DNA from: Ruminococcus sp.
GTDB lineage: Bacteria; Bacillota; Clostridia; Oscillospirales; Ruminococcaceae
Direction of reading: 5' to 3'
Length of the DNA stretch: 64,000 nt
NCBI RefSeq assembly: GCF_017464355.1
Contig: NZ_JAFUAG010000004.1
Coordinates: 124,001 to 188,000, forward strand
Below are positions 1 through 64,000 of this stretch, in pieces. Below the pieces are notes generated by a model. The model saw only the letters and a list, made by a program, of their open reading frames with translations. It did no database searches and was not told the origin of the DNA. The position numbers and the translations under genes are program-made. Position 1 is the stretch's first letter, and each line of letters opens with the position of its first letter.

Positions 1-224
1 TGTGCTGTGCAAGCGTTTCATCGGCTGTTATGATGACAGCGAACACTATCACTGAGGCTTTCAGACTTGAGGCTGATGTTGAGGTGCTGGAGAACGACAT
101 AAAGCTCAGCATGAAAACGGCAGACGAAAATGCCGATAAGATCATAATGGGTCTGCTTATACATTTGTATAATTTAAAAGACGAATTTCCCGGGCATATC
201 AAGCTAAACGTCAGAAATTGCTGA
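1..224 (+). CDS. prp: Prp ribosomal-processing cysteine protease (3' part only)
   Basis: The reading frame enters from the left edge (first full codon at base 3) and stops at 222-224. The first visible residues, CCASVSSAV, match the catalytic-cysteine segment of the Prp/YsxB family (known pattern D-x-V-C-A-x-V-S), so the N-terminal third with the catalytic His lies outside the window. Prp removes the short N-terminal extension of ribosomal protein L27. The next gene is rpmA, 32 bases downstream, and its product carries that extension, which is the usual rplU-prp-rpmA order in Firmicutes. Family call is by motif and neighbourhood. Confidence 0.85.
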
Positions 225-256
225 CGGCTATTACATTTAACGGAGGTGTAATTCAA

Positions 257-538
257 ATGATAAAGATCTCAATGCAGTTTTTCGCTCATAAGAAAGGTAT
301 GGGTTCTACCAAGAACGGCCGTGAGTCTGAGTCCAAGAGACTTGGCGTGAAGAGAGCTGATGGTCAGTTCGTACTGGCAGGCAACATTCTGGTTCGTCAG
401 AGAGGTACTCACATTCATCCGGGCGAGAACGTTAAGCGTGGTTCTGATGATACTCTGTTCGCAACCAGCGACGGTATCGTAAGATTTGAAAGAATGGGTA
501 AAGACCGTAAAAAGGTTTCGGTTTATCCTCAGGCTTAA
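257..538 (+). CDS. rpmA: Ribosomal protein L27 with Prp-cleavable N-terminus
   Basis: L27 of the 50S subunit, 93 aa as encoded. The start at 257 is set by the GGAGGTG ribosome site at 242-248; an in-frame start at 218 has none. The N-terminus [18 protein letters not shown] has the Firmicute extension ending in QFF. In Staphylococcus aureus Prp cuts after this FF to expose the mature A-x-K-K-G end that reaches the peptidyl transferase centre. The conserved body ([33 protein letters not shown]) is complete. Last gene of the prp-rpmA operon; a strong terminator follows. Confidence 0.97.
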
Positions 539-550
539 TTACGCGATGAC

Positions 551-584
551 AAGACCCTGAGCACCTGGCTCGGGGTCTTTTTTA
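551..584 (+). terminator. Rho-independent terminator after rpmA
   Basis: GC-rich stem (AAGACCC-GAGC paired with GCTCGGGGTCTT) followed by a run of T at 578-583. It closes the prp-rpmA operon before the inserted membrane-gene pair. Confidence 0.9.
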
Positions 585-707
585 AAAGAAAAAAATTCCG
601 ATACGATAACGCTATTTTGCATCATCGGCAATACAAATCGAAATTTTGGGATAAATAAAGATAATTATATATAAAAGAACAAGAGATAACAAATTGGAGG
701 CTTTGAT

Positions 708-1502
708 ATGAAAGCAACATCGGAACTCCACAGAAATATGAGCAACTCGTTTTTTAAATTCGGACTGCTGCTGCTCATAGCAGCAATAGGAACGTTTTTC
801 TACAAAGACCATTTCGGCTACACAAAAGTCACGTTAGTTGGAACTTACAAGGACTGCCGCGTTTATACATCATCGAAATCTCCTGAATTCAGCACTAAGA
901 ACGTGTACTATGTAAATGCTGTTCCTGAGGACTTCACTAAGATCGAAATAGATATGGAGAGGTTCCATACTGACGAAAACTATGATATATACACCGATTC
1001 CGTTTTTCGGATACACAGCGATAAAGTAATTTACAGCGGAAGTGTCAGCTGGTCACACCTTAAGCACTTTTTCAACTACAAAAGCAACGAACTGACCGTA
1101 TACAAAACGGAAGACGGGAAGGACTTCCCTGTTTACCATGTAAATGCTGATGAAAAAGAGGCAGAGCGTGAATTCAGAAAGATACGCGCGCCCTTAGCAT
1201 GGTACTGCTTTTATGCTATAGCAGGTACTTTGGGGCTGTTCTGTCTTTTTAATGCTTACAGGCTTGCAAAGGTGGCGGCCAATTATGAAAACAAGGATTA
1301 CACATATGTCCCTGAAAACTTTCATTATTGTTCTCCCGAGGAAGCTATGGCAATGATGGCTATAGCCAGGGAAAATATAAAGGATAAAAACATGGATGCA
1401 AAGAAGGCTGCTGACCTCCTGAATAATGATTTTTCGTATTATTCAGCCGATCACAGATCTGAAAGGTACGGTCGTCGTCGTCGTTGGAGGGACGAGTTAT
1501 GA
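708..1502 (+). CDS. Membrane protein of unknown function, paralogue A
   Basis: 264 aa, not recognised by name. GGAGG at 696-700 fixes the ATG at 708. One membrane helix lies at about residues 16-33 and a second at about 163-186; the roughly 130 residues between them should lie outside the membrane, and the acidic/basic C-terminal tail (about 75 aa) on the other side. This layout is DUF3592-like, but I could not confirm the family. The segment FPVYHVNADEKEAEREFRKI before helix 2 is matched in the next gene by FPVKNIECTQTQAEHEYRKL, so the two are tandem paralogues. The stop overlaps the next start (ATGA), so they are probably translated together. They sit between rpmA and obg, which are usually adjacent in this operon in Firmicutes. 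Confidence 0.8.
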   Translation: MKATSELHRNMSNSFFKFGLLLLIAAIGTFFYKDHFGYTKVTLVGTYKDCRVYTSSKSPEFSTKNVYYVNAVPEDFTKIEIDMERFHTDENYDIYTDSVFRIHSDKVIYSGSVSWSHLKHFFNYKSNELTVYKTEDGKDFPVYHVNADEKEAEREFRKIRAPLAWYCFYAIAGTLGLFCLFNAYRLAKVAANYENKDYTYVPENFHYCSPEEAMAMMAIARENIKDKNMDAKKAADLLNNDFSYYSADHRSERYGRRRRWRDEL

Positions 1503-2170
1503 ACGCTGTGCAGGAAATGAACAGGGATCTTGGCAGATCCTTTATCAGAACGGGTATCATAATACTTGTTATAACGGTCGTGGTGCTTGCAGTCAAGTCT
1601 ATGCTGGGCTATGTCGATGTGAAAAAGTATGAGACCTTTGACAACTGTAAAGTTTCTACGGACACTCAGACAGTACGAACCAGCAGGGGCAATAAAACAA
1701 CATATTTTGTCCGTGTGGAGCAGACCACCGAAGAAGGCCGCAAACTGCTTTTTTATGAGAAAGTGCCCGTCTGGTATTATGACGATTTTACATCATATAC
1801 TGCTAAGCACGTGACTTTTTATCAGACTTCATGGGGAAGAAAATTCCCTGTAAAGAATATAGAATGCACTCAAACTCAGGCGGAGCATGAATACAGAAAG
1901 CTTGACCCTCCGATTTTTTGGTATGGTCTGTATATAGCAGGTGCAGCTATTGGTATGCTTATGCTGGCATCAGGGCTGAAAGCTTCAAAGACAGCACGTA
2001 ATTACAGCGTGAAGTCTGCTTATGAATTTACGCACGATGACATTGCTCTGGGCAACCATTCTGATGAGGGTATAACACATTATGATGCTATAGCTACACT
2101 GGAACAGGCCAGGTTGAGAACGGAGAACCGTGAAGCACGGCGATATAGGCCATATAACAGAAGATGGTAG
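1499..2170 (+). CDS. Membrane protein of unknown function, paralogue B
   Basis: 223 aa. I chose the ATG at 1499 because TGGAGG (1485-1490) lies 8 bases upstream; a TTG start at 1484 would lie on that site. Same plan as the preceding gene: a helix near residues 18-37, an extracytoplasmic domain, the shared motif F-P-V-x(10,12)-E-x-E-[FY]-R-K-[IL], a second helix near 143-165, and an Arg-rich tail. The overlap of four bases with gene A indicates translational coupling. The only support for a role is the shared architecture, so function is unknown. Confidence 0.8.
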   Translation: MNAVQEMNRDLGRSFIRTGIIILVITVVVLAVKSMLGYVDVKKYETFDNCKVSTDTQTVRTSRGNKTTYFVRVEQTTEEGRKLLFYEKVPVWYYDDFTSYTAKHVTFYQTSWGRKFPVKNIECTQTQAEHEYRKLDPPIFWYGLYIAGAAIGMLMLASGLKASKTARNYSVKSAYEFTHDDIALGNHSDEGITHYDAIATLEQARLRTENREARRYRPYNRRW

Positions 2171-2247
2171 CTATAAAAACAGGCGCAGTGTGTCAGTGTC
2201 CGACTGAATGACAATGAAGATAATACTACTGTAAGGAGGAATACGTA

Positions 2248-3525
2248 TTGTTCGTCGATAAGGCAAAAATATATATCAAGGCAGGTGACGGCGGCGACGG
2301 CGCAGTTTCCTTCCACAGAGAAAAGTATGTTGCTGCAGGAGGACCCGACGGCGGCGACGGCGGCAAGGGCGGAGATGTCATTTTTAAAGTCAATGACAAT
2401 ATCTCAAACCTTATAGATTTCAGATATAAGAAGAAGTATACCGCAGAAAAAGGCCAGAACGGCGGCGCGAAGAATTCTTACGGAAGAAGTGCTCCCGACC
2501 TGGTAATAAAGGTGCCGAGAGGTACTGTTATAAAAGATGCCGACACAGGCAGGATACTGGCAGATATGTCGGCTGACGAACCCGTCATCGTGGCACACGG
2601 CGGAAAGGGCGGAAGAGGAAATGCACATTTCGCCACTTCCACAAGGCAGATACCCAGATTTGCAAAGCCCGGTTTCAGGGGCGAGGAGTTCAACGTTCAG
2701 CTGGAGCTTAAGCTGCTGGCTGATGTGGGACTTGTGGGCTTCCCCAATGTGGGTAAATCTACGCTGATATCTGTAGTTTCGGCGGCAAAGCCCAAGATAG
2801 CAAATTACCACTTCACTACCCTGACACCCGTACTTGGTGTGGTAAAGGTTGGCGAGGAGAGGTCCTTTGTTATGGCGGATATCCCCGGACTTATCGAGGG
2901 CGCCAGTGAGGGCATAGGCCTTGGACATGAGTTTCTGAGGCACGTTGAGCGCTGCAGGCTTATCGTTCATGTGGTGGACGTTTCCGGCATAGAGGGACGT
3001 GACCCCATTGAGGATTTCGAGGCTATAAACAAGGAGCTTGCTAATTTCTCCGAGGAACTGGCTGAGGCTCCCCAGATAGTTGCAGCTAATAAATCCGATA
3101 TGGCCACCGATGAGCAGAAACAGAGGTTCAAGGAATATATCGAAAAACTGGGGCTCCCCTTCTATGAGATATCTGCGGCTACTACCCAGGGCACTCAGGA
3201 ACTTATATACGGCGTTAATGAAAAGCTGGCAGAGCTTCCCCCTGTAAAGAGATTTGAGGCTCAACCGCTTACTAAGGAAGAAGTTGAGAGGAAGAATTCC
3301 AACAACAGAGAATTCTCCATTACAGTTGAAGACGGCGTTTATTTCGTGGAGGCCGATTGGCTGTATGATATACTTCGTGTGGCAAATATGGACGATTACT
3401 CGTCACTGCAGTATTTCCAGAATGTACTGGTATCCAGCGGCATTATAAGAAAGCTGGAGGCTATGGGCATTCAGGAAGGCGACACGGTGGCTGTATTCGA
3501 CTATGAGTTTGAATATATTCCGTAA
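2248..3525 (+). CDS. obg: GTPase ObgE/CgtA
   Basis: Essential ribosome-associated GTPase involved in late 50S assembly and stress control. 425 aa, starting with TTG at 2248 behind AAGGAGGA (2233-2240). The Gly-rich Obg fold (GDGGDGAVSFHREKYVAAGG) fills about residues 1-158. The G domain follows, with G1 GFPNVGKST, G3 DIPG and G4 NKSD, and a C-terminal OCT domain starts at about 345. This length and order are typical of Firmicute Obg. It leads mrnC and yebC, closely spaced. Confidence 0.98.
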   Translation: MFVDKAKIYIKAGDGGDGAVSFHREKYVAAGGPDGGDGGKGGDVIFKVNDNISNLIDFRYKKKYTAEKGQNGGAKNSYGRSAPDLVIKVPRGTVIKDADTGRILADMSADEPVIVAHGGKGGRGNAHFATSTRQIPRFAKPGFRGEEFNVQLELKLLADVGLVGFPNVGKSTLISVVSAAKPKIANYHFTTLTPVLGVVKVGEERSFVMADIPGLIEGASEGIGLGHEFLRHVERCRLIVHVVDVSGIEGRDPIEDFEAINKELANFSEELAEAPQIVAANKSDMATDEQKQRFKEYIEKLGLPFYEISAATTQGTQELIYGVNEKLAELPPVKRFEAQPLTKEEVERKNSNNREFSITVEDGVYFVEADWLYDILRVANMDDYSSLQYFQNVLVSSGIIRKLEAMGIQEGDTVAVFDYEFEYIP

Positions 3526-3537
3526 GGGTGAGTGCAT

Positions 3538-3963
3538 ATGCATATAGAGATGACAAGGCGCGAGGCTAATCAGTACTCCCCTCTTGCACTGGCTTTTATA
3601 GGTGATTCGGTCTATGAACAGTTGGTAAGAGAAAGGATAATACTAGCGGCGAATATGCCTGCAAACAAGCTTCATAAGCTGGCAGTAAGCAGAGTATGCG
3701 CCGAGTATCAGTCGGAGTGTGTGGAGCTTCTGCTGGAGAACGGCACGCTTACCGAGGGTGAGCAGGAAGTCTTCAAGCGGGGGCGCAACACCAAGGTCAA
3801 TGCGCCGAAGCATTCTACCATAGCCCAGTACCGCAATGCCACAGGGCTGGAATGCTTGTTTGGTTACTTGTATTTAACGGCACAGCTTGAACGCATAGAT
3901 GTGTTGTTTGATATTTGCTGGGAACACGGCAAAGAAGAATTCAATGAAAAGATCAAGGAGTGA
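3538..3963 (+). CDS. mrnC: Mini-ribonuclease III
   Basis: 141 aa from the ATG at 3538 (GGGTG about 7 bases upstream; a GTG two codons earlier is an alternative). It has only the RNase III catalytic domain, without a double-stranded RNA-binding domain, as expected for Mini-III, which matures 23S rRNA ends. The signature LALAFIGDSVYEQLVRE, with catalytic Asp, is near the N-terminus, and KRGRNTK and the Glu-containing C-terminal helix are present. In Bacillus subtilis mrnC sits beside cysS; here it lies between obg and yebC. Confidence 0.92.
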   Translation: MHIEMTRREANQYSPLALAFIGDSVYEQLVRERIILAANMPANKLHKLAVSRVCAEYQSECVELLLENGTLTEGEQEVFKRGRNTKVNAPKHSTIAQYRNATGLECLFGYLYLTAQLERIDVLFDICWEHGKEEFNEKIKE

Positions 3964-3969
3964 AATAAT

Positions 3970-4713
3970 ATGTCAGGACATTCAAAATGGGAAAACATAA
4001 AGAGGAAAAAGGGTGCTACCGACGCAGCAAGAGCTAAGATCTTCACAAAGATCGGCAGAGAGATAGCAGTTGTAGTTAAAATGGGCGGTCCCGACCCCGC
4101 AGGCAATGCAAAGCTGAGAGATCTTATCGCTAAGGCTAAGGCAAACAACGTGCCTAATGACAATATCGACAGGATCATCAAGAAGGCAGCAGGCGACGGC
4201 GACAAGAACAACTACGAATCTATGGTATACGAGGGCTACGGCCCCTGCGGTGTAGCAGTTATAGTTGAGTGCCTGACAGACAACAAGAACAGAACTGCCG
4301 CAGATGTAAGAAGCTACTTCAACAAGTTCGGCGGAAACATGGGATCAACAGGTTGTGTATCCTATCTGTTCTCTGATGTGGGAACTGTTGTTATCGAAAA
4401 CAACGGCGCTGACGAAGACAAGATCATGGACGATGTTTTTGAGGCAGGCGCTGACGACTTCAACGTTGATGAAGATGTTATCGAGATAGCTTGCTCGCCC
4501 AACAACGTTACTGCTGTAAGAGAGTCCCTGGAAGGTCTGGGCTACAAGGTACTTTCTGCTGAGGCTGACAAAATACCTTCCACCTATGTTACTATCACTG
4601 ACGAGGACGCAGTTAAGAAGATGAGCCTTCTGCTGGAGAACCTTGATGACAACGATGATGTTCAGAACGTTTACCACAACTGGGAGAATATGCCCGTTGA
4701 TGAAGAAGACTGA
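3970..4713 (+). CDS. yebC: YebC/TACO1-family protein
   Basis: 247 aa with the family start MSGHSKWENIKRKKGATDA and the motif YEGYGPCGVAVIVECLTDN. Members have been described as transcription regulators and, more recently, as ribosome factors that help translate difficult (proline-rich) stretches; which applies here is not visible. The gene follows mrnC by 6 bases and ends at a strong terminator, so it closes the obg-mrnC-yebC unit. Confidence 0.95.
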   Translation: MSGHSKWENIKRKKGATDAARAKIFTKIGREIAVVVKMGGPDPAGNAKLRDLIAKAKANNVPNDNIDRIIKKAAGDGDKNNYESMVYEGYGPCGVAVIVECLTDNKNRTAADVRSYFNKFGGNMGSTGCVSYLFSDVGTVVIENNGADEDKIMDDVFEAGADDFNVDEDVIEIACSPNNVTAVRESLEGLGYKVLSAEADKIPSTYVTITDEDAVKKMSLLLENLDDNDDVQNVYHNWENMPVDEED

Positions 4714-4730
4714 TAATATCTGATAATGAA

Positions 4731-4765
4731 ATATCCCGAAGTTTACGGACTTCGGGATATTTTTA
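4731..4765 (+). terminator. Terminator after yebC
   Basis: Stem ATATCCCGAAGT with ACTTCGGGATAT, loop of about 6, then TTTTTAT. Confidence 0.9.
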
Positions 4766-4770
4766 TGTAT

Positions 4771-4801
4771 AGAAAAGCACTTCCGAATGCTCGGAAGTGC
4801 T
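4771..4801 (-). terminator. Terminator for the minus-strand Asn-rich membrane gene
   Basis: Perfect 11-bp stem AGCACTTCCGA/TCGGAAGTGCT with loop ATGC. Read on the minus strand it is followed by TTTTCT. Confidence 0.85.
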
Positions 4802-4815
4802 GATACATTACATCA

Positions 4816-5298
4816 TTACTGATTGTAGTAATTGTTGTTGTTATTGCTGCCAACGTTCTGCTTGCTCAGGTCAACATAACCATTCTGTGCGCCGTTGGGG
4901 TCATAACCGTTCTGTGCATTTGGATCATATGCACCATTGTAGTTCTGGTTGTAGCCGTTCTGATTATAGCCGTTCTGATTATAACCGTTCTGGTTGTAAT
5001 TGTTCTGGTACATATTGGGATTCTGGTACATATTGGGGTTCTGATACATATTGTTGTTCATGTTGTTGATATTCTTCTTGCAAGCGCATACTACAACACC
5101 TATAAGACCAAGGAAAAATCCCCACAGGAAGCCCTTGTTATCACTGCCGTAATAACCCTTGCTCTCGCAGATCTTCTTGGCAACAAAGCCCCATACGACA
5201 CCCATTACAACGCTTCCGATAAGTCTGCCGATATAGTAACCTGCAGAATAATCGCTGGTAGTCGTGGTGTAGGACATGATCATCATTAATTCGTTCAT
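4816..5298 (-). CDS. Membrane protein with Asn/Tyr-rich tandem repeats
   Basis: 160 aa, not recognised. AAGGAGG lies just upstream of the ATG at 5298. Two membrane helices (about residues 24-41 and 56-73) are followed by a cytoplasm-facing or exposed tail made of short repeats: three units of about six residues related to YQNPNM, then four of NQNGY type, then looser NG/PNAQ repeats and a run of five Asn. The repeat DNA is almost identical between units, so the tract can expand or contract by slippage. The N-terminal half resembles small two-helix membrane proteins that carry a low-complexity tail. Own promoter and terminator, so monocistronic. Confidence 0.8.
   Translation of the reverse strand: MNELMMIMSYTTTTSDYSAGYYIGRLIGSVVMGVVWGFVAKKICESKGYYGSDNKGFLWGFFLGLIGVVVCACKKNINNMNNNMYQNPNMYQNPNMYQNNYNQNGYNQNGYNQNGYNQNYNGAYDPNAQNGYDPNGAQNGYVDLSKQNVGSNNNNNYYNQ
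4937..5060. repeat. Short tandem repeats inside the Asn-rich gene
   Basis: On the plus strand the unit GCCGTTCTGATTATA (15 nt) recurs with few changes at about 4952-4998, and CATATTGGGGTTCTGATA-like 18-nt units follow at about 5010-5060. Both keep the reading frame (5-residue and 6-residue protein repeats). Confidence 0.8.
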
Positions 5299-5343
5299 TG
5301 TTTATCTCCTCCTTTAATGCAGACCTCTTGCCTGCTTGAAAAC

Positions 5344-5372
5344 ATTATATATTATTCTCAAAAATAAGTCAA
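5344..5372 (-). promoter_or_regulatory. Promoter of the Asn-rich membrane gene
   Basis: On the minus strand TTGACT (5372-5367), 17 bases, TATAAT (5349-5344). The start site would fall some 40 bases before the ATG. Confidence 0.75.
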
Positions 5373-5515
5373 TATTATTTCATTTAATTCCGTCAAAATC
5401 GTCATAAAATACAATTCTGCAAACGTTTTCGATAAGGCTATTGCTTTTTTTTACAATTATGCAAATTTAACATATATACAAAATTAATATTGTTTCAAAG
5501 TCGCTTAAAATACTA

Positions 5516-5544
5516 TTGAAAATATAGTAAAAATGTGTTATAAT
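5516..5544 (+). promoter_or_regulatory. Promoter of the zinc-ribbon membrane gene
   Basis: TTGAAA (5516-5521), 17 bases, TATAAT (5539-5544), with a TG at 5536-5537 that makes an extended -10. The rest of 5299-5515 is AT-rich and shows only the divergent promoter at 5344-5372. Confidence 0.8.
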
Positions 5545-5579
5545 AAACAAAAACTAAAGAGTTCAAGGAGGTTTTAGAA

Positions 5580-5993
5580 ATGTCAAAATATTGTTCAAGC
5601 TGCGGTACCACGAACAGTGATTCTTCGACTAACTGTGTAAACTGCGGCGCTGTTCTTGATAACTACAACAACGTTTACCCTGCAGGCCGGCAGCCCTATG
5701 GTCAGCAGCCTTACGGTCAGCCCTATGCGCAGACCCAGGCTTATTCTGTGCCGAATTCGATGCCCTATGCACCGCCTACAAGCACTATAGGCTGGATAGG
5801 CTGGATGCTGCTGTGTACTTTATTGCCTGTTATCGGCCAGCTGATAATGCTGACTTCAAAGGATCAGTCCACAAAGAACTTTGCAAAGGCTCAGCTGATA
5901 CTTACACTGATAAGTGTGATACTGGCGATCATACTGTTCGTTGTTCTGGGATATTCCTTTGAAAACTATGTACAAGTTTTCCAACAAAATTGA
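5580..5993 (+). CDS. Zinc-ribbon membrane protein
   Basis: 137 aa. The N-terminus is a zinc ribbon with Cys5, Cys8, Cys19 and Cys22 (CSSC ... CVNC), common in Ruminococcaceae proteins that add a ribbon to a membrane tail. A Pro/Gln/Tyr-rich linker with repeated PYGQ follows, then two hydrophobic helices (about 72-92 and 103-125). AAGGAGG at 5565-5571 fixes the start. Function unknown. The PYGQ linker and the NGY/YQN tail of the divergent neighbour are both low-complexity aromatic/amide sequences, so the two genes may belong together functionally; that is inference. Confidence 0.85.
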   Translation: MSKYCSSCGTTNSDSSTNCVNCGAVLDNYNNVYPAGRQPYGQQPYGQPYAQTQAYSVPNSMPYAPPTSTIGWIGWMLLCTLLPVIGQLIMLTSKDQSTKNFAKAQLILTLISVILAIILFVVLGYSFENYVQVFQQN

Positions 5994-6002
5994 TATGACA
6001 TA

Positions 6003-6033
6003 AGGCGGGAACGATAAGTTCCCGCTTTTTTGT
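6003..6033 (+). terminator. Terminator after the zinc-ribbon gene
   Basis: GCGGGAAC/GTTCCCGC stem followed by six T. Confidence 0.9.
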
Positions 6034-6054
6034 TGTAAAATAACGCCTTTCTAC

Positions 6055-6083
6055 TTGCATTTATATGAAATATATGTTATGAT
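6055..6083 (+). promoter_or_regulatory. Promoter of the CNNM/CorC gene
   Basis: TTGCAT (6055-6060), 17 bases, TATGAT (6078-6083) with TG one base upstream of the -10. The start site near 6090 rules out initiation codons further upstream. Confidence 0.7.
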
Positions 6084-6120
6084 ATCAATATTAATGAGCG
6101 AAAGGATGATCTTTTCTTTT

Positions 6121-7359
6121 ATGGACATAGCTTTGATAGCATTGCTGCTGTTGTTATCGGCAGTATGCTCGGCTACTGAAACAGCCTTTTCTTCCTGCAA
6201 CAGGATAAGGTTGAAAAAAATGGCAGACGGCGGCAGCAGGAGCGCTGCCAAGGCACTCAAAATCTGTGAGAACTTTGACAAGGCGCTGACGGCTATACTC
6301 ATCGGCAACAATGTGGTGAACATTGCTTCATCGGCACTGGCTACAGTTTTCTTCACCGAGAAATTCGGTTCGGGCAGCGTGGGTCTGGCAACTGCGGTGA
6401 TGACGGTGCTGGTGCTGATATTCGGTGAGATACTGCCCAAAAGCCTGGCGAAAGAAAATTCTGAGAGGTTCTCGATATTAATGGCGGCTCCCCTGTCCGC
6501 TTTCATGTTCATCATAACACCGCTGATATGGATCTTCACGGGAATTAAAACTCTGGTCGTGAAAATGGTTGGCACCAAAAATGAAGCCCCTTCCGTTACT
6601 GAGGAAGAGCTTAAGTACATCATCGAGGAGATAGAAGACGAGGGTGTGCTGGAGGAGCAGGAGTCGGATCTGGTGCGGTCTGCGCTGGACTTTGATGAGA
6701 TAACCATAAACAGCATTCTCGTGCCCCGTGTGAGCATTGCAGCGGTGGATATAGAAGATGACATCGAGGAGATAAAGGATCTCTTCCTGAAAACAAAGTA
6801 TTCAAGACTTCCTGTTTATGAAAAGGATATCGACCACATAATAGGTGTGGTACATCAGGCGGATTTCTTTGAGATGTATGTCACCAAAAGCAAGAAAGAC
6901 ATAAGAAAAATTCTTAACGAACCCATATACATAACCGAGAGCAGGAAGATATCGGAGACCCTGAAAATAATGCAGAAGGAAAAGGTACACATGGCAGTAG
7001 TGCTTGACCAGTACGGCGGAACTGCGGGCATATGTACCCTTGAAGATATCATCGAGGAGCTTGTGGGCGAGATATATGATGAGAGCGACGAGGAAGATAC
7101 TTCCTTTGTAAGGCTTTCGGATAACAGCTGTGAAGTTTCGGCTGAGCTTTCTGTCTCGGATTTTCTGGAGAGGTGGGAGCTTGATGAGAATGCTATCGAA
7201 ACAGAAAGGCATTCTATCGGCGGCTGGATAATGGAATTGCTGGACAGGATACCCGAGGAGGGTGAAAGAGTATTCTCGCCGCCCTTTGAAATGGAGATAC
7301 ATATGCAGGACGAGCAGAAGATAGGTCGGGTAAAGATAACGATGACGGAGGAAAAGTAA
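6121..7359 (+). CDS. CNNM/CorC-family (HlyC/CorC) membrane protein
   Basis: 412 aa from the ATG at 6121, preceded by AAAGGATGATC; an in-frame ATG at 6106 is possible, and earlier ones lie before the transcription start. Order: CNNM (DUF21) transmembrane domain to about residue 190 with the family start LLLLSAVCSATETAFSS, two CBS domains (about 195-320), and a C-terminal CorC_HlyC domain. Relatives export Mg2+ or give Mg2+/cobalt resistance, for example MpfA of Staphylococcus. Although often labelled haemolysin, the family is a transporter. The next gene begins on the following base, so the two form an operon. Confidence 0.92.
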   Translation: MDIALIALLLLLSAVCSATETAFSSCNRIRLKKMADGGSRSAAKALKICENFDKALTAILIGNNVVNIASSALATVFFTEKFGSGSVGLATAVMTVLVLIFGEILPKSLAKENSERFSILMAAPLSAFMFIITPLIWIFTGIKTLVVKMVGTKNEAPSVTEEELKYIIEEIEDEGVLEEQESDLVRSALDFDEITINSILVPRVSIAAVDIEDDIEEIKDLFLKTKYSRLPVYEKDIDHIIGVVHQADFFEMYVTKSKKDIRKILNEPIYITESRKISETLKIMQKEKVHMAVVLDQYGGTAGICTLEDIIEELVGEIYDESDEEDTSFVRLSDNSCEVSAELSVSDFLERWELDENAIETERHSIGGWIMELLDRIPEEGERVFSPPFEMEIHMQDEQKIGRVKITMTEEK

Positions 7360-7857
7360 ATGCCGATAAAAATAAAAAGACCCGAACTGAAAACCCGTGA
7401 AAAACGGTTTTGCATCAGTTCGCTGGTATGCGCAGGGGTGTCGGTGGGATTTACAGCTTCACTTTTTCTGTGCATGGAAAAGATAGTCACCAAGGCAAAC
7501 AAGCCACTGACTACCATCGAGTTCACGCTGTTCATGGTCTACTTTGCTTCATGCCTGGTTTGTCTGTTCCTCGGGGCCATGGCTTACAAATATGAGGACA
7601 GCATGGGGGCTTTGGGCAAATGTGCCGTTTACGTTATAAACTCGGTGTTCTGCCTTATGAATATGAGGTTCGCACTTTCGCTGATAGCTGCGGCTTACGG
7701 CGCCGACAGTACAGCCGAGAAGATAATAGGTTCACAGGGTACGGCAGAATTCATCAAGGCACAGTACATACCCTGGATATGCCTTGTGGGCGGAACTATG
7801 CTGAATGTAATGGCAGGAGTTTTCAGCGCGCTTAAGCTTATGAAAAACAAGCAATAA
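7360..7857 (+). CDS. Four-helix membrane protein of unknown function
   Basis: 165 aa; ATG directly abuts the previous stop, with GGAGGA about 7 bases before it. Four hydrophobic segments are visible (about residues 21-43, 55-76, 89-108, 136-158). No family is recognised with confidence. It is co-transcribed with the CNNM/CorC protein and could assist it, but only position suggests this. The last codons and the stop lie in a 22-bp direct duplication. Confidence 0.75.
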   Translation: MPIKIKRPELKTREKRFCISSLVCAGVSVGFTASLFLCMEKIVTKANKPLTTIEFTLFMVYFASCLVCLFLGAMAYKYEDSMGALGKCAVYVINSVFCLMNMRFALSLIAAAYGADSTAEKIIGSQGTAEFIKAQYIPWICLVGGTMLNVMAGVFSALKLMKNKQ

Positions 7858-7877
7858 GCTTATGAAAAACAAGCAAT
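7834..7877. repeat. Perfect 22-bp tandem duplication across a stop codon
   Basis: AAGCTTATGAAAAACAAGCA plus AT occurs at 7834-7855 and again at 7856-7877 without a mismatch. The stop codon is completed at the junction, so the protein end is unchanged and the second copy is untranslated. Confidence 0.95.
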
Positions 7878-7880
7878 AAA

Positions 7881-7918
7881 AAATATCCCGAAAGCTTTCA
7901 ATGGCTTTCGGGATATTT
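7881..7918. terminator. Bidirectional terminator between convergent genes
   Basis: 15-bp perfect stem AAATATCCCGAAAGC/GCTTTCGGGATATTT with A and T runs on both sides; serves the plus-strand operon and the minus-strand transglutaminase gene. Confidence 0.9.
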
Positions 7919-7934
7919 GATTTTACAGGTGATA

Positions 7935-9272
7935 TCAGACGGGTCTTAAGGTGCCGTTTTCTGACTTCATACTGAATGCACGGTAGGGTGCCATGAGCTT
8001 GTTGCGCATGATATAGTGAGAGTTGTATGAATAGGGTGCTGTTTCAGCGTAAGTTGCGCAGACGAAATACCAGTCACCGTCGGTGCCGTAGTTGTATGAG
8101 TCCATGACATAATCGGTGCCATTTATAGTTACCTCACACCAGAAGTGCTGCCACTTGTTATCCAGTGAATTTCCGCGCCAACCCTGTACCACTCTGGCGT
8201 CAAAACCCAGGTACCTCATAACTGCGCAGATAGTCGAGTTATACTGTATGCACTGGCCGACCTTGTAGTTAAAGCAGTTATCCACATGAGACCTGCCCCA
8301 TATCTCACTGTACTGGGGACCGTGAACACCGTCGGCATAGCTTACATTCTTGTTGAGCCACTGAACGGTGTAATCAAGGAAATCGCCGACTGTCATATCA
8401 GAGGTGTAATGCGCATCGACAAAGCGCTTTATGGTAGCCATATCCGCATCGGAAATGGTTATAGTCTGCTTGGTCTCTTCTGCGTTCTGGCGGTTGCATT
8501 CCTCGTAGGTATTTCCGCCCGGGTCCAGCTGTGCGCTGTTGAGCCGGTCTATAAGAGCCTGGCTGCTTCTGCGGTAAAGGAAATCAGGAGCAGTTTTTAT
8601 CTCAAGCTCAGGGCTGTATTCACTGTAAACGAGCTTGCCGTTTGAATCTTTGGTAAAGGCTCTCACCTTTACAGAATAAACAGTTTCGGAGGTGAGCCCT
8701 GTTACGTCAGCACTGGTAGTTTCCCCCGAATTTATCTTTGAAGCAAGCTTCCACTCACCACTGCCCTGCTTGTAATACAGTTCATAGCCTGAACAGTTTA
8801 CTCTTTCCCAATAGACCGTGATATAATTGCTATCCTCTGAATGAGCGATCACCTCAGGGGTAGAGGGCAGTGTCGAAGCGCTTATCTCATTGCTCCTGCC
8901 GCTCATTATGCGCTTGCCGCCTGACTTCTTGTAAGCTACTACATAATACTTGTAGCTCATGCCTGTGCCGACTTTTGTATCCTTATAGCTGTCCGCAGAG
9001 GAAGCTGCAGTGCCGACCCTTATCCAGGCAGGAGCCTTCTCGCTCCACCTATAGATATAATAACCCGAGGCGCCGCTGACTTTATCCCAACTGATGGTGA
9101 TATCCTTATCGGTGCTGGTGTATGTGGTCTTGGCAGCAGGGGTCTTGGAATAAGCTATTACCTCCGCTTTTGCAGAGATGATACCCGTGAATGCAGCAGG
9201 TGCTGTGGTCATACCCGCAGTAAGGGTCATCGCAGCCATGATGAATGCGGCGGTTCTGTTTTTTATACTCAT
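7935..9272 (-). CDS. Secreted fibronectin-III/transglutaminase-like protein
   Basis: 445 aa with a signal peptide (cut near residue 35). Two fibronectin type III domains follow (about 42-135 and 138-228). A C-terminal transglutaminase-like domain carries a likely Cys341-His376-Asp391 triad in VGQCIQYNS, WQHFWCE and YVMDSY. Such domains act as cysteine peptidases or amide-bond enzymes on cell-surface proteins; the substrate is unknown. The ribosome site (GGGAG) is weak and about 10 bases away. The same FnIII style recurs in the SleB-like protein at 62886-63770. Single gene with its own promoter. Confidence 0.85.
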   Translation of the reverse strand: MSIKNRTAAFIMAAMTLTAGMTTAPAAFTGIISAKAEVIAYSKTPAAKTTYTSTDKDITISWDKVSGASGYYIYRWSEKAPAWIRVGTAASSADSYKDTKVGTGMSYKYYVVAYKKSGGKRIMSGRSNEISASTLPSTPEVIAHSEDSNYITVYWERVNCSGYELYYKQGSGEWKLASKINSGETTSADVTGLTSETVYSVKVRAFTKDSNGKLVYSEYSPELEIKTAPDFLYRRSSQALIDRLNSAQLDPGGNTYEECNRQNAEETKQTITISDADMATIKRFVDAHYTSDMTVGDFLDYTVQWLNKNVSYADGVHGPQYSEIWGRSHVDNCFNYKVGQCIQYNSTICAVMRYLGFDARVVQGWRGNSLDNKWQHFWCEVTINGTDYVMDSYNYGTDGDWYFVCATYAETAPYSYNSHYIMRNKLMAPYRAFSMKSENGTLRPV

Positions 9273-9329
9273 TATCTATCAACTCCCAAATTCTTTCATG
9301 TTATAAATTATAGCAAATATACACTTAAT

Positions 9330-9358
9330 AATATACAACTTTTTCACAAATTTGTCAA
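9330..9358 (-). promoter_or_regulatory. Promoter of the transglutaminase-like gene
   Basis: TTGACA (9358-9353), 17 bases, TATATT (9335-9330). Confidence 0.75.
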
Positions 9359-9545
9359 GTGTCTGCCAATAGTATGGGAATAATTATTGTTTTTATACAG
9401 CTTGCCTTTCCTTTTATTGGCAGCAAATGGAGAATAGCGGTGGCAAAGCTTCATTTTTACAATTTCGAAACACGTATTTTCGCGGCTGAGATCGCTTTTT
9501 TGCAGGAAAAAATATAAATAATTTCAAGAAAAGTGGTTTTACCCC

Positions 9546-9574
9546 TTGAAAAATGTGAAAAAGTGTATTATAAT
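9546..9574 (+). promoter_or_regulatory. Promoter of ilvE
   Basis: TTGAAA (9546-9551), 17 bases, TATAAT (9569-9574). Confidence 0.8.
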
Positions 9575-9609
9575 ATATTCAGATCAAATTTTAAGAAAGA
9601 AGGATCACT

Positions 9610-10677
9610 ATGGAAATCAAAATCGAACTGACCAAAACTCCTAAGGCTAAGCCTGTTGACGAGAGCAAGCTGGGTTTTGGCCACATTTTTACTGACCATA
9701 TGTTCGTTATGAACTATGACACAGGCAAGGGCTGGCATGATGCAAGGATAGTTCCTTTTGACAACGTAACACTTTCCCCTGCTGCTATGTGCCTGCACTA
9801 CGGTCAGGAGATCTTTGAGGGCCTTAAGGCTTACAGAACTGCTGACGGTTCTGTTCAGCTGTTCAGACCTGACGAGAACTACAAGAGAATGAATGTTTCT
9901 GCTGAAAGAATGGTAATCCCTCAGATAGACGAGGAGTTCATGGTTGAAGCTACCAAGAAGCTCGTTGAGATCGAGAAGGATTGGGTACCTCACACTGACG
10001 GTGCTGCACTGTACATCAGACCTTTCATTTTCGCAACAGATCCTTTCGTAGGCGTAAGACCTGCAGATCACTATCTGTTCCTGATAATCCTGTCGCCCTC
10101 AGGCGCTTACTATTCCACCGGCCTCAACCCTGTTAAGATCTATGTTGAGCAGAAGTATGTAAGAGCAGTAAGAGGCGGTACGGGCTTTGCTAAGACTGCT
10201 GCAAACTACGCTATCTCCCTGAAGGGTCAGGACGAGGCTCATAACCAGGATTACGAGCAGGTACTGTGGCTGGACGGTGTTGAGCAGAAGTACATAGAGG
10301 AAGTTGGCTCCATGAACATCTTCTTCGTTATCGACGGCGAAGTTGTTACACCTAAGCTGACAGGCTCCGTTCTGCCCGGTATTACCAGAAAGAGCGCACT
10401 GGAAGTCTGCAAGAGCAAGGGTATTCCCTGCAGCGAGAGAAGGATCACTATCGAAGAGGTTGCCAAGGCTTATGACGAGGGCAAACTGGACGAAGTATTC
10501 GGCACAGGTACTGCTGCTGTTATCTCCCCTGTCGGCCACCTGAAGTGGGGCGACAAGGTAATGACTATCAACGACAACAAGATAGGCAAGATCTCCCAGA
10601 TGCTGTATGATACCATGACAGGTATCCAGTGGGGCAAGATACCCGATACCTTCGGCTGGACCGTTAAGGTAGACTGA
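9610..10677 (+). CDS. ilvE: Branched-chain amino acid aminotransferase
   Basis: 355 aa PLP enzyme, fold type IV, of the longer class II type (eukaryote/Bacillus YwaA-like). It interconverts Leu, Ile and Val with their 2-oxo acids using glutamate. The family signatures are ALYIRPFIFATD, VRGGTGFAKTAANYA (PLP lysine in the region just after, near QVLWLDG) and EEVGSMNIFFV. Length is normal. Own promoter and a strong terminator; no attenuator is seen. Confidence 0.96.
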   Translation: MEIKIELTKTPKAKPVDESKLGFGHIFTDHMFVMNYDTGKGWHDARIVPFDNVTLSPAAMCLHYGQEIFEGLKAYRTADGSVQLFRPDENYKRMNVSAERMVIPQIDEEFMVEATKKLVEIEKDWVPHTDGAALYIRPFIFATDPFVGVRPADHYLFLIILSPSGAYYSTGLNPVKIYVEQKYVRAVRGGTGFAKTAANYAISLKGQDEAHNQDYEQVLWLDGVEQKYIEEVGSMNIFFVIDGEVVTPKLTGSVLPGITRKSALEVCKSKGIPCSERRITIEEVAKAYDEGKLDEVFGTGTAAVISPVGHLKWGDKVMTINDNKIGKISQMLYDTMTGIQWGKIPDTFGWTVKVD

Positions 10678-10699
10678 TAGTAAAATCAAATGGATAAGC

Positions 10700-10730
10700 A
10701 AAGACCTCGGAAAATTCCGAGGTCTTTTTC
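10700..10730. terminator. Bidirectional terminator after ilvE
   Basis: AAAGACCTCGGAA/TTCCGAGGTCTTT stem with T run. Confidence 0.9.
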
Positions 10731-11196
10731 ATTCGGGTAACAGCTCGTTCCATTTGTAGGTCACTTCATCAGCGGATATGATGATCATGCATTCTTTTGT
10801 GTGCGGCGTTGTATCGCACCACAGCCAGCACTCAAAAAGATAGGTCATATATCCCTTATAGGAATAGAGAAATTCAAGTTCTGCACCGCTGTTTATCATA
10901 TCACGGAACTGTTCAAGAGAGATACGTTCTCTGATAGACTTGTTTTTATCCTCTGTATCTGTGAAGATATATACTGTCATGTTTGTTTCGATATCTTTGT
11001 ATGAGGCCTTGAATTCAAGCTCCGCTCTGCCTGTATAGGCATTCTTTTTCAAGTCGTTGTACCTGTTATCTGCCAGCACACAGAAGCCTTCATCAAAAAC
11101 AAATGTCAGGGTACTGTCATCATACCAAAACTCAGTTGCACGGCAGTCATGCAGACCGATATCATTGTTTGCGTTGTTATCGGAAAATCTGTACAT
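10729..11196 (-). CDS. Uncharacterised 155-aa protein
   Basis: No family recognised. ATG at 11196 is preceded by GGAGGTG (11209-11203) at 6 bases; a GTG at 11205 lies on that site and is not used. No signal peptide or membrane helix is apparent; the protein is rich in aromatic and acidic residues. It looks like a soluble beta-rich domain of the kind found in lineage-specific Ruminococcus proteins. It lies downstream of mgtE on the same strand but behind a terminator. Confidence 0.65.
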   Translation of the reverse strand: MYRFSDNNANNDIGLHDCRATEFWYDDSTLTFVFDEGFCVLADNRYNDLKKNAYTGRAELEFKASYKDIETNMTVYIFTDTEDKNKSIRERISLEQFRDMINSGAELEFLYSYKGYMTYLFECWLWCDTTPHTKECMIIISADEVTYKWNELLPE

Positions 11197-11212
11197 ACAG
11201 GGCACCTCCAGT

Positions 11213-11242
11213 GAAAAACCGCACGAAAGACATTCGTGCGGT
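11213..11242 (-). terminator. Terminator after mgtE
   Basis: 10-bp stem ACCGCACGAA/TTCGTGCGGT, loop of 5, followed on the minus strand by GTTTTT. It stands between mgtE and the next minus-strand gene. Confidence 0.85.
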
Positions 11243-11247
11243 AATTA

Positions 11248-12615
11248 TTATTTTATATCGAATACTATCGTTGCCAGCACAAAGAACATCAGCGTTGAAC
11301 AGGTATCAACTATAGTGGTTATAAGGGGCGCTGCCATGATAGCGGGGTCAAGCCTGAGCTTTTTTGCAGCCATGGGGAGCATTGCAGCTATGAGCTTTGA
11401 AAGTATGACTGTCAGCAGGATAGCGCCGCTTACGGTGAATGCCAGCTTATAGCAGTTAACGGAAGCGTCACTGTGATAAACCAGTATTATCCTGCCTGCA
11501 TTGACTATGGAAAGTATTATGCCGCAGACGATGGCTATGCGGAATTCCTTGAACATGACCTTGAAGAAGTCACGCATATTTATCTCACCCAGAGCCATGC
11601 CTCGGATCACGAGAGTAGAGGTCTGGGAACCGCAGTTACCGCCTGTACCGCTGAGCATGGAAAGGAATGACACCAGCACGGGGACAGCCGCAAAGGCTTC
11701 CTGATAATGGTTAACAACCGCACCTGTCAGGGTAGCGGAAAGCATAAGAACCAGCAGCCACATGATACGGTTCTTGGCGTGCTTGAAGACAGAGGTCTTG
11801 AAATAAGAATCCTCACTGGGGGCTACCGCTGCCATTTTTGAGAAGTCCTCGGTGGTCTCCTCTTCGATAACGTCCATGGCATCATCGTAGGTTATGATAC
11901 CTACAAGGCGCAGGTCCTTATCAACTACAGGTATGGCTGCAAAGTCATACTTAGCCATTTTTGAAGCCACGACTTCCCTGTCCTCCAGGGTGTTCACGGA
12001 GATTATGTTGGTCTCCATGATATCTTCTATCTTGTCTTCTTCATCTGCCGTGATTATATCCAGCAGAGAAAGAACACCTATCAGCACACGATCCTCGGTA
12101 ACGTACAGGGTGTAGACAGTTTCCTTTACCACACCTATGTGTCTTATCCACTCAAGGGCTTCACGGGCAGTGTAATCCTTTTTCAGGTAGATATATTCGG
12201 TAGTCATCACCGAACCTGCACTGTCCTTGGGATATTTGAGTATCTGATTTATCTGCTTTCTTGTTTCACTGTCAGCAGAACGGATGATCCTCGCCACCAC
12301 ATTGGCAGGCATCTCCTCGATGATGTCAACAGTATCGTCCACATACAGGTCATCAATGACCTCCTGCAGCTCCTGATCTGTGAATGCATTTATCAGCATC
12401 ATCTGCATATCGCTGTCCATATAAGCAAAAACATCGGCTGCGATGTCCTTGTTCAGCAGGCGGAAAAGCAGTATAAGATCACGCTTGTCGGCCTCATGGT
12501 CATCATGAAAACGCTGCAGCAGCGAAGCAACGTCCGCCTCGTTCATATCAATGAATATCTCGCGTATGCTTTTGAAATTTCTATCTGTCAGAAGCTGTAA
12601 AACCTTTTCATACAT
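11248..12615 (-). CDS. mgtE: Magnesium transporter MgtE
   Basis: 455 aa. ATG at 12615 is set by GGGAGG (12629-12624), 8 bases upstream. Order: N-terminal superhelical MgtE_N domain (about 1-125), two CBS domains (about 130-250), then five membrane helices with the pore region SGTGGNCGSQTSTLVIRGMA and the end PAIMAAPLITTIVDTCS. In Thermus the cytosolic domains close the Mg2+ channel when internal Mg2+ is high. Here expression is probably also controlled, because a leader of about 185 bases containing a leader peptide precedes the gene. Confidence 0.97.
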   Translation of the reverse strand: MYEKVLQLLTDRNFKSIREIFIDMNEADVASLLQRFHDDHEADKRDLILLFRLLNKDIAADVFAYMDSDMQMMLINAFTDQELQEVIDDLYVDDTVDIIEEMPANVVARIIRSADSETRKQINQILKYPKDSAGSVMTTEYIYLKKDYTAREALEWIRHIGVVKETVYTLYVTEDRVLIGVLSLLDIITADEEDKIEDIMETNIISVNTLEDREVVASKMAKYDFAAIPVVDKDLRLVGIITYDDAMDVIEEETTEDFSKMAAVAPSEDSYFKTSVFKHAKNRIMWLLVLMLSATLTGAVVNHYQEAFAAVPVLVSFLSMLSGTGGNCGSQTSTLVIRGMALGEINMRDFFKVMFKEFRIAIVCGIILSIVNAGRIILVYHSDASVNCYKLAFTVSGAILLTVILSKLIAAMLPMAAKKLRLDPAIMAAPLITTIVDTCSTLMFFVLATIVFDIK

Positions 12616-12623
12616 AATAACTT

Positions 12624-12760
12624 CCCTCCCAGATGTCAAGGGCTACCATGCACGATCGGTAACAACTGCCGTGATATCATATCAGCAAAAAGTCTGCACA
12701 GGCAGAAAAATGCCTGCACACGGCAGTTAAACACGGTCGGCAATTATCGGCATCGTCCAC
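12624..12760 (-). promoter_or_regulatory. Structured mgtE leader
   Basis: Reading the minus strand, a perfect 10-bp outer helix AACTGCCGTG (12728-12719)/CACGGCAGTT (12673-12664) encloses a second 10-bp stem, TGTGCAGGCA (12720-12711) with TGCCTGTGCA (12704-12695), with two G-U pairs and loop TTTTTC. The leader-peptide stop lies inside the outer helix. The conserved M-box (ykoK) core sequence is absent, so this is not the known Mg2+ riboswitch by sequence. Mg2+ control is inference from the gene it precedes. Confidence 0.55.
12677..12760 (-). CDS. Putative mgtE leader peptide (27 aa)
   Basis: GTG at 12760 follows GAAGGAG at 9 bases, a good ribosome site that serves no other gene. The product begins MDDADN, has four Cys and ends in ADFLLI before a TGA at 12677. 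Acidic residues right after the start are reminiscent of enterobacterial MgtL (MEPDP), where acidic/proline nascent chains destabilise ribosomes at low Mg2+ and switch the downstream transporter on. That parallel is inference; translation is not shown. Confidence 0.5.
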   Translation of the reverse strand: MDDADNCRPCLTAVCRHFSACADFLLI

Positions 12761-12808
12761 TTGTACACACTCCTTCTCTAAAATATTCCGATTGGCGCAT
12801 ATATGTTT

Positions 12809-12837
12809 ATTATACGCTGAAATCTATCTTTTGTCAA
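12809..12837 (-). promoter_or_regulatory. Consensus promoter of mgtE
   Basis: TTGACA (12837-12832), exactly 17 bases, TATAAT (12814-12809): a full consensus match. Start site near 12802, giving a leader of about 185 bases. The remaining spacer up to 12945 is AT-rich without other visible features. Confidence 0.85.
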
Positions 12838-12945
12838 TAATAAATGATACATTGTTACCATATTTTAACCTTGTATTTTGTTTGATTTGTGTAAAATAAT
12901 TGTCAAATTAGTTACAATTTGTAAAAAAAATCTATCGAATTGGTA

Positions 12946-12974
12946 TTGTACTTTTTTATGGATTATGTTATAAT
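12946..12974 (+). promoter_or_regulatory. Promoter of cdaA-cdaR
   Basis: TTGTAC (12946-12951), 17 bases, TATAAT (12969-12974) with an extended TG. Confidence 0.75.
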
Positions 12975-13012
12975 ATAAAAGTATAAATACATAAAAACAA
13001 GGGGTGTGGAAT

Positions 13013-13894
13013 ATGCTTCAGACGATACATGAAACTTTGAATTCAATATGGGGCGTGTTTCTCAATATTCAGATATACGATATAGTTGATATAATCATAC
13101 TCTGGTTCCTGATATATAACGGCATAAAGCTTATCCGCGAAACAAGGGCGCAGCAGCTGACAAAGGGTATCGCGGTGCTGCTTGCCTGCTATGCACTGGC
13201 TTATCTGTGTAACCTGAACACTATACGCTTTCTTCTTAAATTGTGTTTTCAGTGGGGCTTTCTTGCACTTATCATACTTTTCCAGCCTGAGCTGCGGCGT
13301 ATGCTGGAGAAGGTCGGCAGAACAAGGATAGCAGAGCTTAGTTTTCTAAATCCCACAGATTCGACCTCTGATGAGATGAAATGGAACAATGCCATTGAAG
13401 CCATCTGTGATGCTGCACAGAACCTGTCTTCAAGCAAAACAGGTGCGCTGATAATCTGTGAGCGCAAGACTAAGCTGGGCGAGCAGATAGCTACAGGTAC
13501 CATACTCAACTGTACACCTTCGGTGGCTGTGTTCGGCAATATCTTTTACCCGAACACTCCCCTGCACGACGGTGCTGTAATAATGAGAGACGGCGTCATA
13601 CTTGCGGCAGGCTGTTTTCTGCCAAGGCCGCAGAAGGACGAACTTATAAACAAGCAGCTTGGTTCAAGACACAGGGCAGCTATCGGTATGAGCGAGAACT
13701 CCGATGCACTGGTCATAGTTGTTTCTGAGGAAACGGGCGCCATTTCTGTGGCAGAGAACGGCGAGCTTACCAGGGGTTACTCAAAGGAGTCGCTGAAAAA
13801 GCTGCTTACAAACTCCCTTATCACAGATAAGGATACTAATTCCATTAAGGAAAAATCTTTGGCAGGAAGGGTGATATCCAGATGGAAGAAGTAA
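13013..13894 (+). CDS. cdaA: Diadenylate cyclase CdaA
   Basis: 293 aa. It makes c-di-AMP from two ATP. ATG at 13013 has GGGGTG 6 bases before it (a GTG at 13004 lies within it). Three N-terminal membrane helices (to about residue 95) precede the DAC domain with the catalytic motifs DGA (PLHDGAVIM) and RHR (GSRHRAAIG). Overlaps cdaR by 13 bases, the usual cdaA-cdaR pair that controls potassium, osmotic and wall homeostasis. Confidence 0.97.
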   Translation: MLQTIHETLNSIWGVFLNIQIYDIVDIIILWFLIYNGIKLIRETRAQQLTKGIAVLLACYALAYLCNLNTIRFLLKLCFQWGFLALIILFQPELRRMLEKVGRTRIAELSFLNPTDSTSDEMKWNNAIEAICDAAQNLSSSKTGALIICERKTKLGEQIATGTILNCTPSVAVFGNIFYPNTPLHDGAVIMRDGVILAAGCFLPRPQKDELINKQLGSRHRAAIGMSENSDALVIVVSEETGAISVAENGELTRGYSKESLKKLLTNSLITDKDTNSIKEKSLAGRVISRWKK

Positions 13895-15222
13895 AAGAAA
13901 AAAACAAGACCTCCAAAAGGATAAAGCTGATAAAGGACAAGGGCACAGATTTTTCCCTGAGGATACTGGCTTTTATAATCGCGGTCATATCCTGGTTCAT
14001 AATGTCCATAACACAGTTCCCTACCATAAACAAGACTATCATCGGGGTCCATGTGGACTTCAATATGGACGGTACGGTTGCCGAGGAAAAGGGTCTGGCG
14101 GCGCTGAATTACAAGGACAAGACCGTTGATGTCGAGATAAAGGGCATGAACTACGAGATAGGTACCTACACCGAGAACGACCTTATCGCCACGGTAAATC
14201 TTGACAACGTGACTAAAGAGGGCAGCTACAAACTGGATATCGATGTAAAGAGCAGCCACACTACCGACAGATGCACCATTGTTTCTGTAACACCCAGCAC
14301 TGTTGAAGTGGATTTTGACAGGATAACCGAAAAGACCATTCCTGTAACGGCGGAGGCACCGCTGATATCTGCGGAGGACGGTTTCACGCTCAAGGAAACA
14401 TCTGTAACTCCCGACCAGATAACTATAAAGGGTCCCAAGAAAGAGCTTGATAACATAAGCAGAGTTTCTGCAAGGATATCTTCCTCCAGCAAGCTTTCTG
14501 AGGATACTTCCCTGAAGACCGATGATGTGGTCTTCTATGATGAAAACGACAAAAAGCTGGACGATTCAAAGCTGACGATAATTGACAATTCTTCTTTTGA
14601 TGTTAACTTTGTGGTCTACAAGAAGAAACAGCTTGACTTTTCGGTAAATATCACAGGTGCCCCTGAGGGCTTTGATACTTCCATACTTCCCATAAAGCTA
14701 TCTCAGGACAGCGTTTCTATCATAACACCTCATCTGGATGACCCTGATAATGAGAAGATAGTTCTGGGCAATATCCCCCTGAGCGACATCAATCTTTCCA
14801 GGACATTCACTTTCAATGTTCCGCTGGAAACCGGCGAGGTAAATACCAGCGGCAACGATACGATAACGGTAAGCTTTGAGAAGAAAGGATTTTCTTCTGC
14901 TACCTTTACCCTTGATGCTGACAACATCGAGCTTAAGAACGCACCTGCTGCATTTTTAAGTGAGGTAGACAATCAGAAACTGCCTAATGTGATGATGTTC
15001 GGGCCTGAAGATGTCATAGAAAATCTTACAGATGAAGACATACACGCCACGGTATCGCTGAGCGATATCAAGGGCACGGGTTCCTACACCAAGGAAGCTA
15101 AAATATATGCCACAGACAAGAAGAATGTCTGGAGCTACGGTGTCAACGAGGTGCAGATAACAGTTTCTGTACCAAAGACAGAAGATGACAGCAGCAAGTC
15201 TGACTCGTCTTCGGAAGAATAA
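13882..15222 (+). CDS. cdaR: CdaR, YbbR-domain regulator of CdaA
   Basis: 446 aa. A short cytoplasmic Lys-rich start and one membrane helix (about 31-50) are followed by a large extracytoplasmic part made of YbbR repeats (recurring V-P-V / G-x-G-x-Y-x-L patterns, e.g. KTIPVTAEAP and GTGSYTKEA). It ends in a Ser/Asp-rich tail. CdaR binds and modulates CdaA. In many Firmicutes glmM comes next; here it does not, and a terminator follows. Confidence 0.93.
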   Translation: MEEVKEKNKTSKRIKLIKDKGTDFSLRILAFIIAVISWFIMSITQFPTINKTIIGVHVDFNMDGTVAEEKGLAALNYKDKTVDVEIKGMNYEIGTYTENDLIATVNLDNVTKEGSYKLDIDVKSSHTTDRCTIVSVTPSTVEVDFDRITEKTIPVTAEAPLISAEDGFTLKETSVTPDQITIKGPKKELDNISRVSARISSSSKLSEDTSLKTDDVVFYDENDKKLDDSKLTIIDNSSFDVNFVVYKKKQLDFSVNITGAPEGFDTSILPIKLSQDSVSIITPHLDDPDNEKIVLGNIPLSDINLSRTFTFNVPLETGEVNTSGNDTITVSFEKKGFSSATFTLDADNIELKNAPAAFLSEVDNQKLPNVMMFGPEDVIENLTDEDIHATVSLSDIKGTGSYTKEAKIYATDKKNVWSYGVNEVQITVSVPKTEDDSSKSDSSSEE

Positions 15223-15230
15223 AACAACAA

Positions 15231-15265
15231 GGCGGTTCGGCACAAAGGCTGCCGAGCCGCTTTTT
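15231..15265 (+). terminator. Terminator after cdaR
   Basis: GCGG-TCGGCA/TGCCGA-CCGC stem followed by TTTTT. It directly precedes the ribosome site of the next gene. Confidence 0.8.
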
Positions 15266-15278
15266 CGGAGGTAATATA

Positions 15279-16874
15279 ATGCCTGTCATAGTAAACCAGA
15301 TAAGCTCCCCTATAGGGGCTGCAGAAAAGGATATAATCGAGGCTGCGCGGAAAAAGCTTGGCATTTTCGCAGACAAAATTCAAAGCGCCCACTTGTATAA
15401 GACTTCTCTTGATGCAAGAAAGCGGGATAACATACACTATGTGCATTCGGTGAGTTTTACGCTGAGCGACAAAAGCCTTGAAGAAAAGCTGTCAAAAAAA
15501 GACCCCCAGCTTACCTATGCGGCTGAGGCTGTTTTTGAGCCTGTCATATCCTCAGAAAAAAGAAGCGGACGGGTAGTCATTGCGGGCTTCGGTCCTGCGG
15601 GAATGTTCTGCGCACTGGCATTGGCGGAACAGGGCTACAGACCCATTGTCCTTGAAAGGGGCGAAAGCGTTGAGAAACGTGTGGACAGCGTGGAGATGTT
15701 CATGAAGCTGGGCATACTTAACGAGAAGTCGAATATACAGTTCGGTGAGGGCGGTGCAGGTACTTTCTCTGACGGCAAGCTGACCACCAGGATAAAAGAC
15801 CCCCTGTGCAGGTATGTGCTGGAGCGCATGGCAGAATTCGGGGCACCAGAAGAGATCCTGACAAATGCCAAGCCCCACATCGGCACAGACAAGCTGAGAA
15901 ACGTGGTAAAGAATATCAGGGAACGAGTGATCGCTCTTGGGGGCGAGATAAGGTTCTGTACTGAACTGGAGGATATCAGCCTTGAAGACTGCATTGCAAA
16001 GTCTGTAAGCTTTACAGGCGGCACTGCCGAAGTATCAGCAGTGGTACTGGCCATTGGCCATTCGGCGAGAGATACCTTTGAGATGCTGCACCGTAAAGGT
16101 GTTTTCCTTGAAGCAAAGCCTTTCTCGGTAGGTGCCCGTATAGAACACAGACAGGAAGCTGTGGACTTCAGCCTTTACGGCGAACACGCAGGCGAACCTA
16201 TGCTGCCTAAGGGAGAATATCAGCTTTCTCACCGTACAAAGGACGGTCGGGCGGCTTACACTTTCTGTATGTGCCCGGGAGGATTCGTAGTGCCTGCGGC
16301 CTCGGAAGACGGCGGTATTGTCACCAACGGCATGAGCGAGTTTGCCCGTGACGGCAAAAATGCAAATTCTGCACTGGTGGTTTCTGTAACACCTGAGGAT
16401 TTCGGCAACAAGCCCCTGGACGGAATGTATTTTGCAAGAGAGATAGAACAGCGTGCCTACAAGCTTTCGGGAAGCTACAAGGCCTGCGGGGTCAGTGTGG
16501 GAAACTTCCTGCAAGGCAGAACAGGAATTGATACAAATATCGAGCCCACTTATTCGCTGGGAATAAATGCTGTAGATTACGACAAACTATTCCCGAAACA
16601 GGTAACTGACATGATGCGTGCAGGACTTACGGTATTTGCAAGACGCATGAAGTGCTTCGGTGACGGAAAGGCGCTCCTCAGCGCCCCAGAGACACGTACA
16701 AGCTCACCTGTGCGCATAACCAGAGATAAGGATACACTGACTTCCCTTTCCTGCCATAATCTTTACCCCTGCGGTGAGGGTGCGGGCTATGCAGGCGGCA
16801 TAATGAGTGCGGCAGTTGACGGCCTGAACGTAGCTTTGAAAATAATGTCTGCCATGGCACCGCCTGAAAAATAA
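15279..16874 (+). CDS. FAD-dependent dehydrogenase (COG2509 type)
   Basis: 531 aa. GGAGG precedes the ATG by about 8 bases. A small N-terminal domain (about 85 aa) is followed by a dinucleotide-binding site VVIAGFGPAGMFCALALAE with the Glu-containing strand IVLERG. The FAD-family motif GEGGAGTFSDGKL follows, and a second FAD contact is near the C-terminus (CGEGAGYAGGIMSAAVDG). The family is widespread in Firmicutes and annotated as an uncharacterised FAD-dependent dehydrogenase; its substrate is unknown. Confidence 0.9.
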   Translation: MPVIVNQISSPIGAAEKDIIEAARKKLGIFADKIQSAHLYKTSLDARKRDNIHYVHSVSFTLSDKSLEEKLSKKDPQLTYAAEAVFEPVISSEKRSGRVVIAGFGPAGMFCALALAEQGYRPIVLERGESVEKRVDSVEMFMKLGILNEKSNIQFGEGGAGTFSDGKLTTRIKDPLCRYVLERMAEFGAPEEILTNAKPHIGTDKLRNVVKNIRERVIALGGEIRFCTELEDISLEDCIAKSVSFTGGTAEVSAVVLAIGHSARDTFEMLHRKGVFLEAKPFSVGARIEHRQEAVDFSLYGEHAGEPMLPKGEYQLSHRTKDGRAAYTFCMCPGGFVVPAASEDGGIVTNGMSEFARDGKNANSALVVSVTPEDFGNKPLDGMYFAREIEQRAYKLSGSYKACGVSVGNFLQGRTGIDTNIEPTYSLGINAVDYDKLFPKQVTDMMRAGLTVFARRMKCFGDGKALLSAPETRTSSPVRITRDKDTLTSLSCHNLYPCGEGAGYAGGIMSAAVDGLNVALKIMSAMAPPEK

Positions 16875-16875
16875 A

Positions 16876-16901
16876 CAAAAAGCGGAGCATCAAGCTCCGC
16901 T
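16876..16901 (-). terminator. Terminator for the DtxR-family gene
   Basis: AGCGGAGC/GCTCCGCT stem, followed on the minus strand by TTTTTG. It also lies directly after the plus-strand FAD gene. Confidence 0.75.
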
Positions 16902-16910
16902 TAAATATCT

Positions 16911-17288
16911 TTATTTTACAAGACCATTATCAGTGATATACTTTTTGATAGCAGCAAAAGTCTCGTCACTGAGGATATGCTCGACACGGCAGGCATCCTT
17001 AGCGGCAGTTTTAGCATCGACCCCGAGGGTTACGAACAGCTGTGAGAAAAGCTTGTGTCTCTCATACATTTTCTCAGCTATGGCCATGCCCTTATCGGTA
17101 AGGGTTATATAGCCGTCCTTATCCACCAGGATATAGCCGTTCTCGCGAAGATTTTTCATGGCAATGCTGACGCTGGGCTTTGAAAACTCCAGCTCATTAA
17201 CAATGTCAATGCTGCGCACCTCACCTTTGCGCTCACTTATCATAAGTATGCTTTCGAGATAATTCTCTGCAGATTCCTGAATTTTCAA
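16911..17288 (-). CDS. DtxR/MntR-family metal-dependent regulator
   Basis: 125 aa. TTG at 17288 is the start: GGAGGTG lies 5 bases upstream and no better codon is near. An N-terminal winged helix (RSIDIVNELEFSKPSVS ... LTDKGMAIAE) is followed by the dimerisation/metal domain with the conserved HKLFSQLFVTLGV and CRVEHILSD. There is no SH3-like third domain, as in MntR and short IdeR relatives. It should sense Fe2+ or Mn2+; no transporter is adjacent, so its targets lie elsewhere or include the divergent lipase. Confidence 0.9.
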   Translation of the reverse strand: MKIQESAENYLESILMISERKGEVRSIDIVNELEFSKPSVSIAMKNLRENGYILVDKDGYITLTDKGMAIAEKMYERHKLFSQLFVTLGVDAKTAAKDACRVEHILSDETFAAIKKYITDNGLVK

Positions 17289-17321
17289 TGCTGCACCTCC
17301 AATTATTATTGTTCTTTGTAT

Positions 17322-17350
17322 ATTCTAACACATTTTTATAATTTTTGCAA
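17322..17350 (-). promoter_or_regulatory. Promoter of the DtxR-family gene
   Basis: TTGCAA (17350-17345), 17 bases, TAGAAT (17327-17322) with TG upstream of the -10. Confidence 0.7.
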
Positions 17351-17391
17351 GGGGGATTTTAGATTATTTAACTTTTATATAATTATAGCGG

Positions 17392-17405
17392 TTAGTCATG
17401 ACTAA
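17392..17405. promoter_or_regulatory. Perfect palindrome TTAGTCATGACTAA
   Basis: 14-bp perfect palindrome in the region between the DtxR-family gene and the lipase. Its TTAG...CTAA ends resemble DtxR/SirR-type operators. It lies about 40 bases upstream of the lipase -10 (TATAAT, 17444-17449) and about 40 bases upstream of the regulator -35. Confidence 0.5.
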
Positions 17406-17466
17406 TGGATTATATTTCAGACAATTAATTAAGTGATTTTACTTATAATAGAAAGGAGAAAACAAA

Positions 17467-18255
17467 ATGGCTTACCCCATACTTCTAGTACACGGCATGG
17501 GTTTCCGTGACCGCAGGCTTTTCAATTACTGGGGACGTTTACCAAAAATGCTGGAAAGCATGGGCTTTGAGGTATACTACGGCAGACAGGACAGCAACGC
17601 TTCCATAGAAACAAACGGCAGGATGATAGCAGAGAGAATAGAAGATATCATCGCGAAAACAGGCAGTGAAAAGCTGAACATCATCGCTCATTCAAAGGGC
17701 GGACTTGATACAAGGTACGCCCTTTCGACCCTGGGCATGGGAAAATACGCAGCCACGCTAACAACACTGCAAACACCTCATCACGGTTCCATAACTGTGG
17801 ACAAGCTTCTGAAGCTGCCTGATATCCTCGTGAAGATAGTGGGTAAATGCACTGATATCTGGTTTAGGATACTGGGTGACAAGAGGCCTGAGTCCTACAA
17901 GGTCTTCCATTCGCTGACAACTGCCGAGGCTGAGATATTCAATTCAGCCAACCCTGACTGTGAAGGTGTGCGGTACCGCAGCTATGCTTTTGTGATGAAA
18001 GGGCCTCTCAGTGATATCGTGCTGTGTTTTACCAATATGGTAGTGGCGCACTTTGAGGGTGAGAACGACGGACTTCTTGCGCCGCGGGCTGTAAAATGGG
18101 GCGAATTCATGGGTGTTAAGCGCAGCGTGTGCCGCAGGGGCATATCCCACTGTGATGAGGTGGATATGAGAAGACGGAAATTCTCGGATAAAAAGGGCGA
18201 GGGTGTAAGCGATATACTTGAGGTATATAAAGAGATAGCGGAGAGTCTTCCGTAA
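17467..18255 (+). CDS. Lipase-like alpha/beta hydrolase
   Basis: 262 aa, GAAAGGAG just upstream. Oxyanion/N-terminal motif PILLVHGMGFRD, nucleophile elbow AHSKGG (Ser76), and a C-terminal GISHCDEVD with the likely catalytic His. The family acts on triacylglycerols or other esters; the substrate is unknown. No signal peptide or membrane segment, so it should be cytoplasmic. It is a clear paralogue of the membrane-anchored hydrolase at 40702-42033, with the same FNYWGR and EVYYG motifs. Confidence 0.88.
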   Translation: MAYPILLVHGMGFRDRRLFNYWGRLPKMLESMGFEVYYGRQDSNASIETNGRMIAERIEDIIAKTGSEKLNIIAHSKGGLDTRYALSTLGMGKYAATLTTLQTPHHGSITVDKLLKLPDILVKIVGKCTDIWFRILGDKRPESYKVFHSLTTAEAEIFNSANPDCEGVRYRSYAFVMKGPLSDIVLCFTNMVVAHFEGENDGLLAPRAVKWGEFMGVKRSVCRRGISHCDEVDMRRRKFSDKKGEGVSDILEVYKEIAESLP

Positions 18256-18260
18256 CATAA

Positions 18261-18292
18261 AAAGAGTTTCGGTTTATGCCGAAACTCTTTTT
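18261..18292 (+). terminator. Terminator after the lipase
   Basis: AAAGAGTTTCGG/CCGAAACTCTTT stem followed by TTT. Confidence 0.9.
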
Positions 18293-18382
18293 TACAGTTT
18301 TCTGCATTTTATGAGCAGTGATATGCCCAGCAGGCAAAGTACCACAAGGAATATCATCAAGCAAAAATACAGCGCCCTTTAT

Positions 18383-18465
18383 TTTTCGGAGTTGTGAGCC
18401 AGAAAGCTGCATAGGCTCCCTGTCCACAAGGACCCAGACCCTGTGCAGATGAAGAACTCCGAAAA
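18383..18465. ncRNA. Rod-like inverted-repeat structure, type unknown
   Basis: Nested stems: TTTTCGGAGTT (18383-18393)/AACTCCGAAAA (18455-18465) perfect 11 bp; CTGCATAGG (18407-18415)/CCTGTGCAG (18440-18448) 9 bp with one wobble; and GTCC-ACAA-GGAC (18422-18433). This is either a structured RNA or a small inverted-repeat element. No poly-T follows on either strand, and no known RNA family is recognised. A 22-codon hydrophobic frame on the minus strand (about 18295-18360) is not supported by a good ribosome site. Confidence 0.4.
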
Positions 18466-18499
18466 CAGGAAGAACCAGGGCTCAAAAAAGGTATTTTTT

Positions 18500-18760
18500 T
18501 CATATGATCTTGTTTCTGATCCTCTGTACAGCTATCTTCATTGATCTGAACAGCATGAAAATGCCAAGACCCGTGCAAACCAGCCCAAGAGACACCGAAA
18601 GCTTAAAAGCATAGATACCAACTGCAAGCACCAGCAGACTTACCGCTGTCAGCAGAATGATATAAAAAATATTCAATATTACCCTTAACGGTCTTGGCAA
18701 AGCTCTGCTGCCTGATAATGCGCCGAGTATCTCTTCAAGTATATCGAGCAAAATATCCAC
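18500..18760 (-). CDS. Small membrane protein
   Basis: 86 aa, starting with GTG at 18760 behind AAGGTGAT. Two adjacent hydrophobic helices (about 27-48 and 50-71) sit between an amphipathic acidic N-terminus and a basic C-terminus. It begins 21 bases after the stop of the XRE regulator, so the two are an operon. It may be a target or sensor partner of the regulator; only position suggests this. Confidence 0.7.
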   Translation of the reverse strand: MDILLDILEEILGALSGSRALPRPLRVILNIFYIILLTAVSLLVLAVGIYAFKLSVSLGLVCTGLGIFMLFRSMKIAVQRIRNKII

Positions 18761-18781
18761 GTTATCACCTTATATCTTGGT

Positions 18782-19309
18782 CTACACCAGGCTGCTGTAG
18801 TAAGCGCTCAGCTTAGCTGCAGCCTTTTTTATGACCGAGTCCGCCCTGCCCTCAGCGGTGATATCTGCAAATATGCCCTGGGAGGAAAGTTCCTTCGACT
18901 CCCTTGCAAGCTCAACCGCCCGCTGATAGGCGGATATGTCTTCATTTTCGGTAAGCTGTTCTGCAAGGTTAAGGCAAGCCCTTGCTTTAAGGGCGATGAA
19001 CTCATCTACATAACCGGCAGGGGGATCGGCCTTGACTATCTCTTCATAGACACCTGCGACATAAAGATTTCTCAGCTCGATATACCCCATCATACCGCCG
19101 TCGGCCACAGGGGAACTGTCGTAGGCTTCAAGCTGTATATCAAGAACTTTGCAAAGATATTCCAATGTCTTCACAGAGGGCATTGCACTGCCGCTTTCTA
19201 TCTGGCTGAGCATATTTCTGGTTATAAAATCCCCGACTACTTCGTTCTGGGTCATCTTTTTAGCAAGACGAGCTTCTTTAATGATACGGCCTATATTTTT
19301 TGCGTCCAT
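18782..19309 (-). CDS. XRE-family transcription regulator
   Basis: 175 aa, AAGGAGG before the ATG. N-terminal HTH (about 7-60) with the typical KKMTQNEVVGDFITRNMLSQ and the second helix region IESGSAMPSVKTLEYLCKVL. The C-terminal part (about 75-170) is alpha-helical and TPR-like, as in regulators that respond to a peptide or protein. The promoter is overlapped by the palindrome GTAAAT-N3-ATTTAC, which recurs at the divergent promoter. Autoregulation and repression of the flotillin operon are therefore likely (inference). Confidence 0.9.
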   Translation of the reverse strand: MDAKNIGRIIKEARLAKKMTQNEVVGDFITRNMLSQIESGSAMPSVKTLEYLCKVLDIQLEAYDSSPVADGGMMGYIELRNLYVAGVYEEIVKADPPAGYVDEFIALKARACLNLAEQLTENEDISAYQRAVELARESKELSSQGIFADITAEGRADSVIKKAAAKLSAYYSSLV

Positions 19310-19330
19310 ATTTTAAGCCTCCTTTACTCT

Positions 19331-19347
19331 TGTAAATCTGATTTACA
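19331..19347. promoter_or_regulatory. Operator 1: TGTAAATCTGATTTACA
   Basis: Perfect inverted repeat (8+1+8) on the expected start site of the XRE gene, a few bases downstream of its -10. Confidence 0.7.
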
Positions 19348-19350
19348 TAT

Positions 19351-19379
19351 ATGATAGCACATTTTACTGCAAATTGCAA
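19351..19379 (-). promoter_or_regulatory. Promoter of the XRE gene
   Basis: TTGCAA (19379-19374), 17 bases, TATCAT (19356-19351) with TG upstream of the -10. Confidence 0.7.
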
Positions 19380-19503
19380 GAACTTAACAAAAAATTAACA
19401 AACGCAGTTCGCGGGGGTAAACTGTTTCCCTTTACCTTTTTAATAGCAATGTGAAAAATAAGAGGATATTCTCTTTTTAAGAAAAAATTTTTTCAAAAAG
19501 CTA

Positions 19504-19532
19504 TTGACAAAAAGGAAATTTGAGTGTATAAT
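19504..19532 (+). promoter_or_regulatory. Consensus promoter of the NfeD-like/flotillin operon
   Basis: TTGACA (19504-19509), 17 bases, TATAAT (19527-19532). Such strength fits a promoter held down by a repressor. Confidence 0.85.
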
Positions 19533-19535
19533 AGA

Positions 19536-19550
19536 GTAAATCAAATTTAC
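19536..19550. promoter_or_regulatory. Operator 2: GTAAAT-CAA-ATTTAC
   Basis: Same half-sites and 3-base spacer as operator 1, over the expected start site (about 19539). A further half-site ATTTACAT lies at about 19558-19565. Confidence 0.7.
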
Positions 19551-19587
19551 ATCGACAATTTACATCAGATATCAGGAGGCGATAGAT

Positions 19588-20331
19588 ATGATGGAAAACT
19601 TCTCGGCATGGTGGGACGGGTTGAGCACATTGTTAAAGGTGCTTTACTGTATCGCATTTCCCTCGACCATGCTGCTGGTGATACAAACACTGCTTGCAAT
19701 GTTCGGCATGCACCACGGCGGACACGACATAAGTGATACCTCGGGGCTTGATATGCACACTGATGTGGGAGGGCACGACCTGAATATAGGCCACGGCATA
19801 GCCCACGACTTCGGGGCGCACCACAGCTTTGATATACACCACGATGTCGCAGGGCACCACGACGTATCTGCTCACCACAGCAATGATTTTCACGATCATT
19901 CTTACAACGACAATGTGACAGATGCTTCAATGCGCTTCTTCACACTGCAGACCATAGTCGCGTTCCTGACGGTGTTCAGCTGGTCTTCCATAGTTCTGGT
20001 AGGCTCGAAGGTGCCTGCTGTAGCGGCGCTGGGTGTAGGTTTTCTGCTGGGGCTGGCTACAATGGCGCTGGTTGCCAAAATGGTACAGCTTTCCATGAAA
20101 CTTGCAGAGAACGGTACTGTAGACCTGAGAAATGCCATCGGAGAAACAGCTACGGTATATATCCCCTGTCCCCCGAAAAATCAGGGTCTTGGAAAGATAA
20201 CCATGACACTGCAGGGACAGATGATGGAGCTGGGAGCTTTCAATGAAGGCGAAGAGATGCTGAAAACAGGTACGCAGGTCGTTGTGGTAGATGTTCGCGG
20301 CGACGATGTGATAGTAGAAAAAGAAGCATAG
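19588..20331 (+). CDS. NfeD-like membrane protein with His-rich loop
   Basis: 247 aa; GGAGG at 19576-19580, tandem ATGs at 19588 and 19591. One membrane helix (about 16-38) is followed by a segment with 17 His in some 66 residues (about 42-107, many as HH pairs with Asp). Two helices follow (about 116-160), and a C-terminal beta domain (about 175-247, ending VVVDVRGDDVIVEKEA) has the OB-fold pattern of NfeD. NfeD proteins pair with flotillins in membrane microdomains, and a flotillin gene follows. The His-rich loop suggests metal binding; this is not a usual NfeD trait. Confidence 0.82.
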   Translation: MMENFSAWWDGLSTLLKVLYCIAFPSTMLLVIQTLLAMFGMHHGGHDISDTSGLDMHTDVGGHDLNIGHGIAHDFGAHHSFDIHHDVAGHHDVSAHHSNDFHDHSYNDNVTDASMRFFTLQTIVAFLTVFSWSSIVLVGSKVPAVAALGVGFLLGLATMALVAKMVQLSMKLAENGTVDLRNAIGETATVYIPCPPKNQGLGKITMTLQGQMMELGAFNEGEEMLKTGTQVVVVDVRGDDVIVEKEA

Positions 20332-20459
20332 CGGAAAGCTAAAACAAAAGAACAAAGACAAAAGAAAAAGACAACCAAAAAACGGAAGATACAAACAAAA
20401 GAACAAGAACAAAGAAAGAGATAAAAAGTGCTGATAAGAAACAGCATAAAGGAGATATC
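20332..20459. other. T-poor, A-rich untranslated stretch
   Basis: From 20340 to about 20428 the plus strand is almost entirely A, C and G with only about two T. It should be an unstructured mRNA segment between the NfeD-like gene and the small gene at 20460. Confidence 0.6.
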
Positions 20460-20540
20460 ATGAAAACAAATATCAGAGAGCCGGTTTTCCGGTACGCTAC
20501 GGAGGGCAAGCAGTTCTGCTGCACTTACCGATGTAGATAA
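20460..20540 (+). CDS. Putative 26-aa small protein
   Basis: ATG at 20460 follows AAAGGAG at 6 bases. The product starts MKTNIREPVFRYATEG and ends with a Cys/Arg-rich CCTYRCR. Short, basic, no membrane helix. It lies between the NfeD-like gene and flotillin in the same transcription unit. Supported only by the ribosome site and position. Confidence 0.4.
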   Translation: MKTNIREPVFRYATEGKQFCCTYRCR

Positions 20541-20604
20541 AGTATAAGACATATAATCAGATCACCTTCAAATAAATCAAGTGTACTTAAAAAGGAGAAT
20601 AATT

Positions 20605-22056
20605 ATGGGAACCGAAACCATTGTTATTATTTGTGTGATAGTAGCAGTACTTTTTGCAGCGCTTATGGCAATTCTTTCAAGATACAGGAAGTGCCCCTCC
20701 GACAAGGTGCTGGTCATCTACGGTAAAGTCGGCACGGACAAGAACGGTCAGGCGAGGAGCGCAAGATGTATCCACGGCGGCGCCGCTTTCATCATGCCTG
20801 TAATCCAGTCTTATGAGTATATGGATCTGACCCCTATATCTATAAATGTTGACCTGAAAAATGCACTTTCAAAGCAGAATATCCGTATTGATGTTCCTTC
20901 AAGATTTACAGTTGGTATCTCAACTGAGCCAGGTATCATGCAGAATGCAGCTGAAAGACTGCTGGGTCTGAAAATGATGGAGATACAGGAACTGGCAAAG
21001 GATATCATCTTCGGTCAGCTGAGACTTATTATTGCTACTATGGATATCGAAGAGATAAACTCCGACAGAGATAAGTTCCTGCTGGCAGTATCCAACAACG
21101 TTGAGATAGAACTGAAAAAGATAGGCCTTAAGCTGATAAACGTTAACGTTACAGATATCACTGATGAGTCGGGATACCTGGAGGCCCTCGGTAAGGAAGC
21201 AGCTGCTAAGGCTATCAACGACGCCAAGAAGAGCGTGGCTGAAAAGCACAGAGATGGTGAGATAGGACAGTCTCACGCACAGAAGGAGCAGAGGATAGAA
21301 GTTGCAGCTGCAAACGCAGACGCTATCAAGGGTGAGAACGACGCTAAGGTAGCTGTAGCACAGTCCGAGGCTGAAAGACGTGAAAGAGAAGCTGAGTCGC
21401 TGAGAAAGGCTACTGCTGCTGAGGCAGTTCAGGCTGCTAAGGCTAAGCAGGAAGCTTACATCGCTCAGCAGGAAGCAGAGCTGACAAGAGCAGAGCTTGA
21501 AAAGGCTACCCAGAAGGCTGACGTTATCGTTAAGGCTGAGATCTCAAAGCAGCAGGCTGAGATAGAGGCTGAGGCACAGGCTGAGGTAACAAGGCGCAGA
21601 GCAAAGGGTGAAGCAGACGCTATCTTCGCAAAGATGGAGGCTGAGGCTAAGGGTAATCAGGAGATACTGACCAAGCAGGCCGAAGGTCTTAAGCAGATAG
21701 TCCAGGCTGCAGGCGGCGATGCTGATGCAGCAGTAAGACTCATCATCGCAGACAAGATGGAGCAGCTGATCGCTATACAGGTAGAAGCTATCAAGAATAT
21801 CAAGATAGACAAGATAACCGTCTGGGACAGCGGCGCTAACGGCGGACAGGGCGGCGGTTCTACCGCTAACTTCCTCAGCGGCCTGATGAAGAGCGTTCCT
21901 CCCCTGAATGACCTGTTTGAGCAGGCAGGTATGTCACTGCCTGAGTTCCTGGGAAAGGATATGAAGCAGGCACTGGAGGAGTCCCGCGAGGAAGCAATAA
22001 AGAGAGTTGCTGCAGAGCAGCTTTCCTCTGATGATGTTGACATCATAGAGCCATAA
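20605..22056 (+). CDS. floA/yuaG-like: Flotillin family protein
   Basis: 483 aa; AAAAAGGAG precedes the ATG at 20605. An N-terminal membrane helix (about 5-25) is followed by an SPFH/PHB domain (about 30-200). A long Ala/Glu/Lys coiled coil (about 205-370, with repeated EAEA-type heptads such as EAEAQAEVTRRRAKGEAD) and a C-terminal oligomerisation part complete it. This is YuaG/FloT-like. Flotillins scaffold functional membrane microdomains. It is the last gene of the operon with the NfeD-like protein, the usual pairing. Confidence 0.93.
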   Translation: MGTETIVIICVIVAVLFAALMAILSRYRKCPSDKVLVIYGKVGTDKNGQARSARCIHGGAAFIMPVIQSYEYMDLTPISINVDLKNALSKQNIRIDVPSRFTVGISTEPGIMQNAAERLLGLKMMEIQELAKDIIFGQLRLIIATMDIEEINSDRDKFLLAVSNNVEIELKKIGLKLINVNVTDITDESGYLEALGKEAAAKAINDAKKSVAEKHRDGEIGQSHAQKEQRIEVAAANADAIKGENDAKVAVAQSEAERREREAESLRKATAAEAVQAAKAKQEAYIAQQEAELTRAELEKATQKADVIVKAEISKQQAEIEAEAQAEVTRRRAKGEADAIFAKMEAEAKGNQEILTKQAEGLKQIVQAAGGDADAAVRLIIADKMEQLIAIQVEAIKNIKIDKITVWDSGANGGQGGGSTANFLSGLMKSVPPLNDLFEQAGMSLPEFLGKDMKQALEESREEAIKRVAAEQLSSDDVDIIEP

Positions 22057-22102
22057 CTTAAGCTTTCAGATCATCTTATTCCCCTCAATATATAAAACCA
22101 CG

Positions 22103-22132
22103 ATAGGTGCTGTTTTGCAGCACCTATTTGTG
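22103..22132 (+). terminator. Hairpin after flotillin
   Basis: ATAGGTGCTG/CAGCACCTAT 10-bp stem with loop TTTTG; the T tract after it is short, so termination may be incomplete. Confidence 0.55.
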
Positions 22133-22167
22133 GGTATGTAATAATCACAGTATCAGGAGTGAACGAT

Positions 22168-23544
22168 ATGAAATTCAAAAGATTTGCAGCAGCACTTACA
22201 GCAATGGTCATGGCAGCAGCTCCCCTCGGGGGATGCAGTGATATGAGCAAGACGGAAGAGAGTTCAAGGAAAGAAGCCTCCGACAGTGCAGCAGAAAAAG
22301 CCGACACAGCGGAGTTCCCTTTTGAAGTTGAAGACCACCAGATAGAAGTAGGCGGAAAGAAATATCAGGTATTCGACAGAGAGATACGCTTCAATTACGC
22401 AGACGTACCCTATGAAGAGTGGCTGAGCTATAAGAGCCCCTTTGACGAATATGTACCTCTTCTGCTTAATTATGATGACGGTATTGAAGACCCTGATATA
22501 TACGACCTAGAAACTACGGCGGCTTACGCTATCAGGTATGCCTACGAGAACGGTATCGAGGAGATAGAATTTCCTGTTGAGTTCGGTGATATGACCATGG
22601 CAGGCGGCTGGGAATTTGCAGGGCTGTGTTTCCCGAACGTCCCCCTTGCCGCCGAGAACTGCAACTATGAGCTGACAGATGAGGGTTATTACCGCATACA
22701 TCTGGCTGAGTCGGTGCTGAAAGCTGCTTCTCACAACGATGAGGTCATTGCGGCTGCAAAGGAAGTTATAGAAAGTATGCCCGAGGACTGCGACACTGAC
22801 GCTGAGAAAGCATACTTCCTCTATGATTGGGTCTGCCGGAATATTGCTTACGATGAATTTCATGCCGAAAACACAGGGGCTGTAAATAATGAACCTCAGT
22901 CTCTCTATGGGGCACTGGTAAAGAAGAGGGCTGTCTGTGACGGCATAGCCTGCGCGGTGCAGCTGCTGTTCAACATGGCAGGTATTGAATGCGGCAAGGT
23001 TGATGCACTTCCCCTGAGCAGCGAGGAGGACGGTCATGTGTGGAACTATGCTTACATAGACGATGAAGTCTGGGATTTTGACGCGACCTGGGATATATAC
23101 AGATTTTACGAGAGTGACGACGATGAGATCACCGACTACGACTTTGACGGACTGTACGAGTGGTTCGGGACCTCACGAACTGAAAAAAGCACCATGTTCA
23201 ACATAAATGACAGCTGCCTTTGGACAGCTGCACCTACAACAGATGCTTATACTGAAAAGTCACCTGCTAATGTCATATTCGACTATGTGATGCACACCGA
23301 CCCTGACACCTATGATCTGACGACTTATCACAATGGCGAAAAGGTAGAGAACCTGAGCTTAGATGACCTGAAAAAAGAACTGGAAGAGAACGGCAGGATC
23401 ACACTGGGATATGACAACAATATGATGCTCCTTGCCGACTTTGCTTATATAGAAACAGCAGAGCCTATGTTTGAGGGCATAGAAAATGACGAGCTGATAC
23501 AGAACCTTGATGTATACTCAAACTTCATGATACTGGCTAAATAA
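22168..23544 (+). CDS. Transglutaminase-like lipoprotein
   Basis: 458 aa; AGGAGTGA precedes the ATG at 22168. The lipoprotein signal ends in PLGGC (lipobox, Cys near residue 23), followed by a Ser/Lys/Glu linker. A helical region follows, then a transglutaminase core with VCDGIACAVQLLFNMAG (Cys), GHVWNYAYID (His) and VWDFDATWD (Asp): a complete triad. The motif order resembles Bacillus YebA/clostridial surface transglutaminase-like peptidases. Substrate unknown. Acidic overall. It may be read partly from the upstream flotillin operon because the hairpin between them is weak. Confidence 0.87.
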   Translation: MKFKRFAAALTAMVMAAAPLGGCSDMSKTEESSRKEASDSAAEKADTAEFPFEVEDHQIEVGGKKYQVFDREIRFNYADVPYEEWLSYKSPFDEYVPLLLNYDDGIEDPDIYDLETTAAYAIRYAYENGIEEIEFPVEFGDMTMAGGWEFAGLCFPNVPLAAENCNYELTDEGYYRIHLAESVLKAASHNDEVIAAAKEVIESMPEDCDTDAEKAYFLYDWVCRNIAYDEFHAENTGAVNNEPQSLYGALVKKRAVCDGIACAVQLLFNMAGIECGKVDALPLSSEEDGHVWNYAYIDDEVWDFDATWDIYRFYESDDDEITDYDFDGLYEWFGTSRTEKSTMFNINDSCLWTAAPTTDAYTEKSPANVIFDYVMHTDPDTYDLTTYHNGEKVENLSLDDLKKELEENGRITLGYDNNMMLLADFAYIETAEPMFEGIENDELIQNLDVYSNFMILAK

Positions 23545-23604
23545 AAACTTACGAACTTGCTGTGTATAGCTTATGATATACTGCGGACGGATAGTGACAT
23601 AAAT

Positions 23605-23643
23605 AACACCCACATTCTCATTACGGGAATGTGGGTGTTTTCA
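23605..23643. terminator. Bidirectional terminator
   Basis: AACACCCACATTC/GAATGTGGGTGTT stem between the convergent lipoprotein gene and nrdG. Confidence 0.85.
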
Positions 23644-24162
23644 TATCATATCGGGGTCGATCTCAACAGCACTTCCCTCTTTGAGGGAACGCTGAACATC
23701 GATAAATCGCTGGTTTGAACTGCCGCGGAATTTTAGTTCGAGAGAACGCTTGTCTTCCTCAAAACGGCCGTCCACCAGATAGTCGAGCTGTTCCAGCAAA
23801 GCCATACATTCAGGTTCCTTTTCGGACTTTTCCAGCAGCTGCTCAAAGGTGAAGCCTGTGTAGCTTATCAGGTCAAGCCTGCGCTCCTTAAAACTGCGGA
23901 TACGCTTTGCCAGGTCAGCCAGCGCCGTACACTGACAGAAAGGCTCGCCGCCGCTGAAAGTAACACCGTCCAGTAAAGGGTCCTTTATAATCTGCTCGTA
24001 GATTCGGTCTGTATCATCAAGCCTGCCTCCGCTGAAATCATGGGTCTGCGGGTTATGACAGCCCTTGCAGTGATGGGGACAGCCCTGGGTGAATATAGTA
24101 TAGCGAAAGCCCGGCCCGTCAACGATAGATTCCTCCGCCAGGCCTGCGATCCTTATTTCCAT
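23641..24162 (-). CDS. nrdG: Anaerobic ribonucleotide reductase activase
   Basis: 173 aa from the ATG at 24162 (GGAGG at 7-8 bases; an in-frame upstream start has no site). Radical SAM enzyme that forms the glycyl radical on NrdD. The cluster motif is Cys28-PHH-Cys32-KG-Cys35, followed by SGGEP (SAM-binding). Follows nrdD by 68 bases with a hairpin between them. Confidence 0.95.
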   Translation of the reverse strand: MEIRIAGLAEESIVDGPGFRYTIFTQGCPHHCKGCHNPQTHDFSGGRLDDTDRIYEQIIKDPLLDGVTFSGGEPFCQCTALADLAKRIRSFKERRLDLISYTGFTFEQLLEKSEKEPECMALLEQLDYLVDGRFEEDKRSLELKFRGSSNQRFIDVQRSLKEGSAVEIDPDMI

Positions 24163-24184
24163 AACAAACCTCCATAAAAGGTAT

Positions 24185-24220
24185 AAAATCATCTCCTGTA
24201 CAGCAAGTGGACAGGAGATG
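24185..24220 (-). terminator. Hairpin between nrdD and nrdG
   Basis: ATCTCCTGT/ACAGGAGAT stem in the spacer; on the minus strand it is followed by ATTTTAT. It may attenuate nrdG relative to nrdD. Confidence 0.5.
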
Positions 24221-24230
24221 AAGATAATTA

Positions 24231-26501
24231 TCAGTTCTCACCATTGTCAGCTGTGGAGCAGTTGACCTTGATACGGGGTATCCTTTCGTGAGTTGACTTG
24301 CGGTGCTCGGCCTCAGTTCTGCCGCATCTGGGGCAGCGGTCGCCGATTATGCCTGTGTAGCCGCATTCGGGGTCACGGTCAACGGGGTGGTTGATAGAGC
24401 CGTAGCCTATGCCCACCTCTTTCATGTATCTTACCACCTTTTCAAAGGCGCTGAGATTGCCCAGAGGATCACCGTCAAGCTCAACATAGCTGATATGACC
24501 TGCATTGGTCAGGGCATGGTAAGGTGCCTCGATATTCAGCTTTTCAAAAGCATTTATCTTGTAGTAAACGGGCACATGGAAGGAGTTGGTGTAGTAATCC
24601 CTGTCGGTAACACCGGGGATGTCGCCGAACTTCACCCTGTCCATTTTTACAAATCTGCCTGACAGACCCTCAGCAGGAGTAGCCAGCAGCGAGAAGTTCA
24701 TGCCTGTAACCTCGGTCTCCTTATCCATACGCTCACGCATATGCTTTATTATCTCCATACCGAGAGCCCTTGCTTCTTCAGACTCACCGTGGTGCTTGCC
24801 TGTTAGCACCTTAAGGCACTCGGCCAGGCCTATAAAGCCTACGGAAAGTGTACCGTGCTTGAGCACCTCGCCCACAGTATCGTTATAGGAAAGTTTGTCA
24901 GAATCTATCCACACACCCTGTCCCATGAGGAAAGGATAGTTCTTGACCTTTTTGCTTGCCTGTATCTTATAGCGGTGCATGAGCTGGTCGATACACAGCT
25001 GCAGCTTTTCGTCCAGCAGCTTATAGAACTCGTCGATGCTGTAATGTGCCAGAATACCAAGCCTTGGCAGGTTGATAGTAGTAAAGCTGAGGTTTCCTCT
25101 GCCTGTAACTATCTCCCTTTCAGGATCATAGGCATTGCCGATAACTCTAGTGCGGCAGCCCATGTAGGCTATCTCGGTATTGGGGTCGCCCTCCTTATAA
25201 TACTGGAGATTATAGGGAGCATCAATGAATGAGAAGTTGGGGAAAAGCCGCTTTGCAGAAACTCTGCAAGCAAGCTTGAAAAGATCGTAGTTGGGGTCGG
25301 TGGAATTGAAGTTCACACCCTCCTTGACCTTGAAGATATGTATGGGAAAGATAGGTGTCTCGCCGTTGCCAAGACCAGCCTCCTCTGCCAGCAGGATATT
25401 CTTGATGACCATTCTGCCCTCGATAGAAGTATCTGTACCGTAGTTTATAGAGCTGAACGGTGTCTGGGCACCCGCACGGGAATTCATGGTATTGAGGTTA
25501 TGAACAAGAGCTTCCATAGCCTGATAGGTAGCCCTGTCGGTCTCCTTAACGGCACTTTTGAAAGCGAAGTTCTGTATCTTCTTGACGACCTTTGCATCAG
25601 CATAGGAGGACAGCAGCTGAGCCTCTTCCTCCATATAACCATTGTCATTTGCAAGGGTAGGTGTCAGCCCACGCTTGGCAAGAAAATCAGCGCAGCGCTG
25701 AGCCATATCGGGATCATCGGGAACATCGGCCAGAAGAGAAAGGCCGCGCCTGATATTATCTCTGTAGCGGTGGCGGAAGGTCTTTTTAACGCCCTCGGCC
25801 ATGTCATAATCAAACTTGGGTATAGACTGACCACCATGCTGGTCATTCTGGTTGGACTGTATAGCAATGCAGGCAAGAGCAGCATAGCTTGTGATATCAT
25901 TAGGTGTCCTCAGGTAGCCGTGACCTGTAGAGAAACCGCCTGTGAAAAGCTTAGTCAAGTCTATCTGGGTGCAGGTTGTGGTAAGGGTATAGAAGTCCAT
26001 ATCATGTATATGGATATCTCCCTCTTCATGGGCACGGGCATGGTCTTCTTCAAGGACATACATCTCATAGAATTCCTTAGCGCCCACCGAGCCGTATTTG
26101 AGCATAGTGCCCATAGCAGTATCGCCGTCGATATTGGCATTCTCACGCTTAAGGTCGCTGTCTTCGGCAGATTTGAAGGTCAGGTCTTCGTAGACCTTCA
26201 TCAGCTTAGTGTCCATCTCTCTGGCTCTCGTTCTCTCGGAACGGTAGAGGATATAAGACTTAGCTGTGGCAGCATGGCCTTCCTCGATAAGCACCTTTTC
26301 CACACAGTCCTGTATCTGCTCAACGGTAGGTGTGGTTATATTCTGCGACATGAGCATATCAACGACCTTGCCCGAAAGCTCCAGCGCTGTTTCGTAGTCG
26401 CTTCCTCCTACAGATTCAGCGGCCTTATAGATAGCCTGTGCGATCTTCTCGATATTGAATGTAACTGTACGTCCGTCACGCTTCTTTATTTTTACGATCA
26501 T
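24231..26501 (-). CDS. nrdD: Anaerobic ribonucleoside-triphosphate reductase
   Basis: 756 aa from the ATG at 26501, set by GGAGG 7 bases before it; the frame stays open upstream without a ribosome site. An ATP-cone (about 1-95) is followed by the class III barrel (TGHGYLRTPNDITSYAALAC, QNDQHGGQ) and a C-terminal cysteine site, ECGYTG...CPRCGR. Oddity: in related enzymes the cysteine site is followed by a glycyl-radical loop (R-x-T-G-Y-L). Here the protein ends HERIPRIKVNC...NGEN about 30 residues after CPRCGR, and no such loop is seen in any frame up to nrdG. It makes dNTPs without oxygen if functional. Confidence 0.9.
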   Translation of the reverse strand: MIVKIKKRDGRTVTFNIEKIAQAIYKAAESVGGSDYETALELSGKVVDMLMSQNITTPTVEQIQDCVEKVLIEEGHAATAKSYILYRSERTRAREMDTKLMKVYEDLTFKSAEDSDLKRENANIDGDTAMGTMLKYGSVGAKEFYEMYVLEEDHARAHEEGDIHIHDMDFYTLTTTCTQIDLTKLFTGGFSTGHGYLRTPNDITSYAALACIAIQSNQNDQHGGQSIPKFDYDMAEGVKKTFRHRYRDNIRRGLSLLADVPDDPDMAQRCADFLAKRGLTPTLANDNGYMEEEAQLLSSYADAKVVKKIQNFAFKSAVKETDRATYQAMEALVHNLNTMNSRAGAQTPFSSINYGTDTSIEGRMVIKNILLAEEAGLGNGETPIFPIHIFKVKEGVNFNSTDPNYDLFKLACRVSAKRLFPNFSFIDAPYNLQYYKEGDPNTEIAYMGCRTRVIGNAYDPEREIVTGRGNLSFTTINLPRLGILAHYSIDEFYKLLDEKLQLCIDQLMHRYKIQASKKVKNYPFLMGQGVWIDSDKLSYNDTVGEVLKHGTLSVGFIGLAECLKVLTGKHHGESEEARALGMEIIKHMRERMDKETEVTGMNFSLLATPAEGLSGRFVKMDRVKFGDIPGVTDRDYYTNSFHVPVYYKINAFEKLNIEAPYHALTNAGHISYVELDGDPLGNLSAFEKVVRYMKEVGIGYGSINHPVDRDPECGYTGIIGDRCPRCGRTEAEHRKSTHERIPRIKVNCSTADNGEN

Positions 26502-26549
26502 TGCCCTTCCTCCAGACTTTATCATACTAAAATGGCGGAGCAGTGATGA

Positions 26550-26598
26550 CCACCATATCTTGTATTCAAAATGATACCGTATTCTAGTATATAGTATT
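26550..26598. promoter_or_regulatory. Possible NrdR box pair at nrdD
   Basis: Minus-strand ATACTATATACTAG (around 26598-26585, over the -10) and ATACAAGATATGGTGG (26565-26550) both loosely fit the NrdR box. Their centres are about 34 bases apart, near but not equal to the usual three helical turns. Confidence 0.35.
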
Positions 26599-26614
26599 CT
26601 TACCATAAAGTCAA
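26586..26614 (-). promoter_or_regulatory. Promoter of nrdD-nrdG
   Basis: TTGACT (26614-26609), 17 bases, TATACT (26591-26586). Confidence 0.7.
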
Positions 26615-26762
26615 GAATTGCGAGCGCCAAAAGTTACAGGGGATATTTGTGTAAGTTACACAAATGAACATTTGGTTTCTTGTGCAAAACAATTACATTT
26701 TGTGATTAAAAGTTTAAATATCAAACTGATGTTAGTTACATAATATGGAAAATCAGTATATT

Positions 26763-26782
26763 GACAAGTAAGAATACTTGTC
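26763..26782. promoter_or_regulatory. Palindrome GACAAGT-N6-ACTTGTC, copy 1
   Basis: Perfect 7-bp arms with 6-base spacer AAGAAT in the nrdD-VOC spacer; the same arms and spacing occur at 51205-51224. Confidence 0.55.
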
Positions 26783-26856
26783 AGGTTTTCTGCTGTAAAC
26801 CGCAGAATATCGCATTTGTCAAAATCTGGGCATTTTTGCCGACTTTCGTAGGACTC

Positions 26857-26885
26857 CCAAAGTATTACAGAACGATTACAAACAA
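26857..26885. repeat. 29-bp element, copy 1
   Basis: 25 of 29 bases match 63940-63968. On the minus strand both read TTGTTTGTAATCGT, two variable bases, TGTAAT, two variable bases, TTTGG. Copy 1 has a third TGTAAT further upstream. Confidence 0.75.
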
Positions 26886-26991
26886 TTACACTGAACGCCC
26901 GTAAAGCAAAATAACTTGCCAGCAATTTTGTTAACAAAAAATCCGTTCCGCTAAAGGACGGCGCTGATATAGAAGTACTATGGTGTTTCTA

Positions 26992-27020
26992 TTGACAGCG
27001 CAAAGAGCCTGTGCTATAAT
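26992..27020 (+). promoter_or_regulatory. Consensus promoter of the VOC gene
   Basis: TTGACA (26992-26997), 17 bases, TATAAT (27015-27020), extended TG. Confidence 0.85.
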
Positions 27021-27058
27021 CATTAGTAAGATAAATCGGAATTTGCGGGGGTAACTGC

Positions 27059-27442
27059 ATGAAAATAGAGCATATTGCAATGTATGTAAATGATATCGAA
27101 CAGGTCAGAGATTTCTTTGTGAAATACCTTGACGGAAAATCCAATGACGGATATCATAATCCACGAACAGATTTTCGTTCTTACTTCATATCTTTTGATA
27201 CCGGTGCAAGATTGGAAATAATGAATAAGCCCGACCTGGTAGATGAAGAAAAATCTCTGAATCGTACAGGCTTCATTCACATTGCATTTTCGGTTGGAAG
27301 TAAAGAGCGTGTTAATGAGCTAACACAACTATTACAGGATGATGGATATTCTATTGTTAGCGGTCCACGAACTACCGGAGATGGATACTACGAAAGTTGT
27401 GTTGTTGCAGTTGAAGGAAATCAAATAGAGATTACTGTTTGA
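27059..27442 (+). CDS. Glyoxalase/VOC-family protein
   Basis: 127 aa; GGGGGTAA before the ATG. Two beta-alpha-beta-beta-beta modules with metal ligands in the usual places: His5 (KIEHIAMYV), Glu in RLEIM, His in GFIHIAFSV and Glu in NQIEITV. Relatives include lactoylglutathione lyase and small-molecule resistance enzymes (fosfomycin/bleomycin types); the substrate cannot be told. Monocistronic behind a full-consensus promoter. Confidence 0.88.
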   Translation: MKIEHIAMYVNDIEQVRDFFVKYLDGKSNDGYHNPRTDFRSYFISFDTGARLEIMNKPDLVDEEKSLNRTGFIHIAFSVGSKERVNELTQLLQDDGYSIVSGPRTTGDGYYESCVVAVEGNQIEITV

Positions 27443-27480
27443 CAAATTATGATTTAGCACAGCAGCCCAATAAACACAAT

Positions 27481-27511
27481 GCCCCCAAGCGCTTTGAAAC
27501 GCTTCGGGGCA
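27481..27511. terminator. Hairpin after the VOC gene
   Basis: ATGCCCC-AAGCG/CGCTT-GGGGCAT stem between convergent genes; no long T tract. Confidence 0.5.
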
Positions 27512-27549
27512 TAACTTCTGTATGGGTTTTGCATTAGGGACGGAAAGAT

Positions 27550-27732
27550 TTATTTTTCACTGCTGCTGCTATAATCGTGGGTGACTATGGGTCCGCCGTA
27601 TTCCTCTTCAAGCACATCTTCAAGAGTGGTATTGACCATATAGGTACCAAAAGAGATGAGCATGGCCAGCAGGCCGATGATAATGGCTATGTCAAGTCTG
27701 AAACGCTTTTTCTTCTTTTTCTCTTTACTCAT
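27550..27732 (-). CDS. Small single-helix membrane protein
   Basis: 60 aa: a very basic start (MSKEKKKKKRFRLD), one hydrophobic helix (about 15-36), and an acidic, Ser-rich tail. AAAGGGG lies about 9 bases upstream. The layout predicts an N-in, C-out protein. No family recognised. Confidence 0.65.
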   Translation of the reverse strand: MSKEKKKKKRFRLDIAIIIGLLAMLISFGTYMVNTTLEDVLEEEYGGPIVTHDYSSSSEK

Positions 27733-27909
27733 CTGCGGCAGCCCCTTTCATGTGATATGTTTTCACCGTTATTGATTATTATACACCAACTCAATTTTTT
27801 TTGCAAGTACCTGGAAGAAAAAATTCAGAATGTGCATTAAAAATCAGATAATGCCCGCTATTTAGACAATTTTGTGCATCGCACTTTGTTTATTTTTACA
27901 AAATCACTA

Positions 27910-27938
27910 TTGCAAATAGGCGAAAGGGGGTGTATAAT
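27910..27938 (+). promoter_or_regulatory. Promoter of asnB
   Basis: TTGCAA (27910-27915), 17 bases, TATAAT (27933-27938). The leader is only about 40 bases, so no T-box. Confidence 0.75.
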
Positions 27939-27985
27939 AATAAATGATGTATCCAAATAATCTAACTGAGAAATGAGGACATAGT

Positions 27986-29821
27986 ATGTGTGGTATCGTA
28001 GGATTTACGAACAAGCTTGATGACCCGTCGAAGGTACTCGGCATGATGATGGACAGGATAAAGCACCGCGGCCCTGACTCTGACGGCAAATATATCGATG
28101 ATAATATTGCCATGGGTTTCCGCAGGCTTTCTATCATCGACCTTAGCGATGTGGGCAGCCAGCCCATATTCAATGAGGACAAAAGCCTTGTGCTGACCTT
28201 TAATGGTGAGATATACAATTATAAAGAGCTGCGTGAACAGCTCATCAAGGCGGGACACAGCTTCTACACCAACACCGACTCCGAGGTGCTGGTACACGGC
28301 TATGAGGAGTGGGGCGAGAAGCTGCTTGACAAGCTGAGAGGAATGTTCGCCTTTGTTATTTACAATAAGAATAACGGCGAGATCTTCGGAGCAAGAGATT
28401 TCTTTGGCATAAAGCCTTTTTACTATGCACAGATGAACGGGACCTTTATGTGGGGCAGCGAGATAAAGAGTTTTCTTGACCACCCTGATTTCGTAAAGGA
28501 ACTGAATACCGATGTACTGGAAACTTATCTGACTTTCCAGTACTCCCCTACCGAAGATACTTTTTTCAAAGGCGTGAAGAAACTGCCTGCAGCGCACTAC
28601 TTCACCTACAAAAACGGCAAGCTGGATATTCGCAGATACTGGGAAGTAAAGTTCAATGCGGATAACGGCCCTGACCTTGAAGAGTGGGTAAACAGGATAT
28701 CAGAAACTTTCAAAAACTCGGTGGAAGCCCACAAGTTTGCTGATGTTGAGGTTGGTTCTTTCCTGTCAAGCGGTGTGGACTCAAGCTATGTTGCAGCCGT
28801 AGCCGATGTTGACAAGACTTTCACTGTAGGCTTCGGCGAGGACGAAAAGTACAACGAGATAGGCTATGCCAAGGAGTTCTCCGGATATATCGGCAAGGAT
28901 AATTTTTCCAAGGTCATCTCCCCTGAGGAATACTGGGATAACCTGAAAAAGATACAGTATCACATGGACGAACCTCTGGCCGACCCTGCGGCTATAGCGC
29001 TGTTCTTTGTGTGTCAGCTGGCAAGTCAGCAGGTAAAGGCTGTGCTTTCGGGCGAGGGTGCAGACGAGATATTCGGCGGATACAACATATACCACAATCC
29101 TGCGGATATGGCAGCGTATTTCAGACTGCCCAGAGCGCTCAGAAAAGGTGTGGGTGCTGTGGCTGAAAAGCTTCCACACAAGCACGGCATAAACTATCTT
29201 ATAAGAGGTTCAAAGGATCTTGACGAAAGATTTATCGGAAACGCTTATATCTTCTCCGAAAAAGAGAGAAAGATCATTCTTAAGATAAAGACATCTGCCC
29301 CTGATGCCATGGCTGTGACCAAGCCTTTCTATGACAAGGTAAGGGATCAGGATCAGGTGACACAGATGCAGTATCTTGACCTGCATTTGTGGATGACGGG
29401 AGATATCCTGCTTAAAGCGGATAAGATGTCTATGGCGCATTCGCTTGAGCTGCGCGTGCCTTTCCTTGACAAGAAGGTAATGGAACTGGCTGAGCAGATA
29501 CCCGCAAAGTACCGTGTTACTAAGGAGAACACCAAGTATGCCATGCGCATAGCAGCGCTGAAAGCCTGCCCTCCCCAGACAGCTAACAAGAAAAAGCTGG
29601 GATTCCCTGTGCCTACAAGAGTATGGCTCAAGGAGGACAAATATTACAATATCGTCAAGGACAGCTTCACTTCACCTGCTGCTGAGAAATTCTTCAACAC
29701 AAAGGAACTTGTGGCACTGCTTGACGACCACCGTGCTGAAAAATACGACTATTCGAGAAAGATATGGACAGTATTCACTTTCCTGATCTGGTATGATGTT
29801 TTCTTCGGCAGCGGACTCTGA
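27986..29821 (+). CDS. asnB: Asparagine synthase (glutamine-hydrolysing)
   Basis: 611 aa. The N-terminal class II glutaminase begins MCGIVGF, with Cys2 as nucleophile after Met removal. The synthetase domain has the PP-loop motif FLSSGVDSSYVAAVA and the SGEGADEIFGGY segment. It makes Asn from Asp, Gln and ATP. Single gene with its own terminator. Similar enzymes also amidate cell-wall meso-diaminopimelate or make specialised peptides; the length and motifs fit ordinary AsnB best. Confidence 0.95.
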   Translation: MCGIVGFTNKLDDPSKVLGMMMDRIKHRGPDSDGKYIDDNIAMGFRRLSIIDLSDVGSQPIFNEDKSLVLTFNGEIYNYKELREQLIKAGHSFYTNTDSEVLVHGYEEWGEKLLDKLRGMFAFVIYNKNNGEIFGARDFFGIKPFYYAQMNGTFMWGSEIKSFLDHPDFVKELNTDVLETYLTFQYSPTEDTFFKGVKKLPAAHYFTYKNGKLDIRRYWEVKFNADNGPDLEEWVNRISETFKNSVEAHKFADVEVGSFLSSGVDSSYVAAVADVDKTFTVGFGEDEKYNEIGYAKEFSGYIGKDNFSKVISPEEYWDNLKKIQYHMDEPLADPAAIALFFVCQLASQQVKAVLSGEGADEIFGGYNIYHNPADMAAYFRLPRALRKGVGAVAEKLPHKHGINYLIRGSKDLDERFIGNAYIFSEKERKIILKIKTSAPDAMAVTKPFYDKVRDQDQVTQMQYLDLHLWMTGDILLKADKMSMAHSLELRVPFLDKKVMELAEQIPAKYRVTKENTKYAMRIAALKACPPQTANKKKLGFPVPTRVWLKEDKYYNIVKDSFTSPAAEKFFNTKELVALLDDHRAEKYDYSRKIWTVFTFLIWYDVFFGSGL

Positions 29822-29837
29822 TCTGTAATAATAGTAT

Positions 29838-29871
29838 GACCCGAAAGCACCGTCAGCTTTCGGGTCTTTTG
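29838..29871. terminator. Terminator after asnB
   Basis: GACCCGAAAGC/GCTTTCGGGTC stem then TTTT; it overlaps the 3' end of the convergent gene. Confidence 0.85.
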
Positions 29872-30266
29872 TTTCTACGGAAAATGTACCGGCACATAAG
29901 GTCATCGGCGGCAAAGCCAAAGAACGAAAGCAGCAGCCAGGCCAGCGAATACCTCAGGCAGATCTGGCCGTCATAGTTAAAGCGCATATTATGGTAGTTC
30001 CAGATACCCATTTCAAGGCGGCGGTTGAGGATCTCACCTGCAAGCAATTCTGAGGCGGTGATGAAAAATGCAGAGATGAGCAAAGCATAAAAAAGGTGTA
30101 TTTTTCCAGCACGACGTTCGGCATTGAGTTCATGTATGACAGCCATGGCAAAAGCGCCCATAAGCCCCATGGAAATATGAGAATAGCCCCGTTCAGCGAC
30201 CTCTATCCCGCCGTATATAAGCGCCCCTGTGACAGAAGCTGTCAGTAGTTCAAGAATATGCCTCAC
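29853..30266 (-). CDS. CmpB-like (putative ABC-transporter type IV) membrane protein
   Basis: 137 aa. I place the start at the GTG at 30266, behind GGGGGTGAG; an upstream ATG at 30314 has no site. Four hydrophobic segments. The motif MGIWNYHNMRFNYDGQICLRY is diagnostic of the family named ABC_trans_CmpB, whose function is not established. Its stop lies within the asnB terminator. Confidence 0.75.
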   Translation of the reverse strand: MRHILELLTASVTGALIYGGIEVAERGYSHISMGLMGAFAMAVIHELNAERRAGKIHLFYALLISAFFITASELLAGEILNRRLEMGIWNYHNMRFNYDGQICLRYSLAWLLLSFFGFAADDLMCRYIFRRNKRPES

Positions 30267-30325
30267 GACCTCACCCCCGGTGCTTTTAAAGAAAGTATGG
30301 TCAAAAAACAGCATTTTAATGCAAA

Positions 30326-30352
30326 CAAAAAAGGCGGGATAAGATCCCGCCT
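30326..30352 (-). terminator. Terminator after the Cys-rich small gene
   Basis: AGGCGGGAT/ATCCCGCCT with loop of 3, followed on the minus strand by TTTTTTG. Confidence 0.9.
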
Positions 30353-30359
30353 GTCGGTA

Positions 30360-30572
30360 TCAGATTATATCGTCTTCCTGATTAGGAATGTTAAGCTGCT
30401 TCTTGGGAACTCTTTTTATAGGGTCATAATCCCACTTCTTACAGGCGTAATCAGCATCAACCAGACCCTGCTTCTCACAAAGTACCTTGTTACCCTCCTT
30501 AGAACGATTGCCGAATTTGCAATATGAGCAGGACGGCGTGATCTTATTACCGAAAAAACTCTTTCTAGCCAT
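30360..30572 (-). CDS. Small Cys-rich, probably zinc-binding protein
   Basis: 70 aa; AAGGAG about 11 bases upstream. Four Cys in the order C-x2-C (CSYC), one Cys in KVLCEKQG, and one in DYACKKWDYDP form a likely zinc knuckle. The ending CKKWDYDPIKRVP is shared by many short clostridial proteins of unknown role. Own promoter (TATAAT at 30635-30630 on the minus strand with extended TG), which overlaps the stop codon of the upstream YlbJ-like gene. Confidence 0.8.
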   Translation of the reverse strand: MARKSFFGNKITPSCSYCKFGNRSKEGNKVLCEKQGLVDADYACKKWDYDPIKRVPKKQLNIPNQEDDII

Positions 30573-30641
30573 TATCTATGCAACTCCTTTGCGAAAAGAT
30601 TGAAAATATTAGAGTTTTGATTTACTTACATTATAGCACAA

Positions 30642-31712
30642 TCACTTTGAAAATACTAGACTTTTCTTAAAATTCAGTAAAAAAATCATCATAATCAAAC
30701 ATATTGACGCGGTGAAATTGTTAATTTTGAACAAAGTTTTATTTTGATAAATGACAAAAACGCTATCGTCAACAAGATATTTTTGAAGTATTTTACAGAA
30801 CACAGCAGAAAGCACGGCAGCGGGCCCACGTAGTTTAATAAAACTGAACAGACTGAGTCTTTCACTTTTCAGGGCAAATAACTGCATGATGATGCAAAGC
30901 CCGCCAAAGGAACAGGCGGCACATATGCAAGGCAGAAGCTTGTAGGGACAGCCAGAAAGCTCGGTGAGAGAAGTGATCTCGATGAATGACTTAAGCAGGA
31001 CGAGTCCGTTGCTGTCAAGCCCGAAGATCCTTCCTACAGCTGACAAAGCACCGCAATGTTCAAGCAAGGCCATTACAGCTGAAATAAATATGACCGTCAT
31101 GCAGATAATACCCATGGACCTGCCTGCGGAGGTTATGCTGTTTACAAGAATGTTCCCGCCTTTGGTGGAACATGGTTTGTCTGTAACATGAAGTTCAGAA
31201 GTTCTGCACAATATAAAAGCCAGCAGGATATTTGGTATAAGTACAGATAAAAAGATAAGGGTACCGACCTGCTTGTTTCCGAATACAGACATACCCACCG
31301 CCCCGCTGTAAAATGCAGGGCCTCCGCAGTAGCAGAAGCAGGCGGCACGCTCGGCTGTGTTTTTGTCTGTTTCGCCCCTTTCAAGCATATCAGAGAGCAT
31401 TTTTATGCCTATGGGATAACCTGCTACACAGCTTATCAGCATGACCGTGAACATCTTATCGGGCATTCTGAAAAGCTTTCGGCTAATGAATGAAAAAGGC
31501 TTTGCAAGCAAAGCTGCGCTGCCGCTTTGTACCAGCATCGAAGTCACTGCCATGAAAGCGAACAGCGAGGGTATCAGCACATTAAGGCAGCGGGAAACAG
31601 CTTCGTTTACCGCCGCCGCTGAAGCTTCAGGGCAGAGGGCAAATCCTGCCATGATAAACACAAGTGCGATACATAGAAGATATCCTTTTAGCTTTGGAAA
31701 TTTGTTTTTCAT
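30642..31712 (-). CDS. ylbJ-like: YlbJ-like sporulation membrane protein
   Basis: 356 aa from the ATG at 31712, set by GGGAGG 7 bases upstream. At least eight hydrophobic segments; two Gate (nucleoside-recognition) domain motifs, e.g. PSLFAFMAVTSML...CVAGYPIGIKM and CYCGGPAFYSGAVG. This is the pattern of YlbJ, a sigma-E-dependent sporulation protein in Bacillus. It is divergent from yqfC-yqfD, also sporulation genes, which supports the call. Confidence 0.75.
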   Translation of the reverse strand: MKNKFPKLKGYLLCIALVFIMAGFALCPEASAAAVNEAVSRCLNVLIPSLFAFMAVTSMLVQSGSAALLAKPFSFISRKLFRMPDKMFTVMLISCVAGYPIGIKMLSDMLERGETDKNTAERAACFCYCGGPAFYSGAVGMSVFGNKQVGTLIFLSVLIPNILLAFILCRTSELHVTDKPCSTKGGNILVNSITSAGRSMGIICMTVIFISAVMALLEHCGALSAVGRIFGLDSNGLVLLKSFIEITSLTELSGCPYKLLPCICAACSFGGLCIIMQLFALKSERLSLFSFIKLRGPAAVLSAVFCKILQKYLVDDSVFVIYQNKTLFKINNFTASICLIMMIFLLNFKKSLVFSK

Positions 31713-31732
31713 ACACTTCCCTCCCGAAACAA

Positions 31733-31761
31733 GTATATGCGGCAGTTCTGCGCAATATAAT
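31733..31761 (+). promoter_or_regulatory. Possible sigma-E-type promoter of yqfC-yqfD
   Basis: GTATAT (31733-31738), about 14 bases, CAATATAAT (31753-31761), which loosely fits the sigma-E pattern (-35 ATA-type, -10 CATACAAT). No good vegetative -35 is present. Confidence 0.4.
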
Positions 31762-31786
31762 AGTTTCTGTAAGGGAGGTATGCCAT

Positions 31787-32080
31787 ATGTCAAGAAAGCC
31801 TGATCTGAGTTTTTTCGGTAAGACAAAGGAACTGCTGTATCTGCAGTCATACATACGCATAAATGACAACACCTCGGCTATTGTGGAAAACTGCAGGCAG
31901 ATATACGAGTGTACAGATGTCTGTGTACGTCTGCTGACAGGTTCTTTTGAGATAGAATTATGGGGCAGCGGGCTGCAGCTGAGTTCATATGCTGAAAACA
32001 GTGTGGAAGTGAGGGGCATAATAGAACAGGTAAAGCTGGTTTCAAGAAGCACAAGGAGGTCTGACAATGGGGGCGGGTAG
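31787..32080 (+). CDS. yqfC: Sporulation protein YqfC
   Basis: 97 aa; AAGGGAGGT before the ATG at 31787. The size, the pattern GSFEIELWGSGLQLSSYAEN, VEVRGIIEQVKL and the overlap with yqfD identify the YqfC family, a mother-cell sporulation protein. An open frame upstream of 31787 has no start signal. Confidence 0.88.
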   Translation: MSRKPDLSFFGKTKELLYLQSYIRINDNTSAIVENCRQIYECTDVCVRLLTGSFEIELWGSGLQLSSYAENSVEVRGIIEQVKLVSRSTRRSDNGGG

Positions 32081-33317
32081 TATACTATACATAGTTGAGG
32101 GCGACAGCTTTGCAAGACTATACACCATACTTTCAAGGGAAGGAATTATGTACAGGGAGCTTCACGAGGAGGGCGGAAAGCTTTCGCTGAGAGTATCACT
32201 GGGACATTGCAGAAGATTTGAAAAGGCCTGCCATGAAGCGGGATACAGACCCGAGCAGCAAGAAGTTTATGGGGCAATAAAGCTTGGAAAATTCATGGCT
32301 GAACGGGCAGGTCTGGTGGTAGGGGCGGTGATATCGGCATTACTTATGATGTATTACTCAGATGTGATACTGAGGATAGATATAGATACCGAAGACCCTG
32401 TTATGCGTGGAAAGATAATAGATGTGCTGAAAGAAGACGGTGTAACGGCAGGGGCATATCTTCCTGATATAGACCTGGTGCTGGAAGAGCGCTCGCTGAA
32501 AAGCAAGATAGATGACCTGGCCTGGGTGGGGCTGACAAGGACAGGCTCGGGCATAGCGGTGGATATCATTGAAGAGGTGAGGGCAGAAAAGGGTATAACA
32601 AAGGGTATGCCCTGTCATCTGGTGGCCTGCGAAGACGGGGTCATCGAGGAGATAGAGCTGCTGGACGGACAGCTGCTGAAAGGGATAGGAAGCGGTGTGA
32701 CAAAGGGCGATATGGTCGTCAGCGGGAAGATAGTGACTGAAAACTCCGAATGGACAAGGGACGGAGAGGTAATTGAGATCAAAACAAGATATGCGCGAAG
32801 CATAGGCAAGATAAGAGGCACATTTGTGAGGACGATGGTCTTTGAACAGCCCTATGACCGAGAGGTAAAGGTGCTGACGGGAAACAGTAAGACCTTGAGG
32901 TACCTGGATCTTTTCAGTGCTGAGATACCGCTGTTTGCAGAGGTTCCCGAAGGCTGGTATGAAGCCGACAGCGAAGAACGGCATTTTCCTGAGGTAGGAG
33001 GATTTTATCTGCCTATGGGGATAACTGAGATATATCTCAACGAGTTCGACAACAGAAGTCAGCTTATGGACGAGGAGGAAGCTTTTGCTGAGGCGGAAAA
33101 GTCTGCATACAGGTATGAACAGAATTTTCTGAGTAAATATGAGATACTTGACAGGAAGTGTCAGAAAGAGACAGATGATAACGGTGTAAGGCTTACTGTG
33201 ACCTATGAACTGTACGGCGACCTCTGCAAGGAATCGGACTTTTTCATTCCGAAAAACATTATCCGTCAAGAAGATGAACAGAAAGAAAAAAATGTGCAAC
33301 ATAGTGAAAATAATTGA
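32067..33317 (+). CDS. yqfD: Sporulation protein YqfD (SpoIV family)
   Basis: 416 aa; GGAGGT before the ATG at 32067, overlapping yqfC by 14 bases. A cytoplasmic N-terminal domain (about 1-85), one membrane helix (about 88-108), and a large outer domain with SRSIGKIRGTFVRTM-like and FEQPYDRE segments. Sigma-E-dependent in Bacillus. In Firmicutes yqfC-yqfD usually precede phoH, as here. Confidence 0.93.
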   Translation: MGAGSILYIVEGDSFARLYTILSREGIMYRELHEEGGKLSLRVSLGHCRRFEKACHEAGYRPEQQEVYGAIKLGKFMAERAGLVVGAVISALLMMYYSDVILRIDIDTEDPVMRGKIIDVLKEDGVTAGAYLPDIDLVLEERSLKSKIDDLAWVGLTRTGSGIAVDIIEEVRAEKGITKGMPCHLVACEDGVIEEIELLDGQLLKGIGSGVTKGDMVVSGKIVTENSEWTRDGEVIEIKTRYARSIGKIRGTFVRTMVFEQPYDREVKVLTGNSKTLRYLDLFSAEIPLFAEVPEGWYEADSEERHFPEVGGFYLPMGITEIYLNEFDNRSQLMDEEEAFAEAEKSAYRYEQNFLSKYEILDRKCQKETDDNGVRLTVTYELYGDLCKESDFFIPKNIIRQEDEQKEKNVQHSENN

Positions 33318-33326
33318 TTTTTTTTG

Positions 33327-33355
33327 TTGCATTTACTTAAAAAATGTGATATAAT
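33327..33355 (+). promoter_or_regulatory. Promoter of the phoH-ybeY-era operon
   Basis: TTGCAT (33327-33332), 17 bases, TATAAT (33350-33355), extended TG. It separates the housekeeping operon from yqfCD. Confidence 0.75.
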
Positions 33356-33391
33356 ATTCTGAGAATGTAAAATTGAGTGGAGCGTAGATAA

Positions 33392-34369
33392 ATGGCAGAA
33401 AAAACGATCACCGTTGACAGCATGGAAACTATGGTCAGCCTTTTCGGGAGCTATGACGAAAACGTAAATCTCATTCAGAGAGAATACAACGTTGTAGTCC
33501 TCGGGCGGGGCGAAGATATAAAGGTAACGGGCGATGAACAGGGTGTGTTCAATGCCTGCGAGGCTATCAGCGGATTGATAACCATGATAAACAAAGGCGA
33601 GCGCCTGAACGAACAGACCATACGATATGTGTTCGCGCTGGTGCGTGAGGGCAGACAGTATGAGCTGAATAATCTCAGTGATGACGGCATATGCGTGACC
33701 ATAACGGGCAAGATCATCAAGCCAAAGACCCTGGGACAGAAGCGGTATGTGGACTTTATCAGAAAGAACACCATAGTGCTGGGCATAGGCCCTGCTGGCA
33801 CGGGCAAGACCTATCTTGCGGTGGCCATGGCGGTAAAGGCTTTCAAGGCTCATGAGGTGGAAAAGATAATACTTACCAGACCTGCGGTGGAAGCTGGCGA
33901 AAAGCTGGGCTTTCTCCCCGGTGATCTGCAGAACAAGGTAGACCCTTATCTGAGGCCGCTGTATGATGCGCTTTTTGAGATGCTGGGACCTGAGTCCTTT
34001 GCAAGGCAGCAGGAACGGGGCTGTATAGAAGTAGCTCCCCTGGCTTATATGCGAGGAAGGACTCTTGACAACGCTTTCATTATCCTTGATGAGGCGCAGA
34101 ACACCACCAACGAGCAGATGAAGATGTTCCTGACAAGGCTGGGCTTCAATTCAAAAATAGTCATTACAGGTGATATCACACAGATAGACCTGCCTGATAA
34201 CAGGAAGTCGGGTCTTATACAGGCAATGCACGTTCTCAGGGACGTTGACGACATAAAGATAAACAGATTTTCGGACAAGGACGTAGTACGTCACAAACTG
34301 GTACAGGATATTATACAGGCTTATGAAAAATATCAGGGAAGGAATGGTAAGAACAATGGGCAAGGTTAA
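33392..34369 (+). CDS. phoH: PhoH-family ATPase (PhoH-like)
   Basis: 325 aa. A KH-like N-terminal part (about 1-115) is followed by an ATPase with Walker A GPAGTGKTYLAVAMA and Walker B AFIILDEAQNTT. Thought to act in RNA metabolism with YbeY, its next neighbour. The gene overlaps ybeY by about 14 bases. Confidence 0.95.
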   Translation: MAEKTITVDSMETMVSLFGSYDENVNLIQREYNVVVLGRGEDIKVTGDEQGVFNACEAISGLITMINKGERLNEQTIRYVFALVREGRQYELNNLSDDGICVTITGKIIKPKTLGQKRYVDFIRKNTIVLGIGPAGTGKTYLAVAMAVKAFKAHEVEKIILTRPAVEAGEKLGFLPGDLQNKVDPYLRPLYDALFEMLGPESFARQQERGCIEVAPLAYMRGRTLDNAFIILDEAQNTTNEQMKMFLTRLGFNSKIVITGDITQIDLPDNRKSGLIQAMHVLRDVDDIKINRFSDKDVVRHKLVQDIIQAYEKYQGRNGKNNGQG

Positions 34370-34868
34370 GGTACTCATCACAAATAATCAGACAGAAGTA
34401 AAGATACCCGTAGGCATAAGGATGCTGGTAAGACGCTGCTGCCATGCAGTGCTGGAATATGAGGGCTTTGAAAACGATGCGGAAGTATCGGTATCTTTTG
34501 TTAATGACAAGCAGATACATGAGCTGAACAAAGAGCACAGGAATATCGACAGATCTACCGATGTGCTGAGTTTCCCTTTGGGCGAGGACGGCGAGTATGA
34601 CATCAACTATGAAACCGGTGCCAGCCTGCTGGGTGATATAGTCATCAGCCTTGAAACTGCCACAAGACAGGCTCAGGTGTACGGCCATTCGCTGGAGCGT
34701 GAGGTAGGCTTCCTGACAGTTCATTCCATGCTGCACCTGCTGGGCTATGACCATGAGGAGAGCAGCCTGCAGGAGCGTATCATGAGAGAAAAGGAAGAAG
34801 CTATCCTCGCTCAGCTGGGCATCTCCAGAGATGAAACATTCGTAGAGGAACATGAACATAAGGACTGA
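34356..34868 (+). CDS. ybeY: rRNA maturation endonuclease YbeY
   Basis: 170 aa if the ATG at 34356 is used (GGAAGGA some 12 bases upstream); ATGs at 34323 and 34344 are in frame but badly placed. Zinc ligands in HSMLHLLGYDH and the STDVLSFP motif are complete. Acts in 16S rRNA 3'-end maturation and ribosome quality control. Overlaps dgkA by 17 bases. Confidence 0.93.
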   Translation: MGKVKVLITNNQTEVKIPVGIRMLVRRCCHAVLEYEGFENDAEVSVSFVNDKQIHELNKEHRNIDRSTDVLSFPLGEDGEYDINYETGASLLGDIVISLETATRQAQVYGHSLEREVGFLTVHSMLHLLGYDHEESSLQERIMREKEEAILAQLGISRDETFVEEHEHKD

Positions 34869-35337
34869 ACTTAAGAAGTTCTGCAAAAGCTTTGTTTACG
34901 CAGCCTGCGGTATAGGCAGATGTATCCGCACCCAACGGAACATGAGGTTCCACATGGGGGCGGCAGGTGCTGTTCTGGGGCTGTCGCTTTTGTGCCATGT
35001 GAGCAGCGGCGAGGCGCTGGCGCTAATACTGACCATAGGCGGTGTCATGGCGCTGGAATGTGTGAACACAGCTATCGAAAGCGCTGTTGACCTGGCGGCA
35101 AAGGGTGAGATATCAGATCATGCCAAGGCCGCTAAAGATAGTGCTGCGGGGGCTGTGCTGGTTTTCTGCTTTGCGGCAGTGGGTTTGGCCTGCGCAGTGT
35201 TCCTGCCAAAGCTTTCGATGATAATTAAAAGTTTTTCGGAATTCCCTGCCCTTATCGCAGCTGCTGCGATCTATGCGGCAGTGTGGTTCTGGTGGGTGTT
35301 TATCTGCTTTACGAAAGACGACAGTCAGAGGTCTTAA
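34852..35337 (+). CDS. dgkA: Diacylglycerol/undecaprenol kinase
   Basis: 161 aa. The signature GGVMALECVNTAIESAVDLAA and HAKAAKDSAAGAVL are those of the DgkA family. In Gram-positives it mainly phosphorylates undecaprenol. The usual three helices are followed by an extra C-terminal helix (about 128-153). Confidence 0.92.
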   Translation: MNIRTELKKFCKSFVYAACGIGRCIRTQRNMRFHMGAAGAVLGLSLLCHVSSGEALALILTIGGVMALECVNTAIESAVDLAAKGEISDHAKAAKDSAAGAVLVFCFAAVGLACAVFLPKLSMIIKSFSEFPALIAAAAIYAAVWFWWVFICFTKDDSQRS

Positions 35338-35338
35338 A

Positions 35339-35725
35339 ATGAAGATAGTAAAACGAGTGGGCTTAGGAATAGTCCTTTTGCCTGTGATATTGATATGTCT
35401 GTATATAGTTTTTGAGATAGTTGGTATGTGCGTAAATCATATCAGCACGGGCAGACAGACAGCACTGCTGGAAAAGCAGCTGTCTGCTGAGATAAATGAT
35501 ATCGACATAAGCAATAAATATTCATGGACAGGGAATACAGGCAACGGGAACCATGTTGACCGTGTTTCTGAGATCACATTTTCAAGCGATATGAGCGAAG
35601 AAGACATCAGGAACTGTATGACAGACAACTACGAATATTTTGAGCTTGATACGGAGGATAACGGCAATTATACTTTCAGGCTTGTGACTTCCGCACCATT
35701 TGCTGACAACATTGAGGGACACTGA
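35339..35725 (+). CDS. Single-helix membrane protein of unknown function
   Basis: 128 aa. The ATG at 35339 is one base after the dgkA stop (AGAGGTC upstream). One N-terminal helix (about 9-29), then an outer alpha/beta domain of about 95 residues. No family recognised. An addition within the conserved ybeY-dgkA-era cluster, coupled to the next gene by an overlapping TGATG. Confidence 0.75.
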   Translation: MKIVKRVGLGIVLLPVILICLYIVFEIVGMCVNHISTGRQTALLEKQLSAEINDIDISNKYSWTGNTGNGNHVDRVSEITFSSDMSEEDIRNCMTDNYEYFELDTEDNGNYTFRLVTSAPFADNIEGH

Positions 35726-36192
35726 TGAACATAGTTAAGGCTGAATGCAAAGACTTTGAAACGGTAAAGGATATCACTTGCAGGACGATAAATGCCATTT
35801 ATCCTAAGTATTACCCTTTGGGGGCGGTGGATTTTTTTCTTAAGCACCACAGTGATGAGAATATAATGGAAGACATTTCCTGCGGCAGGACTTTTCTCTG
35901 TGTGGATGAGAACGGGTGTGCGGCAGGAACTGTATCTGTAAAAGAAAACGATATTGGCAGGCTGTTTGTTCTGCCTGAATTTCAGGGACAGGGCTGCGGC
36001 AGGCTGCTGCTGGATTTTGCAGAGGATATGATAAGACAAAACTTTGATGAGATAGTGCTGGACGCTTCATTGGCGGCAAAGGCCATATATCTGAAAAGAG
36101 GCTACAGGGAGTTCCACTATCAGGTCATAAAGACAGATAACGGGGACTTTCTGTGTTTTGATATAATGAGAAAGAAAGTAAAGGATAGGTAA
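35725..36192 (+). CDS. GNAT-family N-acetyltransferase
   Basis: 155 aa. The acetyl-CoA site reads GRLFVLPEFQGQGCGRLLLDFAE (pattern V-x-P-x-x-Q-G-x-G), and the C-terminal part ends AIYLKRGYREF, typical of GNATs. Substrate unknown. Start overlaps the previous stop; era follows after 1 base. Confidence 0.88.
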   Translation: MNIVKAECKDFETVKDITCRTINAIYPKYYPLGAVDFFLKHHSDENIMEDISCGRTFLCVDENGCAAGTVSVKENDIGRLFVLPEFQGQGCGRLLLDFAEDMIRQNFDEIVLDASLAAKAIYLKRGYREFHYQVIKTDNGDFLCFDIMRKKVKDR

Positions 36193-36193
36193 A

Positions 36194-37090
36194 ATGACGA
36201 AGAATATTTTTGTAACTATAGCGGGCAGGGCCAATGCGGGAAAATCTTCCCTGCTGAATGCACTGGTTGGGGAAAAGATAGCCGCTGTCAGCGACAAGCC
36301 CCAGACCACACGCACCAAGATAACAGGGGTGCTGACCAAGGGTGATACACAGTTCGTGTTCATGGACACCCCCGGTATGCACAAGGCTAAAAACAAGCTG
36401 AGCGAGCATATGGTCAACACCGTAAATGAGACCATTACTGGCGTTGACATGATAATACTCATGTGCGACTGCACCAAGAAGATATCAGATAATGAAAAGA
36501 GCCTGATAGCAAGCTTCAAGGGCGGCAGGAGCAAGGTCATACTGGCGCTGAACAAGATAGACCTTATGGAGAACAAGGAAGATGTCATTGCTAAGCTGGC
36601 GGAATATTCTGCGCTGTATGACTTTGAAGAAGTCGTGCCCATAAGCGTTACCGAGAATGACGGGCTTGATATCATCATGGAAATACTTGAAAAGAATGCC
36701 GCTGAGGGTCCTCATTTCTTCCCTGATGACAAGTTCACGGATCAGCCTGAAAAAGTCATCATGGCTGAGATGATAAGGGAAAAGGCTCTGAGAAATCTGA
36801 GCGATGAAGTACCCCATGGTGTGGCTGTTACCATTGAACAGCTGGGCGAGAGGGACGACCGCAACGGCGAGCCTATACTTGATATCACCGCGACCATTTA
36901 CTGCGAAAGAGAGTCCCACAAGGGCATAATCATAGGCAAGGGCGGTTCTATGCTGAGGAAGATAGGCCAGGACGCAAGAGCTGACCTGGAGGATTTCTTC
37001 CGGATAAAAGTCAACCTCCAGTGCTGGGTAAAGGTAAAAGAAGGCTGGCGCAACCGTGAGGGCATGATAAAGAACTTCGGGCTCTCATAA
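36194..37090 (+). CDS. era: GTPase Era
   Basis: 298 aa. G1 GRANAGKSSLLNA, switch KPQTTRTKI, G3 DTPG, G4 NKID, and a C-terminal KH domain (GSMLRKIGQDARADLE). Binds 16S rRNA during 30S assembly. In the usual place before recO. Confidence 0.97.
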   Translation: MTKNIFVTIAGRANAGKSSLLNALVGEKIAAVSDKPQTTRTKITGVLTKGDTQFVFMDTPGMHKAKNKLSEHMVNTVNETITGVDMIILMCDCTKKISDNEKSLIASFKGGRSKVILALNKIDLMENKEDVIAKLAEYSALYDFEEVVPISVTENDGLDIIMEILEKNAAEGPHFFPDDKFTDQPEKVIMAEMIREKALRNLSDEVPHGVAVTIEQLGERDDRNGEPILDITATIYCERESHKGIIIGKGGSMLRKIGQDARADLEDFFRIKVNLQCWVKVKEGWRNREGMIKNFGLS

Positions 37091-37119
37091 CAGGAAAATA
37101 TTCCCGCTTATAGTAAAGG

Positions 37120-37148
37120 GTCCTCTGCACAGACTAAAAGCAGAGGAC
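37120..37148 (+). other. Hairpin before yqzL
   Basis: GTCCTCTGC (37120-37128)/GCAGAGGAC (37140-37148), 9-bp perfect stem, loop of 11. The 3' arm includes GAGGA, part of the yqzL ribosome site, so folding could limit yqzL translation. Confidence 0.6.
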
Positions 37149-37158
37149 GGTGAGCATT

Positions 37159-37269
37159 ATGGAACTGTGGGAGAAATTCTGCAAAAGCGGAAAAATAGAG
37201 GATTACCTTGCATATGCAAGGGCTGAAAGGAATGATGAAGATGACCACCCTGAAAGGTCTTGTACTTAA
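37159..37269 (+). CDS. yqzL: YqzL-family small protein
   Basis: 36 aa: starts MELWEKFCKSGKIEDYLAYA. Bacillus subtilis YqzL, encoded between era and recO, begins with a similar Trp-containing W-K-V-F-x-x-T-G-x-I-x-x-Y-L pattern. Same position here. GGACGGTGAG lies upstream. Ends inside recO (29-base overlap). Function unknown. Confidence 0.75.
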   Translation: MELWEKFCKSGKIEDYLAYARAERNDEDDHPERSCT

Positions 37270-37996
37270 AGAGATAGACAGCGGCGAGGCAAGCAAGTCT
37301 ATCTGCGTGCTTACTGCCGAATCGGGCGTTATCTACATCTATGTGCGGGGCGGCAGAAAAAGCACGAAGACGACCTCTGCCACCCAGGCATTCAGCTATT
37401 CGACATTATGCTATGAAGAAAAGAAAAATGCCAAGGGACAGGTCAGCCGCTATCTGAACAGCAGCGAGCCTGTCAAGCTGTTTTATAACATCAGGCTCGA
37501 TGCGGCCAAAGTGGCGCTGGCTTCTTACTTTTCAGAGCTTATCATCTATTCAGGCACTGAGGGCGAGGAGTATGGCGATGTGCTGAGGCTTGCGCTGAAT
37601 ACGCTGTATTTTCTTGATGAAGACAAAATGCCTGCCGACCTGCTGAAATGCGTTTTTGAGTTCAGGCTGATGTGCGAGATAGGCTTTATGCCAAAGCTTG
37701 TGGGCTGCACCCACTGCTTTAAATACGAAGATGAGAAGATGCATTTCAATTTTCTTGAAGACGAACTGGAATGCGATGAGTGCTGCATGAACCCCGACAG
37801 CGGCCACAGCATGATACTGGATAAAATGCTTTTGTATGTGGTAAGGTATATTGCCCTAACGGATTTTGAAAAGCTGTTCTATTTCAAAATAAGCGACAGA
37901 TATCTGAAAAAACTCAATGAGTTCACCGAGCGCTATGTCAGCTATCATCTTAAGCACAGGTTCGGTGCGCTGGATTTTTACAAAATGTTAAAATAA
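37241..37996 (+). CDS. recO: DNA repair protein RecO
   Basis: 251 aa from the ATG at 37241 (GAAAGGA 9 bases upstream). OB-fold N-terminal domain (about 1-80), helical middle, and zinc-binding cysteines in VGCTHCF and CDECC. Loads RecA at gaps with RecR. Downstream of era as usual. Confidence 0.94.
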   Translation: MTTLKGLVLKEIDSGEASKSICVLTAESGVIYIYVRGGRKSTKTTSATQAFSYSTLCYEEKKNAKGQVSRYLNSSEPVKLFYNIRLDAAKVALASYFSELIIYSGTEGEEYGDVLRLALNTLYFLDEDKMPADLLKCVFEFRLMCEIGFMPKLVGCTHCFKYEDEKMHFNFLEDELECDECCMNPDSGHSMILDKMLLYVVRYIALTDFEKLFYFKISDRYLKKLNEFTERYVSYHLKHRFGALDFYKMLK

Positions 37997-38020
37997 AGAA
38001 ACAGGAGAAACTTACATATA

Positions 38021-40420
38021 ATGGATAATACAAATTACGATATACTTGAGCTGGACAAAGTTCTTGAGAAGTTAGCGGGATTTTGCAGCAGTAAGGACAG
38101 CAGACAGGCTGCGCTGGCGGTGACACCCTCAGATGACCTGTACACTGTCAGGACAGAGGTGGGAAAAACTGCCAGCGCGCTGGAGATGTCCATACGCTAC
38201 GGCACACCTGCCTTTTACAGCATAAACAACGTTTCCGCAAGCCTTAACAGGGCTAAGGCAGGAGGAACGCTTTCTTTGGGAGAACTGCTGGAGATAAAGA
38301 AAGCTCTCGGGCAGACCAACGAGCTTTGCAGGTGGTTCGACCAGGCGGAGAACAAGGACACTCCCCTTTCCTATCTCTTTGAACAGCTGTTCCCGAACAA
38401 GTCACTCTGGCAGAGGCTGGAAACTGCCATACTGGACAGCGAAAATCTTTCCGATGACGCCAGCCCTGAGCTGAGGTCTATCAGGAACAAGATCGCAAAG
38501 GCAGGTCTTAAGATAAGAGAGACCCTGGACAAGATGATAAAGTCGCCCTCAACTCAGAAGTATCTGCAGGAGTCTATAGTCACCATGCGTGACGGAAGAT
38601 TTGTTGTGCCTGTAAAAACTGAGTTCAAGGGAAATGTGGGCGGTCTTGTACACGGGACTTCCGCTACGGGCTCAACGCTGTTTATTGAGCCTATATCCGT
38701 TGTTGAAGCTAACAACGATATCAGGATACTGCAGGGCAAGGAACAGGACGAGATACACCGCATACTGACCGAGTTCTCGAAGGAATGCGCCATGATGCAG
38801 CCCCAGATAGAATCAAGCTATGATGCGGCGGTAAAGCTTGACCTTTACTTTTCCAAGGCTAACCTGGGTGCAAAGATGAGAGCTGTCAACCCTGAGATAT
38901 CCGATGACGGTGTTATAGTACTGAACAAGGCAAGACACCCGCTGATAGATGAAAACAAGGTAGTGCCCATAAACTTCGTATCGGGCATTGATTACAATGT
39001 GCTGGTCATCACAGGCCCTAACACGGGCGGTAAAACCGTTACGCTGAAAACCGTCGGCCTGCTGACGCTGATGACTATGTGCGGTCTGCTGATACCAGCC
39101 TCAGACGGATGCAAGGTTTCTGTTTACAAGAGGATACTGGCAGATATAGGTGACAGGCAATCCATAGCCCAGAGTCTTTCTACATTCTCCTCACACATGG
39201 GCAAGGTAAAGGATATACTTGACAATGCTGACCATGAGAGCCTTGTGCTGATAGATGAGCTGGGCTCGGGTACTGACCCTGTAGAGGGCGCAGCGCTGGC
39301 TGTTTCTATAATTGAAAGGCTGAGGCAGGTGGGAGCAACTGTTGTTACGACCACCCACTATCAGGAGATAAAAATGTATGCACTGGATACTGACGGTGTG
39401 GAAAATGCCTCCTGCGAATTTGATGTGGAGACCATGAAGCCCACCTACAAGCTGGTCATAGGTTCACCCGGAAAATCCAATGCCTTTGCTATATCCAGAA
39501 ATCTGGGCATAGATGATGAGATAATAAACTATGCCAAGGCGCTTATCTCAGAGGATAACAGGAAATTTGAAACTATCATAGACAACCTTGAACGCACAAG
39601 AATGAAGCTGGAGGAAAACAATCATCTGGCTGAGAAATACCGTGCGGAAGCTGAGAAGCTCAAAAAGGAGCTTGAGGAGCAGAAACAGAAATTCTATGAT
39701 GAAAAGGAAACCGAGCTTGAAAGAGCCAGACGTCAGGCAAGTGACATTGTAAACCGTGTTCAGCGGGAATCCCAGGCACTGGTGGACGAACTGGACAAGC
39801 TTCGCAAGGAAAAGGAAAAATCAGGATTTACACAAAAAGCCATTGACGCCAAGCACAAGCAGAAGTCAACCATGAACAAGCTGTATATGGAGGCAAACCC
39901 TGTATCGGAACAGCCTGATGATGATTATGTTCTGCCAAGACCTCTGAAGAAGGGCGACACGGTGCTCATAACCGATACTAAGCGCAACGGCATAGTTGTA
40001 ACTCCCCCTGATGACAAGGGTATGTGCTTTGTTCAGGCGGGTATCATGAAGACCAAGATAGATGTCAAGAAGCTGAGACTGGTGGAAAAGCAGAAGCCTG
40101 TGAAGACACCTCAGCAGAAGAAAAAACGTCCTAACGGTGTATCTACCAAGGGCGTTGAGAGCCGTATGACCAGGCGGTTCTCAACTGAACTGGATATCAG
40201 AGGTTATGCCAGCGATGAGGGCATACACGAAATGGACAGCTTCATCGACAACTGCGTGATGTCGGGCATCAGCATGGTAACTGTCATTCACGGCATTGGC
40301 ACAGGTGTGCTGAAAAATGCTGTCAGGAACCACCTGAGGCGGCACCCCTCGGTAAAATCATACCGCCCGGGTGTTTACGGTGAGGGCGAAGACGGTGTTA
40401 CTGTTATAGAGCTTAAATAA
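38021..40420 (+). CDS. mutS2: Endonuclease MutS2
   Basis: 799 aa. MutS core and clamp (about 1-310), ATPase with Walker A GPNTGGKTVTLKTVG and LVLIDELGSGTDPVEGAAL, a Glu/Lys coiled coil (about 520-620), and a C-terminal Smr nuclease domain (LDIRGYASDEG ... VIHGIGTGVLKNAVR). MutS2 suppresses recombination and also splits collided ribosomes in Bacillus. Last gene of the operon; a strong terminator follows. Confidence 0.96.
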   Translation: MDNTNYDILELDKVLEKLAGFCSSKDSRQAALAVTPSDDLYTVRTEVGKTASALEMSIRYGTPAFYSINNVSASLNRAKAGGTLSLGELLEIKKALGQTNELCRWFDQAENKDTPLSYLFEQLFPNKSLWQRLETAILDSENLSDDASPELRSIRNKIAKAGLKIRETLDKMIKSPSTQKYLQESIVTMRDGRFVVPVKTEFKGNVGGLVHGTSATGSTLFIEPISVVEANNDIRILQGKEQDEIHRILTEFSKECAMMQPQIESSYDAAVKLDLYFSKANLGAKMRAVNPEISDDGVIVLNKARHPLIDENKVVPINFVSGIDYNVLVITGPNTGGKTVTLKTVGLLTLMTMCGLLIPASDGCKVSVYKRILADIGDRQSIAQSLSTFSSHMGKVKDILDNADHESLVLIDELGSGTDPVEGAALAVSIIERLRQVGATVVTTTHYQEIKMYALDTDGVENASCEFDVETMKPTYKLVIGSPGKSNAFAISRNLGIDDEIINYAKALISEDNRKFETIIDNLERTRMKLEENNHLAEKYRAEAEKLKKELEEQKQKFYDEKETELERARRQASDIVNRVQRESQALVDELDKLRKEKEKSGFTQKAIDAKHKQKSTMNKLYMEANPVSEQPDDDYVLPRPLKKGDTVLITDTKRNGIVVTPPDDKGMCFVQAGIMKTKIDVKKLRLVEKQKPVKTPQQKKKRPNGVSTKGVESRMTRRFSTELDIRGYASDEGIHEMDSFIDNCVMSGISMVTVIHGIGTGVLKNAVRNHLRRHPSVKSYRPGVYGEGEDGVTVIELK

Positions 40421-40455
40421 CAAAAGGACTGCTGCGGGTGCAGCAGTCCTTTTGT
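40420..40455. terminator. Bidirectional terminator after mutS2
   Basis: 16-bp perfect stem ACAAAAGGACTGCTGC/GCAGCAGTCCTTTTGT, loop GGGT, shared by mutS2 and the minus-strand operon. Confidence 0.92.
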
Positions 40456-40457
40456 GT

Positions 40458-40700
40458 TTACATCTGTCCGCCTGCCTGGGCAAGCAGTTCCCGCAGAGAG
40501 TCAAAAAGCTCGATATCATCAGCGGTGAGCTTTATGCTGGCCTCTATCTTCTGACCTGCGGCATTGGTGACTTTCAGGTCGATGAAACCGTCCTGCTCCA
40601 TGCCATTGGCGGCGGTGTGAAGAAACTGGGGTATCCTCGGGTGGTTCTCCCTGAACTTTTCAAGGAGGGGTCTTAGCTTAACTACAGCCATTGGGTTCAT
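40458..40700 (-). CDS. Small conserved-looking protein after the hydrolase
   Basis: 80 aa. The ATG at 40700 is one base after the hydrolase stop with AGAGGA inside that gene. Mostly helical, no Cys, no membrane segment. No family recognised. Confidence 0.7.
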   Translation of the reverse strand: MNPMAVVKLRPLLEKFRENHPRIPQFLHTAANGMEQDGFIDLKVTNAAGQKIEASIKLTADDIELFDSLRELLAQAGGQM

Positions 40701-40701
40701 T

Positions 40702-42033
40702 CTACAATCCTCTTTCCTTCAAATTCTTTACTATGCCGACATAGAATTCGCGGACATCATATCCGTCGATATTCTCGCGGAAAAGGTCGATGACATCTCC
40801 ATGAGAGATACCGCGTCGGCCTTTGTTTTCGATAAACATGGTATTGCTGCCGCGGAGTGCAGACTCTTTAACAACAAGACCGTCATTGCCCGAGCCGTCC
40901 TTACGGTTGAACATATATCCCAGATTAAGGGGGAAACCTGCGGAGAACACGTTCTTCATAACGGTCATGACCGAGAGGTAATAAATACCCGCTTTGTCGG
41001 GAAGCTCAGCGTCAAGCTTAGCGCAGTTAGCGTGGGTAAGTTCACGAAGACCCAGTTCAAAGCTGGGGGCAGTATCGCCCAGAACCGTGAACAGCTTGTT
41101 ATAACGCTTTGCCACGAACTGCAGCAGGCCGTCAGGGACTTTGGCAAGGATATCATCGACAAAGTTACAGCCGTAATGGGGCGTATTGATAGTTACAAGA
41201 CTAGCCACATACTTATCCATGCCAAGCTGTGAGATAGCATAGCGTGAATCAAGGCCGCCTTTTGAATGGGCTATTATATTGACCTTGGGCGCACCTGTCT
41301 GCCTGATGACTTCTTCTATCCTATCACGCAGTTCAGCCGCACTGGTGGATATCAGGTTGGCAGACTGCTGATTACCGTAGTAGACCTCAGCGCCGTTGCG
41401 CACCAGTTCCTTGGGTACCCTGCCCCAGTAATTGAACTTCTGCCAGTCACGGAAGAAAATACCGTGTACCATAAGTATAGGGTATCTGGTCTTGCAGATC
41501 TCATTTTCCTTGCGCATATCGTCCATTTCCTGCTTTGCCTGTTCAAAGCGGAACTCTTTCTTGGCATCGCGGGATATGGCTCTCAGCACCACCAGGTTCA
41601 CCACAGGGATATACCAGGTGAAAAACAGGGCAACGTATTTTATGAGTTTGACCTGTCTTGAAGAAATAACCAACCTGACAATACCCACAAAGGCACAGAA
41701 AGCAATGAGGGCATAGCCTGTAAGGGCATTGGCCACCTGCCGCCAGGGATTCAGCCCGCTTAAAATGATGAGCAGTATAACTATGACAGTATGCAAAAAC
41801 AGTGAAAGCACTGAGCCATCGATAATAAACGAACCTTTGGCTATACGGTTGAGTTTGCTGTTCTTATCACGTTTGCCGCCTGCGACTATCAGGTATCCCA
41901 GATAGAAAACTGCAAGCAGGATAACAGCGGCGACCTTGGCGCCTGCGGACAGGGGTATCAGCTTCCATAAAGCAGGGGAATTGCACAAAGCAAGTATGAG
42001 AAGCTGGTCGATGAACAATCTTATTCTTCTCAA
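40702..42033 (-). CDS. Membrane-anchored lipase-like alpha/beta hydrolase
   Basis: 443 aa, TTG start at 42033 behind AAGGAG (8 bases). The first 155 residues form four or five membrane helices; the hydrolase domain starts at about 184 (YPILMVHGIFFRD). Its nucleophile elbow is AHSKGG (Ser257) and a GISHGDVID segment carries the likely His. The catalytic part is paralogous to the soluble hydrolase at 17467-18255. It follows dnaI in one operon but has no evident link to replication. Confidence 0.87.
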   Translation of the reverse strand: MRRIRLFIDQLLILALCNSPALWKLIPLSAGAKVAAVILLAVFYLGYLIVAGGKRDKNSKLNRIAKGSFIIDGSVLSLFLHTVIVILLIILSGLNPWRQVANALTGYALIAFCAFVGIVRLVISSRQVKLIKYVALFFTWYIPVVNLVVLRAISRDAKKEFRFEQAKQEMDDMRKENEICKTRYPILMVHGIFFRDWQKFNYWGRVPKELVRNGAEVYYGNQQSANLISTSAAELRDRIEEVIRQTGAPKVNIIAHSKGGLDSRYAISQLGMDKYVASLVTINTPHYGCNFVDDILAKVPDGLLQFVAKRYNKLFTVLGDTAPSFELGLRELTHANCAKLDAELPDKAGIYYLSVMTVMKNVFSAGFPLNLGYMFNRKDGSGNDGLVVKESALRGSNTMFIENKGRRGISHGDVIDLFRENIDGYDVREFYVGIVKNLKERGL

Positions 42034-42056
42034 TTTAAAGTCTCCTTAATATTAGT

Positions 42057-43043
42057 TTATTTATAGCTGGGCTTTATCTGTCTGATGTCGTTGCCCACAA
42101 AAATGTGGGGTATGAAATTCCCGACAATACGGGAAACTATCCTCTCGTTATACTTCTGGTAAAGTTCATTAGAGGAGAGATTTGAAGATATGATCGTAGG
42201 CTTCCTGTTATTGAGGCGCTCGTTGATTATCTCATAGATGACCGACTCAGTAAAGGTAGTCTTGAACTCAGCACCCAGGTCATCAAGGATAAGCAGTTCA
42301 GCCCCCAAAAGAATTGCGGTGGTATCGCCCTCGGCCTTACGAAAACGCTCTTCCTCTATGCGGTGCAGAAGATTAGTCGCTGAACCGTAGACCACATTTC
42401 TGCCCTGGGCGATAAGCTCCTTCGCCATGCAGGAGGACAGAAAGGTCTTGCCAAGGCCTGTGCGCCCGTAGAATATCATAGACGGCGAATACTCATTGAA
42501 CTGATATGTATAACTCTTGCAGAACTGAAAGACCTTAGTCATTTTGCTGCGTGGTGACTCGCCGTCAGGCAGAGGTGCGGGGCTGTAGAAATTGATATCA
42601 AACTCGGAAAAATCATGAAGCTTTATGGAGCAGAAAGAATTCAGCTCATTCGTGGTGTATTTTTCCAGCAGCTTCTTCATGCACTCACAGCGCACGCCCT
42701 CGTGATAACCTGTGTCACGGCACTTTTCGCAGACATAGTGGTACTGCAGATAATCCTCATCATAGCCGTTCTCTTTCAGCAGCGCCCGCATGGTATGGCG
42801 GATAGAAAGGTTCTTATCCCTGATAGCAGCTATCCTTTCGGATACACTTTCTTTTCCCGAATTGCCGCCTATATTCCCGATAAGAGAATAGTTGAGCCTG
42901 AGGGCTTCGTTGTTGAGCCTGTATACCTCGGGCATCTCAAGGGATATCTCTTCAAGGCGGAGCCTGTGTTCTTCTTCAGCTCTTTCTCTGCGCTCACGGA
43001 GTTCATTTTCTGCCAGTTCAAATGCGCGTTCTGAATATTTCAC
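42057..43043 (-). CDS. dnaI: DnaI/DnaC-like helicase loader ATPase
   Basis: 328 aa. A coiled-coil N-terminus is followed by a zinc site (CEKCRDTGY ... CEC). The AAA+ domain has Walker A YGRTGLGKTFLSSCMA and Walker B LLILDDLGAE. Loads the replicative helicase. Overlaps the DnaD gene by four bases (ATGA), the usual primosome pairing. Confidence 0.93.
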   Translation of the reverse strand: MKYSERAFELAENELRERRERAEEEHRLRLEEISLEMPEVYRLNNEALRLNYSLIGNIGGNSGKESVSERIAAIRDKNLSIRHTMRALLKENGYDEDYLQYHYVCEKCRDTGYHEGVRCECMKKLLEKYTTNELNSFCSIKLHDFSEFDINFYSPAPLPDGESPRSKMTKVFQFCKSYTYQFNEYSPSMIFYGRTGLGKTFLSSCMAKELIAQGRNVVYGSATNLLHRIEEERFRKAEGDTTAILLGAELLILDDLGAEFKTTFTESVIYEIINERLNNRKPTIISSNLSSNELYQKYNERIVSRIVGNFIPHIFVGNDIRQIKPSYK

Positions 43044-44074
43044 TTATCATCGTCCTTTCTTCCACTGGGGTCAATGGTACTGAGATCAATGCTCTGGGCA
43101 TAACGATCGTACTCACCAAGATCAAAGGAAGGCTTTTCCGTTTCTGTCTTCTGCTGTCGGGCTGCCCTGCGGGAATTATCTTCCTGCTCGACCTGAACGG
43201 CAGTGGTTATACCGCCGCTTGCCCAGTTTTTCAGTATGCCGTCGATATAGCTGAAATTCAGCTTGTTTTTGACATCAAGGCATTTATTATATGCTATCTC
43301 AATAAGTTCAAAGTTATAACCGCGGTCATTCCATTCAGCCATGTATTCCCGCTGCTTTGGCGAAGGCTTGTTTTCCATGCCAAAGATACGAAGCACCTTG
43401 TTTTCAAAAGTACGCCTTTCCTGGGCTTTTATTATCTCATTCTCCACATCAGTATAAGAATTAATGCCTTTATCATACCAGTTGACCATTACAGTATGTA
43501 AGTAAGCTATGCTGCACTTCCCTGCTGCCCGACAATGGTCAGCTGCCAGCATGATAGATGGCGCATCAAACTTATACAGTTCATACAGTTCGATGATCTT
43601 GGCCATCTCACTGCCGTTGATAGAAAACTGCAATGACTGTATCTCGTTGATAAGCCCTTTTAGCACAGCATCATTCTCGGCCTTTTCTTTCATTTCCTGC
43701 TGAGAATATTTTACAGTTACTTTCTTTTCAACTGCCATACTTTTAGGCTTTACAGCTTCTACCAGAGAAACAGGTTCTTTCTTATCCGAGAAAGTGTGGG
43801 GCTTATCATCAGTATTTGCAGTGATATTCTGCTTACTGCCGTTAACTGAAAGCACACCTGCATTCTTCCAGTATTCCACCGCTGCATCGACATCTGCCTC
43901 AGAATAACCTGACATGGCAGAAAGCACGGCGGAATTTGTAAACCTCGCCCCCGCCAGTATGCAGAGCAGTATCTTTATCTCAGCCTCAGAACAGCTTTTT
44001 ATAAAGCCGCCTGCTGCGGCCCAGGGAAAGCTGAAAGAAGCCCCCCAGCTGTCTGTATCAAAATTATATTCCAT
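43040..44074 (-). CDS. dnaD-like: DnaD-domain replication protein
   Basis: 344 aa from the ATG at 44074 (GAGGTG 7 bases upstream). An N-terminal winged-helix-like region (about 25-85) and a linker are followed by two DnaD C-terminal (DDBH2) domains. Their motifs are NWYDKGI at about 225 and ILKNWASGGI at about 300. Primosome assembly with DnaI, encoded next. Confidence 0.9.
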   Translation of the reverse strand: MEYNFDTDSWGASFSFPWAAAGGFIKSCSEAEIKILLCILAGARFTNSAVLSAMSGYSEADVDAAVEYWKNAGVLSVNGSKQNITANTDDKPHTFSDKKEPVSLVEAVKPKSMAVEKKVTVKYSQQEMKEKAENDAVLKGLINEIQSLQFSINGSEMAKIIELYELYKFDAPSIMLAADHCRAAGKCSIAYLHTVMVNWYDKGINSYTDVENEIIKAQERRTFENKVLRIFGMENKPSPKQREYMAEWNDRGYNFELIEIAYNKCLDVKNKLNFSYIDGILKNWASGGITTAVQVEQEDNSRRAARQQKTETEKPSFDLGEYDRYAQSIDLSTIDPSGRKDDDK

Positions 44075-44103
44075 AATATAACACCTCATTCGTGATATCC
44101 TTT

Positions 44104-44132
44104 ATTATACCATATTCTGATGATAATTGCAA
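44104..44132 (-). promoter_or_regulatory. Promoter of the dnaD-dnaI operon
   Basis: TTGCAA (44132-44127), 17 bases, TATAAT (44109-44104). Confidence 0.8.
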
Positions 44133-44141
44133 CACACAAAT

Positions 44142-44172
44142 GAAAATCTCCCCCCGATGAACGGAGGGAGAT
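44142..44172 (-). terminator. Terminator after spoVM
   Basis: ATCTCCCTCCG/CGGGGGGAGAT stem (minus strand, with G-U pairs) followed by TTTTC. Confidence 0.85.
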
Positions 44173-44176
44173 GATT

Positions 44177-44257
44177 TCAATCCTCTTTATTAATGCCAAA
44201 TATCATTTTCAGCAGACCTGACAAGACCTTCGGGCTTTTCATAACTACGACCTTCAT
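44177..44257 (-). CDS. spoVM: SpoVM, spore coat-anchoring peptide
   Basis: 26 aa, the exact length of Bacillus SpoVM. It starts MKVVVMKSPKVLSGLL and ends GINKED; Bacillus has MKFYTIKLPKFLGG and a basic/acidic end. The shared features are the K-x-P-K-x-L-x-G helix breaker and the amphipathic helix that senses the convex forespore membrane. TAGGAGGT lies 6 bases upstream. The Bacillus gene also lies just beyond rsgA-thiN, so synteny agrees. It has its own terminator. Too short for most gene finders. Confidence 0.85.
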   Translation of the reverse strand: MKVVVMKSPKVLSGLLKMIFGINKED

Positions 44258-44318
44258 AAGTATTACCTCCTATCCGTTGGTAATACATACTATTCAAGAC
44301 CACGAAATTATGTTACAC

Positions 44319-44948
44319 TCATCTCAGCCGTGACTGAATTACCAGAAGTCTGCCTTCGTCAAAACGAACGACCGCTTCATCAGCAGTTATCTCATTTGAG
44401 ACTCCCAGCGTCACCGAATTTGTCAGAGTGCAGTTTTCGGCAGTATACTTTGTCCCCGTTATAGTAAGGCCGGTGACCTCGGGCGAATAGGCGAACAGCG
44501 AAAGCGAAAAGCCTTCCCTTGAAGGAAATCTGTGTTCACCGCTGCAATGAAGAGATATGATATCATCATCGCCGATGATGACACCCTTACCGCCTTTTTC
44601 AGCTATCATGGCCAGACAGCTTATGTTGCCTATCATATGATCCAGCCGTCCGCCGCAGGCACCGTAGATGCAGAAGTCTGTAAACCCTTTATCAAAGGCA
44701 GTTTCTACAGCGAGCATAAGATCTGTGTCGTCCTTTTCAATGGGGTAGGTCAAGACATTCTCACCTTCGGGCATATGACCGAGAGAGTCAAAATCACCTA
44801 GGATAAGGTCAGGCTTCACGCCCAGTTCCTGCGCCAGCGCCAGCCCTTTATCGGCACATATGACATAGGACTTCGCTATGATATCAAAGTCTATATTCTC
44901 CGACCTGACAGGTTCGCCGCCTGCAAATATCACACAATGCCTAGTCAT
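44319..44948 (-). CDS. thiN: Thiamine pyrophosphokinase
   Basis: 209 aa. Converts thiamine to thiamine diphosphate with ATP. The signatures CADKGLALAQELG, DLILGDFDSLG and EKDDTDLMLAVE, plus GACGGRLDHMIGN, are complete. Overlaps the rsgA stop by 8 bases. Last gene of the long minus-strand operon before spoVM. Confidence 0.95.
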   Translation of the reverse strand: MTRHCVIFAGGEPVRSENIDFDIIAKSYVICADKGLALAQELGVKPDLILGDFDSLGHMPEGENVLTYPIEKDDTDLMLAVETAFDKGFTDFCIYGACGGRLDHMIGNISCLAMIAEKGGKGVIIGDDDIISLHCSGEHRFPSREGFSLSLFAYSPEVTGLTITGTKYTAENCTLTNSVTLGVSNEITADEAVVRFDEGRLLVIQSRLR

Positions 44949-45822
44949 TTTTATACTCCCACTCTTTCAGCTGTTTGGCTTCTTCGTACATCTGCAGATA
45001 GCTGTCAAATCTCGTCCTGGGAATACTGCCTGCGTTGACAGCCTCTATGACAGCACAGCCCTTTTCTTTGGTATGGCTGCAATCGGGGAAGCGGCAGCTG
45101 TCGGTATATTCTCTGAATTCAGCAAAACAATCAGCCAGCTGGTCTTTGAAGATTATATCATATCGGTTTGTATCAAAAGATGAGAACCCGGGGGTATCTG
45201 CGATATATCCCCCGCCCTCAAGCTTATACAGCTGCACATGGCGGGTGGTATGCCTGCCGCGGCCCAGCTTTTTGCTTATCTCGCCGGTAGCCAGGCCAAG
45301 CTCGGGATACATATTGTTCAGCAGAGATGATTTGCCAACGCCAGTATTTCCTGTAAAAGCCGAAAGCTTGCCCTGCAGCAGTTTCTTGACAGCAGCACTG
45401 CCCTCACCCGTAACATTATCGCATTCAAAAACATCAATACCAACACTGCGGTATATCTCAGCCAGGTCAGCCCCCGAACGTTTATCCACCTTAGTGAAAA
45501 CCACCACAGGCTTTATCTTCTTGAATTCAGCTATAGCTATAAATTTATCCAGCAGCAAAGTATTCGGTCTCGGCTCAACAGTTGAGGAAACGAACACCAG
45601 CACATCAAGGTTTGCAAGAGGCGGCCTTATCAGTTCAGATCTTCTTGGAAGTATCTCTTCGATGACACAGCCGTCCTTCTCCTCGGTAAACTCTACCTTA
45701 TCTCCGCACATGGGAGAAATTTTCTTTTTGCGGAAAATGCCCCGCGCTTTACATTCATATATGCCTACGGAGGCATCTACAGTGTAGAGGCCTCCGATAG
45801 CTCTAGTTATAATACCCGTCAT
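44941..45822 (-). CDS. rsgA: Ribosome small subunit GTPase RsgA
   Basis: 293 aa. An N-terminal OB fold (to about 70) is followed by a circularly permuted GTPase, with TKVD before the P-loop TGNTGVGKSSLLNNM and then DTPGF. The C-terminal zinc site is CRFPDCSHTKEKGC. Late 30S assembly. It begins 5 bases after prkC without a clear ribosome site, so it is probably coupled to it. Confidence 0.96.
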   Translation of the reverse strand: MTGIITRAIGGLYTVDASVGIYECKARGIFRKKKISPMCGDKVEFTEEKDGCVIEEILPRRSELIRPPLANLDVLVFVSSTVEPRPNTLLLDKFIAIAEFKKIKPVVVFTKVDKRSGADLAEIYRSVGIDVFECDNVTGEGSAAVKKLLQGKLSAFTGNTGVGKSSLLNNMYPELGLATGEISKKLGRGRHTTRHVQLYKLEGGGYIADTPGFSSFDTNRYDIIFKDQLADCFAEFREYTDSCRFPDCSHTKEKGCAVIEAVNAGSIPRTRFDSYLQMYEEAKQLKEWEYKND

Positions 45823-45827
45823 AGATC

Positions 45828-48065
45828 TTACTGTGCAACGTATTCGCCGCCGTTGCCATTGTCAACAGGCTGCTCGGTCACGGGAGCTTCAGTTACGCTT
45901 TCAGCAGGCTGTTCAGTCTGCTGAGGCTCCTCTGTCTGAGGCTCTTCAGAAGTCTCAGGCTCAGAGGTGCTGGAAGGTGTAGTGGTAGGTGTGATAGCCA
46001 GCAGACCGTCCTTATCAAGAGAGCCCTTGAGCGTAGCCTTGTTGTTGTCGTAATCGACATTTACAACTGCATAGTTTACAGACTTACCTGTTTCATCATT
46101 TCTGATGTTGATAGTAAGTGTTTCGGTCTTCTTACCGGAGATATCGATCTTGATCTGTGAACCCGCAACGGTCTCGCCGTTAGAAATGGACATTGTCCAC
46201 TGAACATTACCATTTCTGTAGATATCAACGGAGTAAGAACCGTGCAGACCCTCAGGCATATCCAGATAGAAGGACAGCGGGATAGGATCTGTCTCACCGG
46301 TGGAAACGTAAATGGTAACGGAAGTATCTCTCTCAACTCTCTTATCGGGGTCGATAGACTGATCTATTACCTTGCCCTTATCGCCGTCGTGAGGCATTTC
46401 CTGAACGTCAGCAACAAGCTTGTTCTCCTTCAGTATGGTGATAGCCTTTTCTTTGGTCAGGCCTACAACGTTAGGAACCTTTACCTGTGTATCCAGGGGA
46501 CCCTTGCTGACAAATACGGTAACTGAACCGTTAATAGCAAACTCAGTACCTGCAGCAGGTTCGGTGCTGATAACTGTACCCTCAGGCACCTTATCATCAT
46601 ACTTGCTTCGCAGTACGCAGGTGAAGTTAGCTGCTCTCAGCTCACTCTCTGCGACCTCAGCCTCAGAACCTGAAACATCAGGGATTATAGCTGTCTGCTT
46701 ACCCTTACTTACCTTAAGCGTCAGGGTGTAGCCTTCCTTAACTGTCTTACCTGCAGACTGGCTCTGCCAGAAGATTATGCCCTCGTCATATTCGAGGTTG
46801 TACTCGTTCTGGATATCGAGCTGGAGCTTATCCTTGTAGTCCTGCTGTACCTTGACGATATTTACACCAACAAAGTTAGGTATCATAACGGTGCTTGTAT
46901 GCATACCTGTACCGCTGCCGTCCTTGGGCTGCAGCGCCTTGATGACTGTCCAGCCTATTATGCAGGCTGCCACGATAACGACCGCCACAGTAACAGCCAG
47001 CAGTATGGGCACTACATAAGAACGCTTCTTGCCGTCGTCCTCGTAGTCATCATCGTCATCATCGTCTTCGTCATCATAATCTTCATCGTCATCGTAATAC
47101 TCATCATCGTCGTCATAATCATCAAAATCGTCTTCGATGAGGGGCTTTCTGCTGACGTTGCTATTGTTGTTTACGGGATAGAAGCCCACGTTATCCACCA
47201 CAGGAGCAGAACCGTTCTTGTAGCCGAATACTACTGACTGGTTGAGCTTGAAGGTATCGATATCCCTTATCATCTCAGCCGCTGACTGATAGCGCTGAGC
47301 AGGCTGCTTTTCCATAGCGTGGATAACTATCTCTTCAAGAGCCTCGGGTATAGAAGGCATTATCTCTCTGGGAGGAACAGCAGTTTCCTGCATATGTTTA
47401 AGAGCAACATTCACAGCAGTATCACCGTCGAAGGGCTTTCTGCCTGTAAGCATCTCATAAAGCATAACGCCTACAGAGTAGATATCCGACCTTTCATCAG
47501 TCATATCGCCCTGCGCCTGTTCAGGCGAGATATAATGAACAGAGCCGATAGCCTTATCTGAGAGGGTCTTGCCGTCTATCCTGGAAAATCTTGCTATACC
47601 AAAGTCCATGACCTTGATAGTGCCATCGGTGAACAGCATGATGTTCTGGGGTTTGATATCCCTGTGAACGATGCCCTTATCATGGGCGTGCTGCAAAGCA
47701 CGGAGTATCTGGGTTATGAAATGCAGTGCGTCCTTCCATTTGAGAACACCCTGCTGCTCGATAAACTCCTTAAGAGTGATACCGTCAATATATTCCATGA
47801 CGATAAACTGTATCTCATCAGTGAATCCCACATCATATATCTTGACGATATTGGGGTGAGAAAGCACTGCGATAGCCTTACTCTCATTTCTGAACCTTCT
47901 CAGGAACTCCTCATCGCCCGAAAACTCAGGCTTAAGGATCTTAACTGCCACAGGACGGTTCTCCATTACGTCCTGTGCCTTATAAACGTCAGCCATTCCG
48001 CCAACGCCTATAAGCTCGGTAATTTCATATCTGCCATCCAGCTTCTTACCGATATTAGAATCCAT
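45828..48065 (-). CDS. prkC: PASTA-domain Ser/Thr protein kinase PrkC
   Basis: 745 aa from the ATG at 48065 (AGGAG 9 bases upstream). Kinase domain (about 10-270) with GVGGMADVY, HRDIKPQNIM and DFGIARFS; a linker of about 40 residues that is mostly Asp, Glu and Tyr (about 315-352); one membrane helix (about 358-380). Three PASTA domains (about 392-590) follow, then a beta domain and a Thr/Glu/Pro-rich tail. Senses muropeptides/lipid II outside and phosphorylates division and wall proteins. Pairs with the phosphatase upstream. The run of acidic residues before the membrane is unusually dense. Confidence 0.96.
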   Translation of the reverse strand: MDSNIGKKLDGRYEITELIGVGGMADVYKAQDVMENRPVAVKILKPEFSGDEEFLRRFRNESKAIAVLSHPNIVKIYDVGFTDEIQFIVMEYIDGITLKEFIEQQGVLKWKDALHFITQILRALQHAHDKGIVHRDIKPQNIMLFTDGTIKVMDFGIARFSRIDGKTLSDKAIGSVHYISPEQAQGDMTDERSDIYSVGVMLYEMLTGRKPFDGDTAVNVALKHMQETAVPPREIMPSIPEALEEIVIHAMEKQPAQRYQSAAEMIRDIDTFKLNQSVVFGYKNGSAPVVDNVGFYPVNNNSNVSRKPLIEDDFDDYDDDDEYYDDDEDYDDEDDDDDDDYEDDGKKRSYVVPILLAVTVAVVIVAACIIGWTVIKALQPKDGSGTGMHTSTVMIPNFVGVNIVKVQQDYKDKLQLDIQNEYNLEYDEGIIFWQSQSAGKTVKEGYTLTLKVSKGKQTAIIPDVSGSEAEVAESELRAANFTCVLRSKYDDKVPEGTVISTEPAAGTEFAINGSVTVFVSKGPLDTQVKVPNVVGLTKEKAITILKENKLVADVQEMPHDGDKGKVIDQSIDPDKRVERDTSVTIYVSTGETDPIPLSFYLDMPEGLHGSYSVDIYRNGNVQWTMSISNGETVAGSQIKIDISGKKTETLTINIRNDETGKSVNYAVVNVDYDNNKATLKGSLDKDGLLAITPTTTPSSTSEPETSEEPQTEEPQQTEQPAESVTEAPVTEQPVDNGNGGEYVAQ

Positions 48066-48099
48066 TTTATTCAACTCCTAAACTATTATTATTCTCTCA

Positions 48100-48828
48100 T
48101 CAGTTAGCTATAATAGCCGCGGTTATGTTATCTTTTCCGCCGCTTTCATTGGAATGGTCGATAAGCTTCTTCACTGCCTCATCGAGATTGTTCCCGAAAA
48201 CAGTGCAGTATATCAGCTCATCACTGCAATAGCCCGATAGTCCGTCAGAACACAGCACAACGGCAAAATTTTCAGCCTCATAATGCTCAAAATAGTCCAC
48301 TTCCACATCGGGTTCAACACCCACCGCCTTAGTTATGACATTGCGCATGGGGTGGATCTTAGCGACTTCAGCTGTTATCCTGCCGCTTTGCACAAGTGTC
48401 TCGACATAAGTATGATCGGTAGTTATCTGCGAGATACCATTTTTGGTCAGCAGATATGCTCTGCTGTCGCCCACGTTGACAACGTAGATGTTCTTCCCGT
48501 GAACAAGGGCTGCAACACAGGTGGTACCCATACCATTCTTATCTATGTCTTCAATGCTCTTCTCATAAACGCAGGTATTAGCGTAATGAACGGCATTGAG
48601 CAAAAGATTTCTGATAGAATTACTATTCATGTCAGGTCGGAAATTCTCCTGCACCCTGCCAATGAAACTATCCACAGCAAGCTGACTGGCAACGCCTCCG
48701 GAAGCAGCACCGCCCATGCCGTCGCAGACAGCAGCGATACACATATTATCGCCCAGAGACTCTACCCTGACTCTATCCTGATTTTCTTCTCTTTTTTGAC
48801 CTATGTCCGTACCATATGCCAGAAACAT
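48100..48828 (-). CDS. prpC: PP2C-family protein phosphatase PrpC/Stp
   Basis: 242 aa from the ATG at 48828 (GGCGGTGAG just upstream; a GTG at 48837 is an alternative). The metal-site motifs REENQDR, VCDGMGGAASG, VNVGDSRAYL, VLCSDGLSG and GGKDNITAAII are complete. Reverses PrkC phosphorylation; the two are adjacent in most Firmicutes. Confidence 0.95.
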   Translation of the reverse strand: MFLAYGTDIGQKREENQDRVRVESLGDNMCIAAVCDGMGGAASGGVASQLAVDSFIGRVQENFRPDMNSNSIRNLLLNAVHYANTCVYEKSIEDIDKNGMGTTCVAALVHGKNIYVVNVGDSRAYLLTKNGISQITTDHTYVETLVQSGRITAEVAKIHPMRNVITKAVGVEPDVEVDYFEHYEAENFAVVLCSDGLSGYCSDELIYCTVFGNNLDEAVKKLIDHSNESGGKDNITAAIIAN

Positions 48829-48846
48829 ACAGCTCACCGCCTTTCC

Positions 48847-49893
48847 TCAAATTTCATATTCCCGCCTCAGCTGACCGCAGGCTGCATCTATATCAGCACC
48901 CAGCGTCCGCCGAACAGTTGCATTGAGCCCCAGGGCTTCAAGCCTGTCACGGAAACGGTTAGCAGCCTTTCTATCAGACTTATAATCCCTTTCCTTGATC
49001 TTGTTGACGGGTATGATATTCACATGGCACACGAAATTCTTCAGCAGTTTTGACAGCGCCTCAGCGTCAGCCTGAGAATCGTTGTGGCCATCAATAAGCG
49101 CATATTCAAATGATATCCTTCTTCCCGTGACCTTGAAGTAATATCTGCAGGCGGCCATAAGCTCGCCGATATCATACTTGTTGTTCACAGGCATTATCTC
49201 ACTTCTGCTAGCATTGTTAGATGCGTGCAGCGAGATAGAGAGCGTTATGCCAAGTTTAAGCTCAGCCAGCTCATATATCCTGGGCACTATCCCGCAGGTG
49301 GAAACGGAAACGTGTCTTAACGACATATTCGTTCCCTGCTCACAGGAAAGCACCTTCAGAAAATTTACGACATTATCGAAGTTATCCATAGGTTCGCCGA
49401 TGCCCATGAGCACAGCGCCCGTTATCTTCCTGCCGCTGTCCCTGGCAGCCTCATATATCTGAAGAAGTATCTCAGACGAAGTCAGGTCACGCTTGTAGCC
49501 TGCTATGGTGGAAGCGCAGAATCTGCACCCCATTTTACACCCCACCTGCGTTGACACACAGACGGTGTTGCCATAGCTGTACTCCATGATGACAGTCTCC
49601 ACATGGTTGCCGTCAGGAAGCCTATATAGATATTTTACAGTATTATCGGTATGACTTTCAAGCCTTTTTACGATAAATAGTGATTTTAAACAAAATATTT
49701 TTTTCAGCTTGTCTCTCAATTGTACAGATAGATTAGTCATTTTATCAAAACTATCTGCTCTTTTGACGTGCAGCCATTCAAATATCTGTTTTGCACGAAA
49801 TTTCTTCTCGCCGATAAGCAGTATCTGCTCCTCAAGTTCCTCGGGAAGCAAGCCTAAAATATCGATCTTTCCGTTTTCATCATAAGAGATCAT
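48847..49893 (-). CDS. rlmN: 23S rRNA/tRNA m2A methyltransferase RlmN
   Basis: 348 aa from the ATG at 49893 (GGAGGT at 6 bases). Radical SAM motif GCRFCAS within VGCKMGCRFCASTIAG, the second catalytic Cys near TLGADIDAACGQL, and GIGEPMDN. Methylates A2503 and tRNA A37. Starts within a few bases of the rsmB stop. Confidence 0.96.
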   Translation of the reverse strand: MISYDENGKIDILGLLPEELEEQILLIGEKKFRAKQIFEWLHVKRADSFDKMTNLSVQLRDKLKKIFCLKSLFIVKRLESHTDNTVKYLYRLPDGNHVETVIMEYSYGNTVCVSTQVGCKMGCRFCASTIAGYKRDLTSSEILLQIYEAARDSGRKITGAVLMGIGEPMDNFDNVVNFLKVLSCEQGTNMSLRHVSVSTCGIVPRIYELAELKLGITLSISLHASNNASRSEIMPVNNKYDIGELMAACRYYFKVTGRRISFEYALIDGHNDSQADAEALSKLLKNFVCHVNIIPVNKIKERDYKSDRKAANRFRDRLEALGLNATVRRTLGADIDAACGQLRREYEI

Positions 49894-49897
49894 TACG

Positions 49898-51187
49898 CTA
49901 CCTCCGACGCCTGAGTCTGGCAATGAAGAAACCGTCCGAGCCGTACATATCAGGGGTGATAGTCTGCATAAAGTCATCACCGTCCCTCTCAAAAGCCTCA
50001 TGCTCGGAAAGGAACCGCTTTATAACTTCATCATTTTCTGCACGGGAAACCGTACAGGTCGAATAAACTATCAAGCCTCCGACCTTTACATATTTTGAAG
50101 CAGTGTCAAGTATATCATACTGCACCATGGGAAGTCTGTCGAAGTCCTCAGGTGATTTATACTTTATCTCGGGCTTGCGCCTTATAACACCAAGTCCCGA
50201 ACATGGAGCATCGACCAGCACCCTGTCAGCAGCCGGAAGCTCGCTGTTGAACACCTTGGCATTGTTGACATCAGCAGTAACGCAGGTAAGACCAAGCCTT
50301 TCGGCGCCTGACCGAATAAGCTTCACACGGTTGGGGTGAAGATCAAAAGCAAGCACTCTGCCCTCGTTATTCATCATCTCAGCTATAGTGAAGGTCTTTC
50401 CTCCAGGGGCTGAGCAAAGGTCAAGTATGATCTCACCCGGCTGAGGGTCAAGGTTCCTGCAGCAAAGCTGACTGGCCAGGTCCTGCACATGAAAGCGCCC
50501 CTGCCTGAAAGCTTCGGTCTTTTCAATGGCACCTGCATTAGCCACATTTACTGCATAATCAAGGTACTTGCTTCTCTCAAAGGTCATGCCCTCCTTGAGA
50601 AACATATCCAGAGTTTCCTCCGCCGAGCCTTTCAAGTTATTTAACCTTACAGTAGTAGGTGCCTGCCCCAGGGAACTTTCCAGCAGAGCTGTAAACTTAT
50701 CTTTGCCGTATTCATCAAGCCACTTTTTAACCAGCCATTCGGGGCAGGAATATTCAAGCGACAGCCGCTTTATCTCATTCTCAGCCTTTGGCAAAGCCTT
50801 ATCCCGCCTGATGAACTCCCGCAGAAGTCCGTTGGCAAATCCGCTTGCAGCGGGATTTCTAAGTTTTTTTGCCAGTTCCACAGATTCGTCTACAGCCGCA
50901 TTATCGGGCACAGAATCCATATATTTCAGCTGGTACAGACCGCACCGCAGGATATTCCGCAAAGTGTGATTTAGCTTGTTCTTCGGATTTTTTGAAAGTT
51001 CGGCAATGATCGCATCAAGGGTCAGCCGACGTTCAAGCACACCATAAAACAGCGCAGATATGAATTTCTTATCTCGCTTATCAAAATCGCTTCTGCCAAG
51101 GGCTTCATCAAGCAGGATATTTGAATATGAGCTATTCTCATCCAGCTTTGTAAGAAGTTTGACAGTAAACTTTCTAGTATTTCCCAA
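49898..51187 (-). CDS. rsmB: 16S rRNA m5C967 methyltransferase RsmB
   Basis: 429 aa, TTG start at 51187 behind GGAGG (8 bases). NusB-like N-terminal domain (about 1-130), then a Rossmann methyltransferase with DLCSAPGGKTFTIAEMM, VDAPCSGLGVIRR (first Cys) and YSTCTVSRAEND (catalytic Cys). Confidence 0.95.
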   Translation of the reverse strand: MGNTRKFTVKLLTKLDENSSYSNILLDEALGRSDFDKRDKKFISALFYGVLERRLTLDAIIAELSKNPKNKLNHTLRNILRCGLYQLKYMDSVPDNAAVDESVELAKKLRNPAASGFANGLLREFIRRDKALPKAENEIKRLSLEYSCPEWLVKKWLDEYGKDKFTALLESSLGQAPTTVRLNNLKGSAEETLDMFLKEGMTFERSKYLDYAVNVANAGAIEKTEAFRQGRFHVQDLASQLCCRNLDPQPGEIILDLCSAPGGKTFTIAEMMNNEGRVLAFDLHPNRVKLIRSGAERLGLTCVTADVNNAKVFNSELPAADRVLVDAPCSGLGVIRRKPEIKYKSPEDFDRLPMVQYDILDTASKYVKVGGLIVYSTCTVSRAENDEVIKRFLSEHEAFERDGDDFMQTITPDMYGSDGFFIARLRRRR

Positions 51188-51204
51188 TCAATAGTCCTCC
51201 AGAT

Positions 51205-51224
51205 GACAAGTTATCGTACTTGTC
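51205..51224. promoter_or_regulatory. Palindrome GACAAGT-N6-ACTTGTC, copy 2
   Basis: Lies between fmt and rsmB and overlaps the fmt stop. The half-sites are identical to those of the palindrome at 26763-26782. Could be an RNA stem between two genes of the operon or a protein site. Confidence 0.5.
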
Positions 51225-52155
51225 ACGCTCCAAGTACAGTTCCTTCGGCAACAGGCTTACCTCTCAGATAATCAGCAGTTGCCATTCTTTTGGAGCCTTC
51301 TGCCTGTATTTCCGTAAATTTTACAAGACCTTTGCCGCAGGCAACTGTCAAGTCTTTTGCATTGACAACTGTCCCCGCAGGTTTATTTGCTTTTCCGTCA
51401 ACTATTTCCGAGCGATACACCTTTAAACGCTTGCCGTTTATAGTTGTCACAGCACAAGGCCAGTCTGAAAGCCCGCAGATCTGCTTGTGGACTTCCCTTG
51501 CGGTCTTGCTGAAATCTATGGGCGAAAGTTCCTTGGTCAGCATGGGGGCATAGGTAGCCTCAACCTCATTCTGGGGAACGGGAGTTACCTCGCCCTTTTC
51601 AAGCTTATCAAGAGTTTCAATAATAAGCTCGGCGCCAATATCAGCCAGCCTGTCAAAAAGCTCAGCCGCAGTTTCATTTTCACCTATGGGGGTCTCACTC
51701 TTCAAGAGCATATCGCCTGTATCAAGACCCTCGCCCATAAGCATGGTAGTTATGCCGGTGGTCTTCTCGTCATTCAGCACAGCCCACTGAATAGGCCCTG
51801 CCCCGCGGTACTTGGGAAGCAGCGAGCCATGAACGTTGACACAGCCATACTTCGGAATATCAAGCACGCTTTTCGGGAGTATCTTACCGTAAGCCGCCAC
51901 AACTATGCATTCGGGAGCAAGCTCTTCCAGTACCTTTATAAACTCTTCCCCGCCGTTTTTAAGACTGTTGGGCTGATATACGGGGATATCCTTTTCAACA
52001 GCATAGGCCTTGACAGGCGGAGGGACAAGCTTAAGTCCCCTGCCCTTGGGTTTATCGGGCTGGCAGAACACTGCCTGTATATCATGTCCCGCTTCGTACA
52101 GTGCCTTAAGTGAAGGCACAGCAAAATCGGGGGTACCCATGAAAACTATTTTCAT
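51223..52155 (-). CDS. fmt: Methionyl-tRNA formyltransferase
   Basis: 310 aa. The formyl-transfer motif NVHGSLLPKYRGAGPIQWA and the tetrahydrofolate-binding fold are complete; the C-terminal OB domain starts at about 205. Start overlaps the def stop by four bases, coupling the enzymes that add and remove the formyl group. Confidence 0.97.
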   Translation of the reverse strand: MKIVFMGTPDFAVPSLKALYEAGHDIQAVFCQPDKPKGRGLKLVPPPVKAYAVEKDIPVYQPNSLKNGGEEFIKVLEELAPECIVVAAYGKILPKSVLDIPKYGCVNVHGSLLPKYRGAGPIQWAVLNDEKTTGITTMLMGEGLDTGDMLLKSETPIGENETAAELFDRLADIGAELIIETLDKLEKGEVTPVPQNEVEATYAPMLTKELSPIDFSKTAREVHKQICGLSDWPCAVTTINGKRLKVYRSEIVDGKANKPAGTVVNAKDLTVACGKGLVKFTEIQAEGSKRMATADYLRGKPVAEGTVLGA

Positions 52156-52619
52156 TTCTCGTCTACCTCAACAAATTCTTCAACTATCTCGGTGAACAGC
52201 TGGCCGTCCAGGTGGGCTGTTTCGTGGCAGACAGCCTGGGCGAAAAGTTCGGTGACTTCCATTTCATACCACTCACCATGTCTGTCCTGAGCTTTAAATC
52301 TGACAGTCATAGGTCTGGTGACATAACCCCATTCTCCAGGGCAGGACAAGCAGCCTTCCAGCACACGCTGGGTCTCCTCGGACCTCCAGGTTATCTCGGG
52401 ATTTATAAGTTCATAAACATTGCCGTCACCTACATCAATAATGCAGAAACGTCTTAAAATAGCAACCTGAGGTGCAGCCAGGCCAACACCGTTTGCCTGT
52501 GCAAGAGTTTCCCTCATATCATCGAGCCATGTCCACAGTTTCTCATCAAACTTTTCCACGGGACGGCAAACCTTATGGAGCGTTTCATCGCTCTTGTTCA
52601 GAATATTTCTAATCGCCAT
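52152..52619 (-). CDS. def: Peptide deformylase
   Basis: 155 aa. The three metal-site motifs are present: GVGLAAPQV, EGCLSCPG and HETAHLDG (HExxH). In the last motif ETAH replaces the more common E-[IVF]-[DE]-H. It precedes fmt in the operon. Confidence 0.96.
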   Translation of the reverse strand: MAIRNILNKSDETLHKVCRPVEKFDEKLWTWLDDMRETLAQANGVGLAAPQVAILRRFCIIDVGDGNVYELINPEITWRSEETQRVLEGCLSCPGEWGYVTRPMTVRFKAQDRHGEWYEMEVTELFAQAVCHETAHLDGQLFTEIVEEFVEVDEK

Positions 52620-52634
52620 CTTACACTTTCCTTT

Positions 52635-55088
52635 CTAAAGTCCGATATCTCCATTTATATCGGCATAGATTCGGACATCTTTGAAGTCCTTATTATCATT
52701 GAAGTCTTTCAGGACAGACCTGATCATCTCCCTGAAAAGCCTTGTATTTTTTGATTTAAGTATGAGCCTGTAGCGGAATTTTCCGTTTATGACCTCAAGG
52801 GTACATGGCGCAGGACCTATGGCCCGCATAGGGAAATCCACCTTGTTGGCCCTGAGGTATTCAGCAATATATGCTGTAACATGGTCAGCTGCATGGATAG
52901 CCTTGCTCTCCATGGCAGCCGCAAAGCCTATGACACAGATGTCGCAGCATGGCGGATAGATAAGCGACTGGCGCAAAGCTATCTCCTCGGCATAGAACTC
53001 ATCGTAGTTCTGGTCAGCCGCCAGGTTAAGCACATAATGGTCAGGCACAAAGGTCTGTATATACGCGACCCCTGGCTTGCTGCCCCTGCCGCTTCTGCCT
53101 GCCACCTGAGTGAGCAGTGAGAAAGTTCTTTCATAGCTTCTGAAATCACCGGTGAACAGCGCCTTATCCAATGATATGACACCAACCAGCGTAACATTCG
53201 GGAAATTCAATCCCTTAGCTATCATCTGTGTACCGAGCATGATATCATACTCGTGGTTCTCAAAGGCCTTGAACTTTTCCTCATAGGCATAGCGGGAAGT
53301 CGTCGTATCTGCGTCCATTCGCAGTATCCTGGCATCGGGGTATATCCTTGCAACCTCGTCCTCCACACGCTGGGTGCCAACACCGCTTGACCTGAGTTTA
53401 TCAGAGCCGCATGAGGGGCACACCGCATGATTATCCATAGTATATCCGCAATAGTGGCACATAAATCTGTTATTCTTTTTATGATAGGTCAGCGGGATAT
53501 TACACCGCCGGCAGACCACAGGCTGTCGGCAGCTTGCACAGCTGCAGTAAGTGGTAAAGCCCCTCCTGTTTAGCAGGAGTATGGCCTGTTCGTCACGCTG
53601 CAGAGTTTCTGTCAGCTTATCAGCCAGCTTTCGGCTGAGCAGGCTGTCATTTCCCTCAGCGGCCTCGGTCTGCATATCAACTATCTCGACCTTAGGCAGG
53701 GCCGCATCGCTGTACCTGTGCTCCAGCTTGAACAGATGAAATCTGCCGTTCTGTGCATAGTAAAATGTTTCCAGCGACGGTGTAGCCGAGGCCATTAGCA
53801 GCAGTCCGCCATTGTGGCCGCAGCGCTGTATCGCCACATCTCTGGCATGATAGCGGGGAGTTGAATCAGACTTATAGGAAGGCTCCCCCTCCTCGTCCAT
53901 AATGATGACACCGATATTTGAAGCAGGTGCAAACACTGCACTTCTTGTACCGATGACTATCCTCGCTTCACCGCGCTTTATACGCTTGAATTCGTCCATA
54001 CGCTGACCAAGCGAAAGCGATGAGTGGAGCAAAGCGATATTCTCACCGAACAGCACCTTGAACCTCGCCACCATTTGTGGGGTCAGCGATATCTCGGGTA
54101 CCAGCATTATAGCCGTCTTACCCAATTTCAGCACAGCATCTATGACCTTGATGAACACCGAGGTCTTTCCGCTGCCCGTAACGCCGTAAAGGAGCGCACC
54201 CGCAGGTTTTCCCGCTGAGATAAGGGACATTATTCCGTCAAAGGCCTCTGTCTGCTCCTCATTCAGTGTGATATCATCGGGGCTTTCCCTGTTGGTTATC
54301 TCGCCTACCGCATCACGCAGCACCTCATGTTCATAGACCCGCACTGCATTCTTATCGCTCAGGCGGTTGATTATCGTCGCAGTACAGCCCGTCATGTAGC
54401 ATACCTCCTTGACGGAAGCGGCACCGCATTCCTCCAGCAGTTCAACGACCTTCTTCTGCTTAGGTGTAAGCTCGACATCTTCATACCCAGGCAGAAGTTC
54501 CGCCATTTTAACGCTGTCATCGCCTATCTTGCGCTTGAAGTTCTGGGTCTCCTCAACGTAGCCCTTGTCTATAAGAGAATCAAGGGGTTTGCGGCGCTGA
54601 GGAAATTCTTTCAGGTCAAAGAACTTGTCTATCTCCTGCCTGTCCTCAGTTACTTCAAGAAAATCGACTATCTCAAGTTCATCCTCGGTAAGGGCGGCCC
54701 TTTCGATATAGGTATTGACCAGCCCGTAGTGAAGATCGACCTTATAGGAAAAGCCCGTAGGTACAGCCGTCTTGAAAGCATCATAGTAAGTGCAGAAAGT
54801 ATTCTCCTTCAGCCAGAAGATGATCTTCATCATCTCCTCATCTACAAGGCTCTCGCTGTCCACTATGGCAAGAACAGGCTTCAGCTTTTTATAGCTGCCG
54901 TCGTCCTGACAAAGTCGGGTCACAAGGCCGATGACACGGTTATTGCTTCGCCCGAAGGACACAAGCACCCGCATACCGGTGGTAAGTCTGTTACGGAATT
55001 TTTCGGGTACAAGGTAACTGTACTCCGCATCAAAGCTGTATGCCGCATGGCTCAGCGCCACGCAGGCGACAGTACCTGTATCACCCAT
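52635..55088 (-). CDS. priA: Primosomal replication helicase PriA
   Basis: 817 aa; GGAGG 7 bases before the ATG. N-terminal DNA-binding domain (about 1-110), a middle region longer than in E. coli, helicase with Walker A GVTGSGKTSVFIKV and MDEEGEPSYKS, and eight zinc Cys between CSCASC and CPSCG. Restarts stalled forks. Confidence 0.96.
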   Translation of the reverse strand: MGDTGTVACVALSHAAYSFDAEYSYLVPEKFRNRLTTGMRVLVSFGRSNNRVIGLVTRLCQDDGSYKKLKPVLAIVDSESLVDEEMMKIIFWLKENTFCTYYDAFKTAVPTGFSYKVDLHYGLVNTYIERAALTEDELEIVDFLEVTEDRQEIDKFFDLKEFPQRRKPLDSLIDKGYVEETQNFKRKIGDDSVKMAELLPGYEDVELTPKQKKVVELLEECGAASVKEVCYMTGCTATIINRLSDKNAVRVYEHEVLRDAVGEITNRESPDDITLNEEQTEAFDGIMSLISAGKPAGALLYGVTGSGKTSVFIKVIDAVLKLGKTAIMLVPEISLTPQMVARFKVLFGENIALLHSSLSLGQRMDEFKRIKRGEARIVIGTRSAVFAPASNIGVIIMDEEGEPSYKSDSTPRYHARDVAIQRCGHNGGLLLMASATPSLETFYYAQNGRFHLFKLEHRYSDAALPKVEIVDMQTEAAEGNDSLLSRKLADKLTETLQRDEQAILLLNRRGFTTYCSCASCRQPVVCRRCNIPLTYHKKNNRFMCHYCGYTMDNHAVCPSCGSDKLRSSGVGTQRVEDEVARIYPDARILRMDADTTTSRYAYEEKFKAFENHEYDIMLGTQMIAKGLNFPNVTLVGVISLDKALFTGDFRSYERTFSLLTQVAGRSGRGSKPGVAYIQTFVPDHYVLNLAADQNYDEFYAEEIALRQSLIYPPCCDICVIGFAAAMESKAIHAADHVTAYIAEYLRANKVDFPMRAIGPAPCTLEVINGKFRYRLILKSKNTRLFREMIRSVLKDFNDNKDFKDVRIYADINGDIGL

Positions 55089-55104
55089 TTTTCAGCCTCC
55101 GAGA

Positions 55105-55311
55105 TCAGTTTTTGAGGGACGCGTCCTCGATTATCTTGTATTCGCCTGCTGCGAACTCATCAACAGCGGTCTTAACAGGCTTCTCTTCCAGAACCTTCTC
55201 GTTCTTGCTGGCTTCATCAGTTATCTCTCTTGCACGCTTTGCAACAGCGATCACCAGTGAATAATAGCTCTCATTGTTCTTTAATATCTGACAAACTGCG
55301 GGTCTAAGCAT
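55105..55311 (-). CDS. rpoZ: RNA polymerase omega subunit
   Basis: 68 aa with the omega core YSLVIAVAKRAREITDEA. Overlaps gmk by 8 bases, as in most Firmicutes. Confidence 0.93.
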   Translation of the reverse strand: MLRPAVCQILKNNESYYSLVIAVAKRAREITDEASKNEKVLEEKPVKTAVDEFAAGEYKIIEDASLKN

Positions 55312-55945
55312 TTTTAAGCACCTCTTCTATCATTTTCTTTACTTCTTCGTTTTCGGGACTGAATCTCACTGCAGGCTCTGTATCGCCCTTTATGCCGTCG
55401 ATAACAGCACGGAAATCAGCGATAGCCGCATCAAGATCGTCGTTCATTATAACATAATCGTATCTGTCGGCCTTGGCTATCTCGCCTGCAGCCTGGCTGA
55501 CACGTTTTTTGATGGTCTTTTCATCTTCTGTGCCGCGCTTGTGCAGACGTCTGTCAAGTTCAGCAACAGAAGGTGGCAAAATAAACAGAGAAACTGCATC
55601 AGGCCTTAACTCCTTGACCTGGAAAGCGCCCTGAGTCTCTATCTCAAGGATAACGTCCCTGCCCTCTGCCATATTCTTCTCAACGGGAGTTTTTGGTGTG
55701 CCGTAGTAATTCTCGGAATACTTTGCATACTCCAGGAATTCGCCTTCGGCTATCTTCTCCTCAAACTCCTCCACTGTCAGGAAGTGATAGGTCACACCGT
55801 CAGTATCCTCAGGTCTTGGGGGTCTGGTGGTACATGAAACGGAATAAAAGACATCGCTGTCATTGAATACCGCTTTCATGATAGTGCCCTTGCCGCAGCC
55901 CGAAGGTGCGGAAACGATGATAAGTTTTGATCCTTTATTTTTCAT
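55304..55945 (-). CDS. gmk: Guanylate kinase
   Basis: 213 aa from the ATG at 55945 (GGAGG 9 bases upstream; an upstream in-frame start is internal to remA and unsupported). P-loop [13 protein letters not shown]-binding [17 protein letters not shown], and a lid with RGTEDE. Makes GDP from GMP. Confidence 0.97.
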
Positions 55946-56192
55946 CTTCTTCAACCTCCTCTTCGGCAGCCCTGCTGCATACAGTTTCGGGAGAAAGTGC
56001 AGAAAGCACCACATGGTCACTGTCCATAATAACGACAGCACGGGTCTTTCTGCCGTAGGTGGCATCGATAAGTGCGCCCTTATCCCTTGATTCCTGTATC
56101 AGCCGCTTTATAGGTGCGGACTCGGGTGAAACTATGGCTATCACCCTTGAAGCCGACACCATATTTCCGTATCCGATATTGATAAGCTGCAT
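55935..56192 (-). CDS. remA: RemA-family (DUF370) DNA-binding regulator
   Basis: 85 aa; [20 protein letters not shown] is the family signature. In Bacillus RemA forms ring-like assemblies on DNA and activates matrix and osmoprotection genes. The same yicC-remA-gmk-rpoZ order is found in Bacillus. Confidence 0.95.
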
Positions 56193-56201
56193 TACATCAC
56201 C

Positions 56202-57089
56202 CTATTCGATATTCTGTATCTGTTCCCTTATCTTCTCTATCTCAGCCTTAAGGTCAACGACCTTCTTGGTTATGGTCAGGTCATTTGCCTTGGAGCCGAT
56301 AGTGTTCACCTCACGGTTTACCTCCTGCACCAGGAAGTCAAGCTTTCTGCCCACAGGTTCCTCGGAGGCTATCAGGTCACGGAACTGTGAGATATGGCTC
56401 CTCAGCCTTACGGTCTCCTCGTCGATAGCTACCTTGTCAGCGAATATAGCCACCTCAGTAAGTATCCTCTGCTGGTCTATCTTATCAAGCTCCACCGCTT
56501 TAAGGGTCTCTTTTATCTTATCGTAAAGTCTGTCACTGTAGCTCTTGGCCACACTTGGCTGATGCTCCTCTATCTCGCCGACGGTCTTCTCAATGAAGTC
56601 CAGCCTGGAGCTGATATCCTCATACATCTTCTGACCCTCAGTCTTGCGCATCTCGACAAATCTGTCCAGCGCCACCTGAGCAACGCCCTTTACCTGCTCC
56701 CAGATAACTTCTTCGTCTTCTGTCTTCTTGACAACGGTGAAGATATCGGGAAGTCTCATAACATTTGAAAGTGTCAGGTCATCGCTGAGGTTGAGTTCAT
56801 CGGCTGCATTCCTCAGTGCATCGAGATAACCCTTTGCCACCGACTTGTTCAGCTCTATCTCAGCATCTGTGCCTTCCTGATTGTAGATGGTAACTGCGAC
56901 CTCTACCTTGCCTCTGGAAATACCGCTTTTCAGAAAAGCTTTCAGCTTCTCATCAAGATACCCGTAGGCACGGGGAGTTCTTGCAGAGAACTCATAATAT
57001 CTGTGATTTACCGAGCGTATCTCAACGATGATCTCTCTGCCTTCGGCAACGATATGCTCTCTGCCGAAGCCTGTCATACTTTTAACCAT
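56202..57089 (-). CDS. yicC: YicC/YloC-family endoribonuclease
   Basis: 295 aa with MVKSMTGFGREHIVAEG and EVNREVNTIGSKANDLTI, both diagnostic. The family has endoribonuclease activity in E. coli. First gene of the long minus-strand operon, behind a clear promoter. Confidence 0.95.
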   Translation of the reverse strand: MVKSMTGFGREHIVAEGREIIVEIRSVNHRYYEFSARTPRAYGYLDEKLKAFLKSGISRGKVEVAVTIYNQEGTDAEIELNKSVAKGYLDALRNAADELNLSDDLTLSNVMRLPDIFTVVKKTEDEEVIWEQVKGVAQVALDRFVEMRKTEGQKMYEDISSRLDFIEKTVGEIEEHQPSVAKSYSDRLYDKIKETLKAVELDKIDQQRILTEVAIFADKVAIDEETVRLRSHISQFRDLIASEEPVGRKLDFLVQEVNREVNTIGSKANDLTITKKVVDLKAEIEKIREQIQNIE

Positions 57090-57146
57090 ATATCTGCTTT
57101 CCTTTCCGCAAAATGCTATTTTATCAAAGCATAATATTCAAATTAT

Positions 57147-57175
57147 ATTATAGCATTTTTCCTCCGAATAAGCAA
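57147..57175 (-). promoter_or_regulatory. Promoter of the yicC-thiN operon
   Basis: TTGCTT (57175-57170), 17 bases, TATAAT (57152-57147) with extended TG. It drives at least the first of 13 genes down to thiN. Confidence 0.8.
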
Positions 57176-57215
57176 GGTTTTTTTACAATATATTACGATA
57201 GTTTTTACATTTGGT

Positions 57216-57863
57216 TCACAAATCAACAAGTGCCCGGGAAAGAGTGCTGCCTATGGCCTTGTGGGGGTACTTTTCAAACTCCTCTGCGGCAGTTGAACCC
57301 GTGGTAACGGCAGCAAATTCCACACCTGCATTTACGGCAGTCTGTGCATCGATATAGCTGTCACCCACATAAAGCACCTCATCGGGAGTTACTCCGAGTT
57401 CTTCCATAGCTTTGATAATACCCTGTGGGTCGGGCTTGGGGGCGCTTACGTCTTCAAGGCCGACTATCAGGTCATAGGGATGAACGTGAAGCTGCATCTC
57501 GAAGGATTCAACTATGCGGTAGCGCATCTTGGTGGAAACAATTGCTATCTGAGCCCCGTTTTTGCGGAGTTTTTCAAGCATTGGAAGAGTGTCCCCGTAA
57601 AAATATGTATGCGCAGACATGACCTCATTTGCCTTTTCCACATAGACATTTCTCATCTCTTCACGCAGGGGGTTCATAGGTATACCTGTGAGGATATCAA
57701 AAGAATCCTGCAGAGTGTGCCCGATAGTGTTGTAGATAGTCCTGTCATCGGGCACAGGGCAGCCGTAATGCTTAAGGGTATGCTTGAAGCATTCAAGTAT
57801 ACCTCCGGAAGAGTCTGCCAGGGTAAGGTCAAAATCGAAAATATATGCCTTGTAGCGAGCCAT
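57216..57863 (-). CDS. HAD-family hydrolase (Gph/PpaX-like)
   Basis: 215 aa. Motif I FDFDLTLADSS (nucleophile Asp), motif II VSTKMRY, motif IV GDSYIDAQTA, with an alpha-helical cap. Relatives are phosphoglycolate phosphatase and pyrophosphatase PpaX; the substrate is not fixed by sequence. Reads away from the HD-domain gene. Confidence 0.88.
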   Translation of the reverse strand: MARYKAYIFDFDLTLADSSGGILECFKHTLKHYGCPVPDDRTIYNTIGHTLQDSFDILTGIPMNPLREEMRNVYVEKANEVMSAHTYFYGDTLPMLEKLRKNGAQIAIVSTKMRYRIVESFEMQLHVHPYDLIVGLEDVSAPKPDPQGIIKAMEELGVTPDEVLYVGDSYIDAQTAVNAGVEFAAVTTGSTAAEEFEKYPHKAIGSTLSRALVDL

Positions 57864-57963
57864 TTTTACACCTCATATCATTATTGCATTATAATACTTT
57901 TATATCATACCACGTTAAGGGGGTGTAAATCAATAATAGTTATGAAAAAATTTGCAAAAAGAC

Positions 57964-57992
57964 TTTTCAAACAGCTAAAAATATGATATAAT
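57964..57992 (+). promoter_or_regulatory. Promoter of the HD-domain operon
   Basis: Weak -35 TTTTCA (57964-57969), 17 bases, extended -10 TGA-TATAAT (57987-57992). Confidence 0.6.
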
Positions 57993-58034
57993 AAAAGCAG
58001 CAAATTGTAGATTTTTCACAACGGAGGTTCAACT

Positions 58035-58640
58035 ATGCCAAGCATTGAAGAAAACAGAGATAAATTCGTAGAGATATTCAAAGCAAACGTGACCCGCCCG
58101 GGCTCTGACAAGCTGCTGAACTACCTGCTGAGCGAGAACAGCGACTTCTTCACAGCCCCTGCTTCAACAAGATATCACTGCGCTTACGAGGGCGGGTTGT
58201 GCGACCACAGCCTGCACGTTTACTACTGCCTTAAGGATTACCTTGAGCGTAACAGGGTCAAGGACGAATACGGCCTCAGCTACCCCGATGAAAGCATAGC
58301 TGTTGTTGCACTGCTGCATGATATATGCAAGGTAAATCTTTACAGGACAAGCTTCCGCAACAAGAAAAACGATGTTACGGGAGTCTGGGAGAAGGTCCCC
58401 TATTATGAGTACCACGATACACTTCCCTACGGTCATGGGGAGAAATCGGTCTACATAGTCAGCAGCTATATGCGTCTTACCCGTGAGGAAGCCATGGCTA
58501 TACGCTGGCACATGGGCTTCTCGGGGGAGGAGAACGTGAACACTATCGGCCGTGCGCTGGGTATGTACCCGCTGGCGCTGGCAACTCATATCGCAGATAT
58601 GGAAGCTACTTTCTACATCGAGGGCGAGGAAGACAGCTGA
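58035..58640 (+). CDS. HD-domain phosphohydrolase
   Basis: 201 aa; GGAGG before the ATG. The metal site is spread over GLCDHSLHV, LLHDICKVNLY (the HD), HGEKSVYI and RWHMG, ending in HIADMEATF. This fits the HD branch related to YhaM-type exoribonucleases, but the OB domain of YhaM is absent, so the function is open. Overlaps the next gene (TGATG). Confidence 0.85.
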   Translation: MPSIEENRDKFVEIFKANVTRPGSDKLLNYLLSENSDFFTAPASTRYHCAYEGGLCDHSLHVYYCLKDYLERNRVKDEYGLSYPDESIAVVALLHDICKVNLYRTSFRNKKNDVTGVWEKVPYYEYHDTLPYGHGEKSVYIVSSYMRLTREEAMAIRWHMGFSGEENVNTIGRALGMYPLALATHIADMEATFYIEGEEDS

Positions 58641-59092
58641 TGAGGATATTCATTGATGCCGACGGCTGCCCTGTTGTAAGGCTGACTATGGAGATAGCCG
58701 CAAGATACGGTCTTGAAGTCACCATAGTCTGCGATACTGCCCATGAATTCGAGGGCCGTGGCGCAGAGGTGGTAACTGTAGGCAAAGGGGCTGACAGTGC
58801 TGACTATGCTCTTGTAAACCTGATGAGAGCAGGAGATGTGGCTGTCACCCAGGACTACGGGCTGGCCGCCATGTGTCTTGCAAAGAAAGCCCATGCCATA
58901 AACCAGAACGGCCTGATCTACAGCGATGACAATATCGGGTCACTGCTCATGAGCAGGCACATGAACCAGAAGCTGAAACGCAGCGGCAAGCATTTAAAAG
59001 GTCCTAAAAAACGTACATCTGAACAGGACCGACAGTTTGAAACGGCGCTGTCTTCCCTGCTGGATAAGCTAAGAAAGGGCGGTATGACATAA
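58640..59092 (+). CDS. yaiI: YaiI/YqxD family protein (UPF0178)
   Basis: 150 aa with MRIFIDADGCPV at the start and VTQDYGLAAMCLAKKAHAI. The PIN-like fold suggests a nuclease; the role is unproven. Coupled to both neighbours by overlaps. Confidence 0.93.
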   Translation: MRIFIDADGCPVVRLTMEIAARYGLEVTIVCDTAHEFEGRGAEVVTVGKGADSADYALVNLMRAGDVAVTQDYGLAAMCLAKKAHAINQNGLIYSDDNIGSLLMSRHMNQKLKRSGKHLKGPKKRTSEQDRQFETALSSLLDKLRKGGMT

Positions 59093-59604
59093 TGTTTATA
59101 GGTGATACATCATATCCCAACAACTTTGGCTTCATCATAGAACGTATGGGGTGGGAAGACAAGTCTTTTTTGAACGGTCTGATGTTCTTAATGATAAACG
59201 ATGAACTTTACCCCAAATATGTGAGAACGACCACATTCAACTGTGAACCTGATGAACTGCTGGACGATGATTCCCCGCTGATAAGACCTGTGGTTGATAA
59301 AAAAATGTATCAGCTTGATGATGCTGAGCTTTTTGATATACTTGCAAAAGCCACCTATCCCGAAGATGATGACAAAGATAACGACTATTCTTATCTGATA
59401 CCATTTCACGAAATAAACGATGAGGGTTGGAGCATTTTTATTATTTCGGACGGTGAAAATATCAAGCTGTTTGTATACGACAGGCGTGACCGATACCCGG
59501 ATGTTAAGCTGCACGACAGGCTTGAACTTCCCGCAGAGAAATACTTTAAAACTATCAGCGCTCTTAAAGATTTTTACACTAAGCTTTTAGATGAATGGAG
59601 GTAA
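59092..59604 (+). CDS. Probable Imm42-type immunity protein
   Basis: 170 aa. The N-terminus MFIGDTSYPNNFGFIIERM followed by W-x(6)-NGLMFLMINDELYPKYVR and strongly acidic composition resemble the Imm42 immunity family, which protects against contact-dependent polymorphic toxins. No toxin gene is near, and it is fused into a housekeeping operon by an overlapping start. It could therefore be an orphan immunity gene or a related SMI1-like domain with another role. Recognition is by pattern only. Confidence 0.5.
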   Translation: MFIGDTSYPNNFGFIIERMGWEDKSFLNGLMFLMINDELYPKYVRTTTFNCEPDELLDDDSPLIRPVVDKKMYQLDDAELFDILAKATYPEDDDKDNDYSYLIPFHEINDEGWSIFIISDGENIKLFVYDRRDRYPDVKLHDRLELPAEKYFKTISALKDFYTKLLDEWR

Positions 59605-59609
59605 TGACA

Positions 59610-61865
59610 TTGAACATCAAGAAAATACTGAAAGAACTTACCCTTGAAGAAAAAGCTAGCCTTCTGTCGGGGGCGGATTTCTGGCACACCAAAGCAGTTG
59701 AACGGCTGGCAATACCGCAGATAATGGTGTCAGACGGTCCTCACGGCCTGCGCAAGAATGCTGAGGAGTCATCAAATCCCAATGAAGCGATAAAGGCTGT
59801 GTGCTTCCCAACTGCCAGCGCGCTGGCCTGCTCCTTTGACAGAAGTCTGCTGAATACCCTGGGCAAAACGCTGGGTGAAGAATGCCAGGCTGAGAACGTT
59901 TCTGTCATACTGGGTCCCGGCTGCAACATCAAGCGTTCGCCCCTTTGCGGAAGGAACTTTGAGTATTTTTCCGAAGACCCCTATCTTGCCTCTGAAATGG
60001 CTGCTGCCCACATCAAGGGTGTACAGAGCAAGGGCGTGGGCACATCGCTTAAGCACTTTGCAGCAAATAATCAGGAGACCAGAAGACTTACGGTAAATGA
60101 GCGCATAGACGAAAGAGCACTTAGGGAGATCTATCTTGCGGCCTTTGAGGATGCAGTGAAGAATTCCTCGCCCTGGACGGTAATGTGCTCCTACAACCGC
60201 ATAAACGGCCACCATTCTTCCCAGAACAAGTGGCTGCTCACTGATGTGCTGAGAAATGAATGGGGCTACGAAGGCCTTGTTATGAGCGACTGGGGCGCAG
60301 TGGACGACAGAGTTGCAGGCGTCAAGGCGGGGCTAGACCTGGAGATGCCTGCAAGCTTCGGCAAAAATGACAAGCTGATAGTTGATGCAGTGAACAACGG
60401 AAAACTCAGCATGAAGCAGGTGGACAGATGTGTCGAGAGAGTGCTTCGTCTGGTGGACAAGGCTGAGGAGAGCCGTACACCAACAAAGTGGGATATGGAG
60501 GCACACCACCGGCTTGCAGCTAAGATATCAGCCCAATGCTCGGTGCTGCTGAAAAATGAGGATAACATACTTCCTCTTGACAGTAATGACAAGATCTGCT
60601 TTATCGGCGAGTTCGCTGACAACCCCAGATATCAGGGCGGCGGAAGTTCGCATATAAACTCTTTCAAAGTGGAGTCTGCGCTGGAGGCTGTAAAGGATAT
60701 CTGCAAAGTAGAGTATGCACAGGGTTATATCACCACCGAAGACAGAACAGACCCTGCCCTCCTTGAACAGGCTGTGGAATGCGCAAAGTACAACGACAAG
60801 GTAGTTATCTTCGCAGGACTGCCCGACAACTTTGAATCTGAGGGCTATGACAGGACACACATGAGAATGCCCGAGTGCCAGATAGAACTGATAAATGAAG
60901 TTTACAAGTTCAACAAGAATATCGTTGTGGTGCTTCACAACGGCGCACCTGTTGAGCTGCCTTTCATCGATAAGATAAAGGGTCTGTTAGAAGTTTACTT
61001 GGGCGGACAAGCTGTGGGCAAAGCGGTCTGCGACCTGCTCTTCGGCAGGGAAAACCCCAGCGGCAAGCTGGCGGAAAGCTGGTGCATGAAGCTGGAGGAC
61101 AATCCCTCATACCTGAACTTCCCGGGGGTAGGCGATGAAGTCAACTACAACGAAGGCATATTTGTTGGATACAGATACTACGACAAGAAGAACATGGAAG
61201 TCCGCTTCCCCTTCGGTTTCGGGCTTTCGTACACCGAATTTGAATACAGCGACATAGTTATCTCGGAAAATGAGATAAGCGACGAACAGACGCTGACAGT
61301 CAGCTGTACTGTAAAGAACACAGGCAGCCGTGCGGGCATGGAAGTCGTTCAGCTTTATGTGAGAGATAAGGAGTCATCGGTGGCAAGGCCAGTTAAAGAG
61401 CTTAAGGGCTTTGAGAAAGTCAGCCTTGCTCCCGGCGAGAGCAAGAGAGTAGCATTCAGCCTTGACAAGCGAGCTTTCGCTTACTATGAAACTGCTATCA
61501 GCGACTGGTTCGTGGAGTACGGCGAGTATGAGATACTCATCGGGGCTTCTTCAAGGGATATAAGGCTGAAAGGCTCGGTATATGTGAACAGCAAGGCCAA
61601 GCTGCCTGTGCAGTTCACTTTCAACAGCACTGTGGGCGATGTGCTTTCCTGCAGCGAGGGCAGAGAGGTCTTCGGCGGACTGATAGACAAATTCTGCCGC
61701 AATATGACAGACAGCGGCGACGGTGCTGTCAGCATGGAAATGGCAATGGCTATGCTGAAAGACTCACCCATGCGAGGGGTGCTGTGCTACGATGAAAGAC
61801 CCGAGATAAACAGAGTATGGCTGCAAGATATGCTGGACAGACTTAATTCGATGATAGAGGGGTAA
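59610..61865 (+). CDS. Glycoside hydrolase family 3 beta-glucosidase
   Basis: 751 aa if TTG at 59610 is used: GGAGG (59597-59601) is 8 bases before it and only 2 before the ATG at 59604. GH3 N domain (about 10-290) with the nucleophile in VMSDWGAVDD (Asp227) and SLKHFAANNQET; C domain (about 315-540) with GGGSSH; FnIII-like domain (about 570-640). No signal peptide, so an intracellular enzyme that hydrolyses imported cello-oligosaccharides or similar beta-glucosides, as expected in a fibre-degrading Ruminococcus. Confidence 0.94.
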   Translation: MNIKKILKELTLEEKASLLSGADFWHTKAVERLAIPQIMVSDGPHGLRKNAEESSNPNEAIKAVCFPTASALACSFDRSLLNTLGKTLGEECQAENVSVILGPGCNIKRSPLCGRNFEYFSEDPYLASEMAAAHIKGVQSKGVGTSLKHFAANNQETRRLTVNERIDERALREIYLAAFEDAVKNSSPWTVMCSYNRINGHHSSQNKWLLTDVLRNEWGYEGLVMSDWGAVDDRVAGVKAGLDLEMPASFGKNDKLIVDAVNNGKLSMKQVDRCVERVLRLVDKAEESRTPTKWDMEAHHRLAAKISAQCSVLLKNEDNILPLDSNDKICFIGEFADNPRYQGGGSSHINSFKVESALEAVKDICKVEYAQGYITTEDRTDPALLEQAVECAKYNDKVVIFAGLPDNFESEGYDRTHMRMPECQIELINEVYKFNKNIVVVLHNGAPVELPFIDKIKGLLEVYLGGQAVGKAVCDLLFGRENPSGKLAESWCMKLEDNPSYLNFPGVGDEVNYNEGIFVGYRYYDKKNMEVRFPFGFGLSYTEFEYSDIVISENEISDEQTLTVSCTVKNTGSRAGMEVVQLYVRDKESSVARPVKELKGFEKVSLAPGESKRVAFSLDKRAFAYYETAISDWFVEYGEYEILIGASSRDIRLKGSVYVNSKAKLPVQFTFNSTVGDVLSCSEGREVFGGLIDKFCRNMTDSGDGAVSMEMAMAMLKDSPMRGVLCYDERPEINRVWLQDMLDRLNSMIEG

Positions 61866-61868
61866 GCT

Positions 61869-62828
61869 ATGAAAGATGAGCTCAGGGTAAAGGCTAAAAA
61901 CTACGGGATATTTGCGGTGCTGGCAGCAGCACTGCTGATATCTGCCGTTGTGGCTGCCTACCTGAGAAACTCCGATGACAGGACGGTAGTCATATACTCA
62001 AATTCTTCTGCCGATGAAACTATGGGTGAATTAGAAACAGTATCCTCTGATAAGGAAAAGAGATCATCAAAGGCTGAGAAAACATCAAAAGCAGAGAAAA
62101 CCTCTAAGGCGGATACCACGAAAGTCACAACAACTAAAAAGCCTAAGGAAAGCAAGACCACGACCTCTAAAACGACAAAGGAAAAAACGACTACTACAAA
62201 ATCCACAAGGACAGGCAGGACAGATGATGAAGAGGAAATAGTGATAGACTTCCCTATCGATATCAATCAGGTGACGTTTGAGGAACTTACCGCCATTGAC
62301 GGTGTAGGCGAAATCACTGCTGATGCCATACTGGCTTTCAGAGAACGCAGGGGAAAGATAACCTACATGGAAGAGCTGCTGGAAGTAACTGGCATAGGGC
62401 GAAGCAAACTTGAACTGCTGGAAAGATATCTCTATGTTTCGGAAGAAGACTACTATCGGCCGATAGAAACGATATCCGAAAAGCAGACAGCCGCACCTGT
62501 TGAAACCGATCCGCCGACGGTGGCACCCACAGAAACTGTGACCATAACAGAAACATCCCCTCCCGAAGAAACGGTCATGACCACCGAGGAGACCGAGCCT
62601 CCCGAACAGGCTGAGCCTGAACGGCAGCCTGTCAACATAAACGAGGCTGACAGCGAGGAGCTTATGGAAAAGCTGCTCATCGACGAAGAACTTGCTGAGG
62701 AGATAATAGCTGTTCGAGAAGAGCTTGGCGGTGAATATGAGAGTTATCTGCAGCTGCTGTATGTCAAGGGCATAAGCAAAGATATGCTGGCAGAGATGAA
62801 AGAATTCATACTTCTGGAAGACGAATAA
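61869..62828 (+). CDS. comEA-like: ComEA-like membrane-anchored helix-hairpin-helix protein
   Basis: 319 aa; GAGGGG before the ATG. One membrane helix (about 15-33) and a Lys/Ser/Thr linker with KAEKTSKAEKTSKA repeats precede the first HhH domain (INQVTFEELTAIDGVGEITA ... GIGRSKLELLE, about 135-197). A second Thr/Pro/Glu linker precedes a second HhH-like domain (about 255-319, VNINEADSEELMEKL ... VKGISKDML). The first domain fits DNA-binding ComEA; the second lacks the usual GVG turn and may be degenerate. No comEC or pilus genes nearby. Confidence 0.82.
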   Translation: MKDELRVKAKNYGIFAVLAAALLISAVVAAYLRNSDDRTVVIYSNSSADETMGELETVSSDKEKRSSKAEKTSKAEKTSKADTTKVTTTKKPKESKTTTSKTTKEKTTTTKSTRTGRTDDEEEIVIDFPIDINQVTFEELTAIDGVGEITADAILAFRERRGKITYMEELLEVTGIGRSKLELLERYLYVSEEDYYRPIETISEKQTAAPVETDPPTVAPTETVTITETSPPEETVMTTEETEPPEQAEPERQPVNINEADSEELMEKLLIDEELAEEIIAVREELGGEYESYLQLLYVKGISKDMLAEMKEFILLEDE

Positions 62829-62833
62829 AAAGA

Positions 62834-62880
62834 AATGCCATAGTACTTATGAAAATCATAAATACTATGGCATTATTATT
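62834..62880. terminator. Terminator between convergent genes
   Basis: AATGCCATAGTA/TACTATGGCATT stem with an inner TTATGA/TCATAA, then ATTATTTTT. Confidence 0.85.
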
Positions 62881-62885
62881 TTTCA

Positions 62886-63770
62886 TCAGCCCCAGTAGCT
62901 TCTCCAGATAGAGAAGTAGCCCCACGGGATCTTGAAGGAATATGCGATCTTGCTGCTGCTGGTGTAGTAGCTTCTGTTGCACCAGTAAAAGACATCGTAG
63001 TCGTTAGCAATGCCCTTGTAGGAAGGCAGAGCGTATACTGCACCCCATACGGCCAGCTTTACTTTCTGGGGAACATTGACGTAGTTGCAGCCGTCTCTGG
63101 AAAGTCCTGCGTCAGACATAAATCCGCCGCTCTGGTAAATGATAGACTGGATATTGCTGTAATTCTTGTAATAAGGCGCCCACAGGGGGTCGTTGGTATA
63201 CTTTGCGCAAACATAGCGGTTTGCTACACAGTCAGCCACATAAACGATAGGCTTATCCCACATATCGTCATTTATCCTGCCGACTTCGTGGTATACTATA
63301 CGGCACATAGCCTCCCAGCCGCCTTTATCGTAGTTCATTCTTGCAGTGCTTATCTTCTGCACAGGCGAGAAAGAAGAATAGGTGTTGCCTGAATAGATAG
63401 CCCTGATCTTGAACTGATAGGCAGTTGCTCTGGTAAGATTTTTTACTGTAACAGTGTTAAGTGTGGTCGTGCAGTATCTGGTCCAGTTCTTGTAATTACC
63501 GCCCTGGATATAGACCTGATACCTGTTAGCACCCGAAGTCTTGTTCCAGTGGAGAACAATGGTATCTATCTGCCTGTTGTACGGATGAGTATAGGGAGTA
63601 TCAAAAGTCTGCTCCGCTGAGAACTTTGGAACTGCTACCCTTGATGATACCAGGGCAGAAGCCTTGATACCCGAAATATCTGTCATTACAAAAACTACAG
63701 CCAGTGTCATGATAAGCACTATGATCTTATTCAATTTGGCTGCGACCCCTTTTCTGTTAGTAAAACCCAT
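62886..63770 (-). CDS. Secreted FnIII plus SleB-like cell wall hydrolase
   Basis: 294 aa. The signal peptide ends near ASA at about residue 40. A fibronectin type III domain (about 65-145) is followed by a domain with MCRIVYHEVG (catalytic Glu), VADCVANRYVC and IQSIIYQSGGFM, the pattern of Hydrolase_2/SleB lytic transglycosylases. The ATG at 63770 has a weak ribosome site; a TTG 12 codons later, behind AAAAGGGG, would give a tidier signal peptide. A spore-cortex or wall-remodelling role is possible. Confidence 0.82.
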   Translation of the reverse strand: MGFTNRKGVAAKLNKIIVLIMTLAVVFVMTDISGIKASALVSSRVAVPKFSAEQTFDTPYTHPYNRQIDTIVLHWNKTSGANRYQVYIQGGNYKNWTRYCTTTLNTVTVKNLTRATAYQFKIRAIYSGNTYSSFSPVQKISTARMNYDKGGWEAMCRIVYHEVGRINDDMWDKPIVYVADCVANRYVCAKYTNDPLWAPYYKNYSNIQSIIYQSGGFMSDAGLSRDGCNYVNVPQKVKLAVWGAVYALPSYKGIANDYDVFYWCNRSYYTSSSKIAYSFKIPWGYFSIWRSYWG

Positions 63771-64000
63771 TAAAATCTGACACGGCTCACCGCTGGTTCT
63801 CTTTTTTATCCGAACGGAAAACCTGCCGTTTCACACCCTTTCCTATCTGCGGACTATCGTCCTGAATGATATATTTATGTCTCCAAAATAACTGTCTTAT
63901 TTTCTGTACCATTTTGTAATCAGAAAAGCTTGGTATCAGCCAAAAGATTACAATACGATTACAAACAACGTGAATAGTGTAACACATTGTTTTATTTTTG
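63771..64000. other. Upstream region of the SleB-like gene
   Basis: Contains the second copy of the 29-bp element (63940-63968) with TGTAAT direct repeats 11 bases apart on the minus strand. A 66-codon minus-strand open frame here has no ribosome site and I do not call it. Confidence 0.5.
63940..63968. repeat. 29-bp element, copy 2
   Basis: Second copy of the element at 26857-26885, about 170 bases upstream of the SleB-like start on the minus strand. Confidence 0.75.

Follow-up and report, generated by a model that had tools for sequence, protein, structure and literature searches.

The window, the whole 64,000-nt stretch of Ruminococcus sp. DNA analyzed here, carries on its minus strand a gene for the Mg2+ transporter MgtE, whose product scores 456.8 bits against TIGR00400 (cut-off 232.75). 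The features found upstream of this gene are listed in Table 1. The original prediction had claimed a full-consensus promoter and a 27-codon frame with a good ribosome site, and both are present; the distance that it gave as about 185 bases needs a small correction to 193 bases, counted from the -10 box to the mgtE ATG. The two interlocked 10-bp stems that it described are also there, since AACTGCCGTG and CACGGCAGTT pair exactly over 10 bp and enclose a hairpin of 10 pairs that is followed by a T tract. This terminator-like hairpin sits inside the leader ORF and overlaps the 3' strand of the predicted helix P1, so the hairpin and P1 are mutually exclusive; in the window, P1 is the only one of the two helices that opposes it. 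The p values of P1 and of the second predicted helix, P2, refer to 1000 shuffles. By itself the fold energy of the window leader says little (z -1.62, a value equalled by 12 of 200 shuffles); that the feature is real is shown by its conservation.

Table 1. Observed and predicted features of the mgtE leader region, in positions of the window
Feature	Position	Strand	Basis
Sigma-70 type promoter (TTGACA 12837-12832, 17-nt spacer, TATAAT 12814-12809)	12809..12837	-	12/12 consensus matches
Shine-Dalgarno (SD) sequence of leader ORF, AAGGAG	12770..12775	-	Sequence
Leader ORF, GTG start, VDDADNCRPCLTAVCRHFSACADFLLI, 27 codons, stop included	12677..12760	-	Sequence and relatives
CGA codon in frame (Arg8), recurrent rare codon of these leaders	12737..12739	-	Codon counts
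P1 5' strand (leader SD, start codon, codons 2-4)	12749..12774	-	p 0.044 at this locus (L003)
P1 3' strand (leader ORF end)	12688..12714	-	Predicted helix
P2 5' strand (leader codons 7-14, including one exact 10-bp stem arm)	12719..12742	-	p 0.007 at this locus
P2 3' strand (directly 3' of leader stop codon)	12649..12673	-	Predicted helix
Terminator-like hairpin, 10 pairs (5 GC), in leader ORF end, then T tract	12695..12720	-	Sequence
mgtE SD region, GGGAGGGAAG	12621..12630	-	Sequence
mgtE, Mg2+ transporter, ATG at 12615	11248..12615	-	TIGR00400, E 7.4e-137; PF01769

The M-box had been said to be absent from this region, and the Rfam search agrees. No Rfam family, M-box RF00380 included, matched the 64-kb window at the gathering score, and none matched positions 12560-13010 at E<=5; an M-box or other Rfam family in the window is thereby ruled out. 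The same RF00380 model matches 18 distinct other loci (19 rows, L108 being the same as L230).

The genus (a match in 28 of 29 genomes) and a set of named genomes (the best 80 of 508 loci) supplied relatives of mgtE. Many are preceded by a short SD-preceded ORF with a related N-terminus, which starts with VDDADNCR in the R. albus group, with MDDASQNTIAPR in R. bicirculans (L013), and with MDAGNNGIKPRS, MDSGSNNKNSKPR, MESGSNSGVIPR and others in further relatives. Within the genus, 11 of the 16 close mgtE orthologues (L003-L018) have the leader, and L004, L007 (R. albus 8), L012, L016 and L018 are without it. In L004 and L007 only about 40 nt lie between the -10 box and mgtE. R. albus AR67 has the leader (L034, identical upstream to L006), and the R. 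albus 8 locus without it was also met as L035, identical to L007. Among the named loci (L045-L112), 41 of 68 were entered as leader-bearing, and a survey of the family (148 genomes, 82 with a match) gave the leader in 55 of 87 loci (L113-L199), with starts such as MDAGSS, VDICGRS, VEISARS and MESSGGH. In addition, a divergent second mgtE of the same genome (L002, 26% identity) has a leader of its own, as do its relatives; these leaders (L002, L019-L029, L031, L032) start with VTN[GS]DSCG (VTNGDSCG, VTNSDSCG) or VANCDSCG.

Held-out loci were searched with a rule built on the window's own family: an SD, an ATG or GTG start, 12-50 codons, Asp or Glu at codon 2, and CGA or AGT in codons 4-15. Upstream of mgtE the rule matched 39 of the 69 loci drawn from the rest of the order, outside the family, and 33 of the 69 drawn from the rest of the class, outside the order, against 1 and 0 for the reverse complements and means of 1.0 (maximum 3) and 0.75 (maximum 4) for 20 dinucleotide shuffles. 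Upstream of thrS, used as a control, it matched 0 of 30 loci. Loci L200-L228 were first run with a looser rule, an acidic residue anywhere in positions 2-5 (19/29), and Asp or Glu at codon 2 was set after them; the clean part of the test is L258-L297 (21/40) and the class (33/69), where three loci (L230, L231, L233) repeat earlier contig loci and 0 of these 3 match. In the phylum sample, for which no specific shuffles were run, the rule was matched in 11 of 30 loci, for example by MDAGSSTGISEDGK and MDPSPLPSSKK; L452 and L454 of this sample belong to the class, and neither matches. The peptide start of the small frame, which the original prediction proposed to compare upstream of mgtE in relatives, is thus conserved order- and class-wide. 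The leader is not a local invention: it extends to further orders within the class and, in the phylum sample, beyond the class itself.

The conserved part of the putative leader is the start of the peptide, often MD.GSS. Among 116 family and contig leaders, the start codon is ATG in 71 and GTG in 45, and residue 2 is Asp in 80 and Glu in 12, the Asp2 count being biased because these leaders were chosen partly by eye. At least one acidic residue occupies positions 2-5 in 115 of the 116, and exactly one in 86. The early acidic triplet to which attention had been drawn at the outset is present in the window leader (D2, D3 and D5, with a proline at P9) and is not what the family conserves. Acidic/proline starts (MDPSPLPS, MDSDPLPG, MDPEPLSG) occur in some other lineages and resemble the enterobacterial MgtL peptide. 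SD-like stretches precede the leaders of relatives, an SD being required by the search rule. The C-terminal half of the peptide is variable and carries the RNA pairing.

CGA makes up 108 of the 185 Arg codons in leader codons 2-15, versus 4% in the long ORFs of the window, and AGT makes up 135 of the 247 Ser codons, versus 9.3%. The corresponding values in held-out leaders, 60/92 and 115/181, are biased upward because the rule demands CGA or AGT. The first AGT is in frame in 92 of 93 leaders and the first CGA in 79 of 109 (out of frame in 30), while CGAAGT, wherever it occurs within +6..+51, is in frame (36/36). The codon of the conserved Gly varies, with GGA, GGC, GGT and GGG all present, and in clade A2 the indels between the start and the PR codons are of 3 or 6 nt. 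Leader-peptide attenuators of the trp/his type likewise combine a leader ORF, an antiterminator and a terminator; here, however, the genes are those of metal importers, and no run of codons for one amino acid was found in the first 14 codons of the leaders tabulated, as an amino-acid leader attenuator would require.

The P1 search paired the region from -10 to +12, which spans the leader start codon, with +40..+130; a strand at -62..-40 served as control. Each sequence had its helices fitted first and its pairs counted afterwards. Because the 5' window of P1 was centered on the start codon and the 3' window of P2 placed behind the stop, the search itself partly fixes where the helices lie. The same latitude in fitting applied to the shuffles and to the P1 control strand; P2 was compared with shuffles, without a control strand. 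The 84 held-out leaders used for the helix and terminator figures exclude L250 and L263 as likely chance matches and include 14 leaders that miss the rule and were added by eye, and L230 and L233 among them repeat L108 and L103. Among the 116 family and contig leaders, 75 have a P1 at p<=0.05, as do 54 of the 84 held-out leaders; the control strand gives 3 and 3. P1 covers the start codon in 107/109 and 62/66 leaders; in 101/109 and 58/66 its 3' strand stays short of the leader stop (+3). Both positions are partly set by the search window. In P1 the start codon pairs through its first base as A-U in 104 cases, G-C in 44 and G-U in 7, the partner of GTG being mostly C. The U of the start codon pairs with G (105) more than with A (51), as if the lock were kept weak.

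P2, in which leader codons 5-16 would pair with RNA 3' of the leader stop, reached p<=0.05 in 58 of 109 leaders and in 28 of 66 held-out ones; 8 of 200 leaders, with no placed mgtE start, are omitted from the P2 and anti-SD analysis. P1 and P2 cross in order and seldom overlap. In clade A2 (11 leaders), 90.9% of the cells of both helices are paired, versus 36-50% when the strands are slid. Compensatory changes in the stems, for which the original prediction had also called, are seen in this clade as four pairs changed on both sides; its shuffle control reached the observed values in 9-23 of 500 cases for four of the measures, and for pair types, the fifth measure, in 186 of 500.

Terminator-like hairpins are present in 28 of 116 leaders, versus 2.6 in shuffled sequences, and in 5 of 84 held-out leaders, versus 2.0, which is little excess. 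Where a leader of a divergent mgtE has a terminator behind it, P2 overlaps the 5' arm of the terminator in 8 of 10 cases (L019, L020, L022, L023, L026, L031, L032 and L195, but not L198 and L199). For all terminators taken together the overlap is weak, 9/22 versus 5.9 expected. When the whole leader is covered, the predicted terminator probability is raised or kept in all ten divergent-mgtE leaders that allowed the computation, for example from 0.06 to 0.94 in L025 and from 0.02 to 0.92 in L026; five divergent-mgtE leaders have no terminator by the rule. With a lone ribosome at the leader stop, the predicted probability in L019, L020, L022, L025 and L026 is 0.07-0.72, versus 0.92-0.98 under full cover. 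A lone stop ribosome would thus leave the terminator less formed, and a model of this kind needs following ribosomes.

Pairing that would mask the SD of mgtE is moderately enriched (23/111 and 17/81 leaders, control 3/52), and the overlap of P2 with the anti-SD strands is weak (38/68, with 29.4 expected). The predicted access to the mgtE SD, an analysis that omits 25 of 192 leaders, falls in 43 and rises in 18 of 104 family and contig leaders when the leader is covered (p 0.0007); the shift in the held-out set is not significant (63 leaders, p 0.28). With just one ribosome placed at the leader stop, the predicted access stays unchanged in both sets, and in the window leader this access is 0.33 in all occupancy states.

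To see which genes the leader accompanies, an 18-base pattern, ATGGAYDCNGGNAGTAGY (for MD[AST]GSS), was built from known leaders and searched genome-wide. It was found in 22 of 295 genomes of the order and in 10 of 341 of the class, and the reversed pattern in 3 and 2. The pattern occupies 31 distinct places, 26 of which lie on the same strand and 120-226 nt upstream of mgtE; 11 of these were known before, and 15 are in genomes whose mgtE upstream region was new to the analysis. Another place (L339) lies before mgtA, the gene of an Mg2+ P-type ATPase, and four are chance. The ATPase piece of L339 is cut by the locus end and hence falls under the TIGR01524 cut-off, its best family being NF011702 with TIGR01524 second. 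Upstream of mgtA genes above that cut-off, the held-out rule was matched in 7 of 22 loci (L371, L373, L374, L376, L377, L380, L381), a count also obtained without specific shuffles and in which L380 and L381 are near-identical members of one family. The mgtA loci L369 and L370 carry MSDESSSGMEPDG, which lies outside the rule. The putative leader is therefore an associate of Mg2+ importers of two unrelated families, mgtE and mgtA.

Scanning for the M-box gave a match in 15 of 75 mgtE loci without the leader (two of which are repeats, L095 = L231 and L064 = L118), versus 3 of 45 with it, the window among the latter. In these three, L108 (= L230), L318 and L329, the two elements are in tandem, with the M-box upstream of the leader. 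At L339, inspection by eye shows an M-box end and also a terminator ahead of the mgtA leader. The leader and the M-box, being interchangeable or in series before the same genes, would respond to the same signal; the gene association and this exchange suggest that the signal is Mg2+. The M-box senses Mg2+ by RNA alone, unlike a leader ORF.

What the comparison establishes is the conservation of a short peptide with an SD of its own and of the predicted helices P1 and P2, joined in some clades by a putative intrinsic terminator or masked mgtE SD. These sequences give strong support to a regulatory leader peptide ahead of a Firmicute mgtE, and on balance the leader probably serves as a translated attenuator, in which steady translation would keep mgtE off and early ribosome drop-off at low Mg2+ would turn it on. 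With plentiful Mg2+, ribosomes would translate the leader to its stop in steady succession. One that has reached the end would hide the 3' strand of P1, leaving the leader start codon open for continued translation, and the following ribosomes would occupy the 5' strand of P2, so that the terminator or SD-masking fold would form and mgtE would stay low. At low Mg2+, ribosomes would fall off at the slow CGA/AGT codons, with a nascent Gly/Ser/Pro chain that is still short and acidic, after which P1 would close the leader start codon, P2 would form, the terminator or SD mask would be undone and mgtE would be made. P2 would be the ON form, acting as an antiterminator for divergent mgtE and as a competitor of the SD mask in some others, and P1 would make the switch self-locking. 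The trigger of abortion may be the early acidic residues, the Gly/Ser/Pro context, the slow CGA/AGT codons, or all of them jointly.

The destabilizing motifs described in PMC11282234 consist of repeated acidic residues, and the single acidic residue at positions 2-5 in 86 of 116 leaders counts against the drop-off model. The absence of the leader from 5 of 16 close orthologues in the genus and the out-of-frame position of the first CGA in 30 of 109 leaders also count against it, and the sign of the model is harder to reconcile with a hairpin that, in the window, lies inside the ORF. On the same side stand the mgtE SD access that leader occupancy leaves unaltered in the window and not significantly shifted in the held-out set, the lack of effect of a single ribosome at the stop, the modest anti-SD enrichment, the weak overlap of P2 with anti-SD strands and with terminators as a whole, and the small terminator excess in held-out leaders. 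A broader version can be put forward only tentatively: the leader could be an old, phylum-wide ribosome-based Mg2+ sensor, in which an M[DE]xG[SP]S.. start together with CGA/AGT would fail in early elongation at low Mg2+ and P1 would lock a self-sustaining ON state of mgtE or mgtA, with MgtL as a distant relative or a convergent case and the M-box as a replacement or a partner in series.

CGA and AGT are wobble-read (I-A and G-U), and ribosomes of the same leader might instead stall at these in-frame codons, so that decoding or the supply of Arg and Ser tRNA would be sensed. The strong enrichment of both codons, seen also in the rule-biased held-out leaders, and the low acidic content of most leaders speak for such stalling; we consider it unlikely, since the leader is associated with Mg2+ importer genes rather than amino-acid genes, and since the leaders MDPEPLSG (L310) and MDYDPLPI (L308) have neither CGA nor AGT in the first 14 codons. 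The ordered crossing of P1 and P2, which rarely overlap and could coexist, and their covariation would also suit a pseudoknot riboswitch that binds Mg2+, with the ORF secondary. This is quite improbable: conservation lies at the peptide level (SD, start codon, in-frame motifs, 3n indels), a P2 stabilized by Mg2+ would turn the importer on at high Mg2+, which is the wrong sign, and universally conserved unpaired bases were not noticed in the three alignments made. A purely structural riboswitch was rejected on the in-frame motifs and 3n indels. It is very improbable that the leader senses nothing and serves constitutive translational coupling or RNA stability, as the indifference of the predicted SD access to leader occupancy in the window might suggest, because such a role needs neither the class-wide conservation of peptide start, P1 and P2 nor the exchange or tandem arrangement with the M-box. 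A chance ORF with chance stems in one genome, to which the single-sequence fold (z -1.62) would point, is scarcely conceivable and was ruled out by conservation across held-out loci, helix statistics, covariation and the genome-wide pattern search.

Translation-aborting Mg2+ leaders are described from enterobacteria (PMC11282234, PMC8092293). As in the MgtL type, a short, predicted SD-bearing ORF lies here directly upstream of an Mg2+ importer gene and has early acidic residues; in the MgtL model as given in PMC11282234, completed leader translation keeps enterobacterial mgtA off and abortive translation turns it on, with the motif EPDP (Glu2 and Asp4). The likeness to MgtL in logic is strongly supported, because leaders also precede mgtA and some lineages have MDPSPLPS-type starts. 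In contrast to MgtL, the leaders described here mostly have one acidic residue and MD.GSS-type starts, mostly precede mgtE, belong to a distant lineage and have a predicted helix P1 over the leader start codon; moreover, subsets of them would use intrinsic terminators or SD masking, whereas MgtL uses a Rho-dependent terminator. According to PMC8092293, Asp2 and Glu5 of MgtQ, encoded by an 8-codon ORF before mgtB of Salmonella, destabilize ribosomes, and alternative stems free the SD of the Mg2+ transporter gene. MgtQ differs in its peptide and stems and sits between mgtC and mgtB, not in a 5' leader. The sign proposed here, abortive translation turning the importer on, would match both MgtL and MgtQ as these sources present them.

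Among the matches listed from the open-licence literature, with preprints outside its scope, there was no report of such a leader, and one may exist elsewhere. Judging by the passages that describe them, the nearest published cases are the mgtE motif of Thioalkalivibrio (PMC11109978) and the mycobacterial M-box uORF (PMC12810186). The former, SRC-65-1 (Narunsky et al. 2024), is likewise a candidate RNA upstream of mgtE, a riboswitch candidate confined to Thioalkalivibrio; it is set apart by its description, in which no uORF is mentioned (PMC11109978). The latter, uORF2 (rv1805A), is a conserved small uORF downstream of the M-box and before pe20, and it likewise has a conserved, proline-bearing N-terminal region, in a peptide described as specific to mycobacteria (PMC12810186).

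If the attenuator reading is true, these systems have a counterpart on the scale of a class, ahead of mgtE and mgtA in anaerobes of the gut and rumen, ribosome integrity would be a common gauge of Mg2+, and the control of mgtE where the M-box is missing would be easier to explain. The conserved short peptide and the two testable helices would also give access to the nascent-chain and codon features behind early ribosome failure at low Mg2+. As a side observation, divergent neighbors on the plus strand (13004-15222) adjoin the Mg2+ transporter gene of the window. We take these genes to resemble cdaA-cdaR, a c-di-AMP synthase and its YbbR-domain partner.
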